From the NCBI RefSeq assembly GCF_023614525.1, contig NZ_CP097885.1:680501-744500 (forward strand): 64,000 nucleotides of DNA. The letters run 5' to 3'. The notes beneath the pieces were generated by a model. The model had not been told where the DNA came from. It saw only the letters and a list, made by a program, of their open reading frames with translations, and did not search any database. Position 1 is the stretch's first letter, and each line of letters begins with the position of its first letter. Position numbers and translations under genes: made by a program. The stretch is from Peptoniphilus genitalis (GTDB taxonomy: Bacteria; Bacillota; Clostridia; Tissierellales; Peptoniphilaceae). Positions 1 to 64,000 of this stretch are shown piece after piece.

Positions 1-444
1 ACGAAGGATAATGGCACTTGAAGCCTTTAGAGATAAAATTGCCGCATCAAGAGTTACGTTAGGTCTTGATTCATAAATTATGGCAATAACTCCCATTGGG
101 ACAGTCTTCTTGCCAATTAAAAGCCCAGCATAGTTTTCTTCCATTGATAGGACCTTGCCCACTGGGTCTTTAAAGTCAATTACCTCGTCAATGGACTTTG
201 CCATGGCTTCGATTCTCTCATAAGTTAAGAGAAGTCTGTCGATTAGGCCTTCTGGCATATTATTTTCTCTACCCTTCTTGATATCCTCTTCATTGGCTCT
301 TAAGATATTTTCCTTTTGGCTTAAGAGGGCCTTCTTGATTTCAAGAAGCATGGCATTTTTTTCCTTAGTTTTTAATTTTTTTAACTTGTAGGAAGCTTCC
401 TTTGCAATCTTCCCCATTTCCTTAACACTTAAAGTATGTTCCAA
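1..444 (-). CDS. proA: Glutamate-5-semialdehyde dehydrogenase ProA, C-terminus cut by window edge
   Basis: This is gamma-glutamyl phosphate reductase, the cytoplasmic second step of proline synthesis, which reduces glutamyl-5-phosphate with NADPH. Only the first 148 codons are visible; the frame runs open off the left edge. The family motif ESRPNVTLDAA is present near residues 113-123. I chose the TTG at 444 because AAGGAG lies 6 nt upstream and the extra residues (EHTLSVKEMGK) resemble the usual ProA N-terminus; the ATG at 417 has a poorer site. The start overlaps the proB stop by 23 nt, so the two genes are translationally coupled in a proBA operon. Confidence 0.93.
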   Translation of the reverse strand, partial: MEHTLSVKEMGKIAKEASYKLKKLKTKEKNAMLLEIKKALLSQKENILRANEEDIKKGRENNMPEGLIDRLLLTYERIEAMAKSIDEVIDFKDPVGKVLSMEENYAGLLIGKKTVPMGVIAIIYESRPNVTLDAAILSLKASSAIILR

Positions 445-1204
445 TTTCTTCTCCTTTAACTATATCTCTTATTATCTTCATCTTTTCTCCAGATCCAATA
501 ACAACTTCTATGTCCTTTTCTATGGCAAGCTTGGCAGCCTTTATCTTGGTGTACATGCCACCTGTTCCAACATTGGATTCAGTTTCCTTTGCCATGCCTT
601 CAACCTCATTTATATCTGCAACCTCGTGGATAATTTTTGCATCAGGATTCTTCCTTGGGTCGTCTGTATAAAGTCCCTCAATATCTGTAAGCATAATAAG
701 TAGGTCTGCCTTAATCATCCTGGCAATTACTGCTGAAAGAGTATCATTGTCCCCAAATTTAATTTCATAAGTTGAAATTGTGTCGTTCTCGTTTATTATT
801 GGTATTACATTCATACCTAAGAGTTTCTCAAAGGTGTTCTCTGCATTGACCCTCATCTCTTGGTCAACTTCTATAGTTCTTGTTAGAAGGACTTGGGCAG
901 AATTGTAGCCATAGGACACAAGAGATCTGTCGTAAATATTTGTAAGGGCAACTTGACCCACAGCTGCAGCAGCTTGCTTGTCAGAAGTTTCTTTGGGTCT
1001 TTCCTTTAGATTTAATTTTGCACGGCCTGCTGCAATGGCACCTGAAGAAACAAGGACAACATCATAACCTTGATTCTTTAAGTTTGCTATCTCAAAGCAG
1101 AGCTCATCAATTTTTTGTAAATTTATTTTTCCATTGTCGTGGGTTATGGAAGATGATCCAACCTTTATCACGACTTTCTTTATTTCTTTTGAAAATTTTC
1201 TCAT
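422..1204 (-). CDS. proB: Glutamate 5-kinase ProB (short form)
   Basis: ProB phosphorylates glutamate to glutamyl-5-phosphate, the committed step of proline synthesis. The amino-acid kinase fold is clear from VVIKVGSSSI near the N-terminus, FGDNDTLSA near residue 150, LTDIEGLYTDDP and GTGGMYTKIKAA. At about 260 residues it is the kinase domain alone; the C-terminal PUA domain of the enterobacterial enzyme is absent, as in many Firmicutes. A GTG at 1213 is in frame, but the ATG at 1204 has AAGGTGG correctly spaced before it. It is first in an operon with proA. Feedback inhibition by proline is family knowledge, not visible here. Confidence 0.95.
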   Translation of the reverse strand: MRKFSKEIKKVVIKVGSSSITHDNGKINLQKIDELCFEIANLKNQGYDVVLVSSGAIAAGRAKLNLKERPKETSDKQAAAAVGQVALTNIYDRSLVSYGYNSAQVLLTRTIEVDQEMRVNAENTFEKLLGMNVIPIINENDTISTYEIKFGDNDTLSAVIARMIKADLLIMLTDIEGLYTDDPRKNPDAKIIHEVADINEVEGMAKETESNVGTGGMYTKIKAAKLAIEKDIEVVIGSGEKMKIIRDIVKGEEIGTYFKC

Positions 1205-1332
1205 TTCAACCACCTTACCTATAATATACTTGAATTTTACACATTAGTAAATATTTTTCTCCCTTGCTAGCAAAATTCAATTAAATAAATAATCATACTA
1301 TATTAAATTTTTCTCGCCTACAATTGCCCTTA

Positions 1333-1341
1333 TGCTATAAT
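1333..1341 (+). promoter_or_regulatory. Extended -10 promoter for the Nfn gene
   Basis: TGCTATAAT, an extended -10 element, starts 30 bp before the TTG start. No convincing -35 hexamer lies 17 bp upstream. Predicted transcription start is near 1348, right at the Shine-Dalgarno GGGAG, so the leader would be very short. Confidence 0.5.
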
Positions 1342-1362
1342 AAGCTTGGGAGTGTGATTATT

Positions 1363-3663
1363 TTGCCTAAAATTTTAAGAAAAAAAGAACTTGCGCCAAA
1401 TATATTTTTATTCGACATATATGCGCCTAAAATTGCAGCCTCTGCAAAACCAGGCCAATTTATTATTTTAATTGCCGACAAGTATTCTGAGAGAATTCCC
1501 CTAACTATTTCTGATTACGACATAGATAGAGGCAGCGTTCAAATAGTTGTCCAAGCTTCTGGTGAATCTACAAAGAAAATTGCAGCCTTTGAAGAAGGCG
1601 AAAGCTTTAAGGACTTTGTTGGACCTCTTGGCCACGCATCAGATTTTTATGATATGGACCTAGAGGACTTAAGGGACAAGAGATACCTATTCGTAGCAGG
1701 TGGAGTTGGTACTGCACCAGTTTATCCCCAAGCTAAGTTTTTCAAAGATAAGGGCCTTCACTGCGACATAATTATTGGAGCAAAGTCCAAGGAATTTGTA
1801 ATCCTTGAAGATGAATTAAAGTCTGTTTGCGACAACCTATACATAGCAACTGATGATGGATCCTATGGATTCAAGGGTCTTGTAACTGACAAAATCGTGG
1901 ATCTTGTGGAAAATGAAAAGAAGCACTACGACCAAGTAGTTTCCATTGGACCTATGATAATGATGAAGTTTGTCTGCCTAACTACTAAGAAGTTCGACCT
2001 TCCAACAACTGTTTCCCTAAACCCAATTATGGTTGATGGAACTGGTATGTGTGGTGCCTGTCGTGTTTCTATAGGTGGGAAAACTAAGTTTGCCTGCGTT
2101 GATGGACCAGAATTTGACGGCCACCTAGTGGACTTCGATTCTGCCATAAAGAGGCAAAGACAATATATAGACAACAAGAAGACTCACACAATAGCTGACC
2201 ATCACTGCACAATGGACCTTGCAGTCTCTGACCACCTAGCTGAGACTTCTGCCCAAGATAATCAAGGTCTTGTAATAAAAAAAGCTGAAGACAGGTTTAA
2301 AAAAGTTCCAATTGCTGAACAAGCACCTGATGAGAGAAATAAAAATTTCAAGGAAGTTTGTCTTGGCTACACTGCAGAAGAAGCAGCCACAGAAGCTTCA
2401 AGATGCCTAAACTGTAAGAAACCTGGCTGCGTTGAAGGCTGCCCAGTTTCCATTGATATCCCTGGCTTCATAAAGGAAATTGCAAGTGGCAACTTCGAAC
2501 AAGCCTACAAGGTTCTTTCCCTTTACACTTCCCTTCCAGCAGTTTGTGGTAGGGTTTGTCCACAAGAATCTCAATGTGAAGAAAGATGTGTCCTCTTAAA
2601 TAGGGGCGACGCAGTTTCCATTGGTAAGCTTGAAAGATTTGCAGCTGACTATGCAAGACGTCACCAAGTCCAAGAAAATTCTGACATCAGAAAGATTGAC
2701 AAGAAGGTTGCAGTGGTTGGAGCAGGTCCAGCTGGTCTTACTTGTGCAGGCGAACTTGCAAAAATGGGCTACGACGTAACAGTTTTTGAAGCCCTTCAAC
2801 AATCTGGTGGAGTTTTAATTTACGGTATTCCAGAATTTAGACTTCCAGACGAAGTCGTTGAGTACGAAGTTGAAAATATTAAAAAGCTTGGAGTTAAATT
2901 TGAAAATAACTTTGTAATAGGAAGGACTGAGACCATAGACGACCTTATCAAGGATGGTTTTGAAGCAGTCTTTATTGGATCAGGCGCCGGCCTACCTAAG
3001 TTTATGAATATTCCTGGTGAAAATCTAAATGGAGTTTATTCAGCCAACGAATTCTTGACAAGGAACAACCTCATGAGGTCCTTTGATGAAGAGTACGACA
3101 CTCCAGTTAATGTAGGAGAAAAAGTTGCAGTTATTGGTGGCGGCAATGTTGCCATGGATGCTGCAAGAGTTGCAAAAAGACTTGGGGCTGATGTTTCAAT
3201 TGTCTATAGACGTACTGAAAAGGAACTTCCTGCAAGGACTGAAGAAGTCCACCACGCTAAGGAAGAGGGCATTAAGTTTGAAATGCTAACTGCTCCTGTT
3301 GAAATCCTTGGAGACGACCAAGGCTGGGTTAAGGGAATGAAGTGCGTGAGAAATGAACTTGGAGAACCCGATGCATCTGGCAGGAGAAGACCTGTTGCCG
3401 TAGAAGGTAGCAACTATGAAGAGGACTTCCAAACAGTTATCATGGCTCTTGGAACAAATCCAAACCCACTAATTTCTTCAACTACAAAGAATCTTGACAT
3501 AGAAAAATGGGGCGGCATCATTGTAAATGAAGAGTCTCAAACATCTCGCCAAGAAATCTTTGCCGGTGGCGATGCAGTTACAGGCTCTGCAACAGTAATC
3601 CTTGCCATGGGTGCTGGTAAAAATGCCGCAAAGTCTATCGATGAATTTTTGAGAAATAAATAA
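1363..3663 (+). CDS. Fused NADH-dependent ferredoxin:NADP+ oxidoreductase (NfnA-NfnB fusion)
   Basis: This single 766-residue chain joins the two Nfn subunits, often annotated as bifunctional dihydroorotate dehydrogenase B NAD-binding subunit/glutamate synthase. Nfn couples NADH and reduced ferredoxin oxidation to NADP+ reduction by electron bifurcation in the cytoplasm. Residues 1-275 are the NfnA FAD/NAD half, with GVGTAPVYPQ and a [2Fe-2S] cysteine cluster (CGACRVSI, near 230). From about 340 comes the NfnB half: cysteine clusters CLNCKKPGC and CGRVCPQESQCEERC, an FAD Rossmann motif (VGAGPAGLTCAGE, near 450) and an NADPH motif (IGGGNVAMDAARVAKR, near 590). The TTG at 1363 follows GGGAG by about 10 nt and gives the family N-terminus PKILRKKELAPN. 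In-frame ATG 1324 is too far upstream of any such homology. Confidence 0.9.
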   Translation: MPKILRKKELAPNIFLFDIYAPKIAASAKPGQFIILIADKYSERIPLTISDYDIDRGSVQIVVQASGESTKKIAAFEEGESFKDFVGPLGHASDFYDMDLEDLRDKRYLFVAGGVGTAPVYPQAKFFKDKGLHCDIIIGAKSKEFVILEDELKSVCDNLYIATDDGSYGFKGLVTDKIVDLVENEKKHYDQVVSIGPMIMMKFVCLTTKKFDLPTTVSLNPIMVDGTGMCGACRVSIGGKTKFACVDGPEFDGHLVDFDSAIKRQRQYIDNKKTHTIADHHCTMDLAVSDHLAETSAQDNQGLVIKKAEDRFKKVPIAEQAPDERNKNFKEVCLGYTAEEAATEASRCLNCKKPGCVEGCPVSIDIPGFIKEIASGNFEQAYKVLSLYTSLPAVCGRVCPQESQCEERCVLLNRGDAVSIGKLERFAADYARRHQVQENSDIRKIDKKVAVVGAGPAGLTCAGELAKMGYDVTVFEALQQSGGVLIYGIPEFRLPDEVVEYEVENIKKLGVKFENNFVIGRTETIDDLIKDGFEAVFIGSGAGLPKFMNIPGENLNGVYSANEFLTRNNLMRSFDEEYDTPVNVGEKVAVIGGGNVAMDAARVAKRLGADVSIVYRRTEKELPARTEEVHHAKEEGIKFEMLTAPVEILGDDQGWVKGMKCVRNELGEPDASGRRRPVAVEGSNYEEDFQTVIMALGTNPNPLISSTTKNLDIEKWGGIIVNEESQTSRQEIFAGGDAVTGSATVILAMGAGKNAAKSIDEFLRNK

Positions 3664-3683
3664 GATAAAAATAAATAAATTAA

Positions 3684-3713
3684 GGGAAGAGTTTTACCTC
3701 TTCCCTATTTTTG
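3684..3713 (+). terminator. Rho-independent terminator after Nfn
   Basis: GGGAAGAG and CTCTTCCC form an 8-bp stem around a 6-nt loop, followed by a short T-rich run. Confidence 0.85.
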
Positions 3714-3751
3714 TGATTAGAATACCCTTGGTTGGAATGGTTATTATAATT

Positions 3752-3861
3752 AAAAAAGCCACCATATAGGTGGCTAAAATATGTATACCAATTGCTTATG
3801 AGTGACGATAACACATATCGCTTACCTAGATAATGGCACTTGAATAAGACTTACTGTTGGT
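3752..3861 (-). ncRNA. Small structured RNA downstream of the DUF3800 gene
   Basis: A complete transcription unit of about 110 nt with no reading frame. It has its own promoter (3868-3896) and ends in a GGTGGC/GCCACC hairpin followed by six U. The body folds into nested helices: P1 pairs 3857-3863 with 3785-3791 (7 bp), P2 3844-3848 with 3795-3799, P3 3837-3840 with 3801-3804, and P4 3816-3821 with 3805-3810 around a UGUGU loop. A 15-nt asymmetric internal strand (3822-3836) is left unpaired. The -35 box lies 4 nt after the DUF3800 stop codon. From memory, several distinct RNA motifs named DUF3800-I and onward have been described next to DUF3800 genes; I cannot tell whether this belongs to one. 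Confidence 0.72.
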
Positions 3862-3867
3862 ATGATT

Positions 3868-3896
3868 ATGATACTTTAAAAATAGAAAAAAGTCAA
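3868..3896 (-). promoter_or_regulatory. Sigma-A promoter of the small RNA
   Basis: TTGACT, exactly 17 bp, then TATCAT. The predicted transcription start is about 3861, where the first helix of the RNA begins. Confidence 0.78.
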
Positions 3897-3899
3897 GTT

Positions 3900-4571
3900 T
3901 TATAGGGGGAATTCAAAAATACATTTTAAGATTCCATTGTCTCTTAAAATTTTAAACTCATCTGCGTAATTACCTGTTTTTAGATGAGAATACAAGATAT
4001 TTGAGAAAACATCAGCGATTTGAATATTTGAGTTATTGGCAGAGTCAAAATATGAAACTGCAAAATTCCCTTGATTAATCCCAGTTATGCAAAGCTCAGT
4101 GTTTAAATAGTCCTCAAGAAAGAATCTCGATTCGGTTCTTTCATTCCTTTCATCAAGTTGTAAAAAATGATTATCACTTGGTATGTAATTATTTCTTATG
4201 AAGTAATCCAGTGCTATTTTTAATAGGTAATTGAAAACTCTAGATGTATTTGAACAAAAAGTATCTTTGAGTCTTGAATTGTCAACTTTTATGTAGAAAA
4301 TACTGAAGTTGCTTTTCCTTGCAAAGAAGTTTACAAATTCCTGTTTCATAGGTTTATCAAAAGCAGAACCTTTTAACTCATGAAATGTTCCATTTAAAAA
4401 CATTTTTTGCCTATTATCTATTCTTTTAAGTTCTTTAAGATTAGAGGCTACAAACCGTTTATAGGATCTTTTTAGAGTATTAGAATTATCTGGAATTATT
4501 AACGTTATAATAAAGTATTCATTTTTAAACTGATTATTAATTGTTCCTGATTCATCGATATATATGTTCAT
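3900..4571 (-). CDS. DUF3800 domain protein (putative RNase H-fold nuclease)
   Basis: This 223-residue cytoplasmic protein has the DUF3800 signature: YIDESG at 4-9, HELKGS at 64-69, QLDER at 138-142 and IQIADVFSN at 183-191. The ordered acidic residues (D6, E7, E65, D140, D187) fit a metal-dependent RNase H-like active site; that activity is inference from the fold, and the role of the family is not established. The start is ATG 4571, preceded by GGAAGGA; longer in-frame starts up to 4694 have no ribosome site and run back over the promoter. It sits alone between core genes, is very AT-rich, and is followed directly by a small RNA, which looks like an acquired module, possibly of defence or toxin-antitoxin type. 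Confidence 0.85.
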   Translation of the reverse strand: MNIYIDESGTINNQFKNEYFIITLIIPDNSNTLKRSYKRFVASNLKELKRIDNRQKMFLNGTFHELKGSAFDKPMKQEFVNFFARKSNFSIFYIKVDNSRLKDTFCSNTSRVFNYLLKIALDYFIRNNYIPSDNHFLQLDERNERTESRFFLEDYLNTELCITGINQGNFAVSYFDSANNSNIQIADVFSNILYSHLKTGNYADEFKILRDNGILKCIFEFPL

Positions 4572-4599
4572 AGTTTGTCCTTCCAGTAAATATATTAAT

Positions 4600-4608
4600 A
4601 TTATATCA
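4600..4608 (-). promoter_or_regulatory. Extended -10 promoter for the DUF3800 gene
   Basis: TGATATAAT on the minus strand, with predicted start near 4593 and a 22-nt leader to ATG 4571. No good -35 is visible. Confidence 0.5.
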
Positions 4609-4611
4609 TAA

Positions 4612-4770
4612 ATGATTAAAATTTTAGGAACTGATAATATAGCCATTGTAAATTTAATATTTACCCATAAGGGCACAAGCAAGTCAATAAACAAGTCTAA
4701 AGACGAATATAGAATATCTTCATCTTATTTTTTATTTGGGAGAACAACAGCTGAGAGGAGAGTAAGCTAA
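4612..4770 (+). other. Unassigned 52-codon open frame overlapping the DUF3800 upstream region
   Basis: An ATG-to-TAA frame encodes 52 residues, ending in FGRTTAERRVS. No ribosome binding site precedes it and I recognise no family. It may be a gene remnant or chance. The rest of the gap, 4771-4998, holds AT-rich DNA with one short hairpin near 4820 and no gene I can support. Confidence 0.15.
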
Positions 4771-4998
4771 TTTACTGTCATGCAAATGATGGCAGATTAT
4801 TCATTTGCCATGGTTCTTGCTAAAACTTTAGCAGGACTTCCTCTTCATTTAAATAAAATAGGCGGTTCATGCTCGAAAAATTGTCATATATAATGCGATA
4901 AATGTAGAATTAAAAAAATAATGTTTTTAAAGTGCAAATAATCTAAAATTAACAAGTTTTTATAAGTTTAGAAATTTTTCCCACTTTCCAATAAAGTC

Positions 4999-5304
4999 CT
5001 ACTTCTTAAAAATACAAAGCCAGACTGCCTCTTTCTGCCATGAAACCTTGTGGATCTCGTGGGGTCTTATTACCAAGCTGTCCCCTTCTCCTAAGTCAAG
5101 TCTCCTTCCATCTTCATATTCTATTTGGGCCTTGCCCCTTAATAAGAATACTATCTCAAGTTCATCTTGGTCATAAAAGCCTGTGACTTGGTCAAGGGAC
5201 ATTGTCCTAATAACTTTTATCCCATCGTCTTCATAAATTTTTTCTTCAATTTCTTCTTCACTAGAAAATCTTATATTTTTAAAAATATTGTATAATTTAT
5301 TCAT
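4999..5304 (-). CDS. Small single-domain cupin protein
   Basis: This 101-residue soluble protein has a cupin core: FYDQDELEIVFLLRGKA, then LDLGEGDSLVIRPHEIHKV around residues 69-87. The usual metal-binding histidines are only partly kept (H83). Such proteins bind small ligands or act as sugar isomerase-like or sensor domains; the substrate is unknown. No Shine-Dalgarno precedes the ATG at 5304, and an extended -10 element sits so close that the mRNA may begin at the start codon. It is divergent from the Nim-like gene at 5382, and the two promoters lie about 40 bp apart. Confidence 0.75.
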   Translation of the reverse strand: MNKLYNIFKNIRFSSEEEIEEKIYEDDGIKVIRTMSLDQVTGFYDQDELEIVFLLRGKAQIEYEDGRRLDLGEGDSLVIRPHEIHKVSWQKEAVWLCIFKK

Positions 5305-5310
5305 AGCTTA

Positions 5311-5319
5311 ATTATAGCA
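5311..5319 (-). promoter_or_regulatory. Extended -10 promoter placing transcription start at the cupin ATG
   Basis: TGCTATAAT on the minus strand. The hexamer ends at 5311, so initiation 6-7 nt downstream falls on about 5304, the A of the start codon. Confidence 0.5.
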
Positions 5320-5355
5320 TTACTTTAAATCTCAATATATAAGACCAAAGTAATT

Positions 5356-5364
5356 TGCTATAAT
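5356..5364 (+). promoter_or_regulatory. Extended -10 promoter for the Nim-like gene
   Basis: TGCTATAAT 18 bp before the start codon. Predicted transcription start is about 5371, at the first base of the Shine-Dalgarno AGAGGTGG. Confidence 0.55.
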
Positions 5365-5381
5365 TATAAGAGAGGTGGAAA

Positions 5382-5858
5382 ATGTTTAGAGAAATGAGAA
5401 GAATAAAGCAAGAGCTTCCCCTTGAAGAAGCTAAGAGCTTGCTTATGAAAAATAAAAGAGGAGTCCTATCCTTTAATGGCGAAGATGACTACCCCTATGC
5501 CATTCCCATAAATTTTTTATATGACGAGGAAGAAAATAAAATTTATTTTCACGGAGCTAAGACTGGCTACAAGCTTGACTGTATCAAGAAAAATAATAAG
5601 GCCTGCTTCGTGACCTATGGTGACCAAGAGCTTTCAGAAAATGGCTGGTCCTACTATCTAAAGAGCCTAGTTGCCTTTGGAGAAATTGAAATCATAAAGG
5701 ACAGAGACCTAGCAGCCCAAAAATTAATAAGACTTGCTTCAAGATATTTCCCATCAATGGAAGAAATAAATGAAGTCATGGAGAGAAGTTTTAAAAACGC
5801 CCTAGTATATTCACTTAACATCCAGCACATGACTTGCAAGAGAGTCCACGAAAAATAA
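5382..5858 (+). CDS. Pyridoxamine 5'-phosphate oxidase-family (NimA-like) flavin protein
   Basis: This 158-residue protein has the split-barrel FMN-binding fold of the Nim/5-nitroimidazole-reductase-like family. Visible markers are RGVLSFNGEDDYPYAIPINF (about 26-45), IYFHGAKTGYKLDCI (about 53-67), and a C-terminal HMTCKR strand. Members bind FMN or F420/haem cofactors and reduce small molecules in the cytoplasm. Whether this one acts on nitroimidazoles cannot be read from sequence. AGAGGTGG precedes the ATG. It is monocistronic, followed by a terminator shared with the convergent transporter gene. Confidence 0.85.
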   Translation: MFREMRRIKQELPLEEAKSLLMKNKRGVLSFNGEDDYPYAIPINFLYDEEENKIYFHGAKTGYKLDCIKKNNKACFVTYGDQELSENGWSYYLKSLVAFGEIEIIKDRDLAAQKLIRLASRYFPSMEEINEVMERSFKNALVYSLNIQHMTCKRVHEK

Positions 5859-5872
5859 AAAATCGCAAGCAA

Positions 5873-5913
5873 AAAACCAAGGTCTTAGTATTACCTAAAA
5901 CCTTGGTTTTATT
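5873..5913. terminator. Bidirectional terminator between convergent genes
   Basis: AAAACCAAGGT and ACCTTGGTTTT pair around a 16-nt loop; A- and T-runs flank both sides, so it can serve both strands. Confidence 0.85.
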
Positions 5914-5914
5914 T

Positions 5915-6871
5915 TTATATATTTAATTCAATTTCTTCTAATTTCTTTTCCCTTTGACTTTCCCTGTAGTGGGCAAAAATTGAACCAATTAGGTTTTGAA
6001 CTACTGAGAAAATTGCTCCTGGTAGTGCTGCAAGTGGGTTCATGGCAAAGTTTGTGTTTGCAAGAACTACTGCAAGACCAGAGTTTTGTGTGCCAACTTC
6101 AATTGAAAGAGTTGACTGCTTGTCGTAGTCAAGTCCCATTAATTTCCCAAGGCCAAGTCCAAGGCCAAGTCCCAAAATGTTGTGGATGATAACTACTCCA
6201 AAGACTAAAAGTCCTGAAGTCATAATTTTTTCTGCATTAAGTCCCACAATAGCTGCGATAATTAGGGCAATCGCCATAGAAGAAATAAGTGGGAAGACAA
6301 AGTCCACCTTCTTAATTCTTTCTCTTAATAGTGCCTTGGCAATAATTCCAAGACCAACTGGCAATACAATTACCTTCACAATAGACATAAACATTGCCAC
6401 AAAGGAAACTTCAACAAGGGATCCCGCCATCATGTAGACAAGAAGTGGCGTCATAATTGGCGCAAGCAAAGTTGAAGCAACTGTCAATAAAACAGAATAA
6501 GCAAGATCGCCTTCTGCAATGTGACTCAATACATTGGAAGCAGTTCCACCAGGGCAAGTCCCAACAAGGATTACGCCAAGGCTTATGTCCTTTGGCAATT
6601 TAAAAATCACTGATAAGAGAAGTGCCAAGAGGGGCATAATTGTGTACTGACAAAGAGCTCCCAAAAATATAAGTTTTGGTGCCTTTAAAAGATTTTTAAA
6701 GTCCTCAACTTCTATGTTAGTTCCCATACCAAACATGGCTGCTGCCAAGAATAGGGCTGTGTAGTTTGTCATTCCCTTAAAGGCATCTGGATACCTCAAG
6801 GCAGTAGCAGATAGTAGCAGGATAATTAGGATCAAGTATTTTTCTATATAAAGTGAAATTTTTCTAAACAA
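5915..6871 (-). CDS. Bile acid:sodium symporter (BASS) family transporter
   Basis: This 318-residue integral membrane protein has 8-10 hydrophobic helices and the family motifs GMGTNIEVEDF near residue 48, GTCPGGTASNVLSHIAEGDLA near 105 and EVGTQNSGLAVVLA near 260. Relatives import bile acids, pantoate or other organic anions with sodium. The TTG start at 6871 lies one base after the panC stop, with GAGGTG within the end of panC as its ribosome site; frames opening further upstream lie inside panC. Because some BASS members carry pantoate, and panC consumes pantoate, this may be a pantoate importer (inference). Confidence 0.87.
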   Translation of the reverse strand: MFRKISLYIEKYLILIILLLSATALRYPDAFKGMTNYTALFLAAAMFGMGTNIEVEDFKNLLKAPKLIFLGALCQYTIMPLLALLLSVIFKLPKDISLGVILVGTCPGGTASNVLSHIAEGDLAYSVLLTVASTLLAPIMTPLLVYMMAGSLVEVSFVAMFMSIVKVIVLPVGLGIIAKALLRERIKKVDFVFPLISSMAIALIIAAIVGLNAEKIMTSGLLVFGVVIIHNILGLGLGLGLGKLMGLDYDKQSTLSIEVGTQNSGLAVVLANTNFAMNPLAALPGAIFSVVQNLIGSIFAHYRESQREKKLEEIELNI

Positions 6872-6872
6872 T

Positions 6873-7706
6873 TTACACCTCGAAGAAAAAGTTGTCAATA
6901 AGTCTAGTTGTGCCAAACCTAACAGCAAGAGCAACAAGGCAGTCCCTGTCAATGACATCCATGTCTTTAATCTCTTCTGTGTCAACAACTTGAACATACT
7001 CAATATCGGCAAGTTCTTCAGTTTTTATTTCATCTTCAATAATCTTAATTAAATCTTCAGCCTTCATGCCCTTTGTCATGGCAGCCCTACCCTTTTCTAG
7101 GGCCCTATGAAGAACTGGTGCAGCCTTTCTCTCTTCTTCAGACAAGTAAACATTCCTTGATGAAATTGCAAGGCCGTCCTCTTCCCTCTTAATTGGGCAA
7201 GGAACAATTTCGATTCCAAAATTCAAATCCTTAACAGCCTTTTTAACAATTAAAAATTGTTGGGCGTCCTTCCTGCCAAAGTAGGCTCTAGTAGGTCTAA
7301 AGATGTTAAATAACTTTGTTAAGACAGTTAAAACTCCCCTAAAGTGAATTGGGCGAGTCTTGCCACATAAGTTGTCCTTTAAATCTTCGATAGTTACATA
7401 AGTTTTGTGATTTTGATAAAACTCCTTTGGGTCTGGTGTGAACACTGCGTCAACTCCAGCCTCTTCACAGAGTTTAAAATCTCTTTCTTCATCTCTTGGG
7501 TAAGATTCATAGTCTTCGCCAGGTCCAAATTGAGTTGGATTTACAAAAATAGACACGACAACAATATCGTTGTTCTTTCTCGCTTCATCAATAAGTGACT
7601 TGTGACCTGCGTGCAAAAATCCCATAGTAGGAACCAAACCCACAGACTTTTGGTAATTTCCCTTGGTAAATTCCAAAGCTTCTTGTACATTTCTTAGTAC
7701 CTTCAT
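6873..7706 (-). CDS. panC: Pantothenate synthetase PanC
   Basis: PanC condenses pantoate and beta-alanine with ATP to give pantothenate, a coenzyme A precursor. The 277-residue protein carries the nucleotidyl-transferase motif VGLVPTMGFLHAGHKSL, VSIFVNPTQFGPGEDY, YFGRKDAQQ and the KMSKS-like region ISSRNVYLS. GGAGAG precedes a double ATG; the second (7706) has the better spacing. No panB, panE or panD is in the window; the neighbouring transporter, overlapping its ribosome site with the panC end, hints that pantoate is taken up rather than made. Confidence 0.95.
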   Translation of the reverse strand: MKVLRNVQEALEFTKGNYQKSVGLVPTMGFLHAGHKSLIDEARKNNDIVVVSIFVNPTQFGPGEDYESYPRDEERDFKLCEEAGVDAVFTPDPKEFYQNHKTYVTIEDLKDNLCGKTRPIHFRGVLTVLTKLFNIFRPTRAYFGRKDAQQFLIVKKAVKDLNFGIEIVPCPIKREEDGLAISSRNVYLSEEERKAAPVLHRALEKGRAAMTKGMKAEDLIKIIEDEIKTEELADIEYVQVVDTEEIKDMDVIDRDCLVALAVRFGTTRLIDNFFFEV

Positions 7707-7823
7707 CATTCTCTCCTTAAAAATTTATTTTGGAGAAATATTTAATTATAAATATTTAAGTACGGTTTATAAAAATAATACCGTCTCCGGCAATATTATA
7801 ACAAAAATAATAATTTTTTGCAG

Positions 7824-7847
7824 AAAAAAAGGCACTAAATTAGTGCC
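7824..7847 (-). terminator. Terminator of the DsbA-like gene
   Basis: GGCACTAA and TTAGTGCC form a stem followed by seven T on the minus strand. Confidence 0.88.
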
Positions 7848-7860
7848 TTGTCTACAAATT

Positions 7861-8667
7861 TTAAATTATCTTTACTATTTCAAAGGAATTTATTTTCTCT
7901 ATCCTAACTTTCCCTCCTCTTATAAGGTCTTCTAAGATTTTTTCTCCTCCAAAGACTATCTTAATTTCATCTTTTAAGACTAAGTCGTAGGACCTTATGT
8001 AGTCCATAATTTTTTCTTCATCGCTTAAGTTTTCTTTTCTCTCTTCTAGGTCTAGGTTCTCTAAGAAAAATTCTTCTACTCTTGAGAAGTCCATTATATT
8101 TTGCAAGACTCTAGAATTTTTTGTTATTAAGAAGCCTGGAAGTTTTTTTATCCTGTAGTCAAAGGCCTCCATCCTATCTTGTAAAAATAAATCATGAGAG
8201 TTTTCATAATTAAATAAAAATTCATCGTAGTCCAAGCCAAAACCCTCTAAGATTTCTTTTTGAACTTCTAGCTTAAATATATTTTTCTGAAAGACTATGG
8301 CTTCTTCCAAAATTTTTCTCATGTAGTCCCTGGCTAGGTCCTTATTCATTTCTTCAACTGATATGAAGTACTTGTCCAAGGGATAGGACGACTTGTAGTC
8401 CTCTGTGAAGAGGTCTGGCGAAGCTTCAAAGCCTGGCATGTGAGTTATGGTTCCACTCGCCCTATACATGTCAAAGAGGATTTGGTTCCCAAGACCTACT
8501 GAGTTTTTGTCTCTGAAGTTCTTTGGCAAAAACTCTTCGTAGTTACCAATTAGTCCTCCCATGACAAATTCATAGGAAAAGTTTTTATATTTTCTTTCAA
8601 ATTTTCTAATTATTGGAAAAAGTCCCCACAAGAAGGGATCTAGTACGTCTGTAAAAATTTTTAACAT
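7861..8667 (-). CDS. DsbA/SpxH-like thioredoxin-fold protein lacking the active-site cysteines
   Basis: The 268-residue protein resembles the DsbA-related SpxH/YjbH (ClpXP adaptor) group: a first strand with VLDPFLWGLFPIIRKFE, a helical middle, and GTITHMPGFEASPDLFT near residue 88. In the related proteins the first loop reads DPLCGWCW; here both cysteines are gone (DPFLWGLF), so a thiol redox role is unlikely. I chose ATG 8667 because AGGAGG lies 4 nt before it. A frame extending to 8796 has no ribosome site. Assignment to SpxH is tentative. It is divergent from nrdD and has its own terminator. Confidence 0.68.
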   Translation of the reverse strand: MLKIFTDVLDPFLWGLFPIIRKFERKYKNFSYEFVMGGLIGNYEEFLPKNFRDKNSVGLGNQILFDMYRASGTITHMPGFEASPDLFTEDYKSSYPLDKYFISVEEMNKDLARDYMRKILEEAIVFQKNIFKLEVQKEILEGFGLDYDEFLFNYENSHDLFLQDRMEAFDYRIKKLPGFLITKNSRVLQNIMDFSRVEEFFLENLDLEERKENLSDEEKIMDYIRSYDLVLKDEIKIVFGGEKILEDLIRGGKVRIEKINSFEIVKII

Positions 8668-8765
8668 AGGTCCTCCTAATCTAGGTCGATTATACCAAAG
8701 AGAAAAAATTTTTTCAGCAAATTCTTCTACAAAGGTCTTGACTTTTAAATATTTTACAATATTTA

Positions 8766-8812
8766 CCACAATATATGTTTTCCTTGTGGTTTTCATATAC
8801 TATATGTAGTAT
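8766..8812. promoter_or_regulatory. Tandem NrdR boxes and -10 upstream of nrdD
   Basis: Two 16-bp sites resemble the NrdR consensus ACACWATATNTWGTGT: one at 8766-8781 (core CACAATATATGT) and one at 8797-8812 (ATACTATATGTAGTAT). Their starts are 31 bp apart, three helical turns, the phasing expected for NrdR. A TATAAT at 8810-8815 overlaps the second box, so binding would block the promoter. Confidence 0.75.
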
Positions 8813-8862
8813 AATTATATCTGCGTTATAAATGGAATTATTATTTTAATATAAAAGGAGAG

Positions 8863-8889
8863 ATGGAAAAAAATGCCAGAAGTTATTAA
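8863..8889 (+). other. Out-of-frame 8-codon frame overlapping the nrdD start
   Basis: An ATG at 8863 lies closer to GGAG than the true nrdD start and reads MEKNARSY then stops. It shares a run of seven A (8867-8873) with the nrdD ATG; one A fewer would fuse it in frame to nrdD. Confidence 0.4.
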
Positions 8890-10996
8890 GAGAAATGGCG
8901 AGAAGGTTGCCTTCGACAGGGACAAAATTGTAATCGCTATTGAAAAAGCTATGCACTCAAGTTCCGGTGTCTACATAGAGGACCAAGCTCTTGAAATTGC
9001 CAAGGAAATTGAAGAACTTGCTAACTCAAAGGACCTTCCCCTATCAATCTATGACATCGAGGGAGAAGTTTATTATCGTTTAATTCAAAACGACAACCCA
9101 GCTACTGCTAGGGCTTACGAATCTTACAAGTCAGTTCAACAATACAAGCGTGAACAAAATACTACTGACGAGGACATACTTGGCCTACTAAACGAAACTA
9201 ACGAAGACCTAATGGATGAAAACTCCAATAAGAACGCTGTTATTGCCTCTACTCAAAGAGACCTAATAGCTGGTGAAGTTTCGAAGGATATCGCCAAGAG
9301 AAAAATGATCCCAGCTGACTTAGTTGAAGCTCACGAATCTGGCGCCATCCACATCCACGACATGGACTACTTCATCCAACCAATTTTCAACTGCTGCCTA
9401 GTTAACATGAAGGACATGCTTGACAATGGAACTGTAGTTAATGGCAAGATGATTGAAACTCCTAAGTCCTTCCAAGTTGCCTGCAATGTTATGACACAAA
9501 TCATTGCTCAAATTGCCTCAAACCAATACGGTGGCCAAAGTATTAATATTTCCTGCCTTGGCAAGTACCTAAGAAGATCTTACGAAAAGAATCTTTCTCT
9601 TGCCCTTGATACTCTTGGAGATATTGAACTTGCTGAAAAAATGGCAAATCAAATGACTAAAAAGGACCTTGAAAGCGGAATCCAAACTATCCAATATCAA
9701 ATAAATACTTTGATGACTTCTAACGGTCAAGCACCTTTCGTTACTTTATTTATGTGGCTTGAAGATGACGACCAATATGTTGATGAAGTTGCAATGATAA
9801 TCGAAGAGATCTTAAAGCAAAGAATTCAAGGCATTAAAAACGACGCAGGTGTTTATGTTACACCAGCCTTTCCTAAGTTAATTTACGTTCTTGATGAAAA
9901 CAACATCAACAAGGACTCAAAATATTATTATTTAACTTCTCTTGCAATTAGATGTACTGCTAAGAGGATGTACCCTGATTACATTTCTGCCAAGAAGATG
10001 CGTGCCAACTACGAAGGCAACGTATTTTCTCCAATGGGATGCAGGGCCTTCCTTCCACCTTATAAAGACCAAAAGGGCAACTACAAGTTTGAAGGAAGAT
10101 TTAATATGGGAGCTTGCTCCATCAACCTTCCTCAAATAGGAATCCTTGCAGGAGGAAGCGAAGAAAAATTCTTTGAAATCCTAGAAAAGAGACTAGACCT
10201 AGTTAAGAGGGTTGGATTATTGCGTTACGAACACCTAAAGAAGGTAACAAGTGATTCATCTCCTATCCACTGGCAACACGGTGCTATAGCAAGACTTGGC
10301 AAACACGAATCTATTGCTCCTCTTCTTTTAAATGGTTATTCAACAGTTTCCCTTGGCTACATTGGAATCTACGAAGCAACTATGCTTATTAAGGGAGTAA
10401 GCCACACTGACAAGAAGGGCTACGACTTTGCCATGAGGATCATGGATACACTTAACAATGCTGTTAATAAGTGGACTGAAGAATATGGAATTAAGTTTAC
10501 ACTATATGCAACACCAGCTGAGTCACTTACACAAAGATTTGCCAACATCGACAGAGAAAGATTTGGCATCATAGAAAATGTAACTGACAAGGGTTACTAC
10601 ATCAACTCCTTCCACGTTGATGTTCGCGAAGAAATTTCTGCCTTTGAAAAGTTCAACTTTGAAGCTAAGTTCCAAGACAAGTCAACTGGTGGCTGTATCT
10701 CTTATGTAGAAATTCCAAACATGGGTCACAACCTAGAAGCCCTAGAGACAATTGTAAGATATATTTACGACAACATCCAATATGCAGAATTTAATACAAA
10801 GTCAGACTATTGTGCAGAGTGTGGCTTTGACGGCGAAATTAAACTAAATGACCATGGCGACTGGGAATGCCCACAATGCCACAACACTGACAGGTCAAGC
10901 CTTACTGTAGTAAGACGTACTTGTGGTTACCTTGGTGAAAACTTCTGGAATGAAGGCCGTACTAAGGAAATTAACGCAAGGGTTCTTCACATCTAA
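8873..10996 (+). CDS. nrdD: Anaerobic ribonucleoside-triphosphate reductase NrdD
   Basis: NrdD is the oxygen-sensitive class III reductase that makes deoxynucleotides from NTPs. The 707 residues begin with an ATP-cone (1-90, VIKRNGEKVAFDRDKI), followed by the glycyl-radical barrel. The C-terminus has the zinc site CAEC (about 646) and CPQC (about 666) and the radical loop RRTCGYLGENFW, with glycine 685 as the radical site. GGAG lies 12 nt before the ATG, longer than usual. It overlaps nrdG by one base and is probably repressed by NrdR through the upstream boxes when dATP is high. Confidence 0.97.
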   Translation: MPEVIKRNGEKVAFDRDKIVIAIEKAMHSSSGVYIEDQALEIAKEIEELANSKDLPLSIYDIEGEVYYRLIQNDNPATARAYESYKSVQQYKREQNTTDEDILGLLNETNEDLMDENSNKNAVIASTQRDLIAGEVSKDIAKRKMIPADLVEAHESGAIHIHDMDYFIQPIFNCCLVNMKDMLDNGTVVNGKMIETPKSFQVACNVMTQIIAQIASNQYGGQSINISCLGKYLRRSYEKNLSLALDTLGDIELAEKMANQMTKKDLESGIQTIQYQINTLMTSNGQAPFVTLFMWLEDDDQYVDEVAMIIEEILKQRIQGIKNDAGVYVTPAFPKLIYVLDENNINKDSKYYYLTSLAIRCTAKRMYPDYISAKKMRANYEGNVFSPMGCRAFLPPYKDQKGNYKFEGRFNMGACSINLPQIGILAGGSEEKFFEILEKRLDLVKRVGLLRYEHLKKVTSDSSPIHWQHGAIARLGKHESIAPLLLNGYSTVSLGYIGIYEATMLIKGVSHTDKKGYDFAMRIMDTLNNAVNKWTEEYGIKFTLYATPAESLTQRFANIDRERFGIIENVTDKGYYINSFHVDVREEISAFEKFNFEAKFQDKSTGGCISYVEIPNMGHNLEALETIVRYIYDNIQYAEFNTKSDYCAECGFDGEIKLNDHGDWECPQCHNTDRSSLTVVRRTCGYLGENFWNEGRTKEINARVLHI

Positions 10997-11490
10997 TGAA
11001 CTTTGCCCAAATAAGAAAGTATGATGTTGCCAATGGTCCTGGCATAAGGACCACAATTTTTGTGACAGGCTGCACCCACAAGTGCCCCAATTGTTTTAAT
11101 GAAGAGTACCAAGACTTTAACTTTGGTAACCCTTGGACTCGCAAAGAAACAGATGAAGTTATAGAAGATTTAAAGTTAGATGAAGTTAAGGGCCTCACCG
11201 TCTTAGGTGGTGAGCCCTTCCAAAATGAAGTGGACCTCTTACAAGTTCTTCGTGACATAAAAAAAGAAGTCCAAAAGGAAATTTGGATCTTCTCCGGCTA
11301 TACTTATGAAGAAATTTTAAAAGATGAGGACAAAAAGAAACTCCTAGAAGAGTGTGACGTCCTAGTTGATGGAAGATTTGTAGAAGCCTTAAAAGACTTG
11401 AGTCTTAGATTTCGAGGATCCTCCAACCAAAGAATAATAGATATAAAAAAATCTTTAGAAGTCAATAAAGTAGTTTTATTTGACCTGTAA
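10996..11490 (+). CDS. nrdG: Anaerobic ribonucleotide reductase activating protein NrdG
   Basis: NrdG is the radical-SAM enzyme that installs the glycyl radical on NrdD. The 164-residue protein carries the [4Fe-4S] motif CTHKCPNC (C26, C30, C33) and LGGEPF near residue 72. The ATG overlaps the nrdD stop codon (TAATG), so the two are coupled and made together. Confidence 0.96.
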   Translation: MNFAQIRKYDVANGPGIRTTIFVTGCTHKCPNCFNEEYQDFNFGNPWTRKETDEVIEDLKLDEVKGLTVLGGEPFQNEVDLLQVLRDIKKEVQKEIWIFSGYTYEEILKDEDKKKLLEECDVLVDGRFVEALKDLSLRFRGSSNQRIIDIKKSLEVNKVVLFDL

Positions 11491-11552
11491 AATTTAATTA
11501 CGAAAATATTTTTCTAATCTCTCAAGATATAACTGCTTAGATAAAAATAATA

Positions 11553-11637
11553 AAAACCCCAGTATTAATAAAGTGAACCTTAAAGTTGGTCTAAATCCAA
11601 CAAAAGTAGGTCTCCTTTAGGTTTAATCTGGGGTTTT
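11553..11637. repeat. 85-nt nested inverted repeat between nrdG and the SLH gene
   Basis: Outer arms AAAACCCCAG (11553-11562) and CTGGGGTTTT (11628-11637) are perfectly complementary. Inside, AACCTTAAAG pairs with CTTTAGGTT with one bulge, and GTTGG pairs with CCAAC around a 7-nt loop. The whole can fold on either strand and ends in T-runs both ways, so it may be a bidirectional terminator. It is much larger than the other terminators here and could instead be a small mobile palindrome. Confidence 0.6.
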
Positions 11638-11652
11638 ATAATTATGTTTTTA

Positions 11653-13533
11653 TTAATCTGCTTTTTTTATTATAACATTAAAGAAACCACTGCCACTTGT
11701 TCTATCGGCAAAATCAATATCAACTGATAACATTACCGTTATCTCTTCTAAAGGTGGAGTAATTACAGCCTTTTTTATATCCTCTAATTTATTTTTATCT
11801 ACTTTTATTTCTTTTATTTCAGGTAAATTAGGCGTTGATATTGCATTTTTAATCATTTCTAAAGTAACTTCTTCTCCTTGTTTTATAGAAATATCCCTAA
11901 ATTCAATATCATGGTCCTCTGTTTTATCAACTTCTATTGACACTTCTAATTCACCAATTCTACCATCATTAAATATAACTTCAGCATTTAATTTTATTTC
12001 CCTTTCTTGTGATAAACCATCTAGTACATCTTGTACTTTCTGTATTTTATCTTCATCTACTATAATGTCTTTTATATTTTCGACGTTATCCATTTCAAGG
12101 TGTTCTTTTATTGTTTCTTTATTGAAAGTTGTATCATCCATATCTAATTGAATGAAAGTTTTCATTGGAATTTTTGTATAAACTAAATCACCATTTTCAA
12201 AGTAAATATTATCAGCATATTTTAAATAAATGATAGGCTTCAAGATTTTTACATCTTCTGGCAATTCATCATTTATAGTAACTGTTATTGTTCCTTCTTT
12301 TTCTTCAACACTATATAGATCTTTATTTAACTCTTGTTTTTTATATTTTGGTGTAGATTTAGAAATTGCATCAACACTATCATAGTCCTTTTTAGAAATA
12401 TAATTTAATTTAATATATCTCTCCTCAGATTCTCCTATTTTTTTAACATCACTAAGAGATGTTTTAATTTTTATTTGATTATTCTTTAATGATGTATAAT
12501 TCTTATCATTGTTTTTATTTCTGGCATCTCTTTCACCCAATACCTCGAAATCAACTAAAATATTCTTTGCAATTTTTCTAAAGGATCCTCTATACTTTTT
12601 ACCTTCAAATTTTGTTAATTCTTCAAGTTTTTTAATCTCATCTGAAGATAAGTCTTTTTTATTTAACAAAATCTTAGCTTCTTCCATAAGAGCTTTTAAA
12701 TCAGCAATTGATTTTTCATTTGTTGGAGTCTTCACTCCTTCTAGTTCTAATAAATCATCGTTTCTTGAATCAATAATTGACTTTAAAATTTTCTTCAATT
12801 CAATAACATGTTGATTCTCTGAACTATTCTCACTTACTAATGTATTATTACTTTTTTTATTATTTTTCTTATTTTCATAATAGTTATAATTATATCTTGG
12901 CTCTTTAGTTTCTTTTGTAATTATAGGCTCATTTTTAGATTTTTTGCTTTCAGATTTATAATTTTCTGAATTGGAATAAATTGTATTATATAAAAACTGA
13001 AAGGCATCTTTTCTAAGTGCGAATGAATTTGGATTAATATTTTTTCCACATATGTTTTCTTCTTCAGCCCATTTAATCCAATCATAAGGCCACTTAGCAT
13101 TATTTATTGCAGTCGTGCTTAAATTCTTTTTTTGGCAAACAAGAATCTTTAGAAGCTCCGCATTAGTAATATTGTTCTCGCCTTTAAATGTTCCGTCTGG
13201 ATACCCACTTATTAAGTTCATGTTATTCTTTGCATAGGAAATTACACCGTTAGCCCAGTAATCTTTTCCTACATCGCTAAAAGGTATTTCTTTTCCTTGT
13301 AATTCAATTGCCTTATTTTTATCAGCAAGTGAATAAACTAAAATTTTTGTTATCTCACTTCTTTTTAAATTTTTTTCAAGACCTAAACTACCATCTGGAT
13401 AACCATCTATTATCCCTTTTTCTTTTAAAAATCTTACTTTCTCAAGTCCATTATCCTTAGAAGCGAATACACTTATATTAAATATAGACAAAAAAATTAA
13501 AATAACTAATAAATTAGCAAATCTTTTTAACAT
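11653..13533 (-). CDS. S-layer homology domain surface protein
   Basis: The 626-residue exported protein starts with a signal peptide (hydrophobic 7-22, cleavage near VFAS). SLH domains follow at about 28-85 (IIDGYPDGSLGLEKNLKRSE) and 85-145 (ISGYPDGTFKGENNITNAE), with a weaker third to about 190. SLH domains bind pyruvylated secondary wall polymers. A Lys/Asn-rich linker (about 195-240) leads to a charged, beta-rich region with no family I recognise. A strong AAGGAGG site precedes the ATG at 13533. It is monocistronic. Confidence 0.85.
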   Translation of the reverse strand: MLKRFANLLVILIFLSIFNISVFASKDNGLEKVRFLKEKGIIDGYPDGSLGLEKNLKRSEITKILVYSLADKNKAIELQGKEIPFSDVGKDYWANGVISYAKNNMNLISGYPDGTFKGENNITNAELLKILVCQKKNLSTTAINNAKWPYDWIKWAEEENICGKNINPNSFALRKDAFQFLYNTIYSNSENYKSESKKSKNEPIITKETKEPRYNYNYYENKKNNKKSNNTLVSENSSENQHVIELKKILKSIIDSRNDDLLELEGVKTPTNEKSIADLKALMEEAKILLNKKDLSSDEIKKLEELTKFEGKKYRGSFRKIAKNILVDFEVLGERDARNKNNDKNYTSLKNNQIKIKTSLSDVKKIGESEERYIKLNYISKKDYDSVDAISKSTPKYKKQELNKDLYSVEEKEGTITVTINDELPEDVKILKPIIYLKYADNIYFENGDLVYTKIPMKTFIQLDMDDTTFNKETIKEHLEMDNVENIKDIIVDEDKIQKVQDVLDGLSQEREIKLNAEVIFNDGRIGELEVSIEVDKTEDHDIEFRDISIKQGEEVTLEMIKNAISTPNLPEIKEIKVDKNKLEDIKKAVITPPLEEITVMLSVDIDFADRTSGSGFFNVIIKKAD

Positions 13534-13670
13534 AAATCCTCCTTATTTTACTGTATTCATACAATATTTAAACAATATTAATTGTATCAAAGCTAAAATT
13601 TTAAAATAATTTATATTATTGTAATGATTTTAATCCAGTAAATTTCAAAAATCAGTTTTGTAATTATAAA

Positions 13671-13711
13671 CAAAAATACCCTCCTTACTGGATTATCCAA
13701 TTGAGAGGGTA
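13671..13711 (-). terminator. Terminator of the anchored unknown protein
   Basis: TACCCTC and GAGGGTA pair, with a second small TGGAT/ATCCA stem inside; five T follow on the minus strand. Confidence 0.75.
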
Positions 13712-13742
13712 AATATTACTTTTAAGGTTATTTTGTATTATT

Positions 13743-14375
13743 TTATTCTTCTGGAGGGATTGGCTCTTCTAATTTTTCATTATCAAAGAAGTTAGTCCCA
13801 TCATTGGCATTATCTTGGAAGGTACCAAAGGTAGAAACATAGTCCACGCCATCAATTGTGTAGTAAATTTCAACTCTTAGGTATCCAATAAAATATTTTT
13901 CAAATTGAGTCCTATACCTCTTAGTTTCAAAAAAATATCTGCCGTCGTCAAGCCTATCTAACTCGCCTTCTATTACTCTTTGCTTTTCTTTGTCATCATA
14001 ATGAGAAGCAGAGGCAAATATTTTAATCTTTGGGATCTCAGGAGTATAAACTTCTCCTGCTCTTTCAAAGGTAAAATAAATTTTATTATCTTTATTTAAA
14101 TGAATTGAAGGAATGTCACCTTCTATCCTTCCATCAATCTTATCTCTTAATTTCACTATTTCTTTTTCAGAAAGATTTTCAAATTTCTCTTTCTCGAAGG
14201 TTCTTACAATTGGTTTCCTTTCATCATTAGATACCTTTATATTTACCTTAACCCCATGGACAGAATTATTTCTTTTAAAATCTGGAGTTGGAGAAAAATA
14301 TACTTGGACTGCTGCAAATAAAATTGCTACAAGAAGAATTACAATAGCAAAAACTTTTGCGACTTTACTTTTCAT
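13743..14375 (-). CDS. Membrane-anchored protein of unknown function
   Basis: The 210-residue protein has one N-terminal transmembrane anchor (about 7-26) and an extracellular, charged, beta-rich domain. It contains no cysteine and no lipobox. There is no motif I can place; the acidic C-terminus (EKLEEPIPPEE) is probably disordered. It has its own terminator and no operon partner. It could be a cell-surface or secretion-associated protein; nothing in the sequence decides this. Confidence 0.7.
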   Translation of the reverse strand: MKSKVAKVFAIVILLVAILFAAVQVYFSPTPDFKRNNSVHGVKVNIKVSNDERKPIVRTFEKEKFENLSEKEIVKLRDKIDGRIEGDIPSIHLNKDNKIYFTFERAGEVYTPEIPKIKIFASASHYDDKEKQRVIEGELDRLDDGRYFFETKRYRTQFEKYFIGYLRVEIYYTIDGVDYVSTFGTFQDNANDGTNFFDNEKLEEPIPPEE

Positions 14376-14491
14376 AATATCACCTACCTATAGTTTACCC
14401 TAAAAATAATTCAATATCATTAACTTTTATAGCTAGGCAGATTATTTATAATGACTTCAAAAACTACCATACTGTATAAATTTTTCCAATA

Positions 14492-14521
14492 AAAAAATCT
14501 CCCAAGAGGTCTTGGAAGATC
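14492..14521 (-). terminator. Second terminator downstream of the rRNA operon
   Basis: ATCTTCCAAGA and TCTTGGGAGAT form an imperfect stem followed by seven T on the minus strand, about 90 bp past the main rrn terminator. Confidence 0.65.
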
Positions 14522-14607
14522 TTCTTATCTTTAATATGTAATGAGATTACTCATTGTGGAATAATTAAAGCAAAATATTTTACTAATTTTAAAAGGAGTA
14601 TTTAAAA

Positions 14608-14652
14608 TAAAAAGTCTATTGACAAAGGAAACCTTACATCAATAGACCTTTT
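14608..14652 (-). terminator. rRNA operon terminator
   Basis: AAGGTCTATTGA and TCAATAGACTT pair around a 16-nt loop directly after 5S rRNA, followed by T-rich sequence. Confidence 0.85.
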
Positions 14653-14653
14653 A

Positions 14654-14769
14654 ACTGGCGATAACTTACTCTCCCAGGTCGTTGCCAACCAAGTACCATC
14701 AGCGGACTAATGCTTAACTTCTGTGTTCGGTATGGGTACAGGTGTGTCCATTGTCCTATTCTCACCAGA
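14654..14769 (-). rRNA. rrf: 5S ribosomal RNA
   Basis: About 116 nt with the conserved 5S core, including CCATACCGAACACAGAAGTT and the closing stem CTGGTGA/TCGCCAG. It is last in the 16S-Ala-23S-5S operon. Confidence 0.95.
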
Positions 14770-14771
14770 TT

Positions 14772-14787
14772 AACTTAAAAACTAATC
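14772..14787 (-). other. 3' arm of the 23S precursor processing stem
   Basis: These 16 nt are perfectly complementary to 17707-17722 on the other side of 23S. The pair forms the stalk cut by RNase III during maturation. Confidence 0.8.
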
Positions 14788-14803
14788 TCTTCCTTTAACT
14801 CTT

Positions 14804-17649
<2,846 letters not shown>

Positions 17650-17706
17650 TTTGTTAATAAACATTTCTGTTTATTTCCAGTTTAATTGTTTTGTTTAAGA
17701 AATTTT

Positions 17707-17722
17707 GATTAGTTTTTAAGTT
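17707..17722 (-). other. 5' arm of the 23S precursor processing stem
   Basis: Perfect 16-nt complement of 14772-14787, located between tRNA-Ala and 23S. Confidence 0.8.
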
Positions 17723-17771
17723 GTTATGGTTCTCTTCTTTTTCAAGAAGCTTTTGACCACTTATGTGATCT

Positions 17772-17847
17772 TGGTGGAGATAAGGAGATTCGAACTCCTG
17801 ACCTCCTGCTTGCAAGGCAGGCGCTCTCCCAACTGAGCTATACCCCC
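17772..17847 (-). tRNA. tRNA-Ala (anticodon TGC)
   Basis: A 76-nt cloverleaf begins GGGGGTATAGCTCAGTTGG, has the anticodon loop CTTGCAA (anticodon TGC), the T loop GTTCGAATC and an encoded CCA end. The acceptor stem has two G-U pairs. It lies in the 16S-23S spacer; a partner tRNA-Ile, common in other bacteria, is absent. Confidence 0.97.
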
Positions 17848-17860
17848 ATATATATAATTA

Positions 17861-17875
17861 AAATAGTGTGAAGAT
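17861..17875 (-). other. 3' arm of the 16S precursor processing stem
   Basis: These 15 nt are perfectly complementary to 19513-19527 upstream of 16S; together they form the RNase III stalk of pre-16S rRNA. Confidence 0.78.
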
Positions 17876-17882
17876 TTATTTT

Positions 17883-19414
<1,532 letters not shown>

Positions 19415-19512
19415 AATTTGTATGACTCATTAGTTTTCTCAAAACTAAACGAATATCTGGTTTGCTTTTTGATTCTTTGACAAGAATCTGTGATTCTATC
19501 ACGAATTTGTTT

Positions 19513-19527
19513 ATCTTCACACTATTT
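19513..19527 (-). other. 5' arm of the 16S precursor processing stem
   Basis: Perfect 15-nt complement of 17861-17875. Confidence 0.78.
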
Positions 19528-19570
19528 AATTATCATGTTTCATTTGCTACCTTTTTGAAGCAGCTTGTTT

Positions 19571-19599
19571 ATTATACTACTGTGCTTTTTCTTTGTCAA
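19571..19599 (-). promoter_or_regulatory. rRNA promoter P3 (proximal)
   Basis: TTGACA, 17 bp, TATAAT: a perfect consensus promoter reading into 16S. Confidence 0.92.
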
Positions 19600-19680
19600 G
19601 TAATTTTTACAATTTTTTTATTTTGTTTTTACTTAACTAACCAGTAGTTTTTTTTGCTGTCTTTAAGTGACAACTTCTAT

Positions 19681-19709
19681 ATATTAGCATCTAGAAAATC
19701 ATCTGTCAA
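19681..19709 (-). promoter_or_regulatory. rRNA promoter P2
   Basis: TTGACA, 17 bp, TAATAT; 110 bp upstream of P3. Confidence 0.85.
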
Positions 19710-19730
19710 CTGTTTTTTTATTTTTTTTGT

Positions 19731-19774
19731 AAAAAAAATATATAGCAGCTGTTTTTTTGACAACTGCTATATAT
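19731..19774 (-). terminator. Terminator hairpin overlapping the P1 -10 box
   Basis: A 14-bp stem (arms 19761-19774 and 19738-19751, one wobble) is followed by eight T on the minus strand. It would stop readthrough from the membrane-protein gene at 19833. P1 transcripts start inside its 5' arm and so escape it. Confidence 0.72.
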
Positions 19775-19799
19775 TACTATTTTCTTTTTTATCTGTCAA
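19771..19799 (-). promoter_or_regulatory. rRNA promoter P1 (distal)
   Basis: TTGACA, 17 bp, TAATAT; 90 bp upstream of P2, with its -10 inside the terminator stem of the preceding gene. Confidence 0.82.
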
Positions 19800-19832
19800 T
19801 GACTTTTTTAAAAGTTTTTTATTTTTTTACTC

Positions 19833-20633
19833 TTAGTCTCTTGAGTATTGATCTCTTATCCTCTCTCTTAACTCTTCTATCTCTCTTTGTCTTTCTCCTA
19901 GTCTCTTACTTAAGTTAGGGAAGGATTTTAATATTCTCTTTTCTTCTAATTGAGCTTTTCTTTCTTTTAAATCTTTGATCCTGTTTTCAATTTCTATAAA
20001 CTCTGGCTTCTTCTTTAGTTCTTCTTGTCTACTTTCAATTTTGACTGTCTTGTCGTAAACTCTTACTCCAATCTTATCGGATACTTTTTTAATGTCTCTA
20101 CTAATCTTATCTATGGATTTAAATTCTTTATTCAATCCAATAAGTGTAACAATAGTAGCAATTAGATCTAGGGTCATAATTATTACTAAACCAATCCCCA
20201 GATATTTTATAAAAGCATCTGGCACAAAGCCCACAAGTTTTCTTATTAGTGGATGGACTGCTTCGTATAATAGGAAGCAAAACATCCCCCATATTACTGA
20301 AAATTCTAAGCAGACGTAGCCTCCTATGTTTAATTTTCTATCGGAGTAGTCCCACCATCTCTCGTGAAATATTTTTTCAAGCAAGAAGCCTGCCACGAAT
20401 TCTATTAGGGTCGCTATTAACATTGAGCCAAGGAACAAGACCAGTTTGTTCTTCTCTGCTATGTCTGTCAAAAAGTATATTACTGATATGGCACCAAAAC
20501 CATATATGGGACAGTAGGGTCCTGACAAGAAGCCACGGTTAATAAACTTCCCCTTTGTGACTGTGTGGTAGGATACTTCTACTACCCAACCTATGAAGGC
20601 GTAGATAAAAAAATAAATTAAGTAGTCTCTCAT
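19833..20633 (-). CDS. Putative ABC-transporter-type IV membrane protein (CmpB family)
   Basis: The 266-residue protein has five or six transmembrane segments in residues 1-165, with the family hallmarks FIYAFIGWVVEVSYHTV, RGFLSGPYCPIYGFG and RWWDYSDRKLNIGGYVCLEFS. The last 90 residues form a charged coiled coil in the cytoplasm. Members are annotated as putative ABC permeases, but no ATPase lies nearby and the true function is unknown. It lies just upstream of the rRNA promoters on the same strand. Confidence 0.8.
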   Translation of the reverse strand: MRDYLIYFFIYAFIGWVVEVSYHTVTKGKFINRGFLSGPYCPIYGFGAISVIYFLTDIAEKNKLVLFLGSMLIATLIEFVAGFLLEKIFHERWWDYSDRKLNIGGYVCLEFSVIWGMFCFLLYEAVHPLIRKLVGFVPDAFIKYLGIGLVIIMTLDLIATIVTLIGLNKEFKSIDKISRDIKKVSDKIGVRVYDKTVKIESRQEELKKKPEFIEIENRIKDLKERKAQLEEKRILKSFPNLSKRLGERQREIEELRERIRDQYSRD

Positions 20634-20656
20634 GTCTTCCTCTTTCTAATTTCATG

Positions 20657-20688
20657 TAAAAAAAAATATGTTAGTCTTACTAACATAT
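20657..20688 (-). terminator. Terminator after the LuxR-type regulator
   Basis: ATATGTTAG and CTAACATAT pair around TAAGA, followed by nine T on the minus strand. Confidence 0.9.
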
Positions 20689-20697
20689 TATAAACTA

Positions 20698-21225
20698 TTA
20701 ATATTTAATTTGGCTGTAATTTTTTATTATTTCTTTTCTTCCACTGACTCCTAATTTTTTGTAGACAGAAGTTAAGTTGTTCTTTATTGTCTTCTCACTA
20801 ATAAATATTTCTCTTGAGATCTCCTTGTTGGTCTTGCCCAAAATTATTTCTTCTAAAAGCTTTTTCTCTCTTCTGTTAAGAGTTTTTAGTTTTTCAAACT
20901 TATAGCTCCTATTAGTCTTAGCTTCTTTTAAACTTTCTTCTATATAGATGTAGCCTCTTAGGGTCTTATCTATTCCTTCTCTTACTTCATCAGCTGAAGC
21001 CCAATAGCTAAGTAGTGAATAGTCTATTACAAGGGGAATATTTTTCTCGTCTATTAATCTGATCTTATCAACTTCAAGCTTCTCTAAATTCTTGTCTTCA
21101 AAGATTAGGATGTCAAAGTCTTCTCCTGCGTCCTCATAAAAATCAAGGACTTCATATCCTTCTAGGATATTTTGAAGTCCCTTCATTATAATTTCACTTT
21201 TGGTCTCAATAGAAACTCTTGTCAT
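20698..21225 (-). CDS. LuxR/NarL-type DNA-binding regulator with a degenerate receiver domain
   Basis: The 175-residue protein ends in a GerE/LuxR helix-turn-helix (about 112-172: LNRREKKLLEEIILGKTNKEIS, SEKTIKNNLTSVYKKLG). The N-terminal 100 residues look like a receiver fold (FDILIFEDKN) but lack a clear acidic triad, so phosphorylation is doubtful. It overlaps the LacI-type gene by 4 nt (ATGA) and closes a three-gene unit with the lipid kinase. No cognate histidine kinase is adjacent. Targets are unknown. Confidence 0.82.
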   Translation of the reverse strand: MTRVSIETKSEIIMKGLQNILEGYEVLDFYEDAGEDFDILIFEDKNLEKLEVDKIRLIDEKNIPLVIDYSLLSYWASADEVREGIDKTLRGYIYIEESLKEAKTNRSYKFEKLKTLNRREKKLLEEIILGKTNKEISREIFISEKTIKNNLTSVYKKLGVSGRKEIIKNYSQIKY

Positions 21226-22232
21226 CTCAATTCCTTTACACTTTCTCTTTCAAGAATTTGTGATGGAAGTACAAGATTTTCTGATAGGTCGCTTTCCTTC
21301 TTGTCAATTTTCTTTAGGATCTTCCTAATGGAAACTGCACCGATGTCGTAGTAAGGAATCTTTACAGTTGTAAGTTTTGGTCTATAGATATCTGAAATAT
21401 AAGATCCTCCAAATCCTGTTACGGAAATATCATCTGGAGTCTTGTAGCCATTGTCTAACAGCATGTTCATTAGGTGGATGGCAATTGTGTCATAGGATGT
21501 GAAGAAAGCTGTAACTCCTTCCTTCTTAACTGTGTCAAGAATTTTTCCTTCTTCATCTTCTATGTCCTTTGCATCACGACCTTCAACAAAAAGATTTATC
21601 TTCTTTAAGCCAGCTTCTTCCATGGCCCTGTTGTAACCTTCAACTTTTTTCTTTTCAAAAGTCCTGTCATAGTCCTTTCTTACAGCAAGGGAAGCAATAT
21701 TCTTGTGTCCTTTTTCTATTAAAAGCTTAACCATTTCATAGGATGCTTTTTCATAGTCTATTTCTGTTGAGAACTTTTCAATTTCATAGAAGTTTGAAAT
21801 AATTACATAAGGTATCTTGCTTTCTTCAAGTTTGTATTCAAGTTTAGGATTGTGTAGGTTTGAAATTACAATAATGCCTTCAACTTGTTTTTGTGCCAAT
21901 AGGTTGGCAAACTTCATTTCAGATTCTGCGTCACCATAGGAGCTTGATAAAAGTATGTCGTATTTGTACATTCTTCCAACTTCTTCAACCCCTCTTAGGA
22001 TTTGTGAAATAAAATTGGATCCAATGTCTTCTACAATTACACCAATTAAATTTGATTTCTTTGTAACTAAACTTCTCGCAACTTCGTTTGGTTTATAATC
22101 CAAAACGTCAATAGCGTGTAGGACTCTTCTTCGTGCCTCAGGGCTAACAGGTTTTGAGTCATTTATTACCCTTGATACTGTAGATATGGATACATCTGCC
22201 ATTTTTGCTACATCTTTAATTGTAGATGCCAT
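21222..22232 (-). CDS. LacI/CcpA-family transcriptional regulator
   Basis: The 336-residue repressor has the LacI helix-turn-helix (TIKDVAKMADVSISTVSRVI, residues 4-23), the hinge helix YKPNEVARSL, and a periplasmic-binding-protein-like effector domain (LIGVIVEDIGSNFISQILRG onward; GFGGSYISDIYRPKLTTV near 275). Overall layout is CcpA-like, but no sugar operon is nearby to name the effector. It follows the lipid kinase gene by 10 nt and overlaps the LuxR-type gene, an unusual pairing of two regulators in one operon. Confidence 0.9.
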   Translation of the reverse strand: MASTIKDVAKMADVSISTVSRVINDSKPVSPEARRRVLHAIDVLDYKPNEVARSLVTKKSNLIGVIVEDIGSNFISQILRGVEEVGRMYKYDILLSSSYGDAESEMKFANLLAQKQVEGIIVISNLHNPKLEYKLEESKIPYVIISNFYEIEKFSTEIDYEKASYEMVKLLIEKGHKNIASLAVRKDYDRTFEKKKVEGYNRAMEEAGLKKINLFVEGRDAKDIEDEEGKILDTVKKEGVTAFFTSYDTIAIHLMNMLLDNGYKTPDDISVTGFGGSYISDIYRPKLTTVKIPYYDIGAVSIRKILKKIDKKESDLSENLVLPSQILERESVKELR

Positions 22233-22242
22233 AGTTTCCTCC

Positions 22243-23136
22243 TTATGGTACTATTATTTTTAATTTATTTTCCAAAACTTTAAAAGTCATAGGAAGTGTT
22301 GAAGCTTTCTCTCCATCAACATCAATTGTTAGATTTTCATCACTAGATATTTTTATATTTTTAGTCTTTAAGTACATTACCTTGTTATGGTCAACATGTC
22401 GTCCACCCATTAGAGAGGCAAAAAGTTCAGGAACATCAGAAATCCTGATTTCCTTAAAAATAAGTACATCCAGAAATCCATCTGAAATATCTGCCAAGGG
22501 AGCCATTTTTTTAAAGCCTCCAACTGAAGTCGAGTTTGTTATTAGAAACAAAAGTCCTTCAATAGTTCCAGTAAACTCTTCACTTTCTATATAAAAGTTT
22601 AAACTCTTTTTATATTTAAAAATTTTTTCTTCTAAAAGGACCCTTGCACCTTCAAGATAATAAGCCATGTCACCTAAAGTTGCTTTTTTCTCAGCTGAAA
22701 CAGTGTAAGCAATCTCTGTAAGCATACCACCTGCTGCAACATTAATAAAGGCTCTTTCACCAGCAAGTCCCAGGTCAATGGTCTTAGTCTTATAATTTTT
22801 TATCATTTTATAGAAGGCATTGGGGGATGTTGGTAGTCCTTGTGCGTTGGCAAAATCATTTACCGTACCACTTTGAAGGATTCCCAAGGGAATATCCCTA
22901 CCTGATAGGTACATTCCATTTACAACTTCATTTACTGTACCATCTCCACCGCTACAAATTATAAAGTCCTCTCCAGAGTAATCGTAGGCAAACCTAGTGC
23001 CGTCGCCCTCTTCGTGAGTAAATAGGAGTTCAATCTCATACCTGTCCTCACTCATCAACTCTATAAGTTCTAATATTTTGCCTAACGCTGCCCCTCTGCC
23101 TGAGTTTGGGTTGGCAATAATTTTAACTCTCTTCAT
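22243..23136 (-). CDS. Diacylglycerol kinase-family (YegS/DgkB-like) lipid kinase
   Basis: The 297-residue soluble kinase carries IIANPNSGRGAA at the N-terminus, the nucleotide loop ICSGGDGTVNEVVNGM (about 60-75), GTVNDFANA and AAGGMLTEIAYTV. DgkB-type enzymes recycle diacylglycerol from lipoteichoic acid synthesis into phosphatidic acid. Lipid specificity cannot be read here. It is the first gene of a unit with two regulators. Confidence 0.88.
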   Translation of the reverse strand: MKRVKIIANPNSGRGAALGKILELIELMSEDRYEIELLFTHEEGDGTRFAYDYSGEDFIICSGGDGTVNEVVNGMYLSGRDIPLGILQSGTVNDFANAQGLPTSPNAFYKMIKNYKTKTIDLGLAGERAFINVAAGGMLTEIAYTVSAEKKATLGDMAYYLEGARVLLEEKIFKYKKSLNFYIESEEFTGTIEGLLFLITNSTSVGGFKKMAPLADISDGFLDVLIFKEIRISDVPELFASLMGGRHVDHNKVMYLKTKNIKISSDENLTIDVDGEKASTLPMTFKVLENKLKIIVP

Positions 23137-23159
23137 TTTTTCCTCTTGTCTACTTATAA

Positions 23160-23191
23160 AAATAAAAGGAGACGAAGAATAACTCCGTCCC
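23160..23191 (-). terminator. Terminator after the DUF948-like gene
   Basis: GGGACGGAG and CTTCGTCTCC pair with two G-U pairs; T-rich sequence follows on the minus strand. Confidence 0.7.
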
Positions 23192-23195
23192 TAGT

Positions 23196-23690
23196 TTATC
23201 TTAGAAAGACTTCTTTAACAGTCTTTGCAACTTCTCTTAAAATATAAAAATAGTCGATGGCGTTATTTGAACTAAGTGAAATAGTTTTAGCTGTATCAGA
23301 AATAACATCTGATATATTCATAACTGTATTTGACACTCTAAAAGAAGTATCATCGACTTGTCTAGTAATACCGTTAACTGTATCTGAAACAGAACCTACA
23401 GTTGACATAAGTCTTTCGACTTCTGGTTTTACATCATTTACAAGCTTTGTAGCATCAGTTGAAATTGCATTCACATTATCAGAAATATCCTTGGCATTAT
23501 CCATAATGGAAGGAACAGTCTTTATTGTGTGATCAATTTCTCCTTGGTTTCTCTCAACAATTTCATTAACATTCTTTAAAATTTTAAATACATTAATAAG
23601 CACTAAGAATAGTGCAACAAGTGCAGCTATACCAGCTACATAAAGTAGGAAACTAAGTAGGCCACCTATAGTAAATGCTTGATCTAACAT
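23196..23690 (-). CDS. DUF948-like membrane-anchored coiled-coil protein
   Basis: The 164-residue protein has one transmembrane helix (about 10-34) and then a long heptad-rich helix with repeated hydrophobic/Asp-Asn pattern (DISDNVNAISTDATKLVNDV, VSDTVNGITRQVDDTSFRV). This matches DUF948 general-stress proteins in layout. It lies 17 bp downstream of a YtxH-type gene, the partner usually found with DUF948 in Firmicutes. Role unknown; probably envelope stress. Confidence 0.75.
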   Translation of the reverse strand: MLDQAFTIGGLLSFLLYVAGIAALVALFLVLINVFKILKNVNEIVERNQGEIDHTIKTVPSIMDNAKDISDNVNAISTDATKLVNDVKPEVERLMSTVGSVSDTVNGITRQVDDTSFRVSNTVMNISDVISDTAKTISLSSNNAIDYFYILREVAKTVKEVFLR

Positions 23691-23707
23691 CCTATATACC
23701 CCCTATC

Positions 23708-24265
23708 TTATTTTCTTGCTTCTTTTTCTACCTTGTCTTTTGTTTCTTCAACAGATTCTTTTACATTTTCAGCTGATTTTTTTGCTTCTTTTTTAACTTC
23801 TTTAGCGCCTTCTTTTAGGTCTTCTTTAACGTCTTTAGCTGTATCTTTAACTTCTTCTGTTGTATTTTTTACATCATGTTTAATGTCTTCAGCTCCAGCT
23901 CTTACAACTTCGCCAATTGCTTTAGCTTTAGCCTTAGCTACTTCAACATCTTCATCAAATTCATATTTTTTTTGTGCAGCTCTTTCTCTTAAGTCAGCAT
24001 AAGTCTTCTTAGCTTGTTCGCCAGCTTGGTAAGCCTTGAATTCAAGAGTGTCCTTAGCATCATTAGCTGCGTTTAAAGCTTGGTTAGCTGCTTCTTTAGA
24101 TTTGTTTGCTATATCTTCACGAGTCTTTTTACCTTCTTGAGGTGCAAAAAGAATTCCACCAAGTGCTCCTAGTGCAAGACCAGTACCAATTTTTGAAATT
24201 TCTTTAAGTCTTCTTCTTCTAACTGCTTGATTTCTTTTTTCTTCTAAATAATCGAATAATCCCAT
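23708..24265 (-). CDS. YtxH-domain general stress protein
   Basis: The 185-residue protein has the YtxH N-terminal segment (IGTGLALGALGGILFAPQEG, residues 26-45) and then an amphipathic Lys/Glu/Ala-rich coiled coil with 11-residue LEA-like repeats (AKDVKEDLKEGAKEVKKEAK). YtxH proteins are small stress-induced, membrane-associated proteins. GGAGAG lies just before the ATG at 24265. The gene is about 135 bp downstream of the structured RNA. Confidence 0.8.
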   Translation of the reverse strand: MGLFDYLEEKRNQAVRRRRLKEISKIGTGLALGALGGILFAPQEGKKTREDIANKSKEAANQALNAANDAKDTLEFKAYQAGEQAKKTYADLRERAAQKKYEFDEDVEVAKAKAKAIGEVVRAGAEDIKHDVKNTTEEVKDTAKDVKEDLKEGAKEVKKEAKKSAENVKESVEETKDKVEKEARK

Positions 24266-24400
24266 AATAACTCTCCTTTATATTGTTTGTTTGTTATACT
24301 TGTTAATATTTTACCCTTTAACATTTAAATTAATCACATTAACTCAAGATTATTCAAAACAAGAATAAAATTCATATAAATAAACATTTAAAATAATAGT

Positions 24401-24586
24401 AAAAACCGCAATGCCGATACCTAGTTAATTCACACCCGCCAATAATTATGGTGGGTAAAAAACTTGATAGCGTATTCTGACTTCCGCTCAAAGACGGCTT
24501 GTCATAGGACGCTCATACACAGTTTCCCGTGTTTAATTTGTCGGTTGAATTAAATAGGCATTCTTCGTACATCGCAGAATTTACTT
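24401..24586 (-). ncRNA. Structured non-coding RNA of about 185 nt (family unassigned; 6S- or raiA-like)
   Basis: It has a consensus promoter and ends in a U5 run. The ends pair: 24569-24577 with 24406-24414 (9 bp), then 24547-24561 with 24417-24431 (15 positions, one mismatch, one wobble). Inside are three branches: a 6-bp GAAA-tetraloop hairpin at 24517-24532; a compound stem 24501-24512 with 24470-24481 capped by CCG/CGG; and a strong hairpin 24434-24456. No reading frame is preserved. A 6S RNA would have closing stem, central bubble and apical stem; the small hairpins could sit in that bubble. A raiA-type RNA is the other candidate. Confidence 0.72.
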
Positions 24587-24592
24587 AAGTAA

Positions 24593-24621
24593 ATTATAAC
24601 GCAATGAAAGTGTTTTTTCAA
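24593..24621 (-). promoter_or_regulatory. Promoter of the 185-nt RNA
   Basis: TTGAAA, 17 bp, TATAAT, with predicted start near 24586. The -35 box overlaps the stop codon of the pseudouridine synthase gene. Confidence 0.82.
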
Positions 24622-25514
24622 TAAGAGCAGGGAAAAAAGGAAAAATCTTTGGGAAGCTTTGCATAAACTTCCATCTCCTTATTATTCCTTGGGAGTTTAA
24701 ATTTTAATGAATAGGAGTGAAGGGCCTGCCTGTTAATAAAATCTGACTTCTTACCATAAAGACTATCGCCTAGGATAGGGTGACCTATGTGGGCCATGTG
24801 AACTCTTATCTGATGAGTCCTTCCTGTGTGAAGGGTCAAGAGGACTAGGCTCATGTCCTTGTACTCATCTAGGACTTCATAAGAAGTTAGAGATCTTTTT
24901 CCAATCACATAGTTGACTTCACGTCTTATACCGTCTTCACTTGTGGCAATTGGTCCGTCAATAAGTCCTTCCTTCTCTTCAAGAATTCCCTCAACTACAG
25001 CCAGATATTTTTTCTCCACATCTTCTTTAAAGTCGCTAGAAATTTTATCTTGAGCAAAGGAATTTTTTGCTGCAACTACAAGACCTGATGTGTCCCTGTC
25101 AAGTCTATTGACAAACCTGACCTTCCTCTTTAAAACTTCTTCTTCAAAATATCCCAAGAGATAATTCAAGAGAGTCCCATCAGCATCGTCCTTGGCAGTG
25201 TGAGTTACCATAAAGGGTTCTTTATTCACTATGACAAGGTCATCGTCCTCGTAGATGATGTCAAGGTCCCTATGTTCTACTCCTCCATTGGGTTCTTCAT
25301 CTTCAAACCTAAGTGATACAAGGTCGCCCTTCTTTAAAAATTTATTTTTCCTATTTACTCTGGAGTTCAAATAAATATTTCCACTCTTAACTGACTTTCT
25401 TATTAGTCTTGAGGAAAGTCCTCTCTCCTTTAAGAAGTCATTTACCTTTATTTTATTTCCCGAATTTCCGTTGAACTTAAAATTTATAAAATCTTTGGAA
25501 TTTAATCTATACAT
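24618..25514 (-). CDS. RluA-family RNA pseudouridine synthase
   Basis: The 298-residue enzyme has an S4 RNA-binding domain (about 26-75: LKERGLSSRLIRKSVKSG) and the catalytic motif NRLDRDTSGLVV (about 140-151) with the nucleophilic aspartate, then HTGRTHQIRVHMAHIGHPILGD. It isomerises uridines in 23S rRNA or tRNA; the site cannot be named from sequence. It is divergent from nadK. Confidence 0.93.
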   Translation of the reverse strand: MYRLNSKDFINFKFNGNSGNKIKVNDFLKERGLSSRLIRKSVKSGNIYLNSRVNRKNKFLKKGDLVSLRFEDEEPNGGVEHRDLDIIYEDDDLVIVNKEPFMVTHTAKDDADGTLLNYLLGYFEEEVLKRKVRFVNRLDRDTSGLVVAAKNSFAQDKISSDFKEDVEKKYLAVVEGILEEKEGLIDGPIATSEDGIRREVNYVIGKRSLTSYEVLDEYKDMSLVLLTLHTGRTHQIRVHMAHIGHPILGDSLYGKKSDFINRQALHSYSLKFKLPRNNKEMEVYAKLPKDFSFFPCSY

Positions 25515-25589
25515 TATACACCTCTAGTCAAGGGAACTTTATTCGTTTATAATATAAATAATGATAAAAAAAATCAAGGGGGTTTAGTC

Positions 25590-26390
25590 TTGTCAAAAAT
25601 TATAAATATACTTACCAACGCAAATTACGAGTCAAAAAAAACTGCTACAAATTTGCACAAGGTTTTAACAAAATATGGATATGAACCCTTTAACGGTTTC
25701 AAAAAAAATGCTGAGCTTTCTATATGTATAGGGGGCGACGGCTCTTTCATAAAGGCCATCCACAAGAACGACTTTCCAGAAATGCCCTTCGTGGGAATAA
25801 ACACTGGCCACCTAGGTTTTTATCAAGAGATAAAACCTGAAGAAGTTGAAAAATTTGTAAAGGACTACAAGGATGGCAACTACCAAGTTGACGACATCAA
25901 ACTAATCAGGTCTGATATCTACACAAAGAACAAGACCTACAAGTTTTACTCCGTCAACGAAGTTGTCTTAAAGGCTGCTCACTCAAAGACTATTCACATG
26001 AATGTCTTTATAGATAGGAACCACGTGGAAAAATTTTCTGGCGACGGCGTCCTAGTTTCAACTCCATCAGGATCAACTGCCTACAACTTTTCTTCTGGAG
26101 GCGCCATAGTCTATCCAAGTCTTCACGTCTTGCAGATGACTCCCATCTCCCCAATGAACTCAGCTGCATATAGGTCTCTTGGCTCATCAGTTATTGTACC
26201 AGGAGCTCACACAATTTCACTTGTTGTTGAAAAAAGATACAAGGACTCCAACTTACTCTTAGTCGATGGGTCAGAGTATTTCTTCAACAACTTGCACAGG
26301 GTCAACATAAGACTCTCAAACAAGACAATAAAAAAACTTGTCTTTTCAAATAATTCCTACTGGGATAATTTAAAAGACAAGTTCCTATAA
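25590..26390 (+). CDS. nadK: NAD kinase NadK
   Basis: NadK phosphorylates NAD to NADP in the cytoplasm. The 266-residue protein has the GGDGSFIKAIH motif (about 48-58), NTGHLGFYQE (about 71-80) and STPSGSTAYNFSSGGAIVYP (about 156-175). Translation starts at TTG 25590, with AAGGGGG 9 nt upstream; no ATG start fits. Supply of NADP links it to Nfn at the left end of the window. Confidence 0.94.
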   Translation: MSKIINILTNANYESKKTATNLHKVLTKYGYEPFNGFKKNAELSICIGGDGSFIKAIHKNDFPEMPFVGINTGHLGFYQEIKPEEVEKFVKDYKDGNYQVDDIKLIRSDIYTKNKTYKFYSVNEVVLKAAHSKTIHMNVFIDRNHVEKFSGDGVLVSTPSGSTAYNFSSGGAIVYPSLHVLQMTPISPMNSAAYRSLGSSVIVPGAHTISLVVEKRYKDSNLLLVDGSEYFFNNLHRVNIRLSNKTIKKLVFSNNSYWDNLKDKFL

Positions 26391-26393
26391 GAA

Positions 26394-26421
26394 AATCCTG
26401 GTCAAAAACCAGGACTTTTTT
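26394..26421 (+). terminator. Terminator of nadK
   Basis: ATCCTGGT and ACCAGGA pair around AAAAA, followed by seven T. Confidence 0.88.
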
Positions 26422-26455
26422 TATTTTAACTAATAAGTTTAAAGATAAAAATTAC

Positions 26456-26495
26456 AATTTAAAAATTAAAATTTAAAAATTAAAAATTAAAATTT
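26456..26495. repeat. Short AT-only tandem repeat
   Basis: Two direct copies of AATTTAAAAATTAA followed by shorter derivatives of AAATTAA, between two terminators. Probably low-complexity spacer. Confidence 0.6.
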
Positions 26496-26502
26496 ATTTT
26501 AA

Positions 26503-26539
26503 ACACAAAAAATCTCACCCACACAAGATGGATGAGATT
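26503..26539 (-). terminator. Terminator of pyrG
   Basis: AATCTCATCC and GGGTGAGATT pair with one mismatch, followed by a T-run on the minus strand. Confidence 0.85.
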
Positions 26540-26554
26540 TTATTTTTTATATTT

Positions 26555-30234
<3,680 letters not shown>

Positions 30235-30257
30235 ACTTCCCCCTATTAAAAATAAAA

Positions 30258-30290
30258 ACAAAAAAATGGCAATTAATTAAAATTGCCATT
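30258..30290 (-). terminator. Terminator of the two-component operon
   Basis: AATGGCAATT and AATTGCCATT pair, with seven T following on the minus strand, 25 bp before the glutamine synthetase start. Confidence 0.85.
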
Positions 30291-30353
30291 ATGAAAAACC
30301 TGTGGTTTCTTTTTATTTTATTTCAATTTAAAAACTTTGTCAATAAAATATAG

Positions 30354-31571
30354 TCAATCAGAATCCCTTAAGAGGAGGACGTGGACCTCGAACCACTGAC
30401 CGTGGATTGACACCTTGACTTCTCCACCGAGAAGCTCTGCCAAGTTCTTCACTATGTTAAGACCAAGTCCTGATCCTTCAGAGTGTCGTGACCTGTCAGC
30501 CTTTAAGAGTTCTTCAAAAAGTTCATCAGAATTCATATTTAGTTTTTCATCTACAATGTTCTTCACATAAAATTCTATGGTTGACTCTCTTTCTATTACA
30601 CCAGCAAGGACTCTTGTGCCAGGTCTTGCGTGCTTAGCAGCATTGGAAAATAAATTTTCAACAATTCTCACAAAGAGATTTACGTCAGTGTAAATTAAAA
30701 TTTCATCGCTTGCTGACTTGTAAGAAAATTCCAAGTCCCTCTTCTCGAAGAGGGAGTCGTAATCTCCATAGATTTGTAAAATCATCTCGTTTAATTCAAC
30801 TAAGGACTTCTCAATAGATAGGTTACCCGTGCTTGTCTTGGAAGCAAAGACCAAGTCAACGATTAAGTCCTTTAACCTAGTTGAGTTCCTCTTGAGTATT
30901 GCAACAAAATTCTTCGCCTCGTCATCAAGGACTTCCTTCTTGGACAAGAGGTCGGCGTAATTTATTATAGAAGTGAGAGGAGTCTTTAAGTCGTGAGAAA
31001 TATTTGTAATCAAATCAACCTTAAACCTCTCGGACCTAAAGTTTTCTTCCAGCCTTAACCTGTCACGGACCTTAAAGTCTTCCATTAAGACAGTGATTTT
31101 GTCCAGGTATTCATTCTCAAAGGGGCTGGGGATTTCAAATTCATAGCCATAGAGGATGGATTCTATGAGCTCAATGGAAAGAGCATTTTGAGCAAACTGA
31201 ACTTCCACAATAATAACCGCCCTTAAAATCATAAAGAGTAGGACGTTTAAAAGGACTATATCACTTTTTATCAAGCTGTAAAAAATTATGTACATAATTA
31301 TTAGGGTAACATTTAAGGTCCCAAAGAGTCTGAAATTTTTAAAACGCCTATACTTGTAGAGGTTGTAGGTAAAAATTGTATCCAAGAGTTTCTTTCTCTT
31401 GATCTTTAAGAGGGCAAAAATTAAAGTTACAGTCCAAGCTAGGATAAAGTGCTTGTTGATGTTAAAGAGTTCAAAAATAATTACAGAGGACACAAAAATA
31501 TTTTCAAGAAAGACCCTATCTATTAAATCGAGGAATAGGTCTCTCATAAAAACTTTAAAATCAGATAACAT
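30354..31571 (-). CDS. Membrane sensor histidine kinase
   Basis: The 405-residue kinase has about four N-terminal membrane helices (about 20-145) and almost no extracellular domain, so it probably senses the membrane or a partner. HisKA follows (ISHDLKTPLTSIINYADLL near 193; histidine phosphoacceptor) and an HATPase domain with NAAKHARPGT and GSGLGLNIVKNLAELLGG. It overlaps the response regulator by one base (TAATG). The compact sensor resembles peptide-antibiotic sensing kinases, but no ABC exporter is adjacent. Confidence 0.9.
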   Translation of the reverse strand: MLSDFKVFMRDLFLDLIDRVFLENIFVSSVIIFELFNINKHFILAWTVTLIFALLKIKRKKLLDTIFTYNLYKYRRFKNFRLFGTLNVTLIIMYIIFYSLIKSDIVLLNVLLFMILRAVIIVEVQFAQNALSIELIESILYGYEFEIPSPFENEYLDKITVLMEDFKVRDRLRLEENFRSERFKVDLITNISHDLKTPLTSIINYADLLSKKEVLDDEAKNFVAILKRNSTRLKDLIVDLVFASKTSTGNLSIEKSLVELNEMILQIYGDYDSLFEKRDLEFSYKSASDEILIYTDVNLFVRIVENLFSNAAKHARPGTRVLAGVIERESTIEFYVKNIVDEKLNMNSDELFEELLKADRSRHSEGSGLGLNIVKNLAELLGGEVKVSIHGQWFEVHVLLLRDSD

Positions 31572-32263
31572 TACTTGACCTCAATCTTATAGCCCATCCC
31601 ATAAACAGATTTAATTAGGTCAGGCTTCCTTGGATTGATTTCAATCTTGTCACGCAAGTGGGAGATGTGAACAGAAATTATTTTTCTAACATCAATAGCT
31701 TCTTCTTCCCAGACCCTTTCATAAATCTCATTAGAAGAAAAAACTCTTCCAGGATTTTTTGCAAGCAAGTAAAGAATCTTGTATTCATAAGGAGTTAGGT
31801 TAGCAAGTTCATCTTCAACACGAACTTCCTTGGAGTCGTCAAAAATTGAAACTCTGCCAATTTTTAAGTCTCCAGTCTTTATGTCTGATGCACCAAGAGA
31901 AAAATACCTTCTTATAAGAGAGTTGACTCTCGCTGTAAGCTCAACTGCATTAAAGGGCTTAGTGATGTAATCGTCGGCTCCAACATTTAGGCCCACAATC
32001 TTATCTGTGACTTCACCCTTAGCCGATAAAACAATTATTGGAATATTTGTCTTCTCCCTCATCTTCATTATGAGGGTAATTCCATCCATAACAGGCATCA
32101 TTATGTCAATGATTGCAAGGTGAATTTCATTCTCCTTAATAATTTCAAGAGCTCTAGCCCCATCTTCTGCTGTGAAGACCTTGTAGCCCTCGGCTTTCAA
32201 ATAAATTTTTATTGCGTCTAAGATATCTTTCTCGTCGTCGCAAACTAATATATTGTAGTTCAT
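31571..32263 (-). CDS. OmpR/PhoB-type response regulator
   Basis: The 230-residue regulator has a receiver domain (ILVCDDEKDILDAIKIYL; phosphoacceptor Asp in LAIIDIMMPVMDG near 52; Lys in ITKPFNAVEL near 102) and a winged-helix DNA-binding domain (LTPYEYKILYLLAKNPGRVF, ISVHISHLRDKIE). ATG 32263 is preceded by AGGTGAT; frames opening further upstream lack a site and cross the divergent promoter. It is the first gene of the two-component operon. Confidence 0.93.
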   Translation of the reverse strand: MNYNILVCDDEKDILDAIKIYLKAEGYKVFTAEDGARALEIIKENEIHLAIIDIMMPVMDGITLIMKMREKTNIPIIVLSAKGEVTDKIVGLNVGADDYITKPFNAVELTARVNSLIRRYFSLGASDIKTGDLKIGRVSIFDDSKEVRVEDELANLTPYEYKILYLLAKNPGRVFSSNEIYERVWEEEAIDVRKIISVHISHLRDKIEINPRKPDLIKSVYGMGYKIEVK

Positions 32264-32297
32264 AGTATCACCTAATCCTATTTTATCATTTAATGAT

Positions 32298-32326
32298 TTG
32301 TTATCATATGACATTTACTATATAAT
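32298..32326 (+). promoter_or_regulatory. Promoter of the YihY-family gene
   Basis: TTGTTA, 17 bp, TATAAT, followed by AAGAGGTG as ribosome site. Confidence 0.75.
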
Positions 32327-32349
32327 ACTCAAGAGGTGTTAAAGAAAAT

Positions 32350-33264
32350 ATGAATAATTTTATAGATAAGGTCAAAGACAAAAAGGCCTTTACTTTTTTT
32401 GATAAACTAATTTACAGGGTCTTGGACCACGACACCCTATCCTATGGAGGAAGTCTAACATATTTTTTAATATTATCCATCTTCCCCTTCTTAATCTCAT
32501 TAATCAATGCTATTAATTTTTCAGGGATTCTTGATCCAGAATATATTTACGGACTTCTCGATGTCCTTCCTGGTGAAATCCAAGAAATTATAAGAAACTT
32601 TTTAAATGAGCTTCACATGTCATCATCGGGATCCTTTTTAACAATCTCCTTCGTGGCAGGTCTTTTCACTGCATCAACTGCAGTCTTTAAGCTCATGAAG
32701 ATAATAAATCAATCCTATGGCTTCGTTGAGTCAAGAGGCTTCCTAGCTCAAAGGCTAATGGCCCTCTTCTTTACCCTAGCCCTAATCCTCATGATTTTTC
32801 TTCTTGTCCTTACACAAATCTTTGGACAAATTATTTATGTAAAGGTCATGTCCTACCTGGGGATTGAGAATGCATCCTTCGACAAGATTTGGTCCATTGC
32901 AAAAAATGCAATTCCCCTTGCCTACATGCTCATTACCTTTATCCTCTTGTACAAATTTTCTCCATCAAAGTCCAGAGAAAATATGATTACAATAAAGTCC
33001 GTCTTGCCAGGTTCAATCTTCGCAACCCTTGGCCTAATTATTGCCTCATCAGGATTTAACTTTTATGTATCTAGCTTCGGCAAGTATTCCATAACTTATG
33101 GATCTCTTGGAGGTATCATAGTCTTTTTGATTTGGCTCTACCTCCTATCAACTATAACTTTAGTTGGGGCAGAGATAAACTCCACTCTCTACTCCATGAG
33201 GAATTTTAAGAGTCTTAACAACTGGCCAAGACATGATTCAATCTTTAAAAATTTACAAGGCTAA
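32350..33264 (+). CDS. YihY/BrkB-family inner membrane protein
   Basis: The 304-residue protein has six transmembrane segments and the family pattern LSYGGSLTYFLILSIFPFL near residue 30 and YGSLGGIIVFLIWLYLLS near 253. Once misnamed ribonuclease BN, the family is now viewed as a membrane protein of unsettled function, possibly a transporter. It is divergent from the two-component system and overlaps the convergent ComF gene by 4 nt at their stops. Confidence 0.9.
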   Translation: MNNFIDKVKDKKAFTFFDKLIYRVLDHDTLSYGGSLTYFLILSIFPFLISLINAINFSGILDPEYIYGLLDVLPGEIQEIIRNFLNELHMSSSGSFLTISFVAGLFTASTAVFKLMKIINQSYGFVESRGFLAQRLMALFFTLALILMIFLLVLTQIFGQIIYVKVMSYLGIENASFDKIWSIAKNAIPLAYMLITFILLYKFSPSKSRENMITIKSVLPGSIFATLGLIIASSGFNFYVSSFGKYSITYGSLGGIIVFLIWLYLLSTITLVGAEINSTLYSMRNFKSLNNWPRHDSIFKNLQG

Positions 33265-33863
33265 GCAATTTCTGTGGCTGCAATTAGTGCAGTCACTTTT
33301 TTTATGCCTGCCTTCTTGGCAATCTTTGTCAGCTCAGAGATTGTTGCCCCAGTTGTTATTACGTCGTCAACGATAATTATCTCTTCAGCATAATTTTTCA
33401 CTTCAAAGGCATCTCGTAGGTTCTCTTCACGGTCAAACTTCTTTAAACCAACTTGAAATTTGGTATCTATAACTTTTTCAAAGACATCTTGGCAGGGCAG
33501 GTCCAAGTTCCTTGCAATTTTCTCTGCCAAAATCTTGGACTGGTTGTAGCCTCTTTCCCCTTCCTTCTTCCTGTGCATGGGGACATAGGTTATGACTTGG
33601 TCCTTTAAGTTTTTCTCCAAAATCTTTTCCGTCATGATTTCAGAAATTATTTCTCCATAAGAAAGCTTTCCCTTAAATTTAAAATCAATAATGAGTCTCC
33701 TCATAATGCCCGAGTAAGTGGAGGAAACTATTAAGTCATCAAGGCCTTCTATGTCATAATAGTAGGCTGAATCCTTATTAATTAGACTTATGCACTCGTG
33801 ACAAAGGCCATAGTCTTCAACCATTCTCCCACATAAGGGGCACTTATCCTCTTTTAATTTCAT
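33261..33863 (-). CDS. comF: ComF-family phosphoribosyltransferase-like protein
   Basis: The 200-residue protein has a zinc finger (CPLCGRMVEDYGLCHEC, residues 8-24) and a PRTase domain with the PRPP loop IIIVDDVITTGATISE (about 165-180). ComF proteins support DNA uptake in competent Firmicutes and Gammaproteobacteria. The gene overlaps the 3' end of recD2 by 20 nt, so a helicase and ComF are co-expressed. Confidence 0.9.
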   Translation of the reverse strand: MKLKEDKCPLCGRMVEDYGLCHECISLINKDSAYYYDIEGLDDLIVSSTYSGIMRRLIIDFKFKGKLSYGEIISEIMTEKILEKNLKDQVITYVPMHRKKEGERGYNQSKILAEKIARNLDLPCQDVFEKVIDTKFQVGLKKFDREENLRDAFEVKNYAEEIIIVDDVITTGATISELTKIAKKAGIKKVTALIAATEIA

Positions 33864-36021
33864 CTTGGTCCCTCAACTTTTTCTCAAGCTTGGAATACCT
33901 CTTGCGATTCCTATTGTTTTCAATCATCTTCATGAGATAGTCGCTTATGCCCACAAGGACAACTGCCTTTGATGCTCTCGTTATAGCTGTGTAAATCAAA
34001 TTTCTTGTTAAGAGCATGGGAGCAGCCCTGTAAATTGGAATTACAACTACAGGGAACTCACTTCCCTGAGACTTGTGGATGGTCATGGCATAGGCAAGGG
34101 CGAGCTCGTCAAGATTATCAGAAGAGTACTCGACACTTCTCACGTCATCAAAGACAACTGTTAGCTTTTTATTTTCCTTGTCAATTTTTGAAATATAACC
34201 AAGGTCTCCGTTAAAAACTCCCTTTTGCTTGTCCTCGTAAAATTCATTTTCTATTTTTGATTCCAACTCATAATTATTTTTTGTCTGTAGGACCCTGTCC
34301 CCCAACTTAAATTTTTTGCCAAGGACTTCAATAAATTCGTCGCTGTCATTTAGGTGGTCTTGGAGGGCAAGGTTCAAGTTTTCTGTCCCATGGACCCCCT
34401 TCTTGGTTGGAGTTAGGACTTGGACATCAGCCTGGCTCACATTAAAATAATTTGGCAACCTAGTCTTCACAAGGTCCTTGATAATTTCAAGCCCCTTGGT
34501 CTCTCCTCTTTCAGAAATCATAAAGAAGTCGCCACGATTTAAGATTGGGGTCTCCCCCTTGTTGATCAAGTGGGCATTTTTAACGATCATTGACTCTTCA
34601 GACTGCCTAAAAATTTCTTCAAGGTTCACTGACTCAATGACTCCTGATTCCAAAATATCTGCCAAGACATTACCAGGGCCAACAGATGGAAGTTGGTCCT
34701 TATCGCCAACTAAGATCAAGCGAGTTGGGGACTCAATGGACTTTAAGAGGGTTTCCATTAAGAGGATGTCCACCATAGAAACCTCATCAAGAATTAAGAC
34801 ATCACATTCAAGCTCTTCCACATTGGCAAAGTCGCCGCCAAAACCAATCTCAAGGAGCTTGTGGATGGTGAAGGCATCTCTTCCGGTTTGTTCCTTCATC
34901 CTCTTGGCAGCCCTTCCCGTTGGAGCAGCCAACTTTATCTCCTTATCCATGGACTCAAAAATATCTATTAAGACCTTTAGGGTTGTTGTCTTACCGGTTC
35001 CCGGTCCCCCAGTTATGACAAAGACACCCTTGTTGATCGCATCCTTAACTGCCCTTCTCTGAGTTTTGGAAAGCTCAATATTTCTAAATTTTTCAGTATT
35101 TTTAATTTTTTCATCAATATCAAAATTTTCATCAAAGGAATTATTTAATTCAATTAACTTGCCTGCAACATAATTTTCTGCTGCCAAGTACCTGGCTATG
35201 TAGCAGTTGTAATCTTCTCCGTCCCTCTCAACAAAAAAGTTTTTCTCAAGAGTTAGAGTCCTTGCAATCTCATCTGGGTCCTCAAAGCTTGTCCCAAGAA
35301 TTTTTTCTCCTGCCTTGATTAACTTGTCAAGGGGCAAGTAGGTGTGACCATCCCTATTGGCAAGCATGAGAGCGTACTTAAGTCCAGCCAAGCTCCTAAA
35401 GTCAGAGTCCTTTTCAATTCCAATGGACTCAGCAATTTCATCCGCCTTCTTAAAGCCCAGCCCCCTCACTCTTCCAATCAAGTCGTAGGGATTTTTCATT
35501 ACGATTTCTATGGACTCGTCCCCATACTCCTTGTAAATTTTTAAAATCACAGAAGCTGGAAGGTTGTACTTAGAGAAGTGAAGGAAGATCTTCCTCATGG
35601 CATACTGCTTGTCGAGAGCTTCCTTGATGTCCCTGTACTTTTTCTTCCCAATGCCCTTAATAGACAAGAGTCTTTCAGGATGATTTTCTATAACATCAAG
35701 GGTCTGGTCCTTAAACTCATCAACAATTCTTTCAGCCATTTTTTCTCCAACGTGGGGGATCATGGCAGAAGAAAGATAGGAAACAATGGCAGCTTCTCCC
35801 TCAGGCATGACTTCCTCAAGGTCTGTAAAGGCAAACTGGTCTCCATACTTATTATGGTAGGTGAAGTCCCCAGTAAATTTGTATTTTAAATTTTCTTTAA
35901 AAATTGTGGCTGAGCCAACAACTACAAGGTCGCCATCACTGGAAATTATTTTTGCAACAGTGTAGCCGTTGTCTTCATTTCTAAAAATTATTTTCTCCAC
36001 AAGACCTTCAAGACTAATCAA
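33844..36021 (-). CDS. recD2: RecD2/RecD-like ATP-dependent DNA helicase
   Basis: The 725-residue SF1B helicase has the long N-terminal region of RecD2 (OB-like start, helix-hairpin-helix IKGIGKKKYRDI near 121), Walker A FVITGGPGTGKTTTL near 337, LDEVSMVDI, LVGDKDQLPSVGPGNV, and LAYAMTIHKSQGSEF near the end. RecD2 works in mismatch repair and replication-fork processing independently of RecBC. It is co-transcribed with comF. Confidence 0.93.
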   Translation of the reverse strand: MISLEGLVEKIIFRNEDNGYTVAKIISSDGDLVVVGSATIFKENLKYKFTGDFTYHNKYGDQFAFTDLEEVMPEGEAAIVSYLSSAMIPHVGEKMAERIVDEFKDQTLDVIENHPERLLSIKGIGKKKYRDIKEALDKQYAMRKIFLHFSKYNLPASVILKIYKEYGDESIEIVMKNPYDLIGRVRGLGFKKADEIAESIGIEKDSDFRSLAGLKYALMLANRDGHTYLPLDKLIKAGEKILGTSFEDPDEIARTLTLEKNFFVERDGEDYNCYIARYLAAENYVAGKLIELNNSFDENFDIDEKIKNTEKFRNIELSKTQRRAVKDAINKGVFVITGGPGTGKTTTLKVLIDIFESMDKEIKLAAPTGRAAKRMKEQTGRDAFTIHKLLEIGFGGDFANVEELECDVLILDEVSMVDILLMETLLKSIESPTRLILVGDKDQLPSVGPGNVLADILESGVIESVNLEEIFRQSEESMIVKNAHLINKGETPILNRGDFFMISERGETKGLEIIKDLVKTRLPNYFNVSQADVQVLTPTKKGVHGTENLNLALQDHLNDSDEFIEVLGKKFKLGDRVLQTKNNYELESKIENEFYEDKQKGVFNGDLGYISKIDKENKKLTVVFDDVRSVEYSSDNLDELALAYAMTIHKSQGSEFPVVVIPIYRAAPMLLTRNLIYTAITRASKAVVLVGISDYLMKMIENNRNRKRYSKLEKKLRDQDEIKRG

Positions 36022-36094
36022 TTAAAACACCTCGACAATATTGTATCAAGTAATGGAGAGATTATACAGAAATATTTGCCGGCTTATGAGCATT

Positions 36095-36118
36095 AAAAAA
36101 GAGGTCCCCTTGGACCTC
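36095..36118 (-). terminator. Terminator of the PspC-domain gene
   Basis: GAGGTCC and GGACCTC pair, followed by six T on the minus strand. Confidence 0.9.
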
Positions 36119-36122
36119 CCTC

Positions 36123-36419
36123 TCAATAAAAATCTTCGTCATTCTTCTTTTGTCTTTCGTACTCATCCCTATAATTTCCGTAGCTATCTTTGAAGGGATC
36201 AGAAAACTTTTCTCCATAGGACTCATCTATTCTCCCGATTGGTTCGCTTGGAATAATAATAGCAAGAGCAATGTAGACCCAAATGCTAAGTCCTCCTGGC
36301 ACGATTAACAGAAAAGTTATAAGTCTCACAAGTGTGGAGTCAATGCCAAGATACTTTGCTATCCCGCCACAAACTCCTGCAAAAAACCTATCATTTCTCG
36401 ACCTGTATAACTTTTTCAT
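36123..36419 (-). CDS. PspC-domain small membrane protein
   Basis: The 98-residue protein matches the PspC domain throughout its first 60 residues (KKLYRSRNDRFFAGVCGGIA, YLGIDSTLVRLITFLL), with a hydrophobic region of one or two helices and then a charged, aromatic tail. PspC domains sense membrane stress or partner with phage-shock proteins; no PspA or LiaRS is adjacent. Confidence 0.9.
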   Translation of the reverse strand: MKKLYRSRNDRFFAGVCGGIAKYLGIDSTLVRLITFLLIVPGGLSIWVYIALAIIIPSEPIGRIDESYGEKFSDPFKDSYGNYRDEYERQKKNDEDFY

Positions 36420-36477
36420 TTCACACTTCCTTTATAAATTTCATAAGCTAATAATAAATTACCCCAGAGAAAATTTT

Positions 36478-39400
36478 TTATTCAAAGCACAATAATAGCT
36501 GACCACTTTCCACCATGTCGCCTTCTCTTACCCTGATGTCTTTAACTTTTCCATCAATGTTTGCGACAATATTGGTTTCCATCTTCATGGCTTCAGCAAC
36601 AAAAAGACTGTCTCCCTTTTTAACTCCGTCGCCTTCAGCAACAAGAACTTTTACAATCTTACCTGGTATTGACGAACCAACTTCCCTTTCATTCTTTGGA
36701 TCGGCATAAATTTTTTCTTCTCCAAGACTTTCTCCTGCCTTTACAGTTTCGTCCTTGATCTTAATAGTCCTTCTTGAGCCATTTATTTCAAAAGTTAAGT
36801 TTCTTGTTCCATCTTCTAATAATTTTCCAACTTCAATTAAAGTTACAATTAAAGTCTTACCTTCTTCAAGAGAAATTTCTGTTGACTCGCCTTCCATTAG
36901 TCCATGGAAGAATACGTCTGACCCAATTCTTGTCACTTCCCCATTTTCTTTTATATAGTCAAGGTAGTCATCAAAGACCTTTGGATATAGGGCTGAAGAA
37001 ATTATATCTTCTTCACTTGGACTTATTCCCTTATCTTCCAAATGCCTTTTAACTTTATCAAAGTCCTCATCTTCTAAGAGTTCACCAGGTCTTTTTGTAA
37101 TTGGACTTTCTCCCTTAAGAATCATTTCTTGTAGGTCCTTAGGGAAGCCTCCATAAGGTTGACCCATCATTCCCCTAAAGTAAGTCATGACAGAGTCGGG
37201 ATAGTCTAAGTTCTTGCCCTTTTCCAAAATATTTTCTGGAGTGAGTTCATTTTGCACCATAAAAATTGCAAAGTCTCCAACCATTTTTGATGAAGGAGTT
37301 ACTTTGACAATGTCACCCACCATTTCGTTGACACGCTTGTACATTTCCTTAACATCCTTAAACTTGTGGCCAAGTCCAAAGGACTCAACTTGTGGCTTTA
37401 GGTTTGAATATTGGCCTCCAGGAATTTCATACTTATAAATTTCTGTAGTACCTGACTTCAAATCAGATTCAAAATTTGCATAAACCGGTCTAACTGCAGC
37501 CCAATATTTTGAAATATCCTCTGCCTTATCTAAATCTATTTCTGTATCCCTTTCAGTATTCTTAAGGGCAGCGACAACTGAGTTAAGGGCAGGTTGGGAA
37601 GTTAGTCCACTCATGGAGTTAACTGCTGTGTCAACAATATCAACCCCAGCTTCAGTTGCCTGCAAGATTGTGGCAACCCCATTGCCAGTTGTGTCGTGAG
37701 TGTGAAGGTGGATCGGGAGGCCAACTTCTTCCTTTAAGTTCTTGATTAACTTCTTAGCTGCATAAGGTTTTAATAGACCTGACATATCCTTGATGCCAAG
37801 AATTTGTGCCCCAGTCCTTTCAAGTTCCTTGGCAAAGTCAACATAATACTTAATGGAATACTTGTCCCTTTTCTCGTCAAGTATGTCTCCAGTGTAGCAC
37901 ATAGTCGCCTCTGCAATTTTTCCATTTTCAAGGACTTGATCAATGGAAAGTTTCATTCCATCAAGCCAGTTTAATGAATCAAAAACCCTAAATAGGTCAA
38001 CACCATTTTTTGCAGACTCCTTTATGAACTTTACAACCACATTATCTGGATAATTTTTGTAACCCACAGTGTTGTTGCCACGAATTAACATTTGCAAAAG
38101 CATATTTGGCATCCTTTCACGAAGGAGCCTCAACCTTTCCCATGGATCTTCGTGGAGGAATCTGTAAGCAACATCAAAGGTTGCCCCGCCCCACATTTCT
38201 ACAGAAAATAGCTTGTCCATGTTGTAGTTCATAGCCTCAGCAATCTTCACAAGGTCAATAGTCCTCATCCTTGTAGCCATAAGAGATTGGTGGGCATCAC
38301 GCATAGTGGTATCAGTTAAGAGAAGCTTCTTTTCCCTTAAGATGTGATCCATAATTCCATCAGGTCCAAGCTCGTCAAAAATTTGCTTGTAACCCCTGAA
38401 GTCCTTTCTTTCAAAGCTTGGAACTTGCGGAACATCAAAATTTTTCTCAAGAGTCTTAGTGTCATTGACAACCCTCTCTCCAATAATTTTCATGAGCCTT
38501 AGTTCCTTGTCCTTAGAAGATTTTATTTCAAATAGCTCTGGATGCTCTTCAATAAAACCTGTGTCGCAAGTTCCCTCTTCAAAGTCTTTGGTGTTTAAAA
38601 CATTTAACAAGAAGCCAATGTTAGTCTTAACTCCACCAATCTTTAATTCAGAAAGAGACCTCTTTGCCTTTCTTATGGCATCCTTCCAAGTCCTTGCTTC
38701 AGTAATTACCTTTACAAGAAGTGAGTCGTAATAAGGCGAAATCACTGCACCAGTAAAGCCGTTGCCACCGTCAAGTCTTATCCCAAAACCAGAAGATGAC
38801 CTATATAAATTAATTTGCCCAGTGTCTGGCATAAAGTTGTTGAGAGGATCTTCTGTTGTAACACGACATTGGATAGAAAACCCCCTGTGGTCAATAGCAT
38901 CTTGACCCCTGATTCCAATTTCATCACTGTCAAGCCTGTAGCCCATGGCAACGAGAATTTGCGACTGAACAATATCAATATCAGTGCACATCTCTGTTAC
39001 AGTGTGCTCAACTTGGACCCTTGGGTTAACCTCTATAAAATAGTGGTCCCCCTTAGAGTCAACTAAAAATTCAACAGTCCCTGCGTTAGAATAGCCAATA
39101 GACCTTGCAATCTTTAGGGCATCTTGGCAAATTTCTTCTCTTAATTCAACTGGAAGAGAAAAGGCTGGAGTGTATTCAATAACCTTTTGGTGACGTCTTT
39201 GGATAGAGCAGTCCCTTTCATAAAGGTGGACAATATTTCCATACTCGTCTCCCAAAATTTGCACCTCAATATGCTTTGGCTTGTGAAGATACTTTTCAAT
39301 AAACATTGAGTCATCGCCAAAGGCTTTTTTCGCTTCGTTCTTAGCAGATTGAAACTTATCTAAAAGCTCCTCTTGGCTCTGGGCAATTCTCATGCCCCTA

Positions 39401-39903
39401 CCGCCGCCACCAGCAGCAGCCTTGATCATAACAGGATAGCCACAAGACCTTGCAAAGAGAAGAGCCTCTTCCTCATTGCGAATAGGTTTTTCAATTCCAG
39501 GAATAGTTGCAACACCAGCTTCCTTTGCAACAATCTTTGAAGTGATCTTGTCCCCAAGCTTTTCCATAACCTCTGGGCTTGGTCCAATAAAAGTAATTCC
39601 CTCTTCTCTACACTTCCTTGCGAACTCAGGATTTTCTGACAAAAATCCGTAGCCAGGGTGGATGGCATCAACACCCTTCTTCTTTGCAAGACTAATTATC
39701 TCGTCAATGTCTAGGTAGGCATCAAGAGGTGACTTGCCCTTGCCAATCTCATAAGACTCGTCAGCCTTAGTCCTAAAGAGTGCCAGCCTATCTTCTTCAG
39801 AATAAATGGCAACAGAGCGAATCCCCATTTCTCTTGCTGCCCTGAAAATTCTAATGGCAATCTCTCCACGATTAGCAACTAAAATTCTTTTGAACTTCTT
39901 CAT
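36478..39903 (-). CDS. pyc: Pyruvate carboxylase
   Basis: The 1141-residue enzyme carboxylates pyruvate to oxaloacetate with biotin and ATP. The biotin carboxylase domain (1-450) shows KRILVANRGEIAIRIFRAAREMG, AAAGGGGRGMRI and EVNPRVQVEHTVTEMCTDID. The carboxyltransferase domain (about 520-1000) begins LLLTDTTMRDAHQSL. The biotinyl domain ends the chain, with the lysine in VAEAMKMETN. GGGAGG precedes ATG 39903; the frame upstream has no site. It is monocistronic and refills oxaloacetate during fermentation. Confidence 0.96.
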   Translation of the reverse strand: MKKFKRILVANRGEIAIRIFRAAREMGIRSVAIYSEEDRLALFRTKADESYEIGKGKSPLDAYLDIDEIISLAKKKGVDAIHPGYGFLSENPEFARKCREEGITFIGPSPEVMEKLGDKITSKIVAKEAGVATIPGIEKPIRNEEEALLFARSCGYPVMIKAAAGGGGRGMRIAQSQEELLDKFQSAKNEAKKAFGDDSMFIEKYLHKPKHIEVQILGDEYGNIVHLYERDCSIQRRHQKVIEYTPAFSLPVELREEICQDALKIARSIGYSNAGTVEFLVDSKGDHYFIEVNPRVQVEHTVTEMCTDIDIVQSQILVAMGYRLDSDEIGIRGQDAIDHRGFSIQCRVTTEDPLNNFMPDTGQINLYRSSSGFGIRLDGGNGFTGAVISPYYDSLLVKVITEARTWKDAIRKAKRSLSELKIGGVKTNIGFLLNVLNTKDFEEGTCDTGFIEEHPELFEIKSSKDKELRLMKIIGERVVNDTKTLEKNFDVPQVPSFERKDFRGYKQIFDELGPDGIMDHILREKKLLLTDTTMRDAHQSLMATRMRTIDLVKIAEAMNYNMDKLFSVEMWGGATFDVAYRFLHEDPWERLRLLRERMPNMLLQMLIRGNNTVGYKNYPDNVVVKFIKESAKNGVDLFRVFDSLNWLDGMKLSIDQVLENGKIAEATMCYTGDILDEKRDKYSIKYYVDFAKELERTGAQILGIKDMSGLLKPYAAKKLIKNLKEEVGLPIHLHTHDTTGNGVATILQATEAGVDIVDTAVNSMSGLTSQPALNSVVAALKNTERDTEIDLDKAEDISKYWAAVRPVYANFESDLKSGTTEIYKYEIPGGQYSNLKPQVESFGLGHKFKDVKEMYKRVNEMVGDIVKVTPSSKMVGDFAIFMVQNELTPENILEKGKNLDYPDSVMTYFRGMMGQPYGGFPKDLQEMILKGESPITKRPGELLEDEDFDKVKRHLEDKGISPSEEDIISSALYPKVFDDYLDYIKENGEVTRIGSDVFFHGLMEGESTEISLEEGKTLIVTLIEVGKLLEDGTRNLTFEINGSRRTIKIKDETVKAGESLGEEKIYADPKNEREVGSSIPGKIVKVLVAEGDGVKKGDSLFVAEAMKMETNIVANIDGKVKDIRVREGDMVESGQLLLCFE

Positions 39904-40035
39904 AATTTCCTCCCTTTTAGTTTTAGATATTATACAACAAATACAAGGTAATTTGTAGAAGTAATGTATAGAGAATTGGTCAAGAGCAAACATGCTTGAT
40001 CTGCCATCAATCACTTTGCAAGTCGATTAGGTCAA

Positions 40036-40067
40036 GCAAAATAATAGAGCCCTCTTGCGAGGGCTCT
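40036..40067 (-). terminator. Terminator of rplM-rpsI
   Basis: AGAGCCCTC and GAGGGCTCT form a perfect 9-bp stem around GCAA; a T-rich tail follows on the minus strand. Confidence 0.9.
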
Positions 40068-40084
40068 TGTAAAATGATATAAAA

Positions 40085-40477
40085 TTATCTCTTTGAGAAT
40101 TGAGGAGATTTTCTAGCCTTTTTAAGACCGTATTTCTTTCTTTCCTTCATTCTTGGATCTCTTGTTAGATATCCTGCTTTTTTAAGAACTGATCTGTATT
40201 CAGGATCTACTTCTAGTAGGGCTCTAGCAACGCCGTGTCTAACAGCTCCTGCTTGTCCTGAATATCCTCCACCGATTACTTTTACGATTACATCGAATGA
40301 TGCTTCTGTTTCTGTAAGTTCTAGTGGTTCTTTTGCAACTATTCTTAGTGTTTCAAAGTTAAAGTATTCTTCGATATCTTTACCGTTGATAATAAATTTT
40401 CCATTGCCAGGTAGAAGTCTAACTTGGGCGATGGATTTTTTTCTTCTTCCAGTACCTCTGTATTGTATAGTTTCCAT
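40085..40477 (-). CDS. rpsI: 30S ribosomal protein S9
   Basis: The 130-residue protein has the S9 pattern [19 protein letters not shown] at the start, [20 protein letters not shown] in the middle and the basic tail [17 protein letters not shown]. The start is ATG 40477, preceded by TGGAGGT. It is second in the rplM-rpsI operon. Confidence 0.97.
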
Positions 40478-40489
40478 TCTTACCTCCAA

Positions 40490-40918
40490 TTAAAATTCAT
40501 AAACTTCAGGTGCTTGTGCTGTGTGTGGGTGTTCGCTACCAGTGTAAACTTTAAGTTTTTTAATCATCTTTCTGCCTAGTCTGTTCTTAGGAAGCATTCC
40601 CTTAACTGCTAGTTCGATAACTTTTTCTGGTCTCTTTTCCATCATTTCAGCGTATACAACTTCTCTTCTTCCACCTGGGTATCCAGTGTGATATGCGTGA
40701 ATTTTTTGGTTTAGTTTGTTGCCTGTCAATACAACCTTGTCTGCATTGATTACAATAACAAAGTCTCCACAGTCCACATGTGGTGTAAAGATAGGTTTTC
40801 TCTTTCCTCTTAAAACACTTGCAATTTCTGATGCTAATCTACCAAGGACTTTACCTTCGGCGTCGATAACATACCATTTTCTTTCAATTTCATTTGCTTT
40901 AGCCATGTAGCTTTTCAA
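40490..40918 (-). CDS. rplM: 50S ribosomal protein L13
   Basis: The 142-residue protein has the L13 pattern [20 protein letters not shown] and HTGYPGGRR, with [11 protein letters not shown] later. The start is a TTG (40918) with AGGAGG 8 nt upstream; this gives the family N-terminus [14 protein letters not shown]. An ATG 4 codons later lacks a ribosome site at the right distance. L13 may control its own leader (see 40938-40967). Confidence 0.96.
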
Positions 40919-40937
40919 TGAATTTTCCTCCTAAATA

Positions 40938-40967
40938 GTTTAAAAATTATTCCGGGGCTTTTTAAAC
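40938..40967 (-). promoter_or_regulatory. Leader hairpin before rplM (possible L13 autoregulatory leader)
   Basis: GTTTAAAAA and TTTTTAAAC form a 9-bp stem around a GC-rich loop, 6 nt upstream of the rplM Shine-Dalgarno. L13 leaders are known in Firmicutes; I cannot match this to the described motif. Confidence 0.45.
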
Positions 40968-40976
40968 ATGACACAT

Positions 40977-41005
40977 ATTTTAGACTATAAAGTCTATCTT
41001 GTCAA
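40977..41005 (-). promoter_or_regulatory. Promoter of rplM-rpsI
   Basis: TTGACA, 17 bp, TAAAAT, with predicted start near 40970. Confidence 0.87.
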
Positions 41006-41023
41006 TATTTATGGGGATTTTTC

Positions 41024-42529
41024 TTAAATACTTTCTCTTTCTTTTTCGATGTGGACATTTTCAAGTGGTGTTGGATAAGCTGAGTCCTTCTTGAATTTTT
41101 CAATTTGCTTCTTAACTCTGTTTACTGAAGCTATTGTTCCCACACCTGCAACACATCCACCAGGGCATGCCATACCTTCTAGTAGGTAGCCGTTAAGCTT
41201 GCCTGCCTTGGCGATTTTTAACATCTTCTTACATTCTGCTAGGGTGTGTGCTCCTTGGATGTGGATGTCTTTTTCTGGTGCAAGTTTTTCTGCCACTACC
41301 TTTACTGACTCGGCAACGCCACCTGCTATTGGGTAACCTCTACCAAGGGCTGATCCGTCGTCTACTACTTTTTCTACTTTTATTTCTGATGGTTCTATGT
41401 TCTTTGCTACGAACATTCCCATTAGTTCTTCAAAAGTTATTACGAAGTCTACGTCTGATTTTACTTTTGTATCTATGGCTTCAAGCTTCTTTGATGTACA
41501 AGGTCCTATGAATACTACTACTGCTTCTGGGTCCTGTGCCTTTATGTGGTTGGCTGTGTATCTCATTGGTGAGCCTGAGTCTGATACTTGTTCAAAGAAT
41601 TCTGGGAATTCATTTCTTATCATGAGTGTCCATGAGAAGCAACAGCTTGTACCCATGAATGGGATCTCTTCTGGCACTCTTTCTAGGTATTCTTTTGCTT
41701 CGTGGAGTGTTGTTAAGTCGGCTCCAAGGGCAACTTCAAGTACGTCTTCAAAGCCAAGTTGTTTTATTGCTTCTATTATTTGTTCTGCACTTACGTTGGC
41801 ACCAAATTGTCCTATGTAGGATGGTGCTATGGCTCCATATACTCTCTTGCCTGATTTTATTGCTTTTATTAGTTGGAAGATTTGTGTCTTGTCAGAGATT
41901 GCTCCGAAAGGACATTCTGCTATACATCTTCCACAAGCTACGCACTTGTCATGATCTATTTCTGCTCTGCCAAATTCGTCTGATGAAATGGCATCTACCC
42001 CACAAGCAGCTGCACATGGCCTTTCGTACTTCACTATTGCAGAATATGGACAAGCGTCATGGCATCTTCCACATCTTACACATTTATCTTTGTCGATAAT
42101 TGTTCTATCTTTACCCATTGAAATGGCATTTACAGGACAAACATTTATACAAGGGTGTGCAAGACATTTCCTGCAGTTATCTGTTGTATAATAAGCCTTA
42201 GTTGGACAAGCTTCGCAACCAAACTTTATAACATTTATTAGTGGTTTCTCGTAAGCATTTGTATCAATATCAACCTTGTCAAAACCGTCAGTCACATTTT
42301 TAAATACGCCAATCTCTCTAACATCTAGCCCCATTGCTAGTCTAAGTCTTTCGTCGACAACTGCCCTTTCTCTAAAGATATCAGATCTATATCTTGCCAC
42401 TTCGCCAGGTACTATCTTGTAACTGGACTCTTCTAGGGCAGAGATATCTAAATCATTGTAGGCAATTCTTGCAACTTCAGCAAAAACTTTTCTTCTGATG
42501 TCGACAAGTGTTCCATAAATTTCTTTCAT
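41024..42529 (-). CDS. [FeFe] hydrogenase, group B type
   Basis: The 501-residue enzyme reversibly reduces protons with ferredoxin electrons. N-terminal iron-sulfur sites include CEACP...CRKCLAHPCINVCP near 100-130, CVRCGRCHDACP near 150 and CVACGRCIAECP near 190. The H-cluster motifs are L1 TSCCFSW (near 293), L2 FIGPCTSKKLEA (near 340) and L3 EGMACPGGCVAG (near 460). In the common motif L1 reads TSCCP; here phenylalanine replaces the proline. Layout and lack of a long N-terminal NADH-linked region fit the group B monomeric type. It lies 16 bp after a thioredoxin-like ferredoxin gene. Confidence 0.9.
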   Translation of the reverse strand: MKEIYGTLVDIRRKVFAEVARIAYNDLDISALEESSYKIVPGEVARYRSDIFRERAVVDERLRLAMGLDVREIGVFKNVTDGFDKVDIDTNAYEKPLINVIKFGCEACPTKAYYTTDNCRKCLAHPCINVCPVNAISMGKDRTIIDKDKCVRCGRCHDACPYSAIVKYERPCAAACGVDAISSDEFGRAEIDHDKCVACGRCIAECPFGAISDKTQIFQLIKAIKSGKRVYGAIAPSYIGQFGANVSAEQIIEAIKQLGFEDVLEVALGADLTTLHEAKEYLERVPEEIPFMGTSCCFSWTLMIRNEFPEFFEQVSDSGSPMRYTANHIKAQDPEAVVVFIGPCTSKKLEAIDTKVKSDVDFVITFEELMGMFVAKNIEPSEIKVEKVVDDGSALGRGYPIAGGVAESVKVVAEKLAPEKDIHIQGAHTLAECKKMLKIAKAGKLNGYLLEGMACPGGCVAGVGTIASVNRVKKQIEKFKKDSAYPTPLENVHIEKERESI

Positions 42530-42545
42530 CGTTTCCCCTTATTAC

Positions 42546-42818
42546 TTATATTCTTAATTTATCAATTATTTTTGCACTAACTTCTTGTGCAGTAGCCTTT
42601 AGCATTATCTCGTCGTCTACGATGACAACAGGTGATGCTTCGTTGTTGTGAATCTTGCAATAGTTTAGACAATGTGCAAATTCAACTTCTAAGTTTTCAG
42701 CAGAACATAGTTCGGACTCTGGTCCGCACAAATGATCTTGTAAGTACTCTACTGCATCATAAATAGCATTAGCTCCCATAAGAGTGCATCTAGCACCCAT
42801 ACAAATAGTAACTTTCAT
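42546..42818 (-). CDS. Thioredoxin-like [2Fe-2S] ferredoxin (NuoE-like)
   Basis: The 90-residue protein has the thioredoxin-like [2Fe-2S] arrangement: C6 and C11 in CMGARC, then CLNYC near 50-54. Two more cysteines lie between (about 31 and 38). It is likely an electron carrier or subunit for the hydrogenase encoded just downstream. A good AGGAGG precedes the ATG at 42818. Confidence 0.82.
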   Translation of the reverse strand: MKVTICMGARCTLMGANAIYDAVEYLQDHLCGPESELCSAENLEVEFAHCLNYCKIHNNEASPVVIVDDEIMLKATAQEVSAKIIDKLRI

Positions 42819-42844
42819 ATATCCTCCTCATCACTCTATAAGGA

Positions 42845-42874
42845 TAGTTTAACATTTAACAATCATTTCTTCAA
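42845..42874 (-). promoter_or_regulatory. Promoter with Rex-like box for the hydrogenase module
   Basis: TTGAAG (42869-42874), 17 bp, TAAACT (42846-42851). Overlapping it at 42845-42862 is TTGTTAAATGTTAAACTA, which matches 12 of 14 defined positions of the Rex consensus TTGTTAANNNNTTAACAA. Rex control of hydrogenase genes is known in clostridia; here it is inference. Confidence 0.5.
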
Positions 42875-42895
42875 TCATTATAATTAATTTATGAT
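42874..42895. promoter_or_regulatory. Palindromic operator candidate between hydrogenase and Crp/Fnr genes
   Basis: A 22-bp interrupted palindrome with arms ATCAT and ATGAT and AT-rich centre. It is a plausible site for the divergently encoded Crp/Fnr protein. Confidence 0.35.
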
Positions 42896-42909
42896 AATTA
42901 TATTAAAAA

Positions 42910-42918
42910 TGCTAAAAT
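42910..42918 (+). promoter_or_regulatory. Extended -10 promoter of the Crp/Fnr gene
   Basis: TGCTAAAAT ends 16 bp before the ATG; predicted start near 42925. Confidence 0.45.
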
Positions 42919-42934
42919 ATAGGAGAGGTGTGAC

Positions 42935-43579
42935 ATGAAAGACATTGAAACTTTAAAAAATCTGGCCCTCTTTAAGGGTCTTGATGATGAAGAATTAATA
43001 GAAATAGAAAAATATTTGTCAGATGTGAAAACTTATGAGGCTAAAGAAATTATTTTTACTATTGGGGATGAGATAAATTATTTCGGAATACTTTTAAGGG
43101 GTAAAGTGGACTTGTCTCTTGAAGACGTCTTTGGCAACAAGGCAATCTTGTCAAAGTTAACTGGTCCAGCCCTCTTTGCCGAGTCAGTCCTAATTAAAGA
43201 TGTGGGAGAGATCCCTTTGTCTGTTGTGGCAGCTTGTGACTCTGAAGTTGTTTTCTTTGACTACAAGACCTACAAGTCATCAGACTCAAGGTCTCTTATC
43301 AAGGTCCAAGACAATCTCATAAAAATCTTGGCTGGGAAAAATTTATTTATGCGTGACAAGTTAAACCTACTTAGTCTGCCTTCATCTCGTGCCAAAATTT
43401 TATATTTTCTTTCTAGTGAGGCACGCAAGAGGAAGTCAAAATATTTTACAATTGATTTTAACATTAGCGAGCTGGCACAGTTTATGAACTTAAATCGCTC
43501 TTCCCTATCTCGTGAACTTTCCAAACTAAAAAAAGAAGGCCTCATTGATTATGACAAGAAGACCTTCCGCATTTTATAA
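42935..43579 (+). CDS. Crp/Fnr-family transcriptional regulator
   Basis: The 214-residue protein has a cyclic-nucleotide-binding-type domain (1-120: ALFKGLDDEELIEIEKYL, GILLRGKVDLSLEDVFGNKA) and a helix-turn-helix (ISELAQFMNLNRSSLSRELS, about 176-195). It lacks an N-terminal cysteine cluster, so it is not an Fnr oxygen sensor; its one visible cysteine pair spacing gives no cluster. Its position back to back with the hydrogenase genes suggests it regulates them. Confidence 0.9.
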   Translation: MKDIETLKNLALFKGLDDEELIEIEKYLSDVKTYEAKEIIFTIGDEINYFGILLRGKVDLSLEDVFGNKAILSKLTGPALFAESVLIKDVGEIPLSVVAACDSEVVFFDYKTYKSSDSRSLIKVQDNLIKILAGKNLFMRDKLNLLSLPSSRAKILYFLSSEARKRKSKYFTIDFNISELAQFMNLNRSSLSRELSKLKKEGLIDYDKKTFRIL

Positions 43580-43594
43580 GTTTATTTTATTTTC

Positions 43595-43622
43595 TTTGCA
43601 ATTTAAAATTTTGATTTGCAAA
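43595..43622. terminator. Weak bidirectional terminator between convergent genes
   Basis: TTTGCAA and TTGCAAA pair around an AT-rich loop between the Crp/Fnr and PgpA genes, with T- or A-rich flanks. Confidence 0.4.
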
Positions 43623-43623
43623 T

Positions 43624-44130
43624 TTATTCTTTATTTTGATGGGCTACTCTTGCGCAGGCTGCTGCAGCTATGGCTGCCACCAAGTCGTCGGCAAAAGTAG
43701 TCACTCTTTCTACTTTTTTCTTTTCATCTAAGTCTTTGATTATGCCAATTTTTTTCTTGTCCAGATAACCAAAGTTTGTCAGACCAATTGTCCCATACAT
43801 ATTTACAATTCCAAGGGTAAGAATTTCATCTATTCCATAAAGACCCTCGTCATCTCTTATAATTGATTGGAGGGGTTCTGGTAACTTGCCTTCATTTGCC
43901 AAGTCGTCTAGGGCAAGTCCCGTTAGGATTGCGTGGATAGACTCCCTCTTCCTAACAACACTTTCCACACTCTCAAGGCATCTTTCCAGGCTCAAGTCAT
44001 CAATATAATCTCCTTGCAACTTTTGCACAAGCTTTGCAATTTCTATTAACTCTATCCCAAAGTCCTCTAACCTCTTAACAGTAAGCTGGTAGAGTTCTTC
44101 CATGTCATATTTATATAATTTATCCTTCAT
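43624..44130 (-). CDS. pgpA: Phosphatidylglycerophosphatase A-family protein
   Basis: The 168-residue protein matches the YutG/PgpA-type family: an N-terminal helical segment, GIDEILTLGIVNMYGTIGLTN (about 99-120), and a C-terminal TFADDLVAAIAAAACARVAH. PgpA removes the phosphate from phosphatidylglycerophosphate. This soluble Firmicutes version is shorter in membrane helices than the E. coli enzyme; activity is inferred from family. It is last in a unit behind apbE. Confidence 0.8.
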   Translation of the reverse strand: MKDKLYKYDMEELYQLTVKRLEDFGIELIEIAKLVQKLQGDYIDDLSLERCLESVESVVRKRESIHAILTGLALDDLANEGKLPEPLQSIIRDDEGLYGIDEILTLGIVNMYGTIGLTNFGYLDKKKIGIIKDLDEKKKVERVTTFADDLVAAIAAAACARVAHQNKE

Positions 44131-44138
44131 AGGTCCTC

Positions 44139-44636
44139 CTATCTTCTTCTCATTTTTGCCCTATTCCTTCTTATCATCTTTGCTCTTGAAATCTTAATGG
44201 AAATCCCATAGATAAAACCAGGTATAAGACTTGCCACAAAAAGGCTTATGGGGTTGTAGGATATTCCCAAAATCTTAATAGCATAGACCTGAGGCATCAA
44301 AAAGAATTCCAATGGAAACTTCCAATAGGAGCCTCCCACTGACCTAGAGAAGACTTCTCTTCCCAGACCCACAAAGGCAAAGGCAAATAAAACTAGTCCA
44401 ATTAGCCAGATTAAATTGCCTGCAAAAAAGTCCAAGCTCCTTGCATTTTTCTTTGATAGTCCCTTGCCAAAATTAAAATAGAGGATTAGGATTAGTCCCA
44501 CTAAGATAACTTTAAAGGCAAGGTTGCCATAGACAAGGTTCCTCACCTGGCTAGACAAGTTAATTAAGCTAGCAACAGCGAAGGTTATAAAAACTATTAA
44601 GATGTGAAAAATTAATGCTCGAGTGTTATTTCTCAT
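44139..44636 (-). CDS. Four-helix membrane protein of unknown function
   Basis: The 165-residue protein has four predicted transmembrane helices (about 10-28, 40-58, 72-92, 120-150) and a strongly basic C-terminus (RAKMIRRNRAKMRRR) that should lie in the cytoplasm. I recognise no family. It lies 8 bp after apbE and 8 bp before pgpA, so its role may be linked to the envelope or flavinylation. Confidence 0.75.
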   Translation of the reverse strand: MRNNTRALIFHILIVFITFAVASLINLSSQVRNLVYGNLAFKVILVGLILILYFNFGKGLSKKNARSLDFFAGNLIWLIGLVLFAFAFVGLGREVFSRSVGGSYWKFPLEFFLMPQVYAIKILGISYNPISLFVASLIPGFIYGISIKISRAKMIRRNRAKMRRR

Positions 44637-44644
44637 CTCAGGTC

Positions 44645-45772
44645 CTACTTATCTAAAAACTTGCTTGCGTTTTCTGTGGACTTAACATTCATGTCCTTGT
44701 CTACCCACACAATTCCTGCTCCAGTTTTATCTGACAATTCTTTTATTTCATCGTCAGTGGAATTAAAGGCAGCAGTTGATAAGAAGTCACAAAGTCCAGA
44801 GTCCTCCTTGATTACAGTTACAGATTTAATTTCGTGGGCTGGCTTCAAAGTATCAGGATCAATGATGTGACAGTATCTCACACCATCAAGATCAAAATAT
44901 CTTTGGTAGTCGCCACTTGTAACAATAGAAGTGTTGGCAACATTTAAAGATGCTAAAACTTGGTTAGGGCTTTCAAGGTCTGGATTTTGGATTCCAATCT
45001 TAAAGTTGTCCCTGCCATCTGTTGGCTTGCCAATAATTCTAACATTGCCGCCAGCAGAAATTACGCAGGACTTAACTCCCCTATCTTCAAGTTCCTTTGC
45101 AACAAGTTCAGTTGCAAAACCCTTGGCAGTTGCCCCAAGGTCAAGTTCCATTCCCTTTTCAAGAGAAACTGTATGTTTCTCATCATCTAACTTAATCTTA
45201 TCAATGTTTACAAGAGGACGTAACTTTTCAAGTTCTGCATCGCTTGGAAGTGCCTCACCCTTTAGGGCAATAACTTCTTCCTTAGTCTTGCCTCCCTCGT
45301 AAAGTTCCCTGTACTCATTCCAAAGCTTAGTCACAGGTCCCAAGGCAATGTTTGTATTGTGAGAAATGTTATTGTAGTCGTCAATGGAAGACTTTATAAG
45401 TTGGAACAAGGTGTCATCAACAGTCACTGGCTTGATGCCCGCATTATCGTTAATTGTCTTGACGTTTACAAGGTCTGGATAAGTCTTGTAGTTGTCAAAA
45501 AGTTTGTGAAGTTCTTCGTATCTTTCCTTAGCATAAACCAAGTTTTCCTTGGCAAAGCTATCGTCATCAGTGTAGATGGCAATGTGGACTACTGTGTCAA
45601 AAGTATCGTAAAATTCAATCTCTTGCTTGTCGCCATCCTTGTTGACTTCGACAGAAGCCACATTTTTGTTTGTATTTAAGTTTTCATTTTTTATGTTTCC
45701 GGCATTCTTGTCCTTGCAGCCAGATAAAATTAAAAGACCGCTAAGGCTTAGTGCCAATAAAGTTTTTTTCAT
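44645..45772 (-). CDS. apbE: FAD:protein FMN transferase ApbE (lipoprotein)
   Basis: The 375-residue enzyme attaches FMN to threonines of extracytoplasmic flavoproteins such as Rnf or Nqr subunits. It has a lipoprotein signal (LSLSGLLILSGCKDKN, lipobox LSGC near 19), the metal/FAD regions DLGATAKGFATELVA (about 210) and CVISAGGNVRIIG, and GDYQRYFDLDGVRYCHIIDP. Its flavoprotein substrate is not in the window. A promoter lies at 45789-45818. Confidence 0.93.
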   Translation of the reverse strand: MKKTLLALSLSGLLILSGCKDKNAGNIKNENLNTNKNVASVEVNKDGDKQEIEFYDTFDTVVHIAIYTDDDSFAKENLVYAKERYEELHKLFDNYKTYPDLVNVKTINDNAGIKPVTVDDTLFQLIKSSIDDYNNISHNTNIALGPVTKLWNEYRELYEGGKTKEEVIALKGEALPSDAELEKLRPLVNIDKIKLDDEKHTVSLEKGMELDLGATAKGFATELVAKELEDRGVKSCVISAGGNVRIIGKPTDGRDNFKIGIQNPDLESPNQVLASLNVANTSIVTSGDYQRYFDLDGVRYCHIIDPDTLKPAHEIKSVTVIKEDSGLCDFLSTAAFNSTDDEIKELSDKTGAGIVWVDKDMNVKSTENASKFLDK

Positions 45773-45788
45773 AATATCACCTTTCTCT

Positions 45789-45818
45789 ATAATACCATTT
45801 AAGTCGCCGTTTTTTCAA
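45789..45818 (-). promoter_or_regulatory. Promoter of the apbE operon
   Basis: TTGAAA, 18 bp, TATTAT, with the apbE Shine-Dalgarno AAAGGTGAT just downstream. Confidence 0.7.
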
Positions 45819-45976
45819 CAACTTTAAGCTGGGGAGGTATGTGGCTTATCTCAATTTTCTTTACATAATATAATTTTTTTCTTCTATAGAATGAATGATT
45901 TATGCTTAACGATTTTTAATTAATTTATGGAAATTAAATTTTATATGTCGAGGAAGTCATTATCAAAATTTTTTCT

Positions 45977-46138
45977 CTTATTTATTGGTAGTTTATAAAA
46001 ATTTATAAGTCTATAATCCTTCATAATGCCATAAGAACTTATAAGTCTATCTCCAACCATTAGCTTGTGAAAATTTATTGACTTGTCTACTCTTATAAGT
46101 TTATAAAAATTTGTAAAGCTCTTATTTCTCACTAAGTC
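45977..46138 (-). repeat. 18-bp periodic degenerate array A
   Basis: Nine contiguous 18-bp units, many starting ATAA, in a gap of about 500 bp between apbE and the adhesin gene. Unit 45995-46012 and unit 46103-46120 share 15 of 18 bases. On the minus strand the array lies in an open 63-codon frame (46132-45941, GTG start, weak AGGA site) reading as 12-residue repeats of the INFYKL type. It may be a small gene or a decayed coding repeat. The rest of the gap (45819-45976, 46139-46230) holds only AT-rich spacer. Confidence 0.6.
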
Positions 46139-46230
46139 CTAAATATTTATCATGTCACAAGCTCTTATGACTTTTTAATTTTTCATCAAATACTTTTCTT
46201 TGATTTAGTCCCACTTTCTTATAAGGTCAT

Positions 46231-46256
46231 AAAAAAAGACAGCCCCAGGGACTGTC
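46231..46256 (-). terminator. Terminator of the adhesin gene
   Basis: GACAGTCCC and GGGCTGTC pair, followed by seven T on the minus strand. Confidence 0.9.
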
Positions 46257-46271
46257 TCAAAAAATTATTTT

Positions 46272-49200
46272 TTATTCTTCATCTTCTTTTTTTCTCTTAA
46301 ATCTACCTAATAGAAGTAATAGACCTGATGCAAGACCTGCTGATGCAGTTTCAAGTGCAAGACCAGCGTCGCCTGTCTTAGGAGCCTTGTCATCGCCAGC
46401 AAGATTAGCTTTGCCAACTTCGTTACCTACACGACTTGCTTCCTCATCTTCTTCTTTTTTAACTTGATTAAGAACTTTAGCTTCTTCAGTTTCTATTTCT
46501 TCATCAGCTTCTTTTACATTTTCAGCTTCCTTTACCTTTTCAGTTTCAGAAAGCTTAGGCTCATTTTCTTTTTCAAGCTTTGGTTTTTCAGGAGATTCTT
46601 GCGGTGGATTCTTTGAATCATCACTTGGATTTTCTCCTGGCTTATTAGGTGTGTTTTTACTTGGTTTTTCTGGATCTTCTTTACCTGGCTTTTGTGGATC
46701 TTCTTTGCCTGGCTTTTGTGGATCTTCTTTGCCTGGTTTTTGTGGATCTTCTTTGCCTGGCTTTTGTGGATCTTCTTTGCCTGGCTTTTGTGGATCTTCT
46801 TTGCCTGGCTTTTGTGGATCTTCTTTGCCTGGCTTTTGTGGATCTTCTTTGCCTGGCTTTTGTGGATCTTCTTTGCCTGGTTTTTGTGGATCTTCTTTGC
46901 CTGGTTTTTGTGGATCTTCTTTGCCTGGCTTTTGTGGATCTTCTTTGCCTGGTTTTTGTGGATCTTCTTTGCCTGGCTTTTGTGGATCTTCTTTGCCTGG
47001 TTTTTGTGGATCTTCTTTACCTGGCTTATTTGGATCTTCTGGAATTGGACATGTAGCTGGTTTTGTACCTACTACTATAATCTTATCCTTAGCTTCTTTA
47101 GTAATTTCTTCACTTCTGGATTCTTCTTCACTATTTTTAATCTTAATAGTAGTTATTTTTTCGCCAACTTCTCCCTCTTGTTCAACCTTATAAGTTCCAG
47201 CATCCATAGTCTTGTCTTCTTTTATTATAACTTTATAAGGAAGATCAGATTTAACTTTAATACTTCCATTAGTAACTTCTTTTTCAGTCTTAGTACCATA
47301 TTCCCACACTTCATTAGTAGGCTCTTTAGTTTTTACAACTTTTGTTTCAAGCATTTTTGTTTCTTTGTTGAAAGTAGTTGTAATTGTATACTCGCCTGGA
47401 GTACCATCTTTGATTTTCTTTTTTGTACCAGCTTCAAGTTCAGGATTGTGATTAAATTCTGTATTATGTGGAATAGACTCTTTCTCAACTATTGGTTTTA
47501 TACCAACCCTTATTACTCTATTTGTTGAATCTGTTTTTTCTTCTTTTGTTACAAGTTTCTTTTGGTCTTTGTCATAAGATGTTGTGATAGTTGTCTTTCC
47601 ATTCTTACCTGGTGTCTTTTCTTCCATCTTTCCAGCTTCAAGGGTATCATCATATTCATACTCTGTATCGTACCCATTTTCAACTTCTGTAACAATTGGC
47701 TTTACACCAATTTTTATAACCTTATCTACAGGGTCTTTAGTTGTCTTGAATTCGCCCTCTTTAGTTTCAGTTACTTTACCATCTTTGATTACAAGAGTGT
47801 TTGTTCGTTCTTGTTCTCCTGGACTACCTTCAGTTACTACCTCTTTACCTGCTTCTATACTTTCATCGTACTCAATTCTAGTTTCGAATGGTAATTCTTT
47901 CTTTTCTTTTATTTCGTGGTTACCGTCATTAGTACCTTCGCCAACTAGGATAACCGCCTTCTTTGGTTGTTTAGTTACTGTTGGATCAGATGTTTCTGTT
48001 ACCTTTGAATTAACGATAGTAAGAGTCTTTTCTTGTTCTCCCTTTTCACCCTTTAATTCATTTCCTTCATCATCTTTGGCATATTTCCATTCGCCCTTCT
48101 TAAGTGATGGGTCCTTTCTAACTTCTACTTCAAATGAAATTTCTTCCTTAACTTTTTCAGTTCCATTTGTTTTACCACCGATTTTAACAACTCTGTTTTG
48201 ACCTGCTTCTTCAGTTTCAGAAGTTACAACCTTCTTTTGGTCCTTGTCATAAGATGTTGTGATAGTTACCTTTCCGTTCTTACCTGGAGTTACTTCTTCA
48301 GTCTTTCCAGCTTCAAGATTTTCGTCATATTGATATTCTGTGTTGAATGGTTTTTCTACTACTTTTGTAACTGGTTTTGTACCGATTTTTACAACTCTAT
48401 CAGTAGCTTCCTTAGTTGTTTTGAATTCGCCTTCTTTAGTTTCAGTTACTTGGCCATCCTTGATTACAAGTGTATTTGTTCTTTCTTGTTCTCCTGGATT
48501 TCCTTCTTTGACAACTTCTTGTTGGCCAGCATCAAGGTTTTCATCGTATTTGATTACGGTTTTGTAATCTACAGCTTTCTTTTCAGTTACTTCGTGAGTT
48601 CCTTCAACAGTTCCCTTACCTACTTGGATTAGGGCATCTTCTGCGGCAACTTCTGTTACAGTTGGCTCTCCATCGACTTTAGAATTTTTAATTGTCCAAG
48701 TTGTTGTTTTTGTTCCAACCTTACCTGGTTTTACAATCTTGTATTCGCCTTTTTTAAGTGTATCTACTTCTTCAACCTTATATTTGAATGGTAGTTCTTC
48801 CTTGTGTTCTACCTTGCCTTCGGTATTTCTACCTACTTTGATTATTCTCTTTTTAGGAGCCTTAGTTTCAGTAAACTCACCTGTTTCAGTCTTTGTTACA
48901 TTGCCATCTTCAATTGTAAGAGTGATGTCTCTCTTCTTTTCTCCAGCTTCACCTTTTTGAATTTCTTTGGTTTCGCCTGGAGCAAGGCTATCGTCAAATT
49001 GGATTTCAGTTTCAAATCCTACTTCAACCTTTTCTTCAATCTTGTGAGTACCATCATTTACACCTTCGCCAACGTGGATTAGACGTTCTTGTGGTTTTTC
49101 TATTTCTTGTTCTTCTTCTTTTGTAATTTTTGAATCTTCGATTGTATAAGTTACTTTCTTAGATCCTTTTTTACCTTCAGTGATGACTTTGATTTCGCCT

Positions 49201-51947
49201 TTTTTAAGCTTTGGATCTTTTTCTACTATTGTTTCAAAAGGAATCTCTTCAGTTTTTTCAACTTTTCCGTTAGTACCATAAGCCACGAATTGGACTTCTG
49301 TCTTCTTTGTACCTACTTCAAATTTTTCACCCTTGTCATCTTCTTCATAATAATGAGCTGTAACTGGTACGTTTAATAAGGCTCCGTCAATCTTCTTGCC
49401 TTCTTCTGCATTTGGCACTGTAGCTGTAACTTTACCTGTATCTTCATCTATAGAGACATTCCAAGTATTGCCCTTATCATCTGTGTATGTTGGAGAATCT
49501 AGGGTGTACTTGCCTGGTCTTCTGTTGTATTTATCTTCTGTATTTAGGATTACATCTGAAGAAAGCTTATCTCCTGACTTACCTGCCTGAGCATTATAAC
49601 GAGCAGTCATGTTGGCTTTTTCTTTTATAACGAAGTAGGCATTGGCTTCTTCGGTGATGTCTTCATTTGGTTTTTGTTCATCTTCATAGTGGGCTATTAC
49701 TGGTACAGTTAGCTTTTCTCCACCATCAAAGGCTAGTGGGTCTACTGGCTTAGCAGTAACTTGTCCTGATTCTTCATCAATTTTAACAGTCCACTTATTT
49801 CCATTATCATCTTTAGCGATTTTATTACCTGCTTGGTCAGTTTCTAGAGTATCTGGAAGAGAATATCTCTTTGGAGTTAGTCTCTTGCCATCTTCTGTTA
49901 CCTTTGCAGGAGATGTTTGTTCTCTGGATGGAAAGTTAACTTGGGCATCGTATTCTGGCTTGATGTGTTCTGATTCTTGGACAACAAAGTGGAACCAGTG
50001 TACATCTTTTGAGCCGTTTGTGTAGGTGTACTCAACAGGAATTGCTACAAAGTCACCGGCCTTGGCTGATTTTGGTGGAGTGATAGTGAAATTTGCAATA
50101 TCTCCATCCTTTAGTTCTACCTTCCATTGGTCTTCTTTTGCCTTGCCTTTATTCTCTTTTTCGATAAAGTCCATGATAAGCTTACCAGAAGCTTCTCCCC
50201 TGTCTTCAGCAGCATTCATTTCATCAGCTGACTTACCAGTACCACCTGGTTTTTCCGGATCTACAATTCCCACCTTAAATGGCTCGCCTGGTTTTACTGC
50301 TGATGATGTTACCTTAGATGTATCATCACCATTGCCATCTTCAAATTTTTGATCGTAGTATCTTGTATCGTCTAGGTTTAGCTTAAATCCACCTACAAGA
50401 TTGTAGTGGTCATAGCGGTCTATGCCTTGCTTGTCGATTGTGACATTAGTTCCCTTATGGTTGATGTCGGCAGTACCAGCTCCTGAGCCTGTGTATGTTC
50501 CTGTTTCGCCAAATTCGTCTGGTGTTTCTGCTATTTTTTTAAATTCTTCTGCTGTTCTTGGACGGGCGAAGAATTTAACGTCTAGGTTTTGAAGAGCCTT
50601 GTAGTCAGGTGTGTTGAAGATTGACTTTTCATTAATGATAGTCTTACCATTTTTTTCTTTTTTAAGGGCGCCTTCCGGCATCTTAATGTGGATATTTCCA
50701 TTATCTCCAATATAGGCACTTGCCCCCGGAACAATATCCCCTGTAATAGGGTTATAAACTTGGCCTACCAATCTTTTTTTGGCGTTGTCATCGATATTAT
50801 CCACCTTAATGCCTGTATCGATATCTTGGCCTTGCACAAAGACTTTTTTATCATATTGGCCGTTTAATTTCATTAGCTCAACCTTGTCATTTTCATTTGG
50901 CCATGGGTTGACTTTGTAACCTAAGAGGAAGCTATCACCAAAAAACTTAACTCCTGGATTTTCTTTTGTGTAATTATCCTTCATACCAAAGGAAGTAGAG
51001 TCGTTGTCCTTGTTGTTGATATGCTCAAGGGTTTCTTTGCTAGCTCCATAGTTCAAGTTCCTTTGTGTTCTAGCAGCATCTATTATAGTGTTTTCATCTG
51101 GTTTGTAGGTTACATCAGGAGATCCAGGTGTTAACTTTTCACCCTTACCCATCATAGATTTTTCGCCTGGATCAACCGGTATATTACCTGAATCCGTAAC
51201 ATAAATCTTAGTATAGGTTCTTTGACCGGTCTTCTTGTCTATGGTGATTTGGTAACCATATTCAGTCTTGCTTGGTGATGTGTTTGATGGGTTTTTGAGT
51301 TCAAATTTAAAACCGTCTTTTTCTACCTTTTCATCAGTTTTACCGAGCGCCTGATTTGTATCTCCCGGTTGGAGGTCGGTTTCCTTATAACGGTTGCTTC
51401 CATCATAGTCTTTGATTTTCTTTTCATCTTCGCCATAATTCGGGTCATCTGCTTTTTGGATATGTTTATCTTCTTCTTTAGCAGCTTCACGTTCCCCAGC
51501 TTGTTGAGCTTGTGGTGTTTTTTCTTCACTCACTTCTAATTTGTCAGTTTCAGCTTGAGTAGCTTGTTCTTCTGCTGATCTCACAGCTCCAGCTTCATTA
51601 GCTTTTGAAACTTCAAGTGCAGTGGCATCTGTCTTTGCTGCAGAATTATCTCCTACTTCAGGGCTTCCTGGGTCTGTAGCTTTGTTGTCTTCTAAAAGAT
51701 CTTCTTTTTTAGTATCTTCAAGGCTTGCTCTATCTTCCTTAGCTGCAATAGTTTCTTCAACCTTATTTGCACTAGGTGCATTATCCACGTTTTCTACTAC
51801 AGCATGTGCAGCACTTGCTGCAGCTGTATCTATTTTAGATTCAGCCCCTGATGCTGCATCTACTTTTACAGACATGGATATTGACATTACTGTCGCCATA
51901 GAAAGTACGGCAAAGACCTCTTTACCATTCTTTATTGGGTTCTTCAT
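46272..51947 (-). CDS. Giant wall-anchored adhesin with Rib-like and G5 domains
   Basis: The 1891-residue exported protein starts with a signal peptide (hydrophobic 13-28) and an Ala/Glu/Lys-rich linker. A non-repetitive head (about 190-690) is followed by two Rib/alpha-like repeats (about 690-890; NKWTVKIDEESGQVTAKPVD and NTWNVSIDEDTGKVTATVPN). Ten G5-type units (about 895-1632) each close with a V-G pair such as RLIHVG or RVVKIG. A 15-copy octapeptide stalk (about 1639-1758) leads to a charged stretch, the sorting signal APKTG near 1853, a hydrophobic helix and RFKRKKEDEE. G5 domains bind sugars or zinc in biofilm proteins. The first sorting residue is Ala, not Leu. AAGGAG lies 11 nt before the ATG. 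Confidence 0.9.
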   Translation of the reverse strand: MKNPIKNGKEVFAVLSMATVMSISMSVKVDAASGAESKIDTAAASAAHAVVENVDNAPSANKVEETIAAKEDRASLEDTKKEDLLEDNKATDPGSPEVGDNSAAKTDATALEVSKANEAGAVRSAEEQATQAETDKLEVSEEKTPQAQQAGEREAAKEEDKHIQKADDPNYGEDEKKIKDYDGSNRYKETDLQPGDTNQALGKTDEKVEKDGFKFELKNPSNTSPSKTEYGYQITIDKKTGQRTYTKIYVTDSGNIPVDPGEKSMMGKGEKLTPGSPDVTYKPDENTIIDAARTQRNLNYGASKETLEHINNKDNDSTSFGMKDNYTKENPGVKFFGDSFLLGYKVNPWPNENDKVELMKLNGQYDKKVFVQGQDIDTGIKVDNIDDNAKKRLVGQVYNPITGDIVPGASAYIGDNGNIHIKMPEGALKKEKNGKTIINEKSIFNTPDYKALQNLDVKFFARPRTAEEFKKIAETPDEFGETGTYTGSGAGTADINHKGTNVTIDKQGIDRYDHYNLVGGFKLNLDDTRYYDQKFEDGNGDDTSKVTSSAVKPGEPFKVGIVDPEKPGGTGKSADEMNAAEDRGEASGKLIMDFIEKENKGKAKEDQWKVELKDGDIANFTITPPKSAKAGDFVAIPVEYTYTNGSKDVHWFHFVVQESEHIKPEYDAQVNFPSREQTSPAKVTEDGKRLTPKRYSLPDTLETDQAGNKIAKDDNGNKWTVKIDEESGQVTAKPVDPLAFDGGEKLTVPVIAHYEDEQKPNEDITEEANAYFVIKEKANMTARYNAQAGKSGDKLSSDVILNTEDKYNRRPGKYTLDSPTYTDDKGNTWNVSIDEDTGKVTATVPNAEEGKKIDGALLNVPVTAHYYEEDDKGEKFEVGTKKTEVQFVAYGTNGKVEKTEEIPFETIVEKDPKLKKGEIKVITEGKKGSKKVTYTIEDSKITKEEEQEIEKPQERLIHVGEGVNDGTHKIEEKVEVGFETEIQFDDSLAPGETKEIQKGEAGEKKRDITLTIEDGNVTKTETGEFTETKAPKKRIIKVGRNTEGKVEHKEELPFKYKVEEVDTLKKGEYKIVKPGKVGTKTTTWTIKNSKVDGEPTVTEVAAEDALIQVGKGTVEGTHEVTEKKAVDYKTVIKYDENLDAGQQEVVKEGNPGEQERTNTLVIKDGQVTETKEGEFKTTKEATDRVVKIGTKPVTKVVEKPFNTEYQYDENLEAGKTEEVTPGKNGKVTITTSYDKDQKKVVTSETEEAGQNRVVKIGGKTNGTEKVKEEISFEVEVRKDPSLKKGEWKYAKDDEGNELKGEKGEQEKTLTIVNSKVTETSDPTVTKQPKKAVILVGEGTNDGNHEIKEKKELPFETRIEYDESIEAGKEVVTEGSPGEQERTNTLVIKDGKVTETKEGEFKTTKDPVDKVIKIGVKPIVTEVENGYDTEYEYDDTLEAGKMEEKTPGKNGKTTITTSYDKDQKKLVTKEEKTDSTNRVIRVGIKPIVEKESIPHNTEFNHNPELEAGTKKKIKDGTPGEYTITTTFNKETKMLETKVVKTKEPTNEVWEYGTKTEKEVTNGSIKVKSDLPYKVIIKEDKTMDAGTYKVEQEGEVGEKITTIKIKNSEEESRSEEITKEAKDKIIVVGTKPATCPIPEDPNKPGKEDPQKPGKEDPQKPGKEDPQKPGKEDPQKPGKEDPQKPGKEDPQKPGKEDPQKPGKEDPQKPGKEDPQKPGKEDPQKPGKEDPQKPGKEDPQKPGKEDPQKPGKEDPQKPGKEDPEKPSKNTPNKPGENPSDDSKNPPQESPEKPKLEKENEPKLSETEKVKEAENVKEADEEIETEEAKVLNQVKKEEDEEASRVGNEVGKANLAGDDKAPKTGDAGLALETASAGLASGLLLLLGRFKRKKEDEE
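46672..47031 (-). repeat. 15 tandem 24-bp units encoding the PQKPGKED stalk
   Basis: Fifteen exact-length units of 24 bp. The units differ mainly at one silent position (GGC or GGT on the plus strand), and the first unit of the protein reads NKPGKED. Near-identity makes slipped-strand length change likely. Confidence 0.95.
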
Positions 51948-52012
51948 TCTAATAAAATCTCCTTTTTAAAATATCTTTATAAAACTTATAAATAATAAGT
52001 AATTCAAACAAT

Positions 52013-52049
52013 AAAAAAATCCGTATAATTTAAGACTTCAAATTTACGG
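52013..52049 (-). terminator. Intrinsic terminator within the adhesin leader
   Basis: CCGTA/TACGG plus AATTT/AAATT form a bulged stem followed by seven T on the minus strand. It lies between the candidate promoter (52082-52090) and the adhesin ATG (51947), so it may act as an attenuator. Confidence 0.6.
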
Positions 52050-52081
52050 TTATAGTTTACCTCTATTGTCTCGTATTTTAT

Positions 52082-52090
52082 ATTATACCA
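52082..52090 (-). promoter_or_regulatory. Extended -10 promoter candidate for the adhesin
   Basis: TGGTATAAT on the minus strand; predicted start near 52075 gives a leader of about 128 nt. The rest of the gap, 52091-52530, is AT-rich with no gene or motif I can support. Confidence 0.45.
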
Positions 52091-52532
52091 ATTGAATCCC
52101 TAATCTAAGCATTTTTACGAAAATTTAATATGATTTCTTTAATTAATTCTGGTTTTTTATAAGTTTATTGTATCTTCTTCTTTTATAAGCCCCGTTATAT
52201 TAATAAATAATTGTTTTTATTTCTTCTTTTTTGAACTTTTATTTTTTCTTCTTTCCCTATTTTATCGGATTTTATTTTCTCTGTTAACTTTATTATATCC
52301 TATTAAACTATACTTTATTAAACCTAAGATTGTATTTTTATTTTTTATTTACTTTTCGAAAATCTTTTTAATTTTGTCTCTAGACTGCTTGAATTAATAA
52401 TTTTTTGTAATACTATTTTAATTTTGTAGATAAAAGTCAGTGTAAAATTGTTCAAGCTAATTCCACATCAAATATTTATTTTTATTTTGTATTGTCATAT
52501 TACAAGATTTTTTCTTACAAATTTTAAGCAAT

Positions 52533-52561
52533 AAAAAAAGTCAGTGGACTGATCCACTGAC
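52533..52561 (-). terminator. Terminator of ilvE
   Basis: GTCAGTGGA and TCCACTGAC form a perfect 9-bp stem around TCAG, followed by seven T on the minus strand. Confidence 0.93.
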
Positions 52562-52584
52562 TCATATCTTATAAGATTTAAAAT

Positions 52585-53508
52585 CTATTTTTCGTAAACT
52601 GGTCTCAAGGAATCCATGTATTTTGGATTTCTACCATGTGTTAGGTCTGCGAAAAGTTTTTTAAGTTCTAGACATACCTTGCCTGGCTTGCCATCAGAAA
52701 CTTTGATGTCGTCAACTTCAACTACTGGGGCAACTTCCATAGCTGTTCCTGAGAAGAATACTTCATCTGCGTTGTAAAGTTCTGTTCTTGCAACAGATTT
52801 TTCCACACATTCGATTCCAAGTTCTTCTTTTGCAAGTTTCATTACAAGATCTCTTGTGATTCCTTCTAGGATGTCATCTGATGCTGGAGGAGTCATTAAT
52901 TTTCCTTTCTTGTATAGGAAGATATTTTCTCCAGGTCCTTCACATACAAAGCCATTTCTGTTTAGTAGGACTGCTTCGTCGTAACCATTTTTTGTTGCTT
53001 CAAAGGATGCTAGGGCTGAGTTTAGGTAGCCTGCTGTAGCCTTTGTTCTAGGTGGCAACATGTTATCTGCTATTCTAACCCAAGATGATACCTTTACTTT
53101 GAAGGCTTCTTTGTCTATATATTTTCCCATAGGTTGTAAGTAAATAACTACGCAGTCATCTTCGTGTCCGTGTAGACTAATTCCAACTGTTTTTCCGTCT
53201 TTGTAGGCAATTGGTCTGATGTAAGTTGTTTCTCTAAATCCATTTTTTCTTAGAAGTTCGATTGTGTAGTCTGCTAGTTCTTCTGCTGTGTAGCCCACTT
53301 CTAGGTTGGCAACCTTAGCTGATTGTAAAAATCTTTCATAGTGTTCTACAAGTTTAAAGGCGTAAAGTTGTTCTTCTTCTTCGTTCCAGTAGGCACGAAT
53401 TCCTTCGAAGACTCCTAGTCCGTAGTTAACAACCTTGGATCTAATGCTTATAGACACCTTTTCTTCTTCTACTATTTCCCCATTATAAAATACATATGAT
53501 TGGTTCAT
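52585..53508 (-). CDS. ilvE: Branched-chain amino acid aminotransferase IlvE
   Basis: The 307-residue PLP enzyme interconverts branched-chain amino acids and keto acids. Fold-type IV markers are VFEGIRAYW near 33, the PLP-lysine segment PPRTKATAGYLNSALAS near 152-168, GPGENIFLYKKGKLMTPP near 195 and FFSGTAMEVAPV near 255. GGGAAGAAAG precedes the ATG. No ilv genes are adjacent, so it may serve amino-acid fermentation as much as synthesis. No T-box leader was found. Confidence 0.94.
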   Translation of the reverse strand: MNQSYVFYNGEIVEEEKVSISIRSKVVNYGLGVFEGIRAYWNEEEEQLYAFKLVEHYERFLQSAKVANLEVGYTAEELADYTIELLRKNGFRETTYIRPIAYKDGKTVGISLHGHEDDCVVIYLQPMGKYIDKEAFKVKVSSWVRIADNMLPPRTKATAGYLNSALASFEATKNGYDEAVLLNRNGFVCEGPGENIFLYKKGKLMTPPASDDILEGITRDLVMKLAKEELGIECVEKSVARTELYNADEVFFSGTAMEVAPVVEVDDIKVSDGKPGKVCLELKKLFADLTHGRNPKYMDSLRPVYEK

Positions 53509-53770
53509 CTTTCTTCCCTCTCTTTAATTTTTATTTATTTTTAAGTTGATTTTCTTTATCACGCTACTTAAAAATATTAAAATGTATTTTACCACTTTTA
53601 AGTGCAAAATTCTAGTATTATAAAAAAACTTTATTTGTCTTTTTTCTTTTTTAAATTATTTCTTTGATACAAATTTTTTTGATACTATGGATGCATTTGG
53701 ACCCAGTAATTTTTTTTTTAATTTTTACTAAGTTCTATTAGCTTATGAGTCAAAATTTTTTTACTTCCCT

Positions 53771-53879
53771 ATAATTTTTTATAAAGTCATAAACTTTCAC
53801 TCCTTCATAGTTTTTTATAAAGTCATAATTTTTTTACTACTTAATAGTTTTTTATAACTTTATAGTCCCTTCCTACTTA
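53771..53879 (-). repeat. 18/36-bp periodic degenerate array B
   Basis: Six contiguous units of 18-19 bp lie in the gap of about 540 bp between etfA and ilvE. Units at 53771 and 53807 differ by one base, giving a 36-bp super-period. Read on the minus strand in the same phase as arrays A and C they encode D-F-I-K-N-Y-type hexads, but two stops interrupt the frame. Flanking 53509-53770 and 53880-53999 are AT-rich with no gene I can support. Confidence 0.6.
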
Positions 53880-53999
53880 ATAAATTTACATAGCTTCCTC
53901 ATTTTTAAATTTTCACATCTTATAACTATGTATTTATTAATAAGTTATTAAAGACCTCTTATCTCTTAAGTTCTACAAAAGCCATAATTCTTTGCAGCA

Positions 54000-54028
54000 A
54001 AAAAGAGACTACAAGTTTGTAGTCTCTT
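54000..54028 (-). terminator. Terminator of bcd-etfBA
   Basis: AGAGACTACAA and TTGTAGTCTCT pair, followed by five T on the minus strand. Confidence 0.93.
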
Positions 54029-54052
54029 CTTATAATTAAAATTTAATTTAGA

Positions 54053-55060
54053 TTAAATTTCTGCTTTAATTCTTTGTTCTCTTTCAATAGCTTCGATTAG
54101 TTTTGGAACAACTGCGTTGATGTCTCCAACTACTCCAAGGTCAGCAACTTCAAAGATTGCTGCTTCTGGGTCCTTGTTAACAGCTATGATAAGGTCTGAG
54201 TCTTCCATACCTGCAACGTGTTGGATTGCTCCAGAGATACCCATTGCGAAGTAAAGTTCTGGTCTAACTGTCTTACCAGTTTGTCCAACTTGGTGATCTT
54301 TTGTGATCCAACCAGAGTCTACTGATGCTCTTGATGCAGAGATTTCTGCTTCTAGCTTGTCAGCAAGTTCTTGAAGTGGTTTGAATCCTTCTGGTCCACC
54401 GATTCCACGTCCACCAGATACAAGGATCTTAGCTTCTGTGATATCTTTCTTGTGAGATTCTTCTTTTGCAATGTCAAGAATTTTAACATTCATGTCAGCA
54501 TCTGTGAAGTCAACTTTGAATTCTTCAACTTCGCCTTTTCTTGATGTGTCGTTATCAAGTGCTTGCATTACGCCTGGTCTTACTGTAGCCATTTGTGGTC
54601 TGAAGTTTTCACAAACGATAGTAGCCATTAGGTTACCACCAAAGGCAGGTCTTGTCATCATAAGGTTTTTAGAATCTGGATCTATTTCTAGTTTTGTACA
54701 GTCAGCTGTAAGTCCTGTGTGAATTCTTGCTGCTAGTCTTGGAGCAAGGTCACGGCCTATTGATGATGCACCGTAGATTACGATTTCTGGTTCTTTGTCC
54801 TTGATAATTTTTGTTATTGCCTTTGCGTAAGGTTCAGTAACATATTCTTTTAGCATAGGATCTTCTACTACGATAACCTTGTCTGCACCGTGTCTAATAA
54901 GAACGTCTGCGTGATCTTTTACTTTTTCGCCTAGTAAAACACCAACAACATCTTGTCCTAGGTCGTCAGCAAGTTCTCTTGCTTTTCCTAGAAGTTCTAT
55001 TCCAACTTTTTCAAGTTTATTGTCTCTTTGTTCTATAAATACAAATACATCTTTACTCAT
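54053..55060 (-). CDS. etfA: Electron transfer flavoprotein alpha subunit
   Basis: The 335-residue subunit has the C-terminal FAD domain (ILVSGGRGIGGPEGFKPL near 208, SGWITKDHQVGQTGKTV near 250, ISGAIQHVAGMEDSDLIIAV near 278). With EtfB and butyryl-CoA dehydrogenase it can bifurcate NADH electrons to crotonyl-CoA and ferredoxin. It follows etfB by 14 bp and ends the operon. Confidence 0.95.
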   Translation of the reverse strand: MSKDVFVFIEQRDNKLEKVGIELLGKARELADDLGQDVVGVLLGEKVKDHADVLIRHGADKVIVVEDPMLKEYVTEPYAKAITKIIKDKEPEIVIYGASSIGRDLAPRLAARIHTGLTADCTKLEIDPDSKNLMMTRPAFGGNLMATIVCENFRPQMATVRPGVMQALDNDTSRKGEVEEFKVDFTDADMNVKILDIAKEESHKKDITEAKILVSGGRGIGGPEGFKPLQELADKLEAEISASRASVDSGWITKDHQVGQTGKTVRPELYFAMGISGAIQHVAGMEDSDLIIAVNKDPEAAIFEVADLGVVGDINAVVPKLIEAIEREQRIKAEI

Positions 55061-55074
55061 TTTTAAACCCCCAA

Positions 55075-55872
55075 TTAGATAATATACTTTTCTTGAAGTT
55101 TAGCAACGATAGCTTGAGCTGCTTCGTCAGCAGTTAAGTCAGTTAAAAGTACGCCCTTACCTTTACCTTGTTTAGGGAAAGATTTTCTAACTTTTGTAGG
55201 TGAACCCTTAAGTCCTATGTTTGCCATGTCAAGTTTGTCTTTAATATCTTCTAGACCCCAAACTCTGATTTCTTTTTGGTAAGCTTCAAATACTTTACCA
55301 ATTGTCATATATCTAGGTTCTGCTAATTCTGCGATTGCAGTAATTAGGCATGGGAATTTAATATTAATTGTGTGGTATCTGTCTTCGAATTGTCTCTTAA
55401 CTGTGATACCTTTTTTGTCATCGTCAAGTTCAAGTTCTTCTACATAAGATACTTGTGGAACTCCAATGTGTTCTGCGATTTGTGGTCCAACTTGTGCTGT
55501 ATCACCGTCGATTGCTTGTCTACCACAAATGATTAGGTCAAAATCTAGGTGTTCAAGTGCTGCAGTGATTGTACAAGATGTTGCCCATGTATCAGCTCCA
55601 CCAAAAGCTCTATCAGATACTAAGATTCCATCGTCAGCGCCCATTGCAAGTGCTTCTCTTAGTGCTTCTTGAGCTTGTGGAGGTCCCATTGATAATACTG
55701 TTACGTGGATATCTGGATTTTCATCTTTAAGTCTAAGTGCAACTTCTAGACCTGATTTATCATCAGGGTTTATAATACTTGGCACACCGTCTCTAATAAG
55801 TGTATTAGTAACAGGGTCAAGTCTAACTTCATTAGTATCAGGTACTTGTTTAATACATACTACTATATTCAT
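55075..55872 (-). CDS. etfB: Electron transfer flavoprotein beta subunit
   Basis: The 265-residue subunit has the EtfB pattern IVVCIKQVPDTNEVRLDP at the start, LSMGPPQAQEALREALAMGAD near 61-81 and CGRQAIDGDTAQVGPQ near 118. In bifurcating ETFs this subunit holds the second FAD and the NADH site. It lies 18 bp after bcd. Confidence 0.95.
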   Translation of the reverse strand: MNIVVCIKQVPDTNEVRLDPVTNTLIRDGVPSIINPDDKSGLEVALRLKDENPDIHVTVLSMGPPQAQEALREALAMGADDGILVSDRAFGGADTWATSCTITAALEHLDFDLIICGRQAIDGDTAQVGPQIAEHIGVPQVSYVEELELDDDKKGITVKRQFEDRYHTINIKFPCLITAIAELAEPRYMTIGKVFEAYQKEIRVWGLEDIKDKLDMANIGLKGSPTKVRKSFPKQGKGKGVLLTDLTADEAAQAIVAKLQEKYII

Positions 55873-55890
55873 TTATATTACTCCTTCCGA

Positions 55891-57033
55891 TTATTTAACG
55901 CCCATCCAGCTAGATACAACCATCTTCATTACTTCAGATGTACCTTCGTAAATTTCTGTGATCTTAGCATCTCTCATCATTCTTTCTATTGGATAGTCAC
56001 GAGTGTATCCGTATCCACCGAATAATTGTAGACATCTTCTAGTAATATCACTAGCTGCATTAGCTGCAAATAATTTAGCCATTGCTGCAAAGTGTCCGTA
56101 AGGAAGGCCTGCTCCCTTAGCATCTGCTGCTCTATAAACTAATAGTTGAGCTGCTTCTGCAGTTGTCTTCATATCTGCAAGTTCAAATTGAGTGTTTTGG
56201 AATTGAGAAATTCTTCTGCCGAATTGTTTTCTTTCAGTAGTGTATTTTACAGTTTCATCAATTGCACCTTCAGCAATTCCTAGTGCTTGAGATGCGATTC
56301 CAATTCTACCACCATCAAGTGTCTTCATAGCGATAGCGAATCCCTTACCTTCTCTTCCAAGAAGATTTTCTTTTGGTATTCTACAGTCTTCAAAAATAAG
56401 TTCGCAAGTAGAAGATCCTCTGATACCCATCTTGTCTTCTGGTTCACCAACAGTGAATCCTGGAGTTCCTCTTTCAACTATGAAAGCTGAAATTCCGTGG
56501 TTACCCTTAGATCTGTCTGTCATTGCAATAACGATAAATACATCAGCAAATCCAGCGTTTGTTATAAATATTTTTGAACCGTTAAGTACATATTCGTCTC
56601 CATCAAGTACAGCAGTTGTTCTTTGACCACTTGCGTCAGTACCAGCACCTGGTTCAGTAAGTCCGAAAGCACCAAATTTTTTACCTGCTAGTAAGTCTGG
56701 TAAGTATTTTTTCTTTTGTTCTTCTGTTCCGTTTTCATAGATTGGAGCACAGCAAAGTGAAGTGTGAGCTGAAACAATTACACCAGTAGTAGCACATTTC
56801 TTAGAAAGTTCTTCTACTGCCATAGCGTAAGCTAGGTAGTCAGCACCTTGTCCACCGTATTCTTTAGGAAATGGTATTCCGAAGAAACCATATCTGGCCA
56901 TTTTTTTAACATTTTCCATAGGAACTTCTTCAGTTGCATCTACATCAGCAGCAACTGGTTCTACTTCATTTTCAGCAAAAGCGCGATACATTTGTTGTAA
57001 TAATAGATGTTCCTTATCCAATTTTAAATCCAT
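55891..57033 (-). CDS. bcd: Butyryl-CoA dehydrogenase-type acyl-CoA dehydrogenase
   Basis: The 380-residue flavoenzyme reduces crotonyl-CoA to butyryl-CoA in the butyrate pathway. Markers are AFGLTEPGAGTDASG near 126, KIFITNAGFADVF near 153, and a C-terminal ITEIYEGTSEVMK with the catalytic glutamate near 367. Placement ahead of etfBA is the clostridial Bcd/EtfAB layout; crotonase, hydroxybutyryl-CoA dehydrogenase and thiolase genes are absent from the window. It has a promoter and a Rex-like operator upstream. Confidence 0.93.
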   Translation of the reverse strand: MDLKLDKEHLLLQQMYRAFAENEVEPVAADVDATEEVPMENVKKMARYGFFGIPFPKEYGGQGADYLAYAMAVEELSKKCATTGVIVSAHTSLCCAPIYENGTEEQKKKYLPDLLAGKKFGAFGLTEPGAGTDASGQRTTAVLDGDEYVLNGSKIFITNAGFADVFIVIAMTDRSKGNHGISAFIVERGTPGFTVGEPEDKMGIRGSSTCELIFEDCRIPKENLLGREGKGFAIAMKTLDGGRIGIASQALGIAEGAIDETVKYTTERKQFGRRISQFQNTQFELADMKTTAEAAQLLVYRAADAKGAGLPYGHFAAMAKLFAANAASDITRRCLQLFGGYGYTRDYPIERMMRDAKITEIYEGTSEVMKMVVSSWMGVK

Positions 57034-57062
57034 TTAAAATCCCCCTAACAATAATTTAAAGA

Positions 57063-57080
57063 ATGTTATTTAATTAACAT
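57063..57080 (-). promoter_or_regulatory. Rex-like operator in front of bcd-etfBA
   Basis: ATGTTAATTAAATAACAT, with arms ATGTTA and TAACAT, matches 11 of 14 defined positions of the Rex consensus TTGTTAANNNNTTAACAA. It lies just after the predicted transcription start. Confidence 0.6.
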
Positions 57081-57091
57081 ACGTTATTTCT

Positions 57092-57119
57092 ATTATAACA
57101 TTCTGTCTTCGTTTTTCAA
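57092..57119 (-). promoter_or_regulatory. Promoter of bcd-etfBA
   Basis: TTGAAA, 16 bp, TATAAT; predicted start near 57085. The stretch 57120-57337 between it and the stress-protein terminators is AT-rich without a recognisable gene. Confidence 0.75.
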
Positions 57120-57337
57120 GACTTTCTTTATTTAAAAACTTTTATTTAAAAACAATTTCCTATTTGATAAAAAATAAACTATTAGTAAATAATTTATGGT
57201 TTTTTTGTAATTTTTAATAAATTTTGAAATCTTTTTTACCTTGTCTTATCTTCTAACTTCACTTCTTTAAAAATTTTTAAGTCCTTGTGACAAGGTTTCT
57301 ATAAAACTTAGTCTAAGCCACTCAAAAATTTTACAAA

Positions 57338-57405
57338 TAAAAATCAGGGACAAGCCCTGACTCTATTTATTTGCCCAAAAATAAAAGGACGGAAAACCCG
57401 TCCTT
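57338..57405 (-). terminator. Two tandem terminators after the universal stress protein gene
   Basis: AAGGACGG/CCGTCCTT at 57385-57405 and TCAGGG/CCCTGA at 57344-57360, each followed by a T-run on the minus strand. Doubling may insulate the bcd promoter. Confidence 0.82.
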
Positions 57406-57409
57406 AATT

Positions 57410-57844
57410 TTAAATATCTGCCTTAACAACAAGAACAGATTTCTTTGAATGGTTAATTACCTTATTTGAAACTGAGCCAAGGAGTGTTCTTGAGAAAGCA
57501 CCAAGTCCCCTGTTGCCCATGATAATAAAGTCTACATCTTTTTCTTCGGCAAACTTACAAATTTGTTCACCAGGATTGCCTGAAGTGTAAAAAGTTTCTA
57601 CTCCGTGTGGATAACCATTTAAATCACTTTCAGCATCCTTAAGTATCATTTCAGCTCTTTCAACATTTGCCTTATCAATTTCAAGTGTGAAGTTGAAGTT
57701 AGCTGGGTATTGCTCAAAAATAGAAGTTTCTGGTGTCACTGTGAGGATAAGTAGTTCAGCGCCTAGCTTTTCTCCCATGTCTCTTGCAACGTCAACTGAT
57801 TTTTTTGAACTCTTTGATCCATCAATAGGTACTAATATTTTCAT
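57410..57844 (-). CDS. Universal stress protein (UspA family)
   Basis: The 144-residue protein has the ATP-binding UspA pattern: ILVPIDGSKSSKKSVDVA at the start and the C-terminal loop IIMGNRGLGAFSRTLLGSVS with G-2x-G-9x-G-S spacing. Members with this loop bind ATP and help in starvation and redox stress. It is monocistronic. Confidence 0.93.
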   Translation of the reverse strand: MKILVPIDGSKSSKKSVDVARDMGEKLGAELLILTVTPETSIFEQYPANFNFTLEIDKANVERAEMILKDAESDLNGYPHGVETFYTSGNPGEQICKFAEEKDVDFIIMGNRGLGAFSRTLLGSVSNKVINHSKKSVLVVKADI

Positions 57845-58019
57845 CTCTTGCCTCCTATTTATTTTATATATTTCTTTCTAATTTTATTATACCCTAAGAA
57901 GGGAAGATTTAACATAACAAATTACTTCTTTATAAAAGTAAAGTGATGAGTCTTTGTTTAATATAAAATTATTTTTAAAACTTACAAAATTTTTGACTTA
58001 AAAACTTTTCTAAAAAAGT

Positions 58020-58048
58020 TTGACAAATATTTTAAATAGATTTACTAT
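58020..58048 (+). promoter_or_regulatory. Promoter of the TetR/DUF2871 operon
   Basis: TTGACA, 17 bp, TACTAT; predicted start near 58055, the first base of the palindromic operator. Confidence 0.82.
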
Positions 58049-58054
58049 TAAGTC

Positions 58055-58073
58055 AAGTGACATGGTGTCACTT
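58055..58073. promoter_or_regulatory. Palindromic operator of the TetR-family regulator
   Basis: AAGTGACA, TGG, TGTCACTT: a perfect 8-bp inverted repeat covering the predicted transcription start, directly before AGGAGG and the regulator gene. Confidence 0.8.
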
Positions 58074-58084
58074 TAGGAGGTAAT

Positions 58085-58642
58085 ATGTCAAAGAATACTT
58101 TTAATAACTTAGATGAAGAGAGAAAAGAAGAAATTTATAAGAGCCTCAGGGAATATTTTGAGGAAGAGGACCTTAAGAAGATCAGTGTCTCTGGCATTGT
58201 CAAAAAACTTGATATAGCAAGAGGTTCTTTCTACCAATACTTTGAGAGCCTTGAGGATTGTTACGACAGTCTCCTTCAAAAGGAAACTGGTCAGGTCCAC
58301 CACAAGTTTTATTTTCTCTACAAGGAAAATGGCGGCGACCTTGAGAAGACTCTCTGGTCCTACAAGGATTATTTGTCAGAAGAACTCTACGACAAAAATT
58401 TAAAAAAATTATATGTGCCTAAATTTTTCTTGTTTGAAGATTCCTTTGTCAGTCATGGCAAAAACTTTTTGATGGAAAAATTGTCGAGAGACAACTACCA
58501 CCGCATGGTCTTCACCATGGCCATCTTCCACCAGCTTCTAAAGGAGTCCATAACAAGGGACTATACAAAGGAAGAATTTTTGGAAATATGTGACACCTAT
58601 ATCAAATGGTTGTTAGGAGGTATAAATAATGAATCAATTTGA
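58085..58642 (+). CDS. TetR-family transcriptional repressor
   Basis: The 185-residue protein has the TetR helix-turn-helix (ISVSGIVKKLDIARGSFYQYF, residues 33-53) and a helical ligand-binding domain of unknown specificity. The perfect palindrome at its own start point indicates autorepression. It overlaps the downstream membrane-protein gene by 14 nt, so that gene is probably its regulated target. Confidence 0.9.
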   Translation: MSKNTFNNLDEERKEEIYKSLREYFEEEDLKKISVSGIVKKLDIARGSFYQYFESLEDCYDSLLQKETGQVHHKFYFLYKENGGDLEKTLWSYKDYLSEELYDKNLKKLYVPKFFLFEDSFVSHGKNFLMEKLSRDNYHRMVFTMAIFHQLLKESITRDYTKEEFLEICDTYIKWLLGGINNESI

Positions 58643-59663
58643 AATATTTTTTGACGGGCTCTATCTCAGTCTTGTCATCTTTTTGGGCATAAGAATGCTT
58701 TTAATAAATCACAGGGACAGCTTGACTCTTGGAGCAATGACTCTCCTACTTGGACTTGGCGACTCCTTCCACCTAGTCCCAAGAATTATTGCCAATGTCA
58801 TGGACAATGGTTTTGCAATTAATTCAACTTCACTCTTTGTTGGGACTAGGGTTTCTTCTATTACAATGTCAGTTTTTTATCTCTTGTTCTATTTTTACAT
58901 CAAGAAGGCAAGGGATTTAAAAAACAAGGGCCTTGACCTCACAATGCTTGGTCTCTTTGCACTAAGAGTGGTAACAGTCTTTATTTCCTTTAAGGGAGAT
59001 GGAAGCATGGATCTTATTTCCAACCTTCCTTTTGTCATAATGGGTCTAGTTGACATAGTCCTCTTATTTAAAAATAGGAGCCGAGAAGAATTTAGGAGAC
59101 TTTACATTTATGTCTTCTTTAGCTTCCTCTTCTACATCCCTGTAGTTTTATTTAAGAATACTTATCCTAGGGTTGGAATGCTAATGATGCCAAAGACTGT
59201 CATGTATGTCCTAATTGTCCTAAAGCTTTATAAGAACTTGCAAGATGATTTTGTAAAGAGGGACCTCATGGAGTATGCCTTTGCCTACCTCCTATCAGGT
59301 ATCCTAGTTGGGGCGTCTTACAGGGAATTGGGAAAAGTCTTTGAAGTGACAAAGTATATGTCACTTGCCCACACCCACTTAATTGTTCTGGGCTTTGCCC
59401 TTCCAGGAATTTTTTATCTCTTGGTCAAAAACTCAGACCTTTCTGATGAAAAAATAAAAAAATTATTTAACATTTACAACCTTGGAACCTACCTTGCCTT
59501 CACGTCTATGATTATCCATGGTCTTGTAGACCCACATCTCCCTATGCGACTAACGGAGATTGGACTTATATCTATTAGTGGGGTTGGACACATTCTTCTT
59601 ACCATTTCCATTGTCCTACTGGGTGTAAATGCCTTGAGATCAAAGGAAATTAAGGCAGCTTAA
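58629..59663 (+). CDS. Polytopic membrane protein with C-terminal DUF2871 domain
   Basis: The 344-residue protein has about ten transmembrane helices. The C-terminal 130 residues look like DUF2871 (SLAHTHLIVLGFALPGIFYLL near 246, with paired histidines HTH and later HGLVDPH). The N-terminal half (1-200) is a further set of helices that stand-alone DUF2871 proteins lack. The histidines could bind haem or metal, which is conjecture. GGAGG lies 9 nt before the ATG inside the end of tetR. It may export or sense a ligand controlled by the TetR protein. Confidence 0.72.
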   Translation: MNQFEIFFDGLYLSLVIFLGIRMLLINHRDSLTLGAMTLLLGLGDSFHLVPRIIANVMDNGFAINSTSLFVGTRVSSITMSVFYLLFYFYIKKARDLKNKGLDLTMLGLFALRVVTVFISFKGDGSMDLISNLPFVIMGLVDIVLLFKNRSREEFRRLYIYVFFSFLFYIPVVLFKNTYPRVGMLMMPKTVMYVLIVLKLYKNLQDDFVKRDLMEYAFAYLLSGILVGASYRELGKVFEVTKYMSLAHTHLIVLGFALPGIFYLLVKNSDLSDEKIKKLFNIYNLGTYLAFTSMIIHGLVDPHLPMRLTEIGLISISGVGHILLTISIVLLGVNALRSKEIKAA

Positions 59664-59674
59664 TAAAGAGAAAA

Positions 59675-59703
59675 ATCTGTTGGGAAAGCAACAGATTTTT
59701 TTG
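59675..59703 (+). terminator. Terminator of the TetR/DUF2871 operon
   Basis: AATCTGTTG and CAACAGATT pair around GGAAAG, followed by a T-run. Confidence 0.9.
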
Positions 59704-59912
59704 TGTCATATTTTATTGTCGGGTGATTTTTTATATTTTTTGTTTTTTATTTTCAGATTATTTTTAATTTATAATTTCTTAGAGCCTTCATCTTATTAAT
59801 ACTTGATATTTTATCCTTATCTTCAACTCATCTTTCATTTAACAATTTCTTGCAAGTGTAAATTTTTTATATCCTTATAAAAATCTCTAGCTTTAAATTT
59901 AATTTTAAGCTT

Positions 59913-60038
59913 ATAAATTTTTTCTACTTTCCATTTATTTTTCATCTAATAAATTATTATCACTTTATAAATCACTGTCACTTTATAAGTTTTTATCACT
60001 TCATAAATTCTCGTCATTTTATAAATTTTTATTTGCTC
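59913..60038 (-). repeat. 18-bp periodic degenerate array C
   Basis: Seven contiguous 18-bp units in the 565-bp gap between two convergent genes; a typical unit reads ATAAATCACTGTCACTTT. On the minus strand the five units 59949-60038 read as I-Y-K-V-type hexads in one open frame that ends at a TAG; no start with a ribosome site was found. The rest of the gap (59704-59912 and 60039-60189) is AT-rich and gene-free. Confidence 0.65.
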
Positions 60039-60189
60039 ACAAATTTTATCACTATAAAAATATTTATTCTTAAAAAAATACTAAACTTTTAATTTATTTA
60101 TCGCCCTACAATTTTTTCTAGCTACAATTTATCTTCCACTCCATAAATTCTTATGACCCTAATCACTATCATTCCTTATAAAAGAGCAA

Positions 60190-60215
60190 AAAAATAAGAC
60201 GGCCTAAGCCGTCCT
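60190..60215 (-). terminator. Terminator of the tyrosine-rich SLH gene
   Basis: AGGACGGC and GCCGTCTT pair around TTAG, then ATTTTTTT on the minus strand. Confidence 0.9.
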
Positions 60216-60228
60216 ATTATAATTTAAT

Positions 60229-62544
60229 TTATTGCCAAACACTTACGTCTTCAGCCTTGTCACCCTTAACTGCATTGTGTCCATTGGAAGCGTCTATGAT
60301 TTGATAGTATGCCCAGTGGCTCATTGGCACGTCAGAGAATTTCTTCAAGCTATTTGTGTTCACATTTGTAAAGGAAGTTGATTTAGTGTTTCTTCCAAAT
60401 ACAGAGTTAAGAACTGTAACAGCTTCGGCTCTTGTAAGTTTTTGATCTGGTTTAAATGTTCCATCAGGGAATCCCTTGATTTTCTTGTTGCCATAAAGTT
60501 GGTCTATTGCATTAGATGCCCAGTGACCCTTAACATCCTTGAAGTTTGAAGATCCTGGATAACCATCCTTAACAAATACAGCAATCATTTGTGCAAATTC
60601 TGCCCTAGTGATTCCTTGGTTAGGTTTAAATGTTCCATCAGAATATCCACTGATGAAGCCCTTAGATACTGCGAAGTTGATTTCGTCAGAGTACCATTTA
60701 TTATTAGCATCCTTAAACTTAGTTGTTGGGTTCTTAGGAAGTTCTTTTCCTTCGTTAACAAGTGTTACAAACATCCTAACAGCTTCTGCCCTTGTAACTT
60801 CCTTGCCTGGTTTAAATGTTCCATCAGGATAACCTGCTATATAAGAAGGTGAGTTTACCTTAGCAGCAACTTTTGCTTCTTGTCCAGCAACTTTAACTTC
60901 AGTAGATCTTGAAGTCTTACCAGATTCCTTAGCTTCAACCTTAATAGTTTCGCCAGCTCTTAGTTCTCTATTTAAGCTGATATTAAAGATACCAGTTGAA
61001 CCTGCACTTGCTCCACCAAGTCTTGTTCCATTTGAATCATAAACAGTTACATCTGCGTAAGCACCTGCGTTACCTCTTACAAATTTTGCTCCAGCAGAAA
61101 CATTATTTACAACTGGAATCATTGAGTAACTAGAGTCACTTACATAAGTTCCATTTACATAATATTCAAGACTTCTTGAAGTTGAAACTCTTGGAGAGTT
61201 CCAAGATACCTTGAAGTATCCATCAGAATCTATTGTGTCAGATCCTAGGTAAGTTCCATCGTCATAAACATAAACTGTTCTGTTCTTGTAACCCTTTAGG
61301 TAACCAGATGTTGAGTAGTTTGACCTTGAAATGTCTGTTGGATAAACTCTGTGGTCGTACTTGTTGGAATACCAGTCACGTCCATAGTATCTTCCATTGT
61401 TGTAGTAGTATCCATCTTTCCAAAGATTCTTTTCTGCTGAGTAGAAGCCAGATTTTTCTGCAACTAAGTCAGCCTTGTAATCTCTGTATCTTCTATAATA
61501 GTTTGAATATCTTATATAATTTCTCTTACCGTTCTTGATGTAGTAGTAATCTCCGTCAGAGTCTTTATAAACTCTGTAGCCATCATAGTAGCGGTCTCCA
61601 TTTCTGTAATAGTAGTCGTCATCATAGTATCTGTAGTCATCGTAGTATTTGCCTAGATAAACTTTAAATCTACCATAAGCATCAGTTTCATCAGTATAGC
61701 CTGTTTTTGATCCGTCAATCTTTAGGGTAACTGTAGCATCTTTAACAGCTTCTCCTTTAGAAGTAACCTTACCTGTTACATAATTTCCATCATATTCAAT
61801 GTCAGAAATATAAAGATCTTCCTTAGTTGGAACTGCTGGCTTTTCTTCTTCCCATTTAGCGTAAAGATTTGTATTTTCGGTAATTTCTGTGTCGAAATTA
61901 AATCTATTTACAAATACTCCGTCGTCTGTGTACCAACCTTTAAAAGTATATCCCTTTCTTGTTGGAGCAGTAGGTTTTGTAGCAGTTTTTCCTTCTTCAA
62001 TAGTTTGTGTTGCTACTGTACTTCCACCCTTTGAATAAAATGTAACATCAAATTTTTTAACTTCTGGTGCTTTTTTAGTGAATTTAGCATAAATTATTCT
62101 GTCAGTATTAATTTCTTCTGTTTTTGTAAATCCAGTAGTTAACCCTTCATCAGTATACCAACCACCAAATACATAACCTTCTTTTTTTGGTTCCTTTAAG
62201 TTTTCGGCAGGAATTGCTTCTCCTTTATTTACATCTATTGGTGTGCCTAAGTCTTGGATTGTTTTTTCAGCTTTTCCTTCTTCAACTAGTACAGCTTTAA
62301 ATGTAACTTTCACTATCTCTTTAGCTGGAGTTAGAGGTGTCAATTCTTGACCAGCTTTTTGGCCACCAGTTTCTCCTCCTGATTGATCAGTTGGATCAGC
62401 TTCGTTTTCTTGTGCTACTGCAACAGGAACTGTTACATCAGATAATTCTAGTTTTTCACCTTCATCATCTGCAAATACATTGAATGGTATTGAGGTTACC
62501 ATTACTCCTGCGAGCAATAGTCCTAATATTTTCTTGTTTCTCAT
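60229..62544 (-). CDS. S-layer protein with InlB-type repeats, tyrosine-rich core and three SLH domains
   Basis: The 771-residue exported protein has a signal peptide (cleavage near VFAD), a Gln/Gly-rich linker, and two Listeria-Bacteroides (InlB B) repeats ending GGWYTDEG and KGWYTDDG (about 75-235). Then comes a carboxypeptidase-regulatory-like beta segment (VTGKVTSKGEAVKDATVTLK), interrupted by a region (about 294-400) extremely rich in Tyr, Asp and Arg. Three SLH domains close the chain (YIAGYPDGTFKPGKEVTRAE, FISGYSDGTFKPNQGITRAE, IKGFPDGTFKPDQKLTRAE; about 565-740). The SLH set anchors it to the wall polymer; the function of the tyrosine region is unknown. Confidence 0.9.
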   Translation of the reverse strand: MRNKKILGLLLAGVMVTSIPFNVFADDEGEKLELSDVTVPVAVAQENEADPTDQSGGETGGQKAGQELTPLTPAKEIVKVTFKAVLVEEGKAEKTIQDLGTPIDVNKGEAIPAENLKEPKKEGYVFGGWYTDEGLTTGFTKTEEINTDRIIYAKFTKKAPEVKKFDVTFYSKGGSTVATQTIEEGKTATKPTAPTRKGYTFKGWYTDDGVFVNRFNFDTEITENTNLYAKWEEEKPAVPTKEDLYISDIEYDGNYVTGKVTSKGEAVKDATVTLKIDGSKTGYTDETDAYGRFKVYLGKYYDDYRYYDDDYYYRNGDRYYDGYRVYKDSDGDYYYIKNGKRNYIRYSNYYRRYRDYKADLVAEKSGFYSAEKNLWKDGYYYNNGRYYGRDWYSNKYDHRVYPTDISRSNYSTSGYLKGYKNRTVYVYDDGTYLGSDTIDSDGYFKVSWNSPRVSTSRSLEYYVNGTYVSDSSYSMIPVVNNVSAGAKFVRGNAGAYADVTVYDSNGTRLGGASAGSTGIFNISLNRELRAGETIKVEAKESGKTSRSTEVKVAGQEAKVAAKVNSPSYIAGYPDGTFKPGKEVTRAEAVRMFVTLVNEGKELPKNPTTKFKDANNKWYSDEINFAVSKGFISGYSDGTFKPNQGITRAEFAQMIAVFVKDGYPGSSNFKDVKGHWASNAIDQLYGNKKIKGFPDGTFKPDQKLTRAEAVTVLNSVFGRNTKSTSFTNVNTNSLKKFSDVPMSHWAYYQIIDASNGHNAVKGDKAEDVSVWQ

Positions 62545-63008
62545 ATGTTTCCTCCTATCTAAATATTTCCGTTAAAACATTTTCCTTAAAGCTATTATAC
62601 CCAAAACAATGAAAAATACATTAGAATTTACAATTTTTTAATAAATTTAATTCTTTTGTAATATTGGAAGGACAAACCTATGCAAATATATTTTTTGCGT
62701 AAATCTTTTGTCAAAACTTATAATTAATTATCAAGCTAATTTTCTTTTCTTCTCTATAAATAAATTTTCAATAAGAAAAATAAGTTGAAAGAAAAAAATT
62801 TTTTAAAAATTATTCCCTATCTACTCCTAATTTAGATCTCTCTAAAGTTTCTAAAGCTCACAAAAAAATTTATTTCTTATTTATAGAGCGAAAAATAATT
62901 TTAAATAAAGGAGAAAATAATTTTCAAACTAAATAAAAAATCAAAAACAAATCCAAAACCATCAACAATCTTTATAAAATTTTAAATAAATCAAATAAAA
63001 TAAGACAA
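62545..63008. other. Gene-free AT-rich intergenic stretch
   Basis: About 460 bp with no frame I can support. A TATAAT (minus strand, 62594-62599) about 50 bp before the SLH gene is its likely -10. The rest is low-complexity A/T sequence without the 18-bp period seen elsewhere. Confidence 0.6.
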
Positions 63009-63035
63009 GAAAAAAGGCAACCCTAAGATTGCCTT
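63009..63035 (-). terminator. Terminator of the SpoIIE-type phosphatase gene
   Basis: AAGGCAA and TTGCCTT pair around an 8-nt loop, followed by a T-run on the minus strand. Confidence 0.88.
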
Positions 63036-63067
63036 AAATATTTTATAAAATTTTACTTCTTAACATC

Positions 63068-64000
63068 TTACCATACACTCACAATAAGCATTGATATATC
63101 GTCCACTTGTGGGCTGTCTGTAAATTCTTCTAATTCCTTATTTATATATTCCAGGATGTCACTATTATATTCTGAAATTATGTCCAGGATTTTCTCATGG
63201 CCAAAAACTTCTTTCTTAGCATTCCTCGCCTCTTCCACCCCGTCAGTCATAAAGAGGAGGTAGTCGCCAGTGTGGAGTTTTATCTCCTTCTCTTCATAGT
63301 CTGGCTTGGCAAAAAATCTTGAGATTGGATAACCTCTGGACTCAAGGCTCATTGATTCCCTGTTCCTTACCATAAGGGGAAGGGGCAGGTGGCCTGCATT
63401 GGAAAAGGTGAAGGTCTTCTTTTTCAAATTATAGACCCCATAAAAGCAAGTGAAATAATTTTCTATCTCTAGCTTTAGGCCGGTGAACCTCTCGCATAGT
63501 TCTGTCAAAGTTTCTCTTGGCGATCTTTGGCTTGTCTTGTCCAGGGTCCTCACCATAGACTTGATAAACATAGTCACCATAGATGCCGCAAAGCCATGGC
63601 CCACTGAGTCTGCTATGTACATTCCTATGTGGTCGTCATCAATTTGAAAGACATCGAACATATCTCCACTTAAAATTGTCGAAGGCTTGTAGAGGTAGTT
63701 GACCTTTAGATTTTTTATGAAGCCCTTGTCGGGAAGGACCTTTCTTTGGATAAGGGAGGCCGCATTGGTTTCGTTGGTCATGAACCTATTCTTGTCTATA
63801 AGTTCCTTTTGAAGTTTCCTTGCCATAGTCACGTTCCTAAAAACTTCTACAACACCAAGGATTTCCCCCTTCTTGTTAATTATTGGCGAGCACTTAACTG
63901 AAAAGACCATGCCCCCAATATTTTCTTCCCTTTGGATGACTTCGCCACTAACTAGGGCTCTCTTGGTGATCTCAGGGTCAAAGAGGTCTTCTCCCAATAT
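63068..64000 (-). CDS. PAS-SpoIIE (PP2C-type) serine phosphatase, N-terminus cut by window edge
   Basis: At least 310 residues are visible; the frame is open through the right edge. The visible part starts in a PAS-like sensor segment (FSVKCSPIINKKGEILGVVEVFRNVT), then a linker helix and an RsbU/SpoIIE-type phosphatase domain with metal-binding acids in LSGDMFDVFQI, IADSVGHGFAASMVTMFI, TFSNAGHLPLPLMV and the final DDISMLIV. Such proteins dephosphorylate anti-sigma antagonists or other signalling partners. No sigma-factor gene is visible. Confidence 0.88.
   Translation of the reverse strand: MLGEDLFDPEITKRALVSGEVIQREENIGGMVFSVKCSPIINKKGEILGVVEVFRNVTMARKLQKELIDKNRFMTNETNAASLIQRKVLPDKGFIKNLKVNYLYKPSTILSGDMFDVFQIDDDHIGMYIADSVGHGFAASMVTMFIKSMVRTLDKTSQRSPRETLTELCERFTGLKLEIENYFTCFYGVYNLKKKTFTFSNAGHLPLPLMVRNRESMSLESRGYPISRFFAKPDYEEKEIKLHTGDYLLFMTDGVEEARNAKKEVFGHEKILDIISEYNSDILEYINKELEEFTDSPQVDDISMLIVSVW

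What the first reader, a model, noticed from the sequence alone, without database searches (positions are those of the whole stretch)
3752..4608. DUF3800 gene paired with an independently transcribed structured RNA
Sequence shows a DUF3800 protein with a complete acidic signature, and 4 nt after its stop a consensus promoter (TTGACT-17-TATCAT) driving a 110-nt RNA that folds into four nested helices and ends in a strong terminator. The pair forms an AT-rich insert between core genes. RNA motifs linked to DUF3800 genes have been reported, but their function is open. A nuclease-fold protein plus a cognate RNA suggests an RNA-guided, RNA-inhibited (type III toxin-antitoxin-like) or defence module.
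Basis: partly seen in the sequence, partly recalled or inferred. Interest (0 to 1): 0.88.

Follow-up and report, generated by a model that had tools for sequence, protein, structure and literature searches.

The report
Phage-borne nuclease with partner RNA
A gene for an RNase-H-like nuclease travels between bacteria and their viruses together with a small, conserved folded RNA that is missing from the RNA database searched; some viruses keep only the RNA, so the pair looks like a nuclease held in check by its RNA, a guess that can now be tested.

Summary
Window 3900-4571 (minus) encodes a 223-aa DUF3800 protein. Four nt after its stop starts a promoter (TTGACT-17-TATCAT) for a ~93-nt folded RNA plus terminator.

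Relatives in Bacillota, a Treponema bin and phage contigs show the RNA is real: 41 sequences, 26 pairs, 93% of cells paired (shuffled 72%), 23 pairs with two-sided changes. Promoter and terminator keep their positions. No Rfam family reaches its cut-off (DUF3800-I: 23 bits, needs 44), so this RNA class is not in Rfam, although DUF3800-linked RNAs as a kind are known. The protein model (pLDDT 93) has an RNase HII fold.

RNA and gene are tightly linked (30 of 32 intact genes), but position and strand vary, so the RNA acts in trans. No variable guide segment exists. In several phages the cassette lies between terminase and portal genes; the window copy, beside a portal remnant, is prophage-derived. 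Eight of 20 RNA-bearing phage contigs lack an intact DUF3800, yet their RNAs keep covarying helices: the RNA is not lethal alone and may be a decoy.

Best reading: an RNA-inhibited nuclease, toxin-antitoxin-like, working like AbiF-RCd22 or ToxIN but not a member of either. Toxicity and binding are untested.

The parts
3900..4571 (-). DUF3800 protein, 223 aa, RNase HII-like fold; conserved D6, E7, E65, K67, D140, D187
   Evidence: Pfam PF12686 E 1.3e-10; alignment A6 of 42; AlphaFold2 pLDDT 93, pTM 0.91; RNase HII 1eke Z 11.6 over 162 residues
4579..4605 (-). likely -10 (TATAAT, 4605-4600) and ribosome-binding site (GGAAGG, 4584-4579) of the DUF3800 gene
   Evidence: read by eye; not tested
3868..3896 (-). 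promoter of the RNA, TTGACT-17-TATCAT
   Evidence: same position in most homologs, 83% at least 9/12 vs 11% shuffled
3776..3868 (-). structured RNA core. P1 3866-3857/3791-3782, P2 3848-3844/3799-3795, P3 3840-3837/3804-3801, P4 3836-3835/3826-3825, P5 3820-3816/3810-3806; conserved unpaired AACAGUAAGUC and GGUAAG
   Evidence: model R1 98.6 bits; covariation
3752..3775 (-). intrinsic terminator of the RNA (stem 3775-3757 and U tract)
   Evidence: terminators after 71% of homologous RNAs vs 13% shuffled
4619..4879 (+). 5' remnant of a phage portal gene, the prophage neighbour of the cassette
   Evidence: complete portal-like ORFs in matching loci L145, L146; in prophages the cassette lies between portal and terminase genes
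3720..4999 (.). whole insert relative to the empty site in congener G009
   Evidence: L150 joins window 3719 to 5000

Best explanation
A mobile two-part module: an RNase HII-fold nuclease (DUF3800) and a small trans-acting RNA made in excess from its own strong promoter. The RNA binds the nuclease through its conserved three-way junction and unpaired AACAGUAAGUC and GGUAAG segments and keeps it inactive. When RNA supply stops, for example when an infecting phage shuts off host transcription or the element is lost, the nuclease is freed and harms cell or intruder. Prophages and satellites carry it as cargo, possibly against rival phages. Phages that keep only the RNA may use it as an antidote. 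Shown: RNA structure, linkage, promoter, protein fold (predicted), mobility, orphan RNAs. Inferred: binding, inhibition, toxicity, defence, decoy role.
For: RNA structure conserved by covariation: 93.3% of cells paired vs 72.3% shuffled, 23 of 26 pairs with two-sided changes (unaided fold of the first alignment). Linkage: of 35 genome loci, 32 have the RNA nearby; of the 32 loci with an intact gene, 30. RNA-first search of 398 phylum genomes: all three non-own hits adjoin DUF3800. RNA may lie downstream, upstream (L050, L085), on the other strand (L041) or as two copies (L053-L057), so it acts in trans. Strong conserved promoter. RNase HII fold. Mobile setting: between terminase and portal genes in several phages, near integrases or in the cargo end of Streptococcus satellites and Listeria phage. 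RNA without intact gene: absent in L153 (whole 124-kb record), L165, L166, L167, L172; truncated in L158/L159; in-frame stop in L012. These RNAs still covary. Two of them are 94% identical while neighbouring proteins are 51% and 24% identical. Precedents: phage-encoded AbiF toxin neutralised by RNA RCd22 (PMC12373285); phage mimicry of the ToxI antitoxin (PMC3475682, abstract).
Against: No test of toxicity, binding or expression. L039 has an intact gene and no RNA of this class nearby, and L049 likewise (contig ends 220 nt on), which an obligate antitoxin would not predict. A strain-specific DUF3800 gene in Legionella scored essential in transposon sequencing (PMC7811196), which would suit a protein that protects. 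The RNA could equally be a cofactor the nuclease needs. Orphan records may be fragments.
Confidence: 0.5

Rival explanations
1. The RNA is an activating cofactor or scaffold: protein and RNA form an RNP effector that needs the RNA to cut or to sense phage.
For: Tight linkage and strongly conserved unpaired segments fit any specific RNP. DUF3800 is an accessory in some Cas12a2 and type VI-F loci (PMC10910872, PMC12669027).
Against: Phages keep the RNA without the protein, more natural for an inhibitor than for half an effector; L039 has the protein without the RNA.
Confidence: 0.27
2. Reversed roles: the RNA is harmful and DUF3800 removes or masks it.
For: Accessory DUF3800 gene scored essential in Legionella among antitoxin genes (PMC7811196).
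Against: RNAs with intact promoter or helices persist where the gene is absent, truncated or stopped. The surroundings of the Legionella gene were not examined.
Confidence: 0.08
3. RNA-guided nuclease or homing element.
For: Nuclease plus structured RNA, mobile, same phage slot in several phages.
Against: No variable segment: sequence variation is in covarying helices or short loops; near-identical RNA in different sites.
Confidence: 0.05
4. The RNA regulates its own gene in cis or by antisense pairing.
For: It lies beside the gene; the window leader has a UUACUG that could pair with CAGUAA.
Against: Order and strand vary; UUACUG occurs only in the window type and predicted pairing with the own leader is no stronger than with others' leaders, -26.4 vs -27.4 kcal/mol.
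Confidence: 0.05
5. Unrelated function, for example a phage maintenance RNA whose linkage to DUF3800 reflects a shared cargo slot only.
For: Orphan RNAs in phages; one beside an Abi_2 gene in the same slot (L167).
Against: Linkage holds in chromosomes and phages at many sites; similar RNAs lie beside 30%-identical DUF3800 genes of satellite phages.
Confidence: 0.05

Closest known systems
DUF3800-I to XI RNAs (Rfam, e.g. RF02969; Weinberg et al. 2017, recalled; the paper is not held)
   Same: Small structured RNA beside a DUF3800 gene; same three-way junction with a UAAGCG linker in the cmscan alignment; R1 also finds RNAs beside satellite-phage DUF3800 genes.
   Different: Scores 23.2 bits, below the 44.2 cut-off; ten further loci give no DUF3800 family at E<=5. 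Here P1 closes the whole RNA with an AACAGUAAGUC internal loop.
AbiF-RCd22 / AbiF-AbiFr
   Same: Phage-borne protein with a small structured RNA acting in trans; tested as toxin and RNA antitoxin (PMC12373285).
   Different: AbiF is an Abi_2/HEPN protein with abiF motifs upstream; this protein has an RNase HII fold and another RNA.
ToxIN / type III toxin-antitoxin
   Same: Proposed RNA inhibition of a nuclease; phage RNA mimicry precedent.
   Different: Different fold; no short tandem repeat array; RNA usually downstream with its own promoter.
RNase HII / RNase H2
   Same: Fold (Z 11.6) and a DE..D..D set of conserved acids.
   Different: Sequence identity about 10%; SG in place of AGRG after DE (recalled motif); has a partner RNA; patchy and mobile, not housekeeping.

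Membership tests
Pfam DUF3800 (PF12686) | score above gathering cut-off | tested here: met
   42.6 vs 21 bits
Rfam DUF3800-I (RF02969) | score above gathering cut-off | tested here: not met
   23.2 vs 44.2 bits, E 0.92, full-length alignment
Rfam DUF3800-I (RF02969) | three-way junction with UAAGCG linker beside a DUF3800 gene | tested here: inconclusive
   junction aligns but below cut-off
Type III toxin-antitoxin (ToxIN-like) | antitoxin RNA of short tandem repeats upstream of the toxin with a terminator between | tested here: not met
   single unit or two 93-nt copies, mostly downstream, own promoter
Type III toxin-antitoxin (ToxIN-like) | ToxN-type fold | tested here: inconclusive
   best matches are RNase HII/H2; no ToxN listed, which does not exclude it
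Type III toxin-antitoxin (ToxIN-like) | toxic protein neutralised by direct RNA binding | not testable with these tools
   needs expression and binding tests
AbiF system | Abi_2 protein and abiF RNA motif (RF03085) | tested here: not met
   protein is DUF3800, no Abi_2 hit; no abiF motif
RNase HII fold | structural match over the catalytic domain | tested here: met
   Z 11.6, rmsd 3.2, 162 aligned
RNase HII fold | cuts RNA in RNA-DNA duplexes | not testable with these tools
   needs an enzyme assay
RNA-guided nuclease (OMEGA/CRISPR-like) | variable guide segment in the RNA | tested here: not met
   no variable unpaired segment in 41 RNAs

The most novel reading that the evidence does not exclude
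A widespread class of toxin-antitoxin-like modules with an RNase HII-fold nuclease and a three-way-junction RNA, against which phages carry orphan copies of the RNA as decoy antidotes, conserved in diverged phages without any DUF3800 gene.
Probability: 0.3. Interest if true: 0.88.

Novelty: new variant of a known kind. Interest (0 to 1): 0.7.

Why it matters
DUF3800 proteins were matched in 59 of 398 genomes of this phylum and have partner RNAs of open function. This locus gives a small, well-defined pair with a confident fold, mapped RNA helices and natural separation experiments (RNA without protein), so the roles of the two parts can be tested directly. If phages carry the RNA as an antidote, it would be a further case of RNA mimicry against bacterial suicide systems.

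Tried and rejected
Antisense pairing of the RNA with its own mRNA: no signal. RNA-guided nuclease: no variable segment. Rfam hits to MicA, sraA and others are terminator and A/U matches below cut-off. A second toxin partner: the RNA beside an Abi_2 gene in L167 looked like toxin swapping, but none of the other Abi_2 relatives searched has the RNA, so it is one instance. Pattern hits L155, L156, L168-L171, L173-L175 and L196-L202 were not counted: the model gave them no significant score. Alignment A1 was too diverse for a scan. PADLOC and NCBIfam give no hit; PDB sequence search gives nothing meaningful.

Full report
1. The observation. The DUF3800 gene is on the minus strand, 3900-4571 (Pfam 42.6 bits). 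The promoter TTGACT-17-TATCAT starts 4 nt after its stop, and a terminator ends the RNA at about 3752. The RNA folds better than shuffles, z -2.5. It is the only DUF3800 gene in the genome.

2. The locus. The insert spans 3720-4999 between a glutamate-synthase-like gene and a cupin gene. Congener G009 has the empty site; G002, G003 and G012 carry an ATPase gene with two ATP-binding domains (ABC-F-like by eye) in the same slot; G006 has the same DUF3800 module. Window 4619-4879 is the 5' remnant of a phage portal gene. In prophages of Peptoniphilus and Anaerococcus the same module (94% identical protein) lies, antisense, between the terminase and portal genes; so it does in Lachnospiraceae locus L033, and in phage contigs L082 and L086 it lies beside the terminase gene. 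The window copy is therefore most likely what is left of a prophage region, an inference from the portal remnant and from the homology to prophages that ends at the RNA terminator.

3. The RNA. A genome scan gave 51 loci. Twenty-three RNAs gave an alignment in which RNAalifold recovers the same helices unaided, 18 of 26 predicted pairs with compensatory changes. With 41 RNAs fitted to the model, 93.3% of cells pair (shuffled 72.3%; slid by one column 35-36%), and 23 pairs show two-sided changes; that alignment leans towards its structure, so searches are the fairer test. The -35/-10 pair keeps its distance from P1 in most homologs, and terminators follow in 71% against 13% in shuffles. No Rfam family passes its cut-off at this locus, and ten related loci give no DUF3800 family at E up to 5.

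4. Linkage. Of 35 genome loci (L026-L060), 32 have the RNA; of 32 with an intact gene, 30. Several of these loci are near-identical prophages, so they are not all independent. The RNA can be downstream, upstream, on the opposite strand or doubled. In an RNA-first search of 398 phylum genomes the three hits besides the own genome all adjoin DUF3800. With filters off, the model also finds RNAs just downstream of DUF3800 genes about 30% identical in Streptococcus satellite phages (E 3.5e-5, 1.4e-4) and, weakly, in a Listeria phage (E 0.0024).

5. The protein. AlphaFold2 gives pLDDT 93. The best solved matches are RNase HII/H2 and H3, Z 11.6 down to 9.3 for the first sixteen, above the next group. 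The first strand YIDESG aligns with the RNase HII strand that carries its DE pair (model 1-201 on chain 2-173); D140 and D187 as the other two acids are my inference. The FLSHclust authors also called DUF3800 an RNase H fold (PMC10910872).

6. RNA without protein. RNA-first scans of IMG/VR gave 20 contigs with a strong model hit. Twelve have an open DUF3800 gene. One has an in-frame stop (L012). Two identical ones have a truncated gene (L158, L159). Five have none in the whole record (L153, 124 kb; L165; L166; L167; L172). These RNAs keep the helices: 90.9% paired vs 78.0% shuffled. L165 and L166 share 94% RNA identity with neighbouring proteins at 51% and 24%. Records may be fragments, and L153, L165, L166 and L172 show no usual promoter by eye; they may be transcribed with neighbouring phage genes.

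7. Mechanism. A trans-acting RNA of constant sequence, made from a strong promoter beside a nuclease-fold gene, tolerated and kept on its own in phages, fits an inhibitor best. AbiF-RCd22 (PMC12373285) shows that a phage protein can be held by such an RNA. The Legionella essentiality report (PMC7811196) and L039 pull the other way. I give the inhibitor model 0.5.

8. Novelty. The kind (DUF3800 gene with RNA) is known from Rfam; this RNA class, its phage slot, its trans arrangement and the orphan phage copies were not found in the held sources. The literature search is limited to open-licence papers.

Noticed in passing
L167 7209-8379: The RNA (94.8 bits, own promoter and terminator) lies 3' of an Abi_2 gene in a phage, in the terminase-portal slot. 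Single instance.
   Followed up: partly
L165 8536-8764 and L166 1379-1607: Orphan RNA plus about 137 nt downstream 94-97% identical between phages whose neighbouring proteins are 24-51% identical: a mobile or strongly selected unit.
   Followed up: partly
L053-L057, L088, L090, L163: Two RNA copies of different sequence per locus; the first usually lacks a terminator, the second has its own promoter.
   Followed up: partly
L010 and L031 (DUF3800 codon 111): In-frame stop in DUF3800 with intact RNA in a prophage.
   Followed up: yes
L039 3001-3672: Intact DUF3800 gene beside an mreB-like gene without any RNA of this class nearby.
   Followed up: partly
L049 3700-3929: Downstream of DUF3800 a different possible RNA closed by UGUUUCAAUU/AAUUGAAACA; contig end.
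   Followed up: no
Legionella pneumophila HL77S_00079 (PMC7811196): Strain-specific DUF3800 gene scored essential by transposon sequencing.
   Followed up: no
window 3720-4999 slot in G002, G003, G012: Same chromosomal slot carries an ATPase gene with two ATP-binding domains, resembling ABC-F proteins.
   Followed up: no
L105 24-1033 and 2777-2872: CRISPR repeat arrays on both sides of a DUF3800 gene.
   Followed up: no
L061-L070: Weaker model hits (E 2e-5 to 1) just downstream of distant Bacilli DUF3800 genes, with their own strong P1: probably the same RNA class in a shorter form.
   Followed up: partly
window 24399-24583: 6S RNA on the minus strand (61.2 bits).
   Followed up: no
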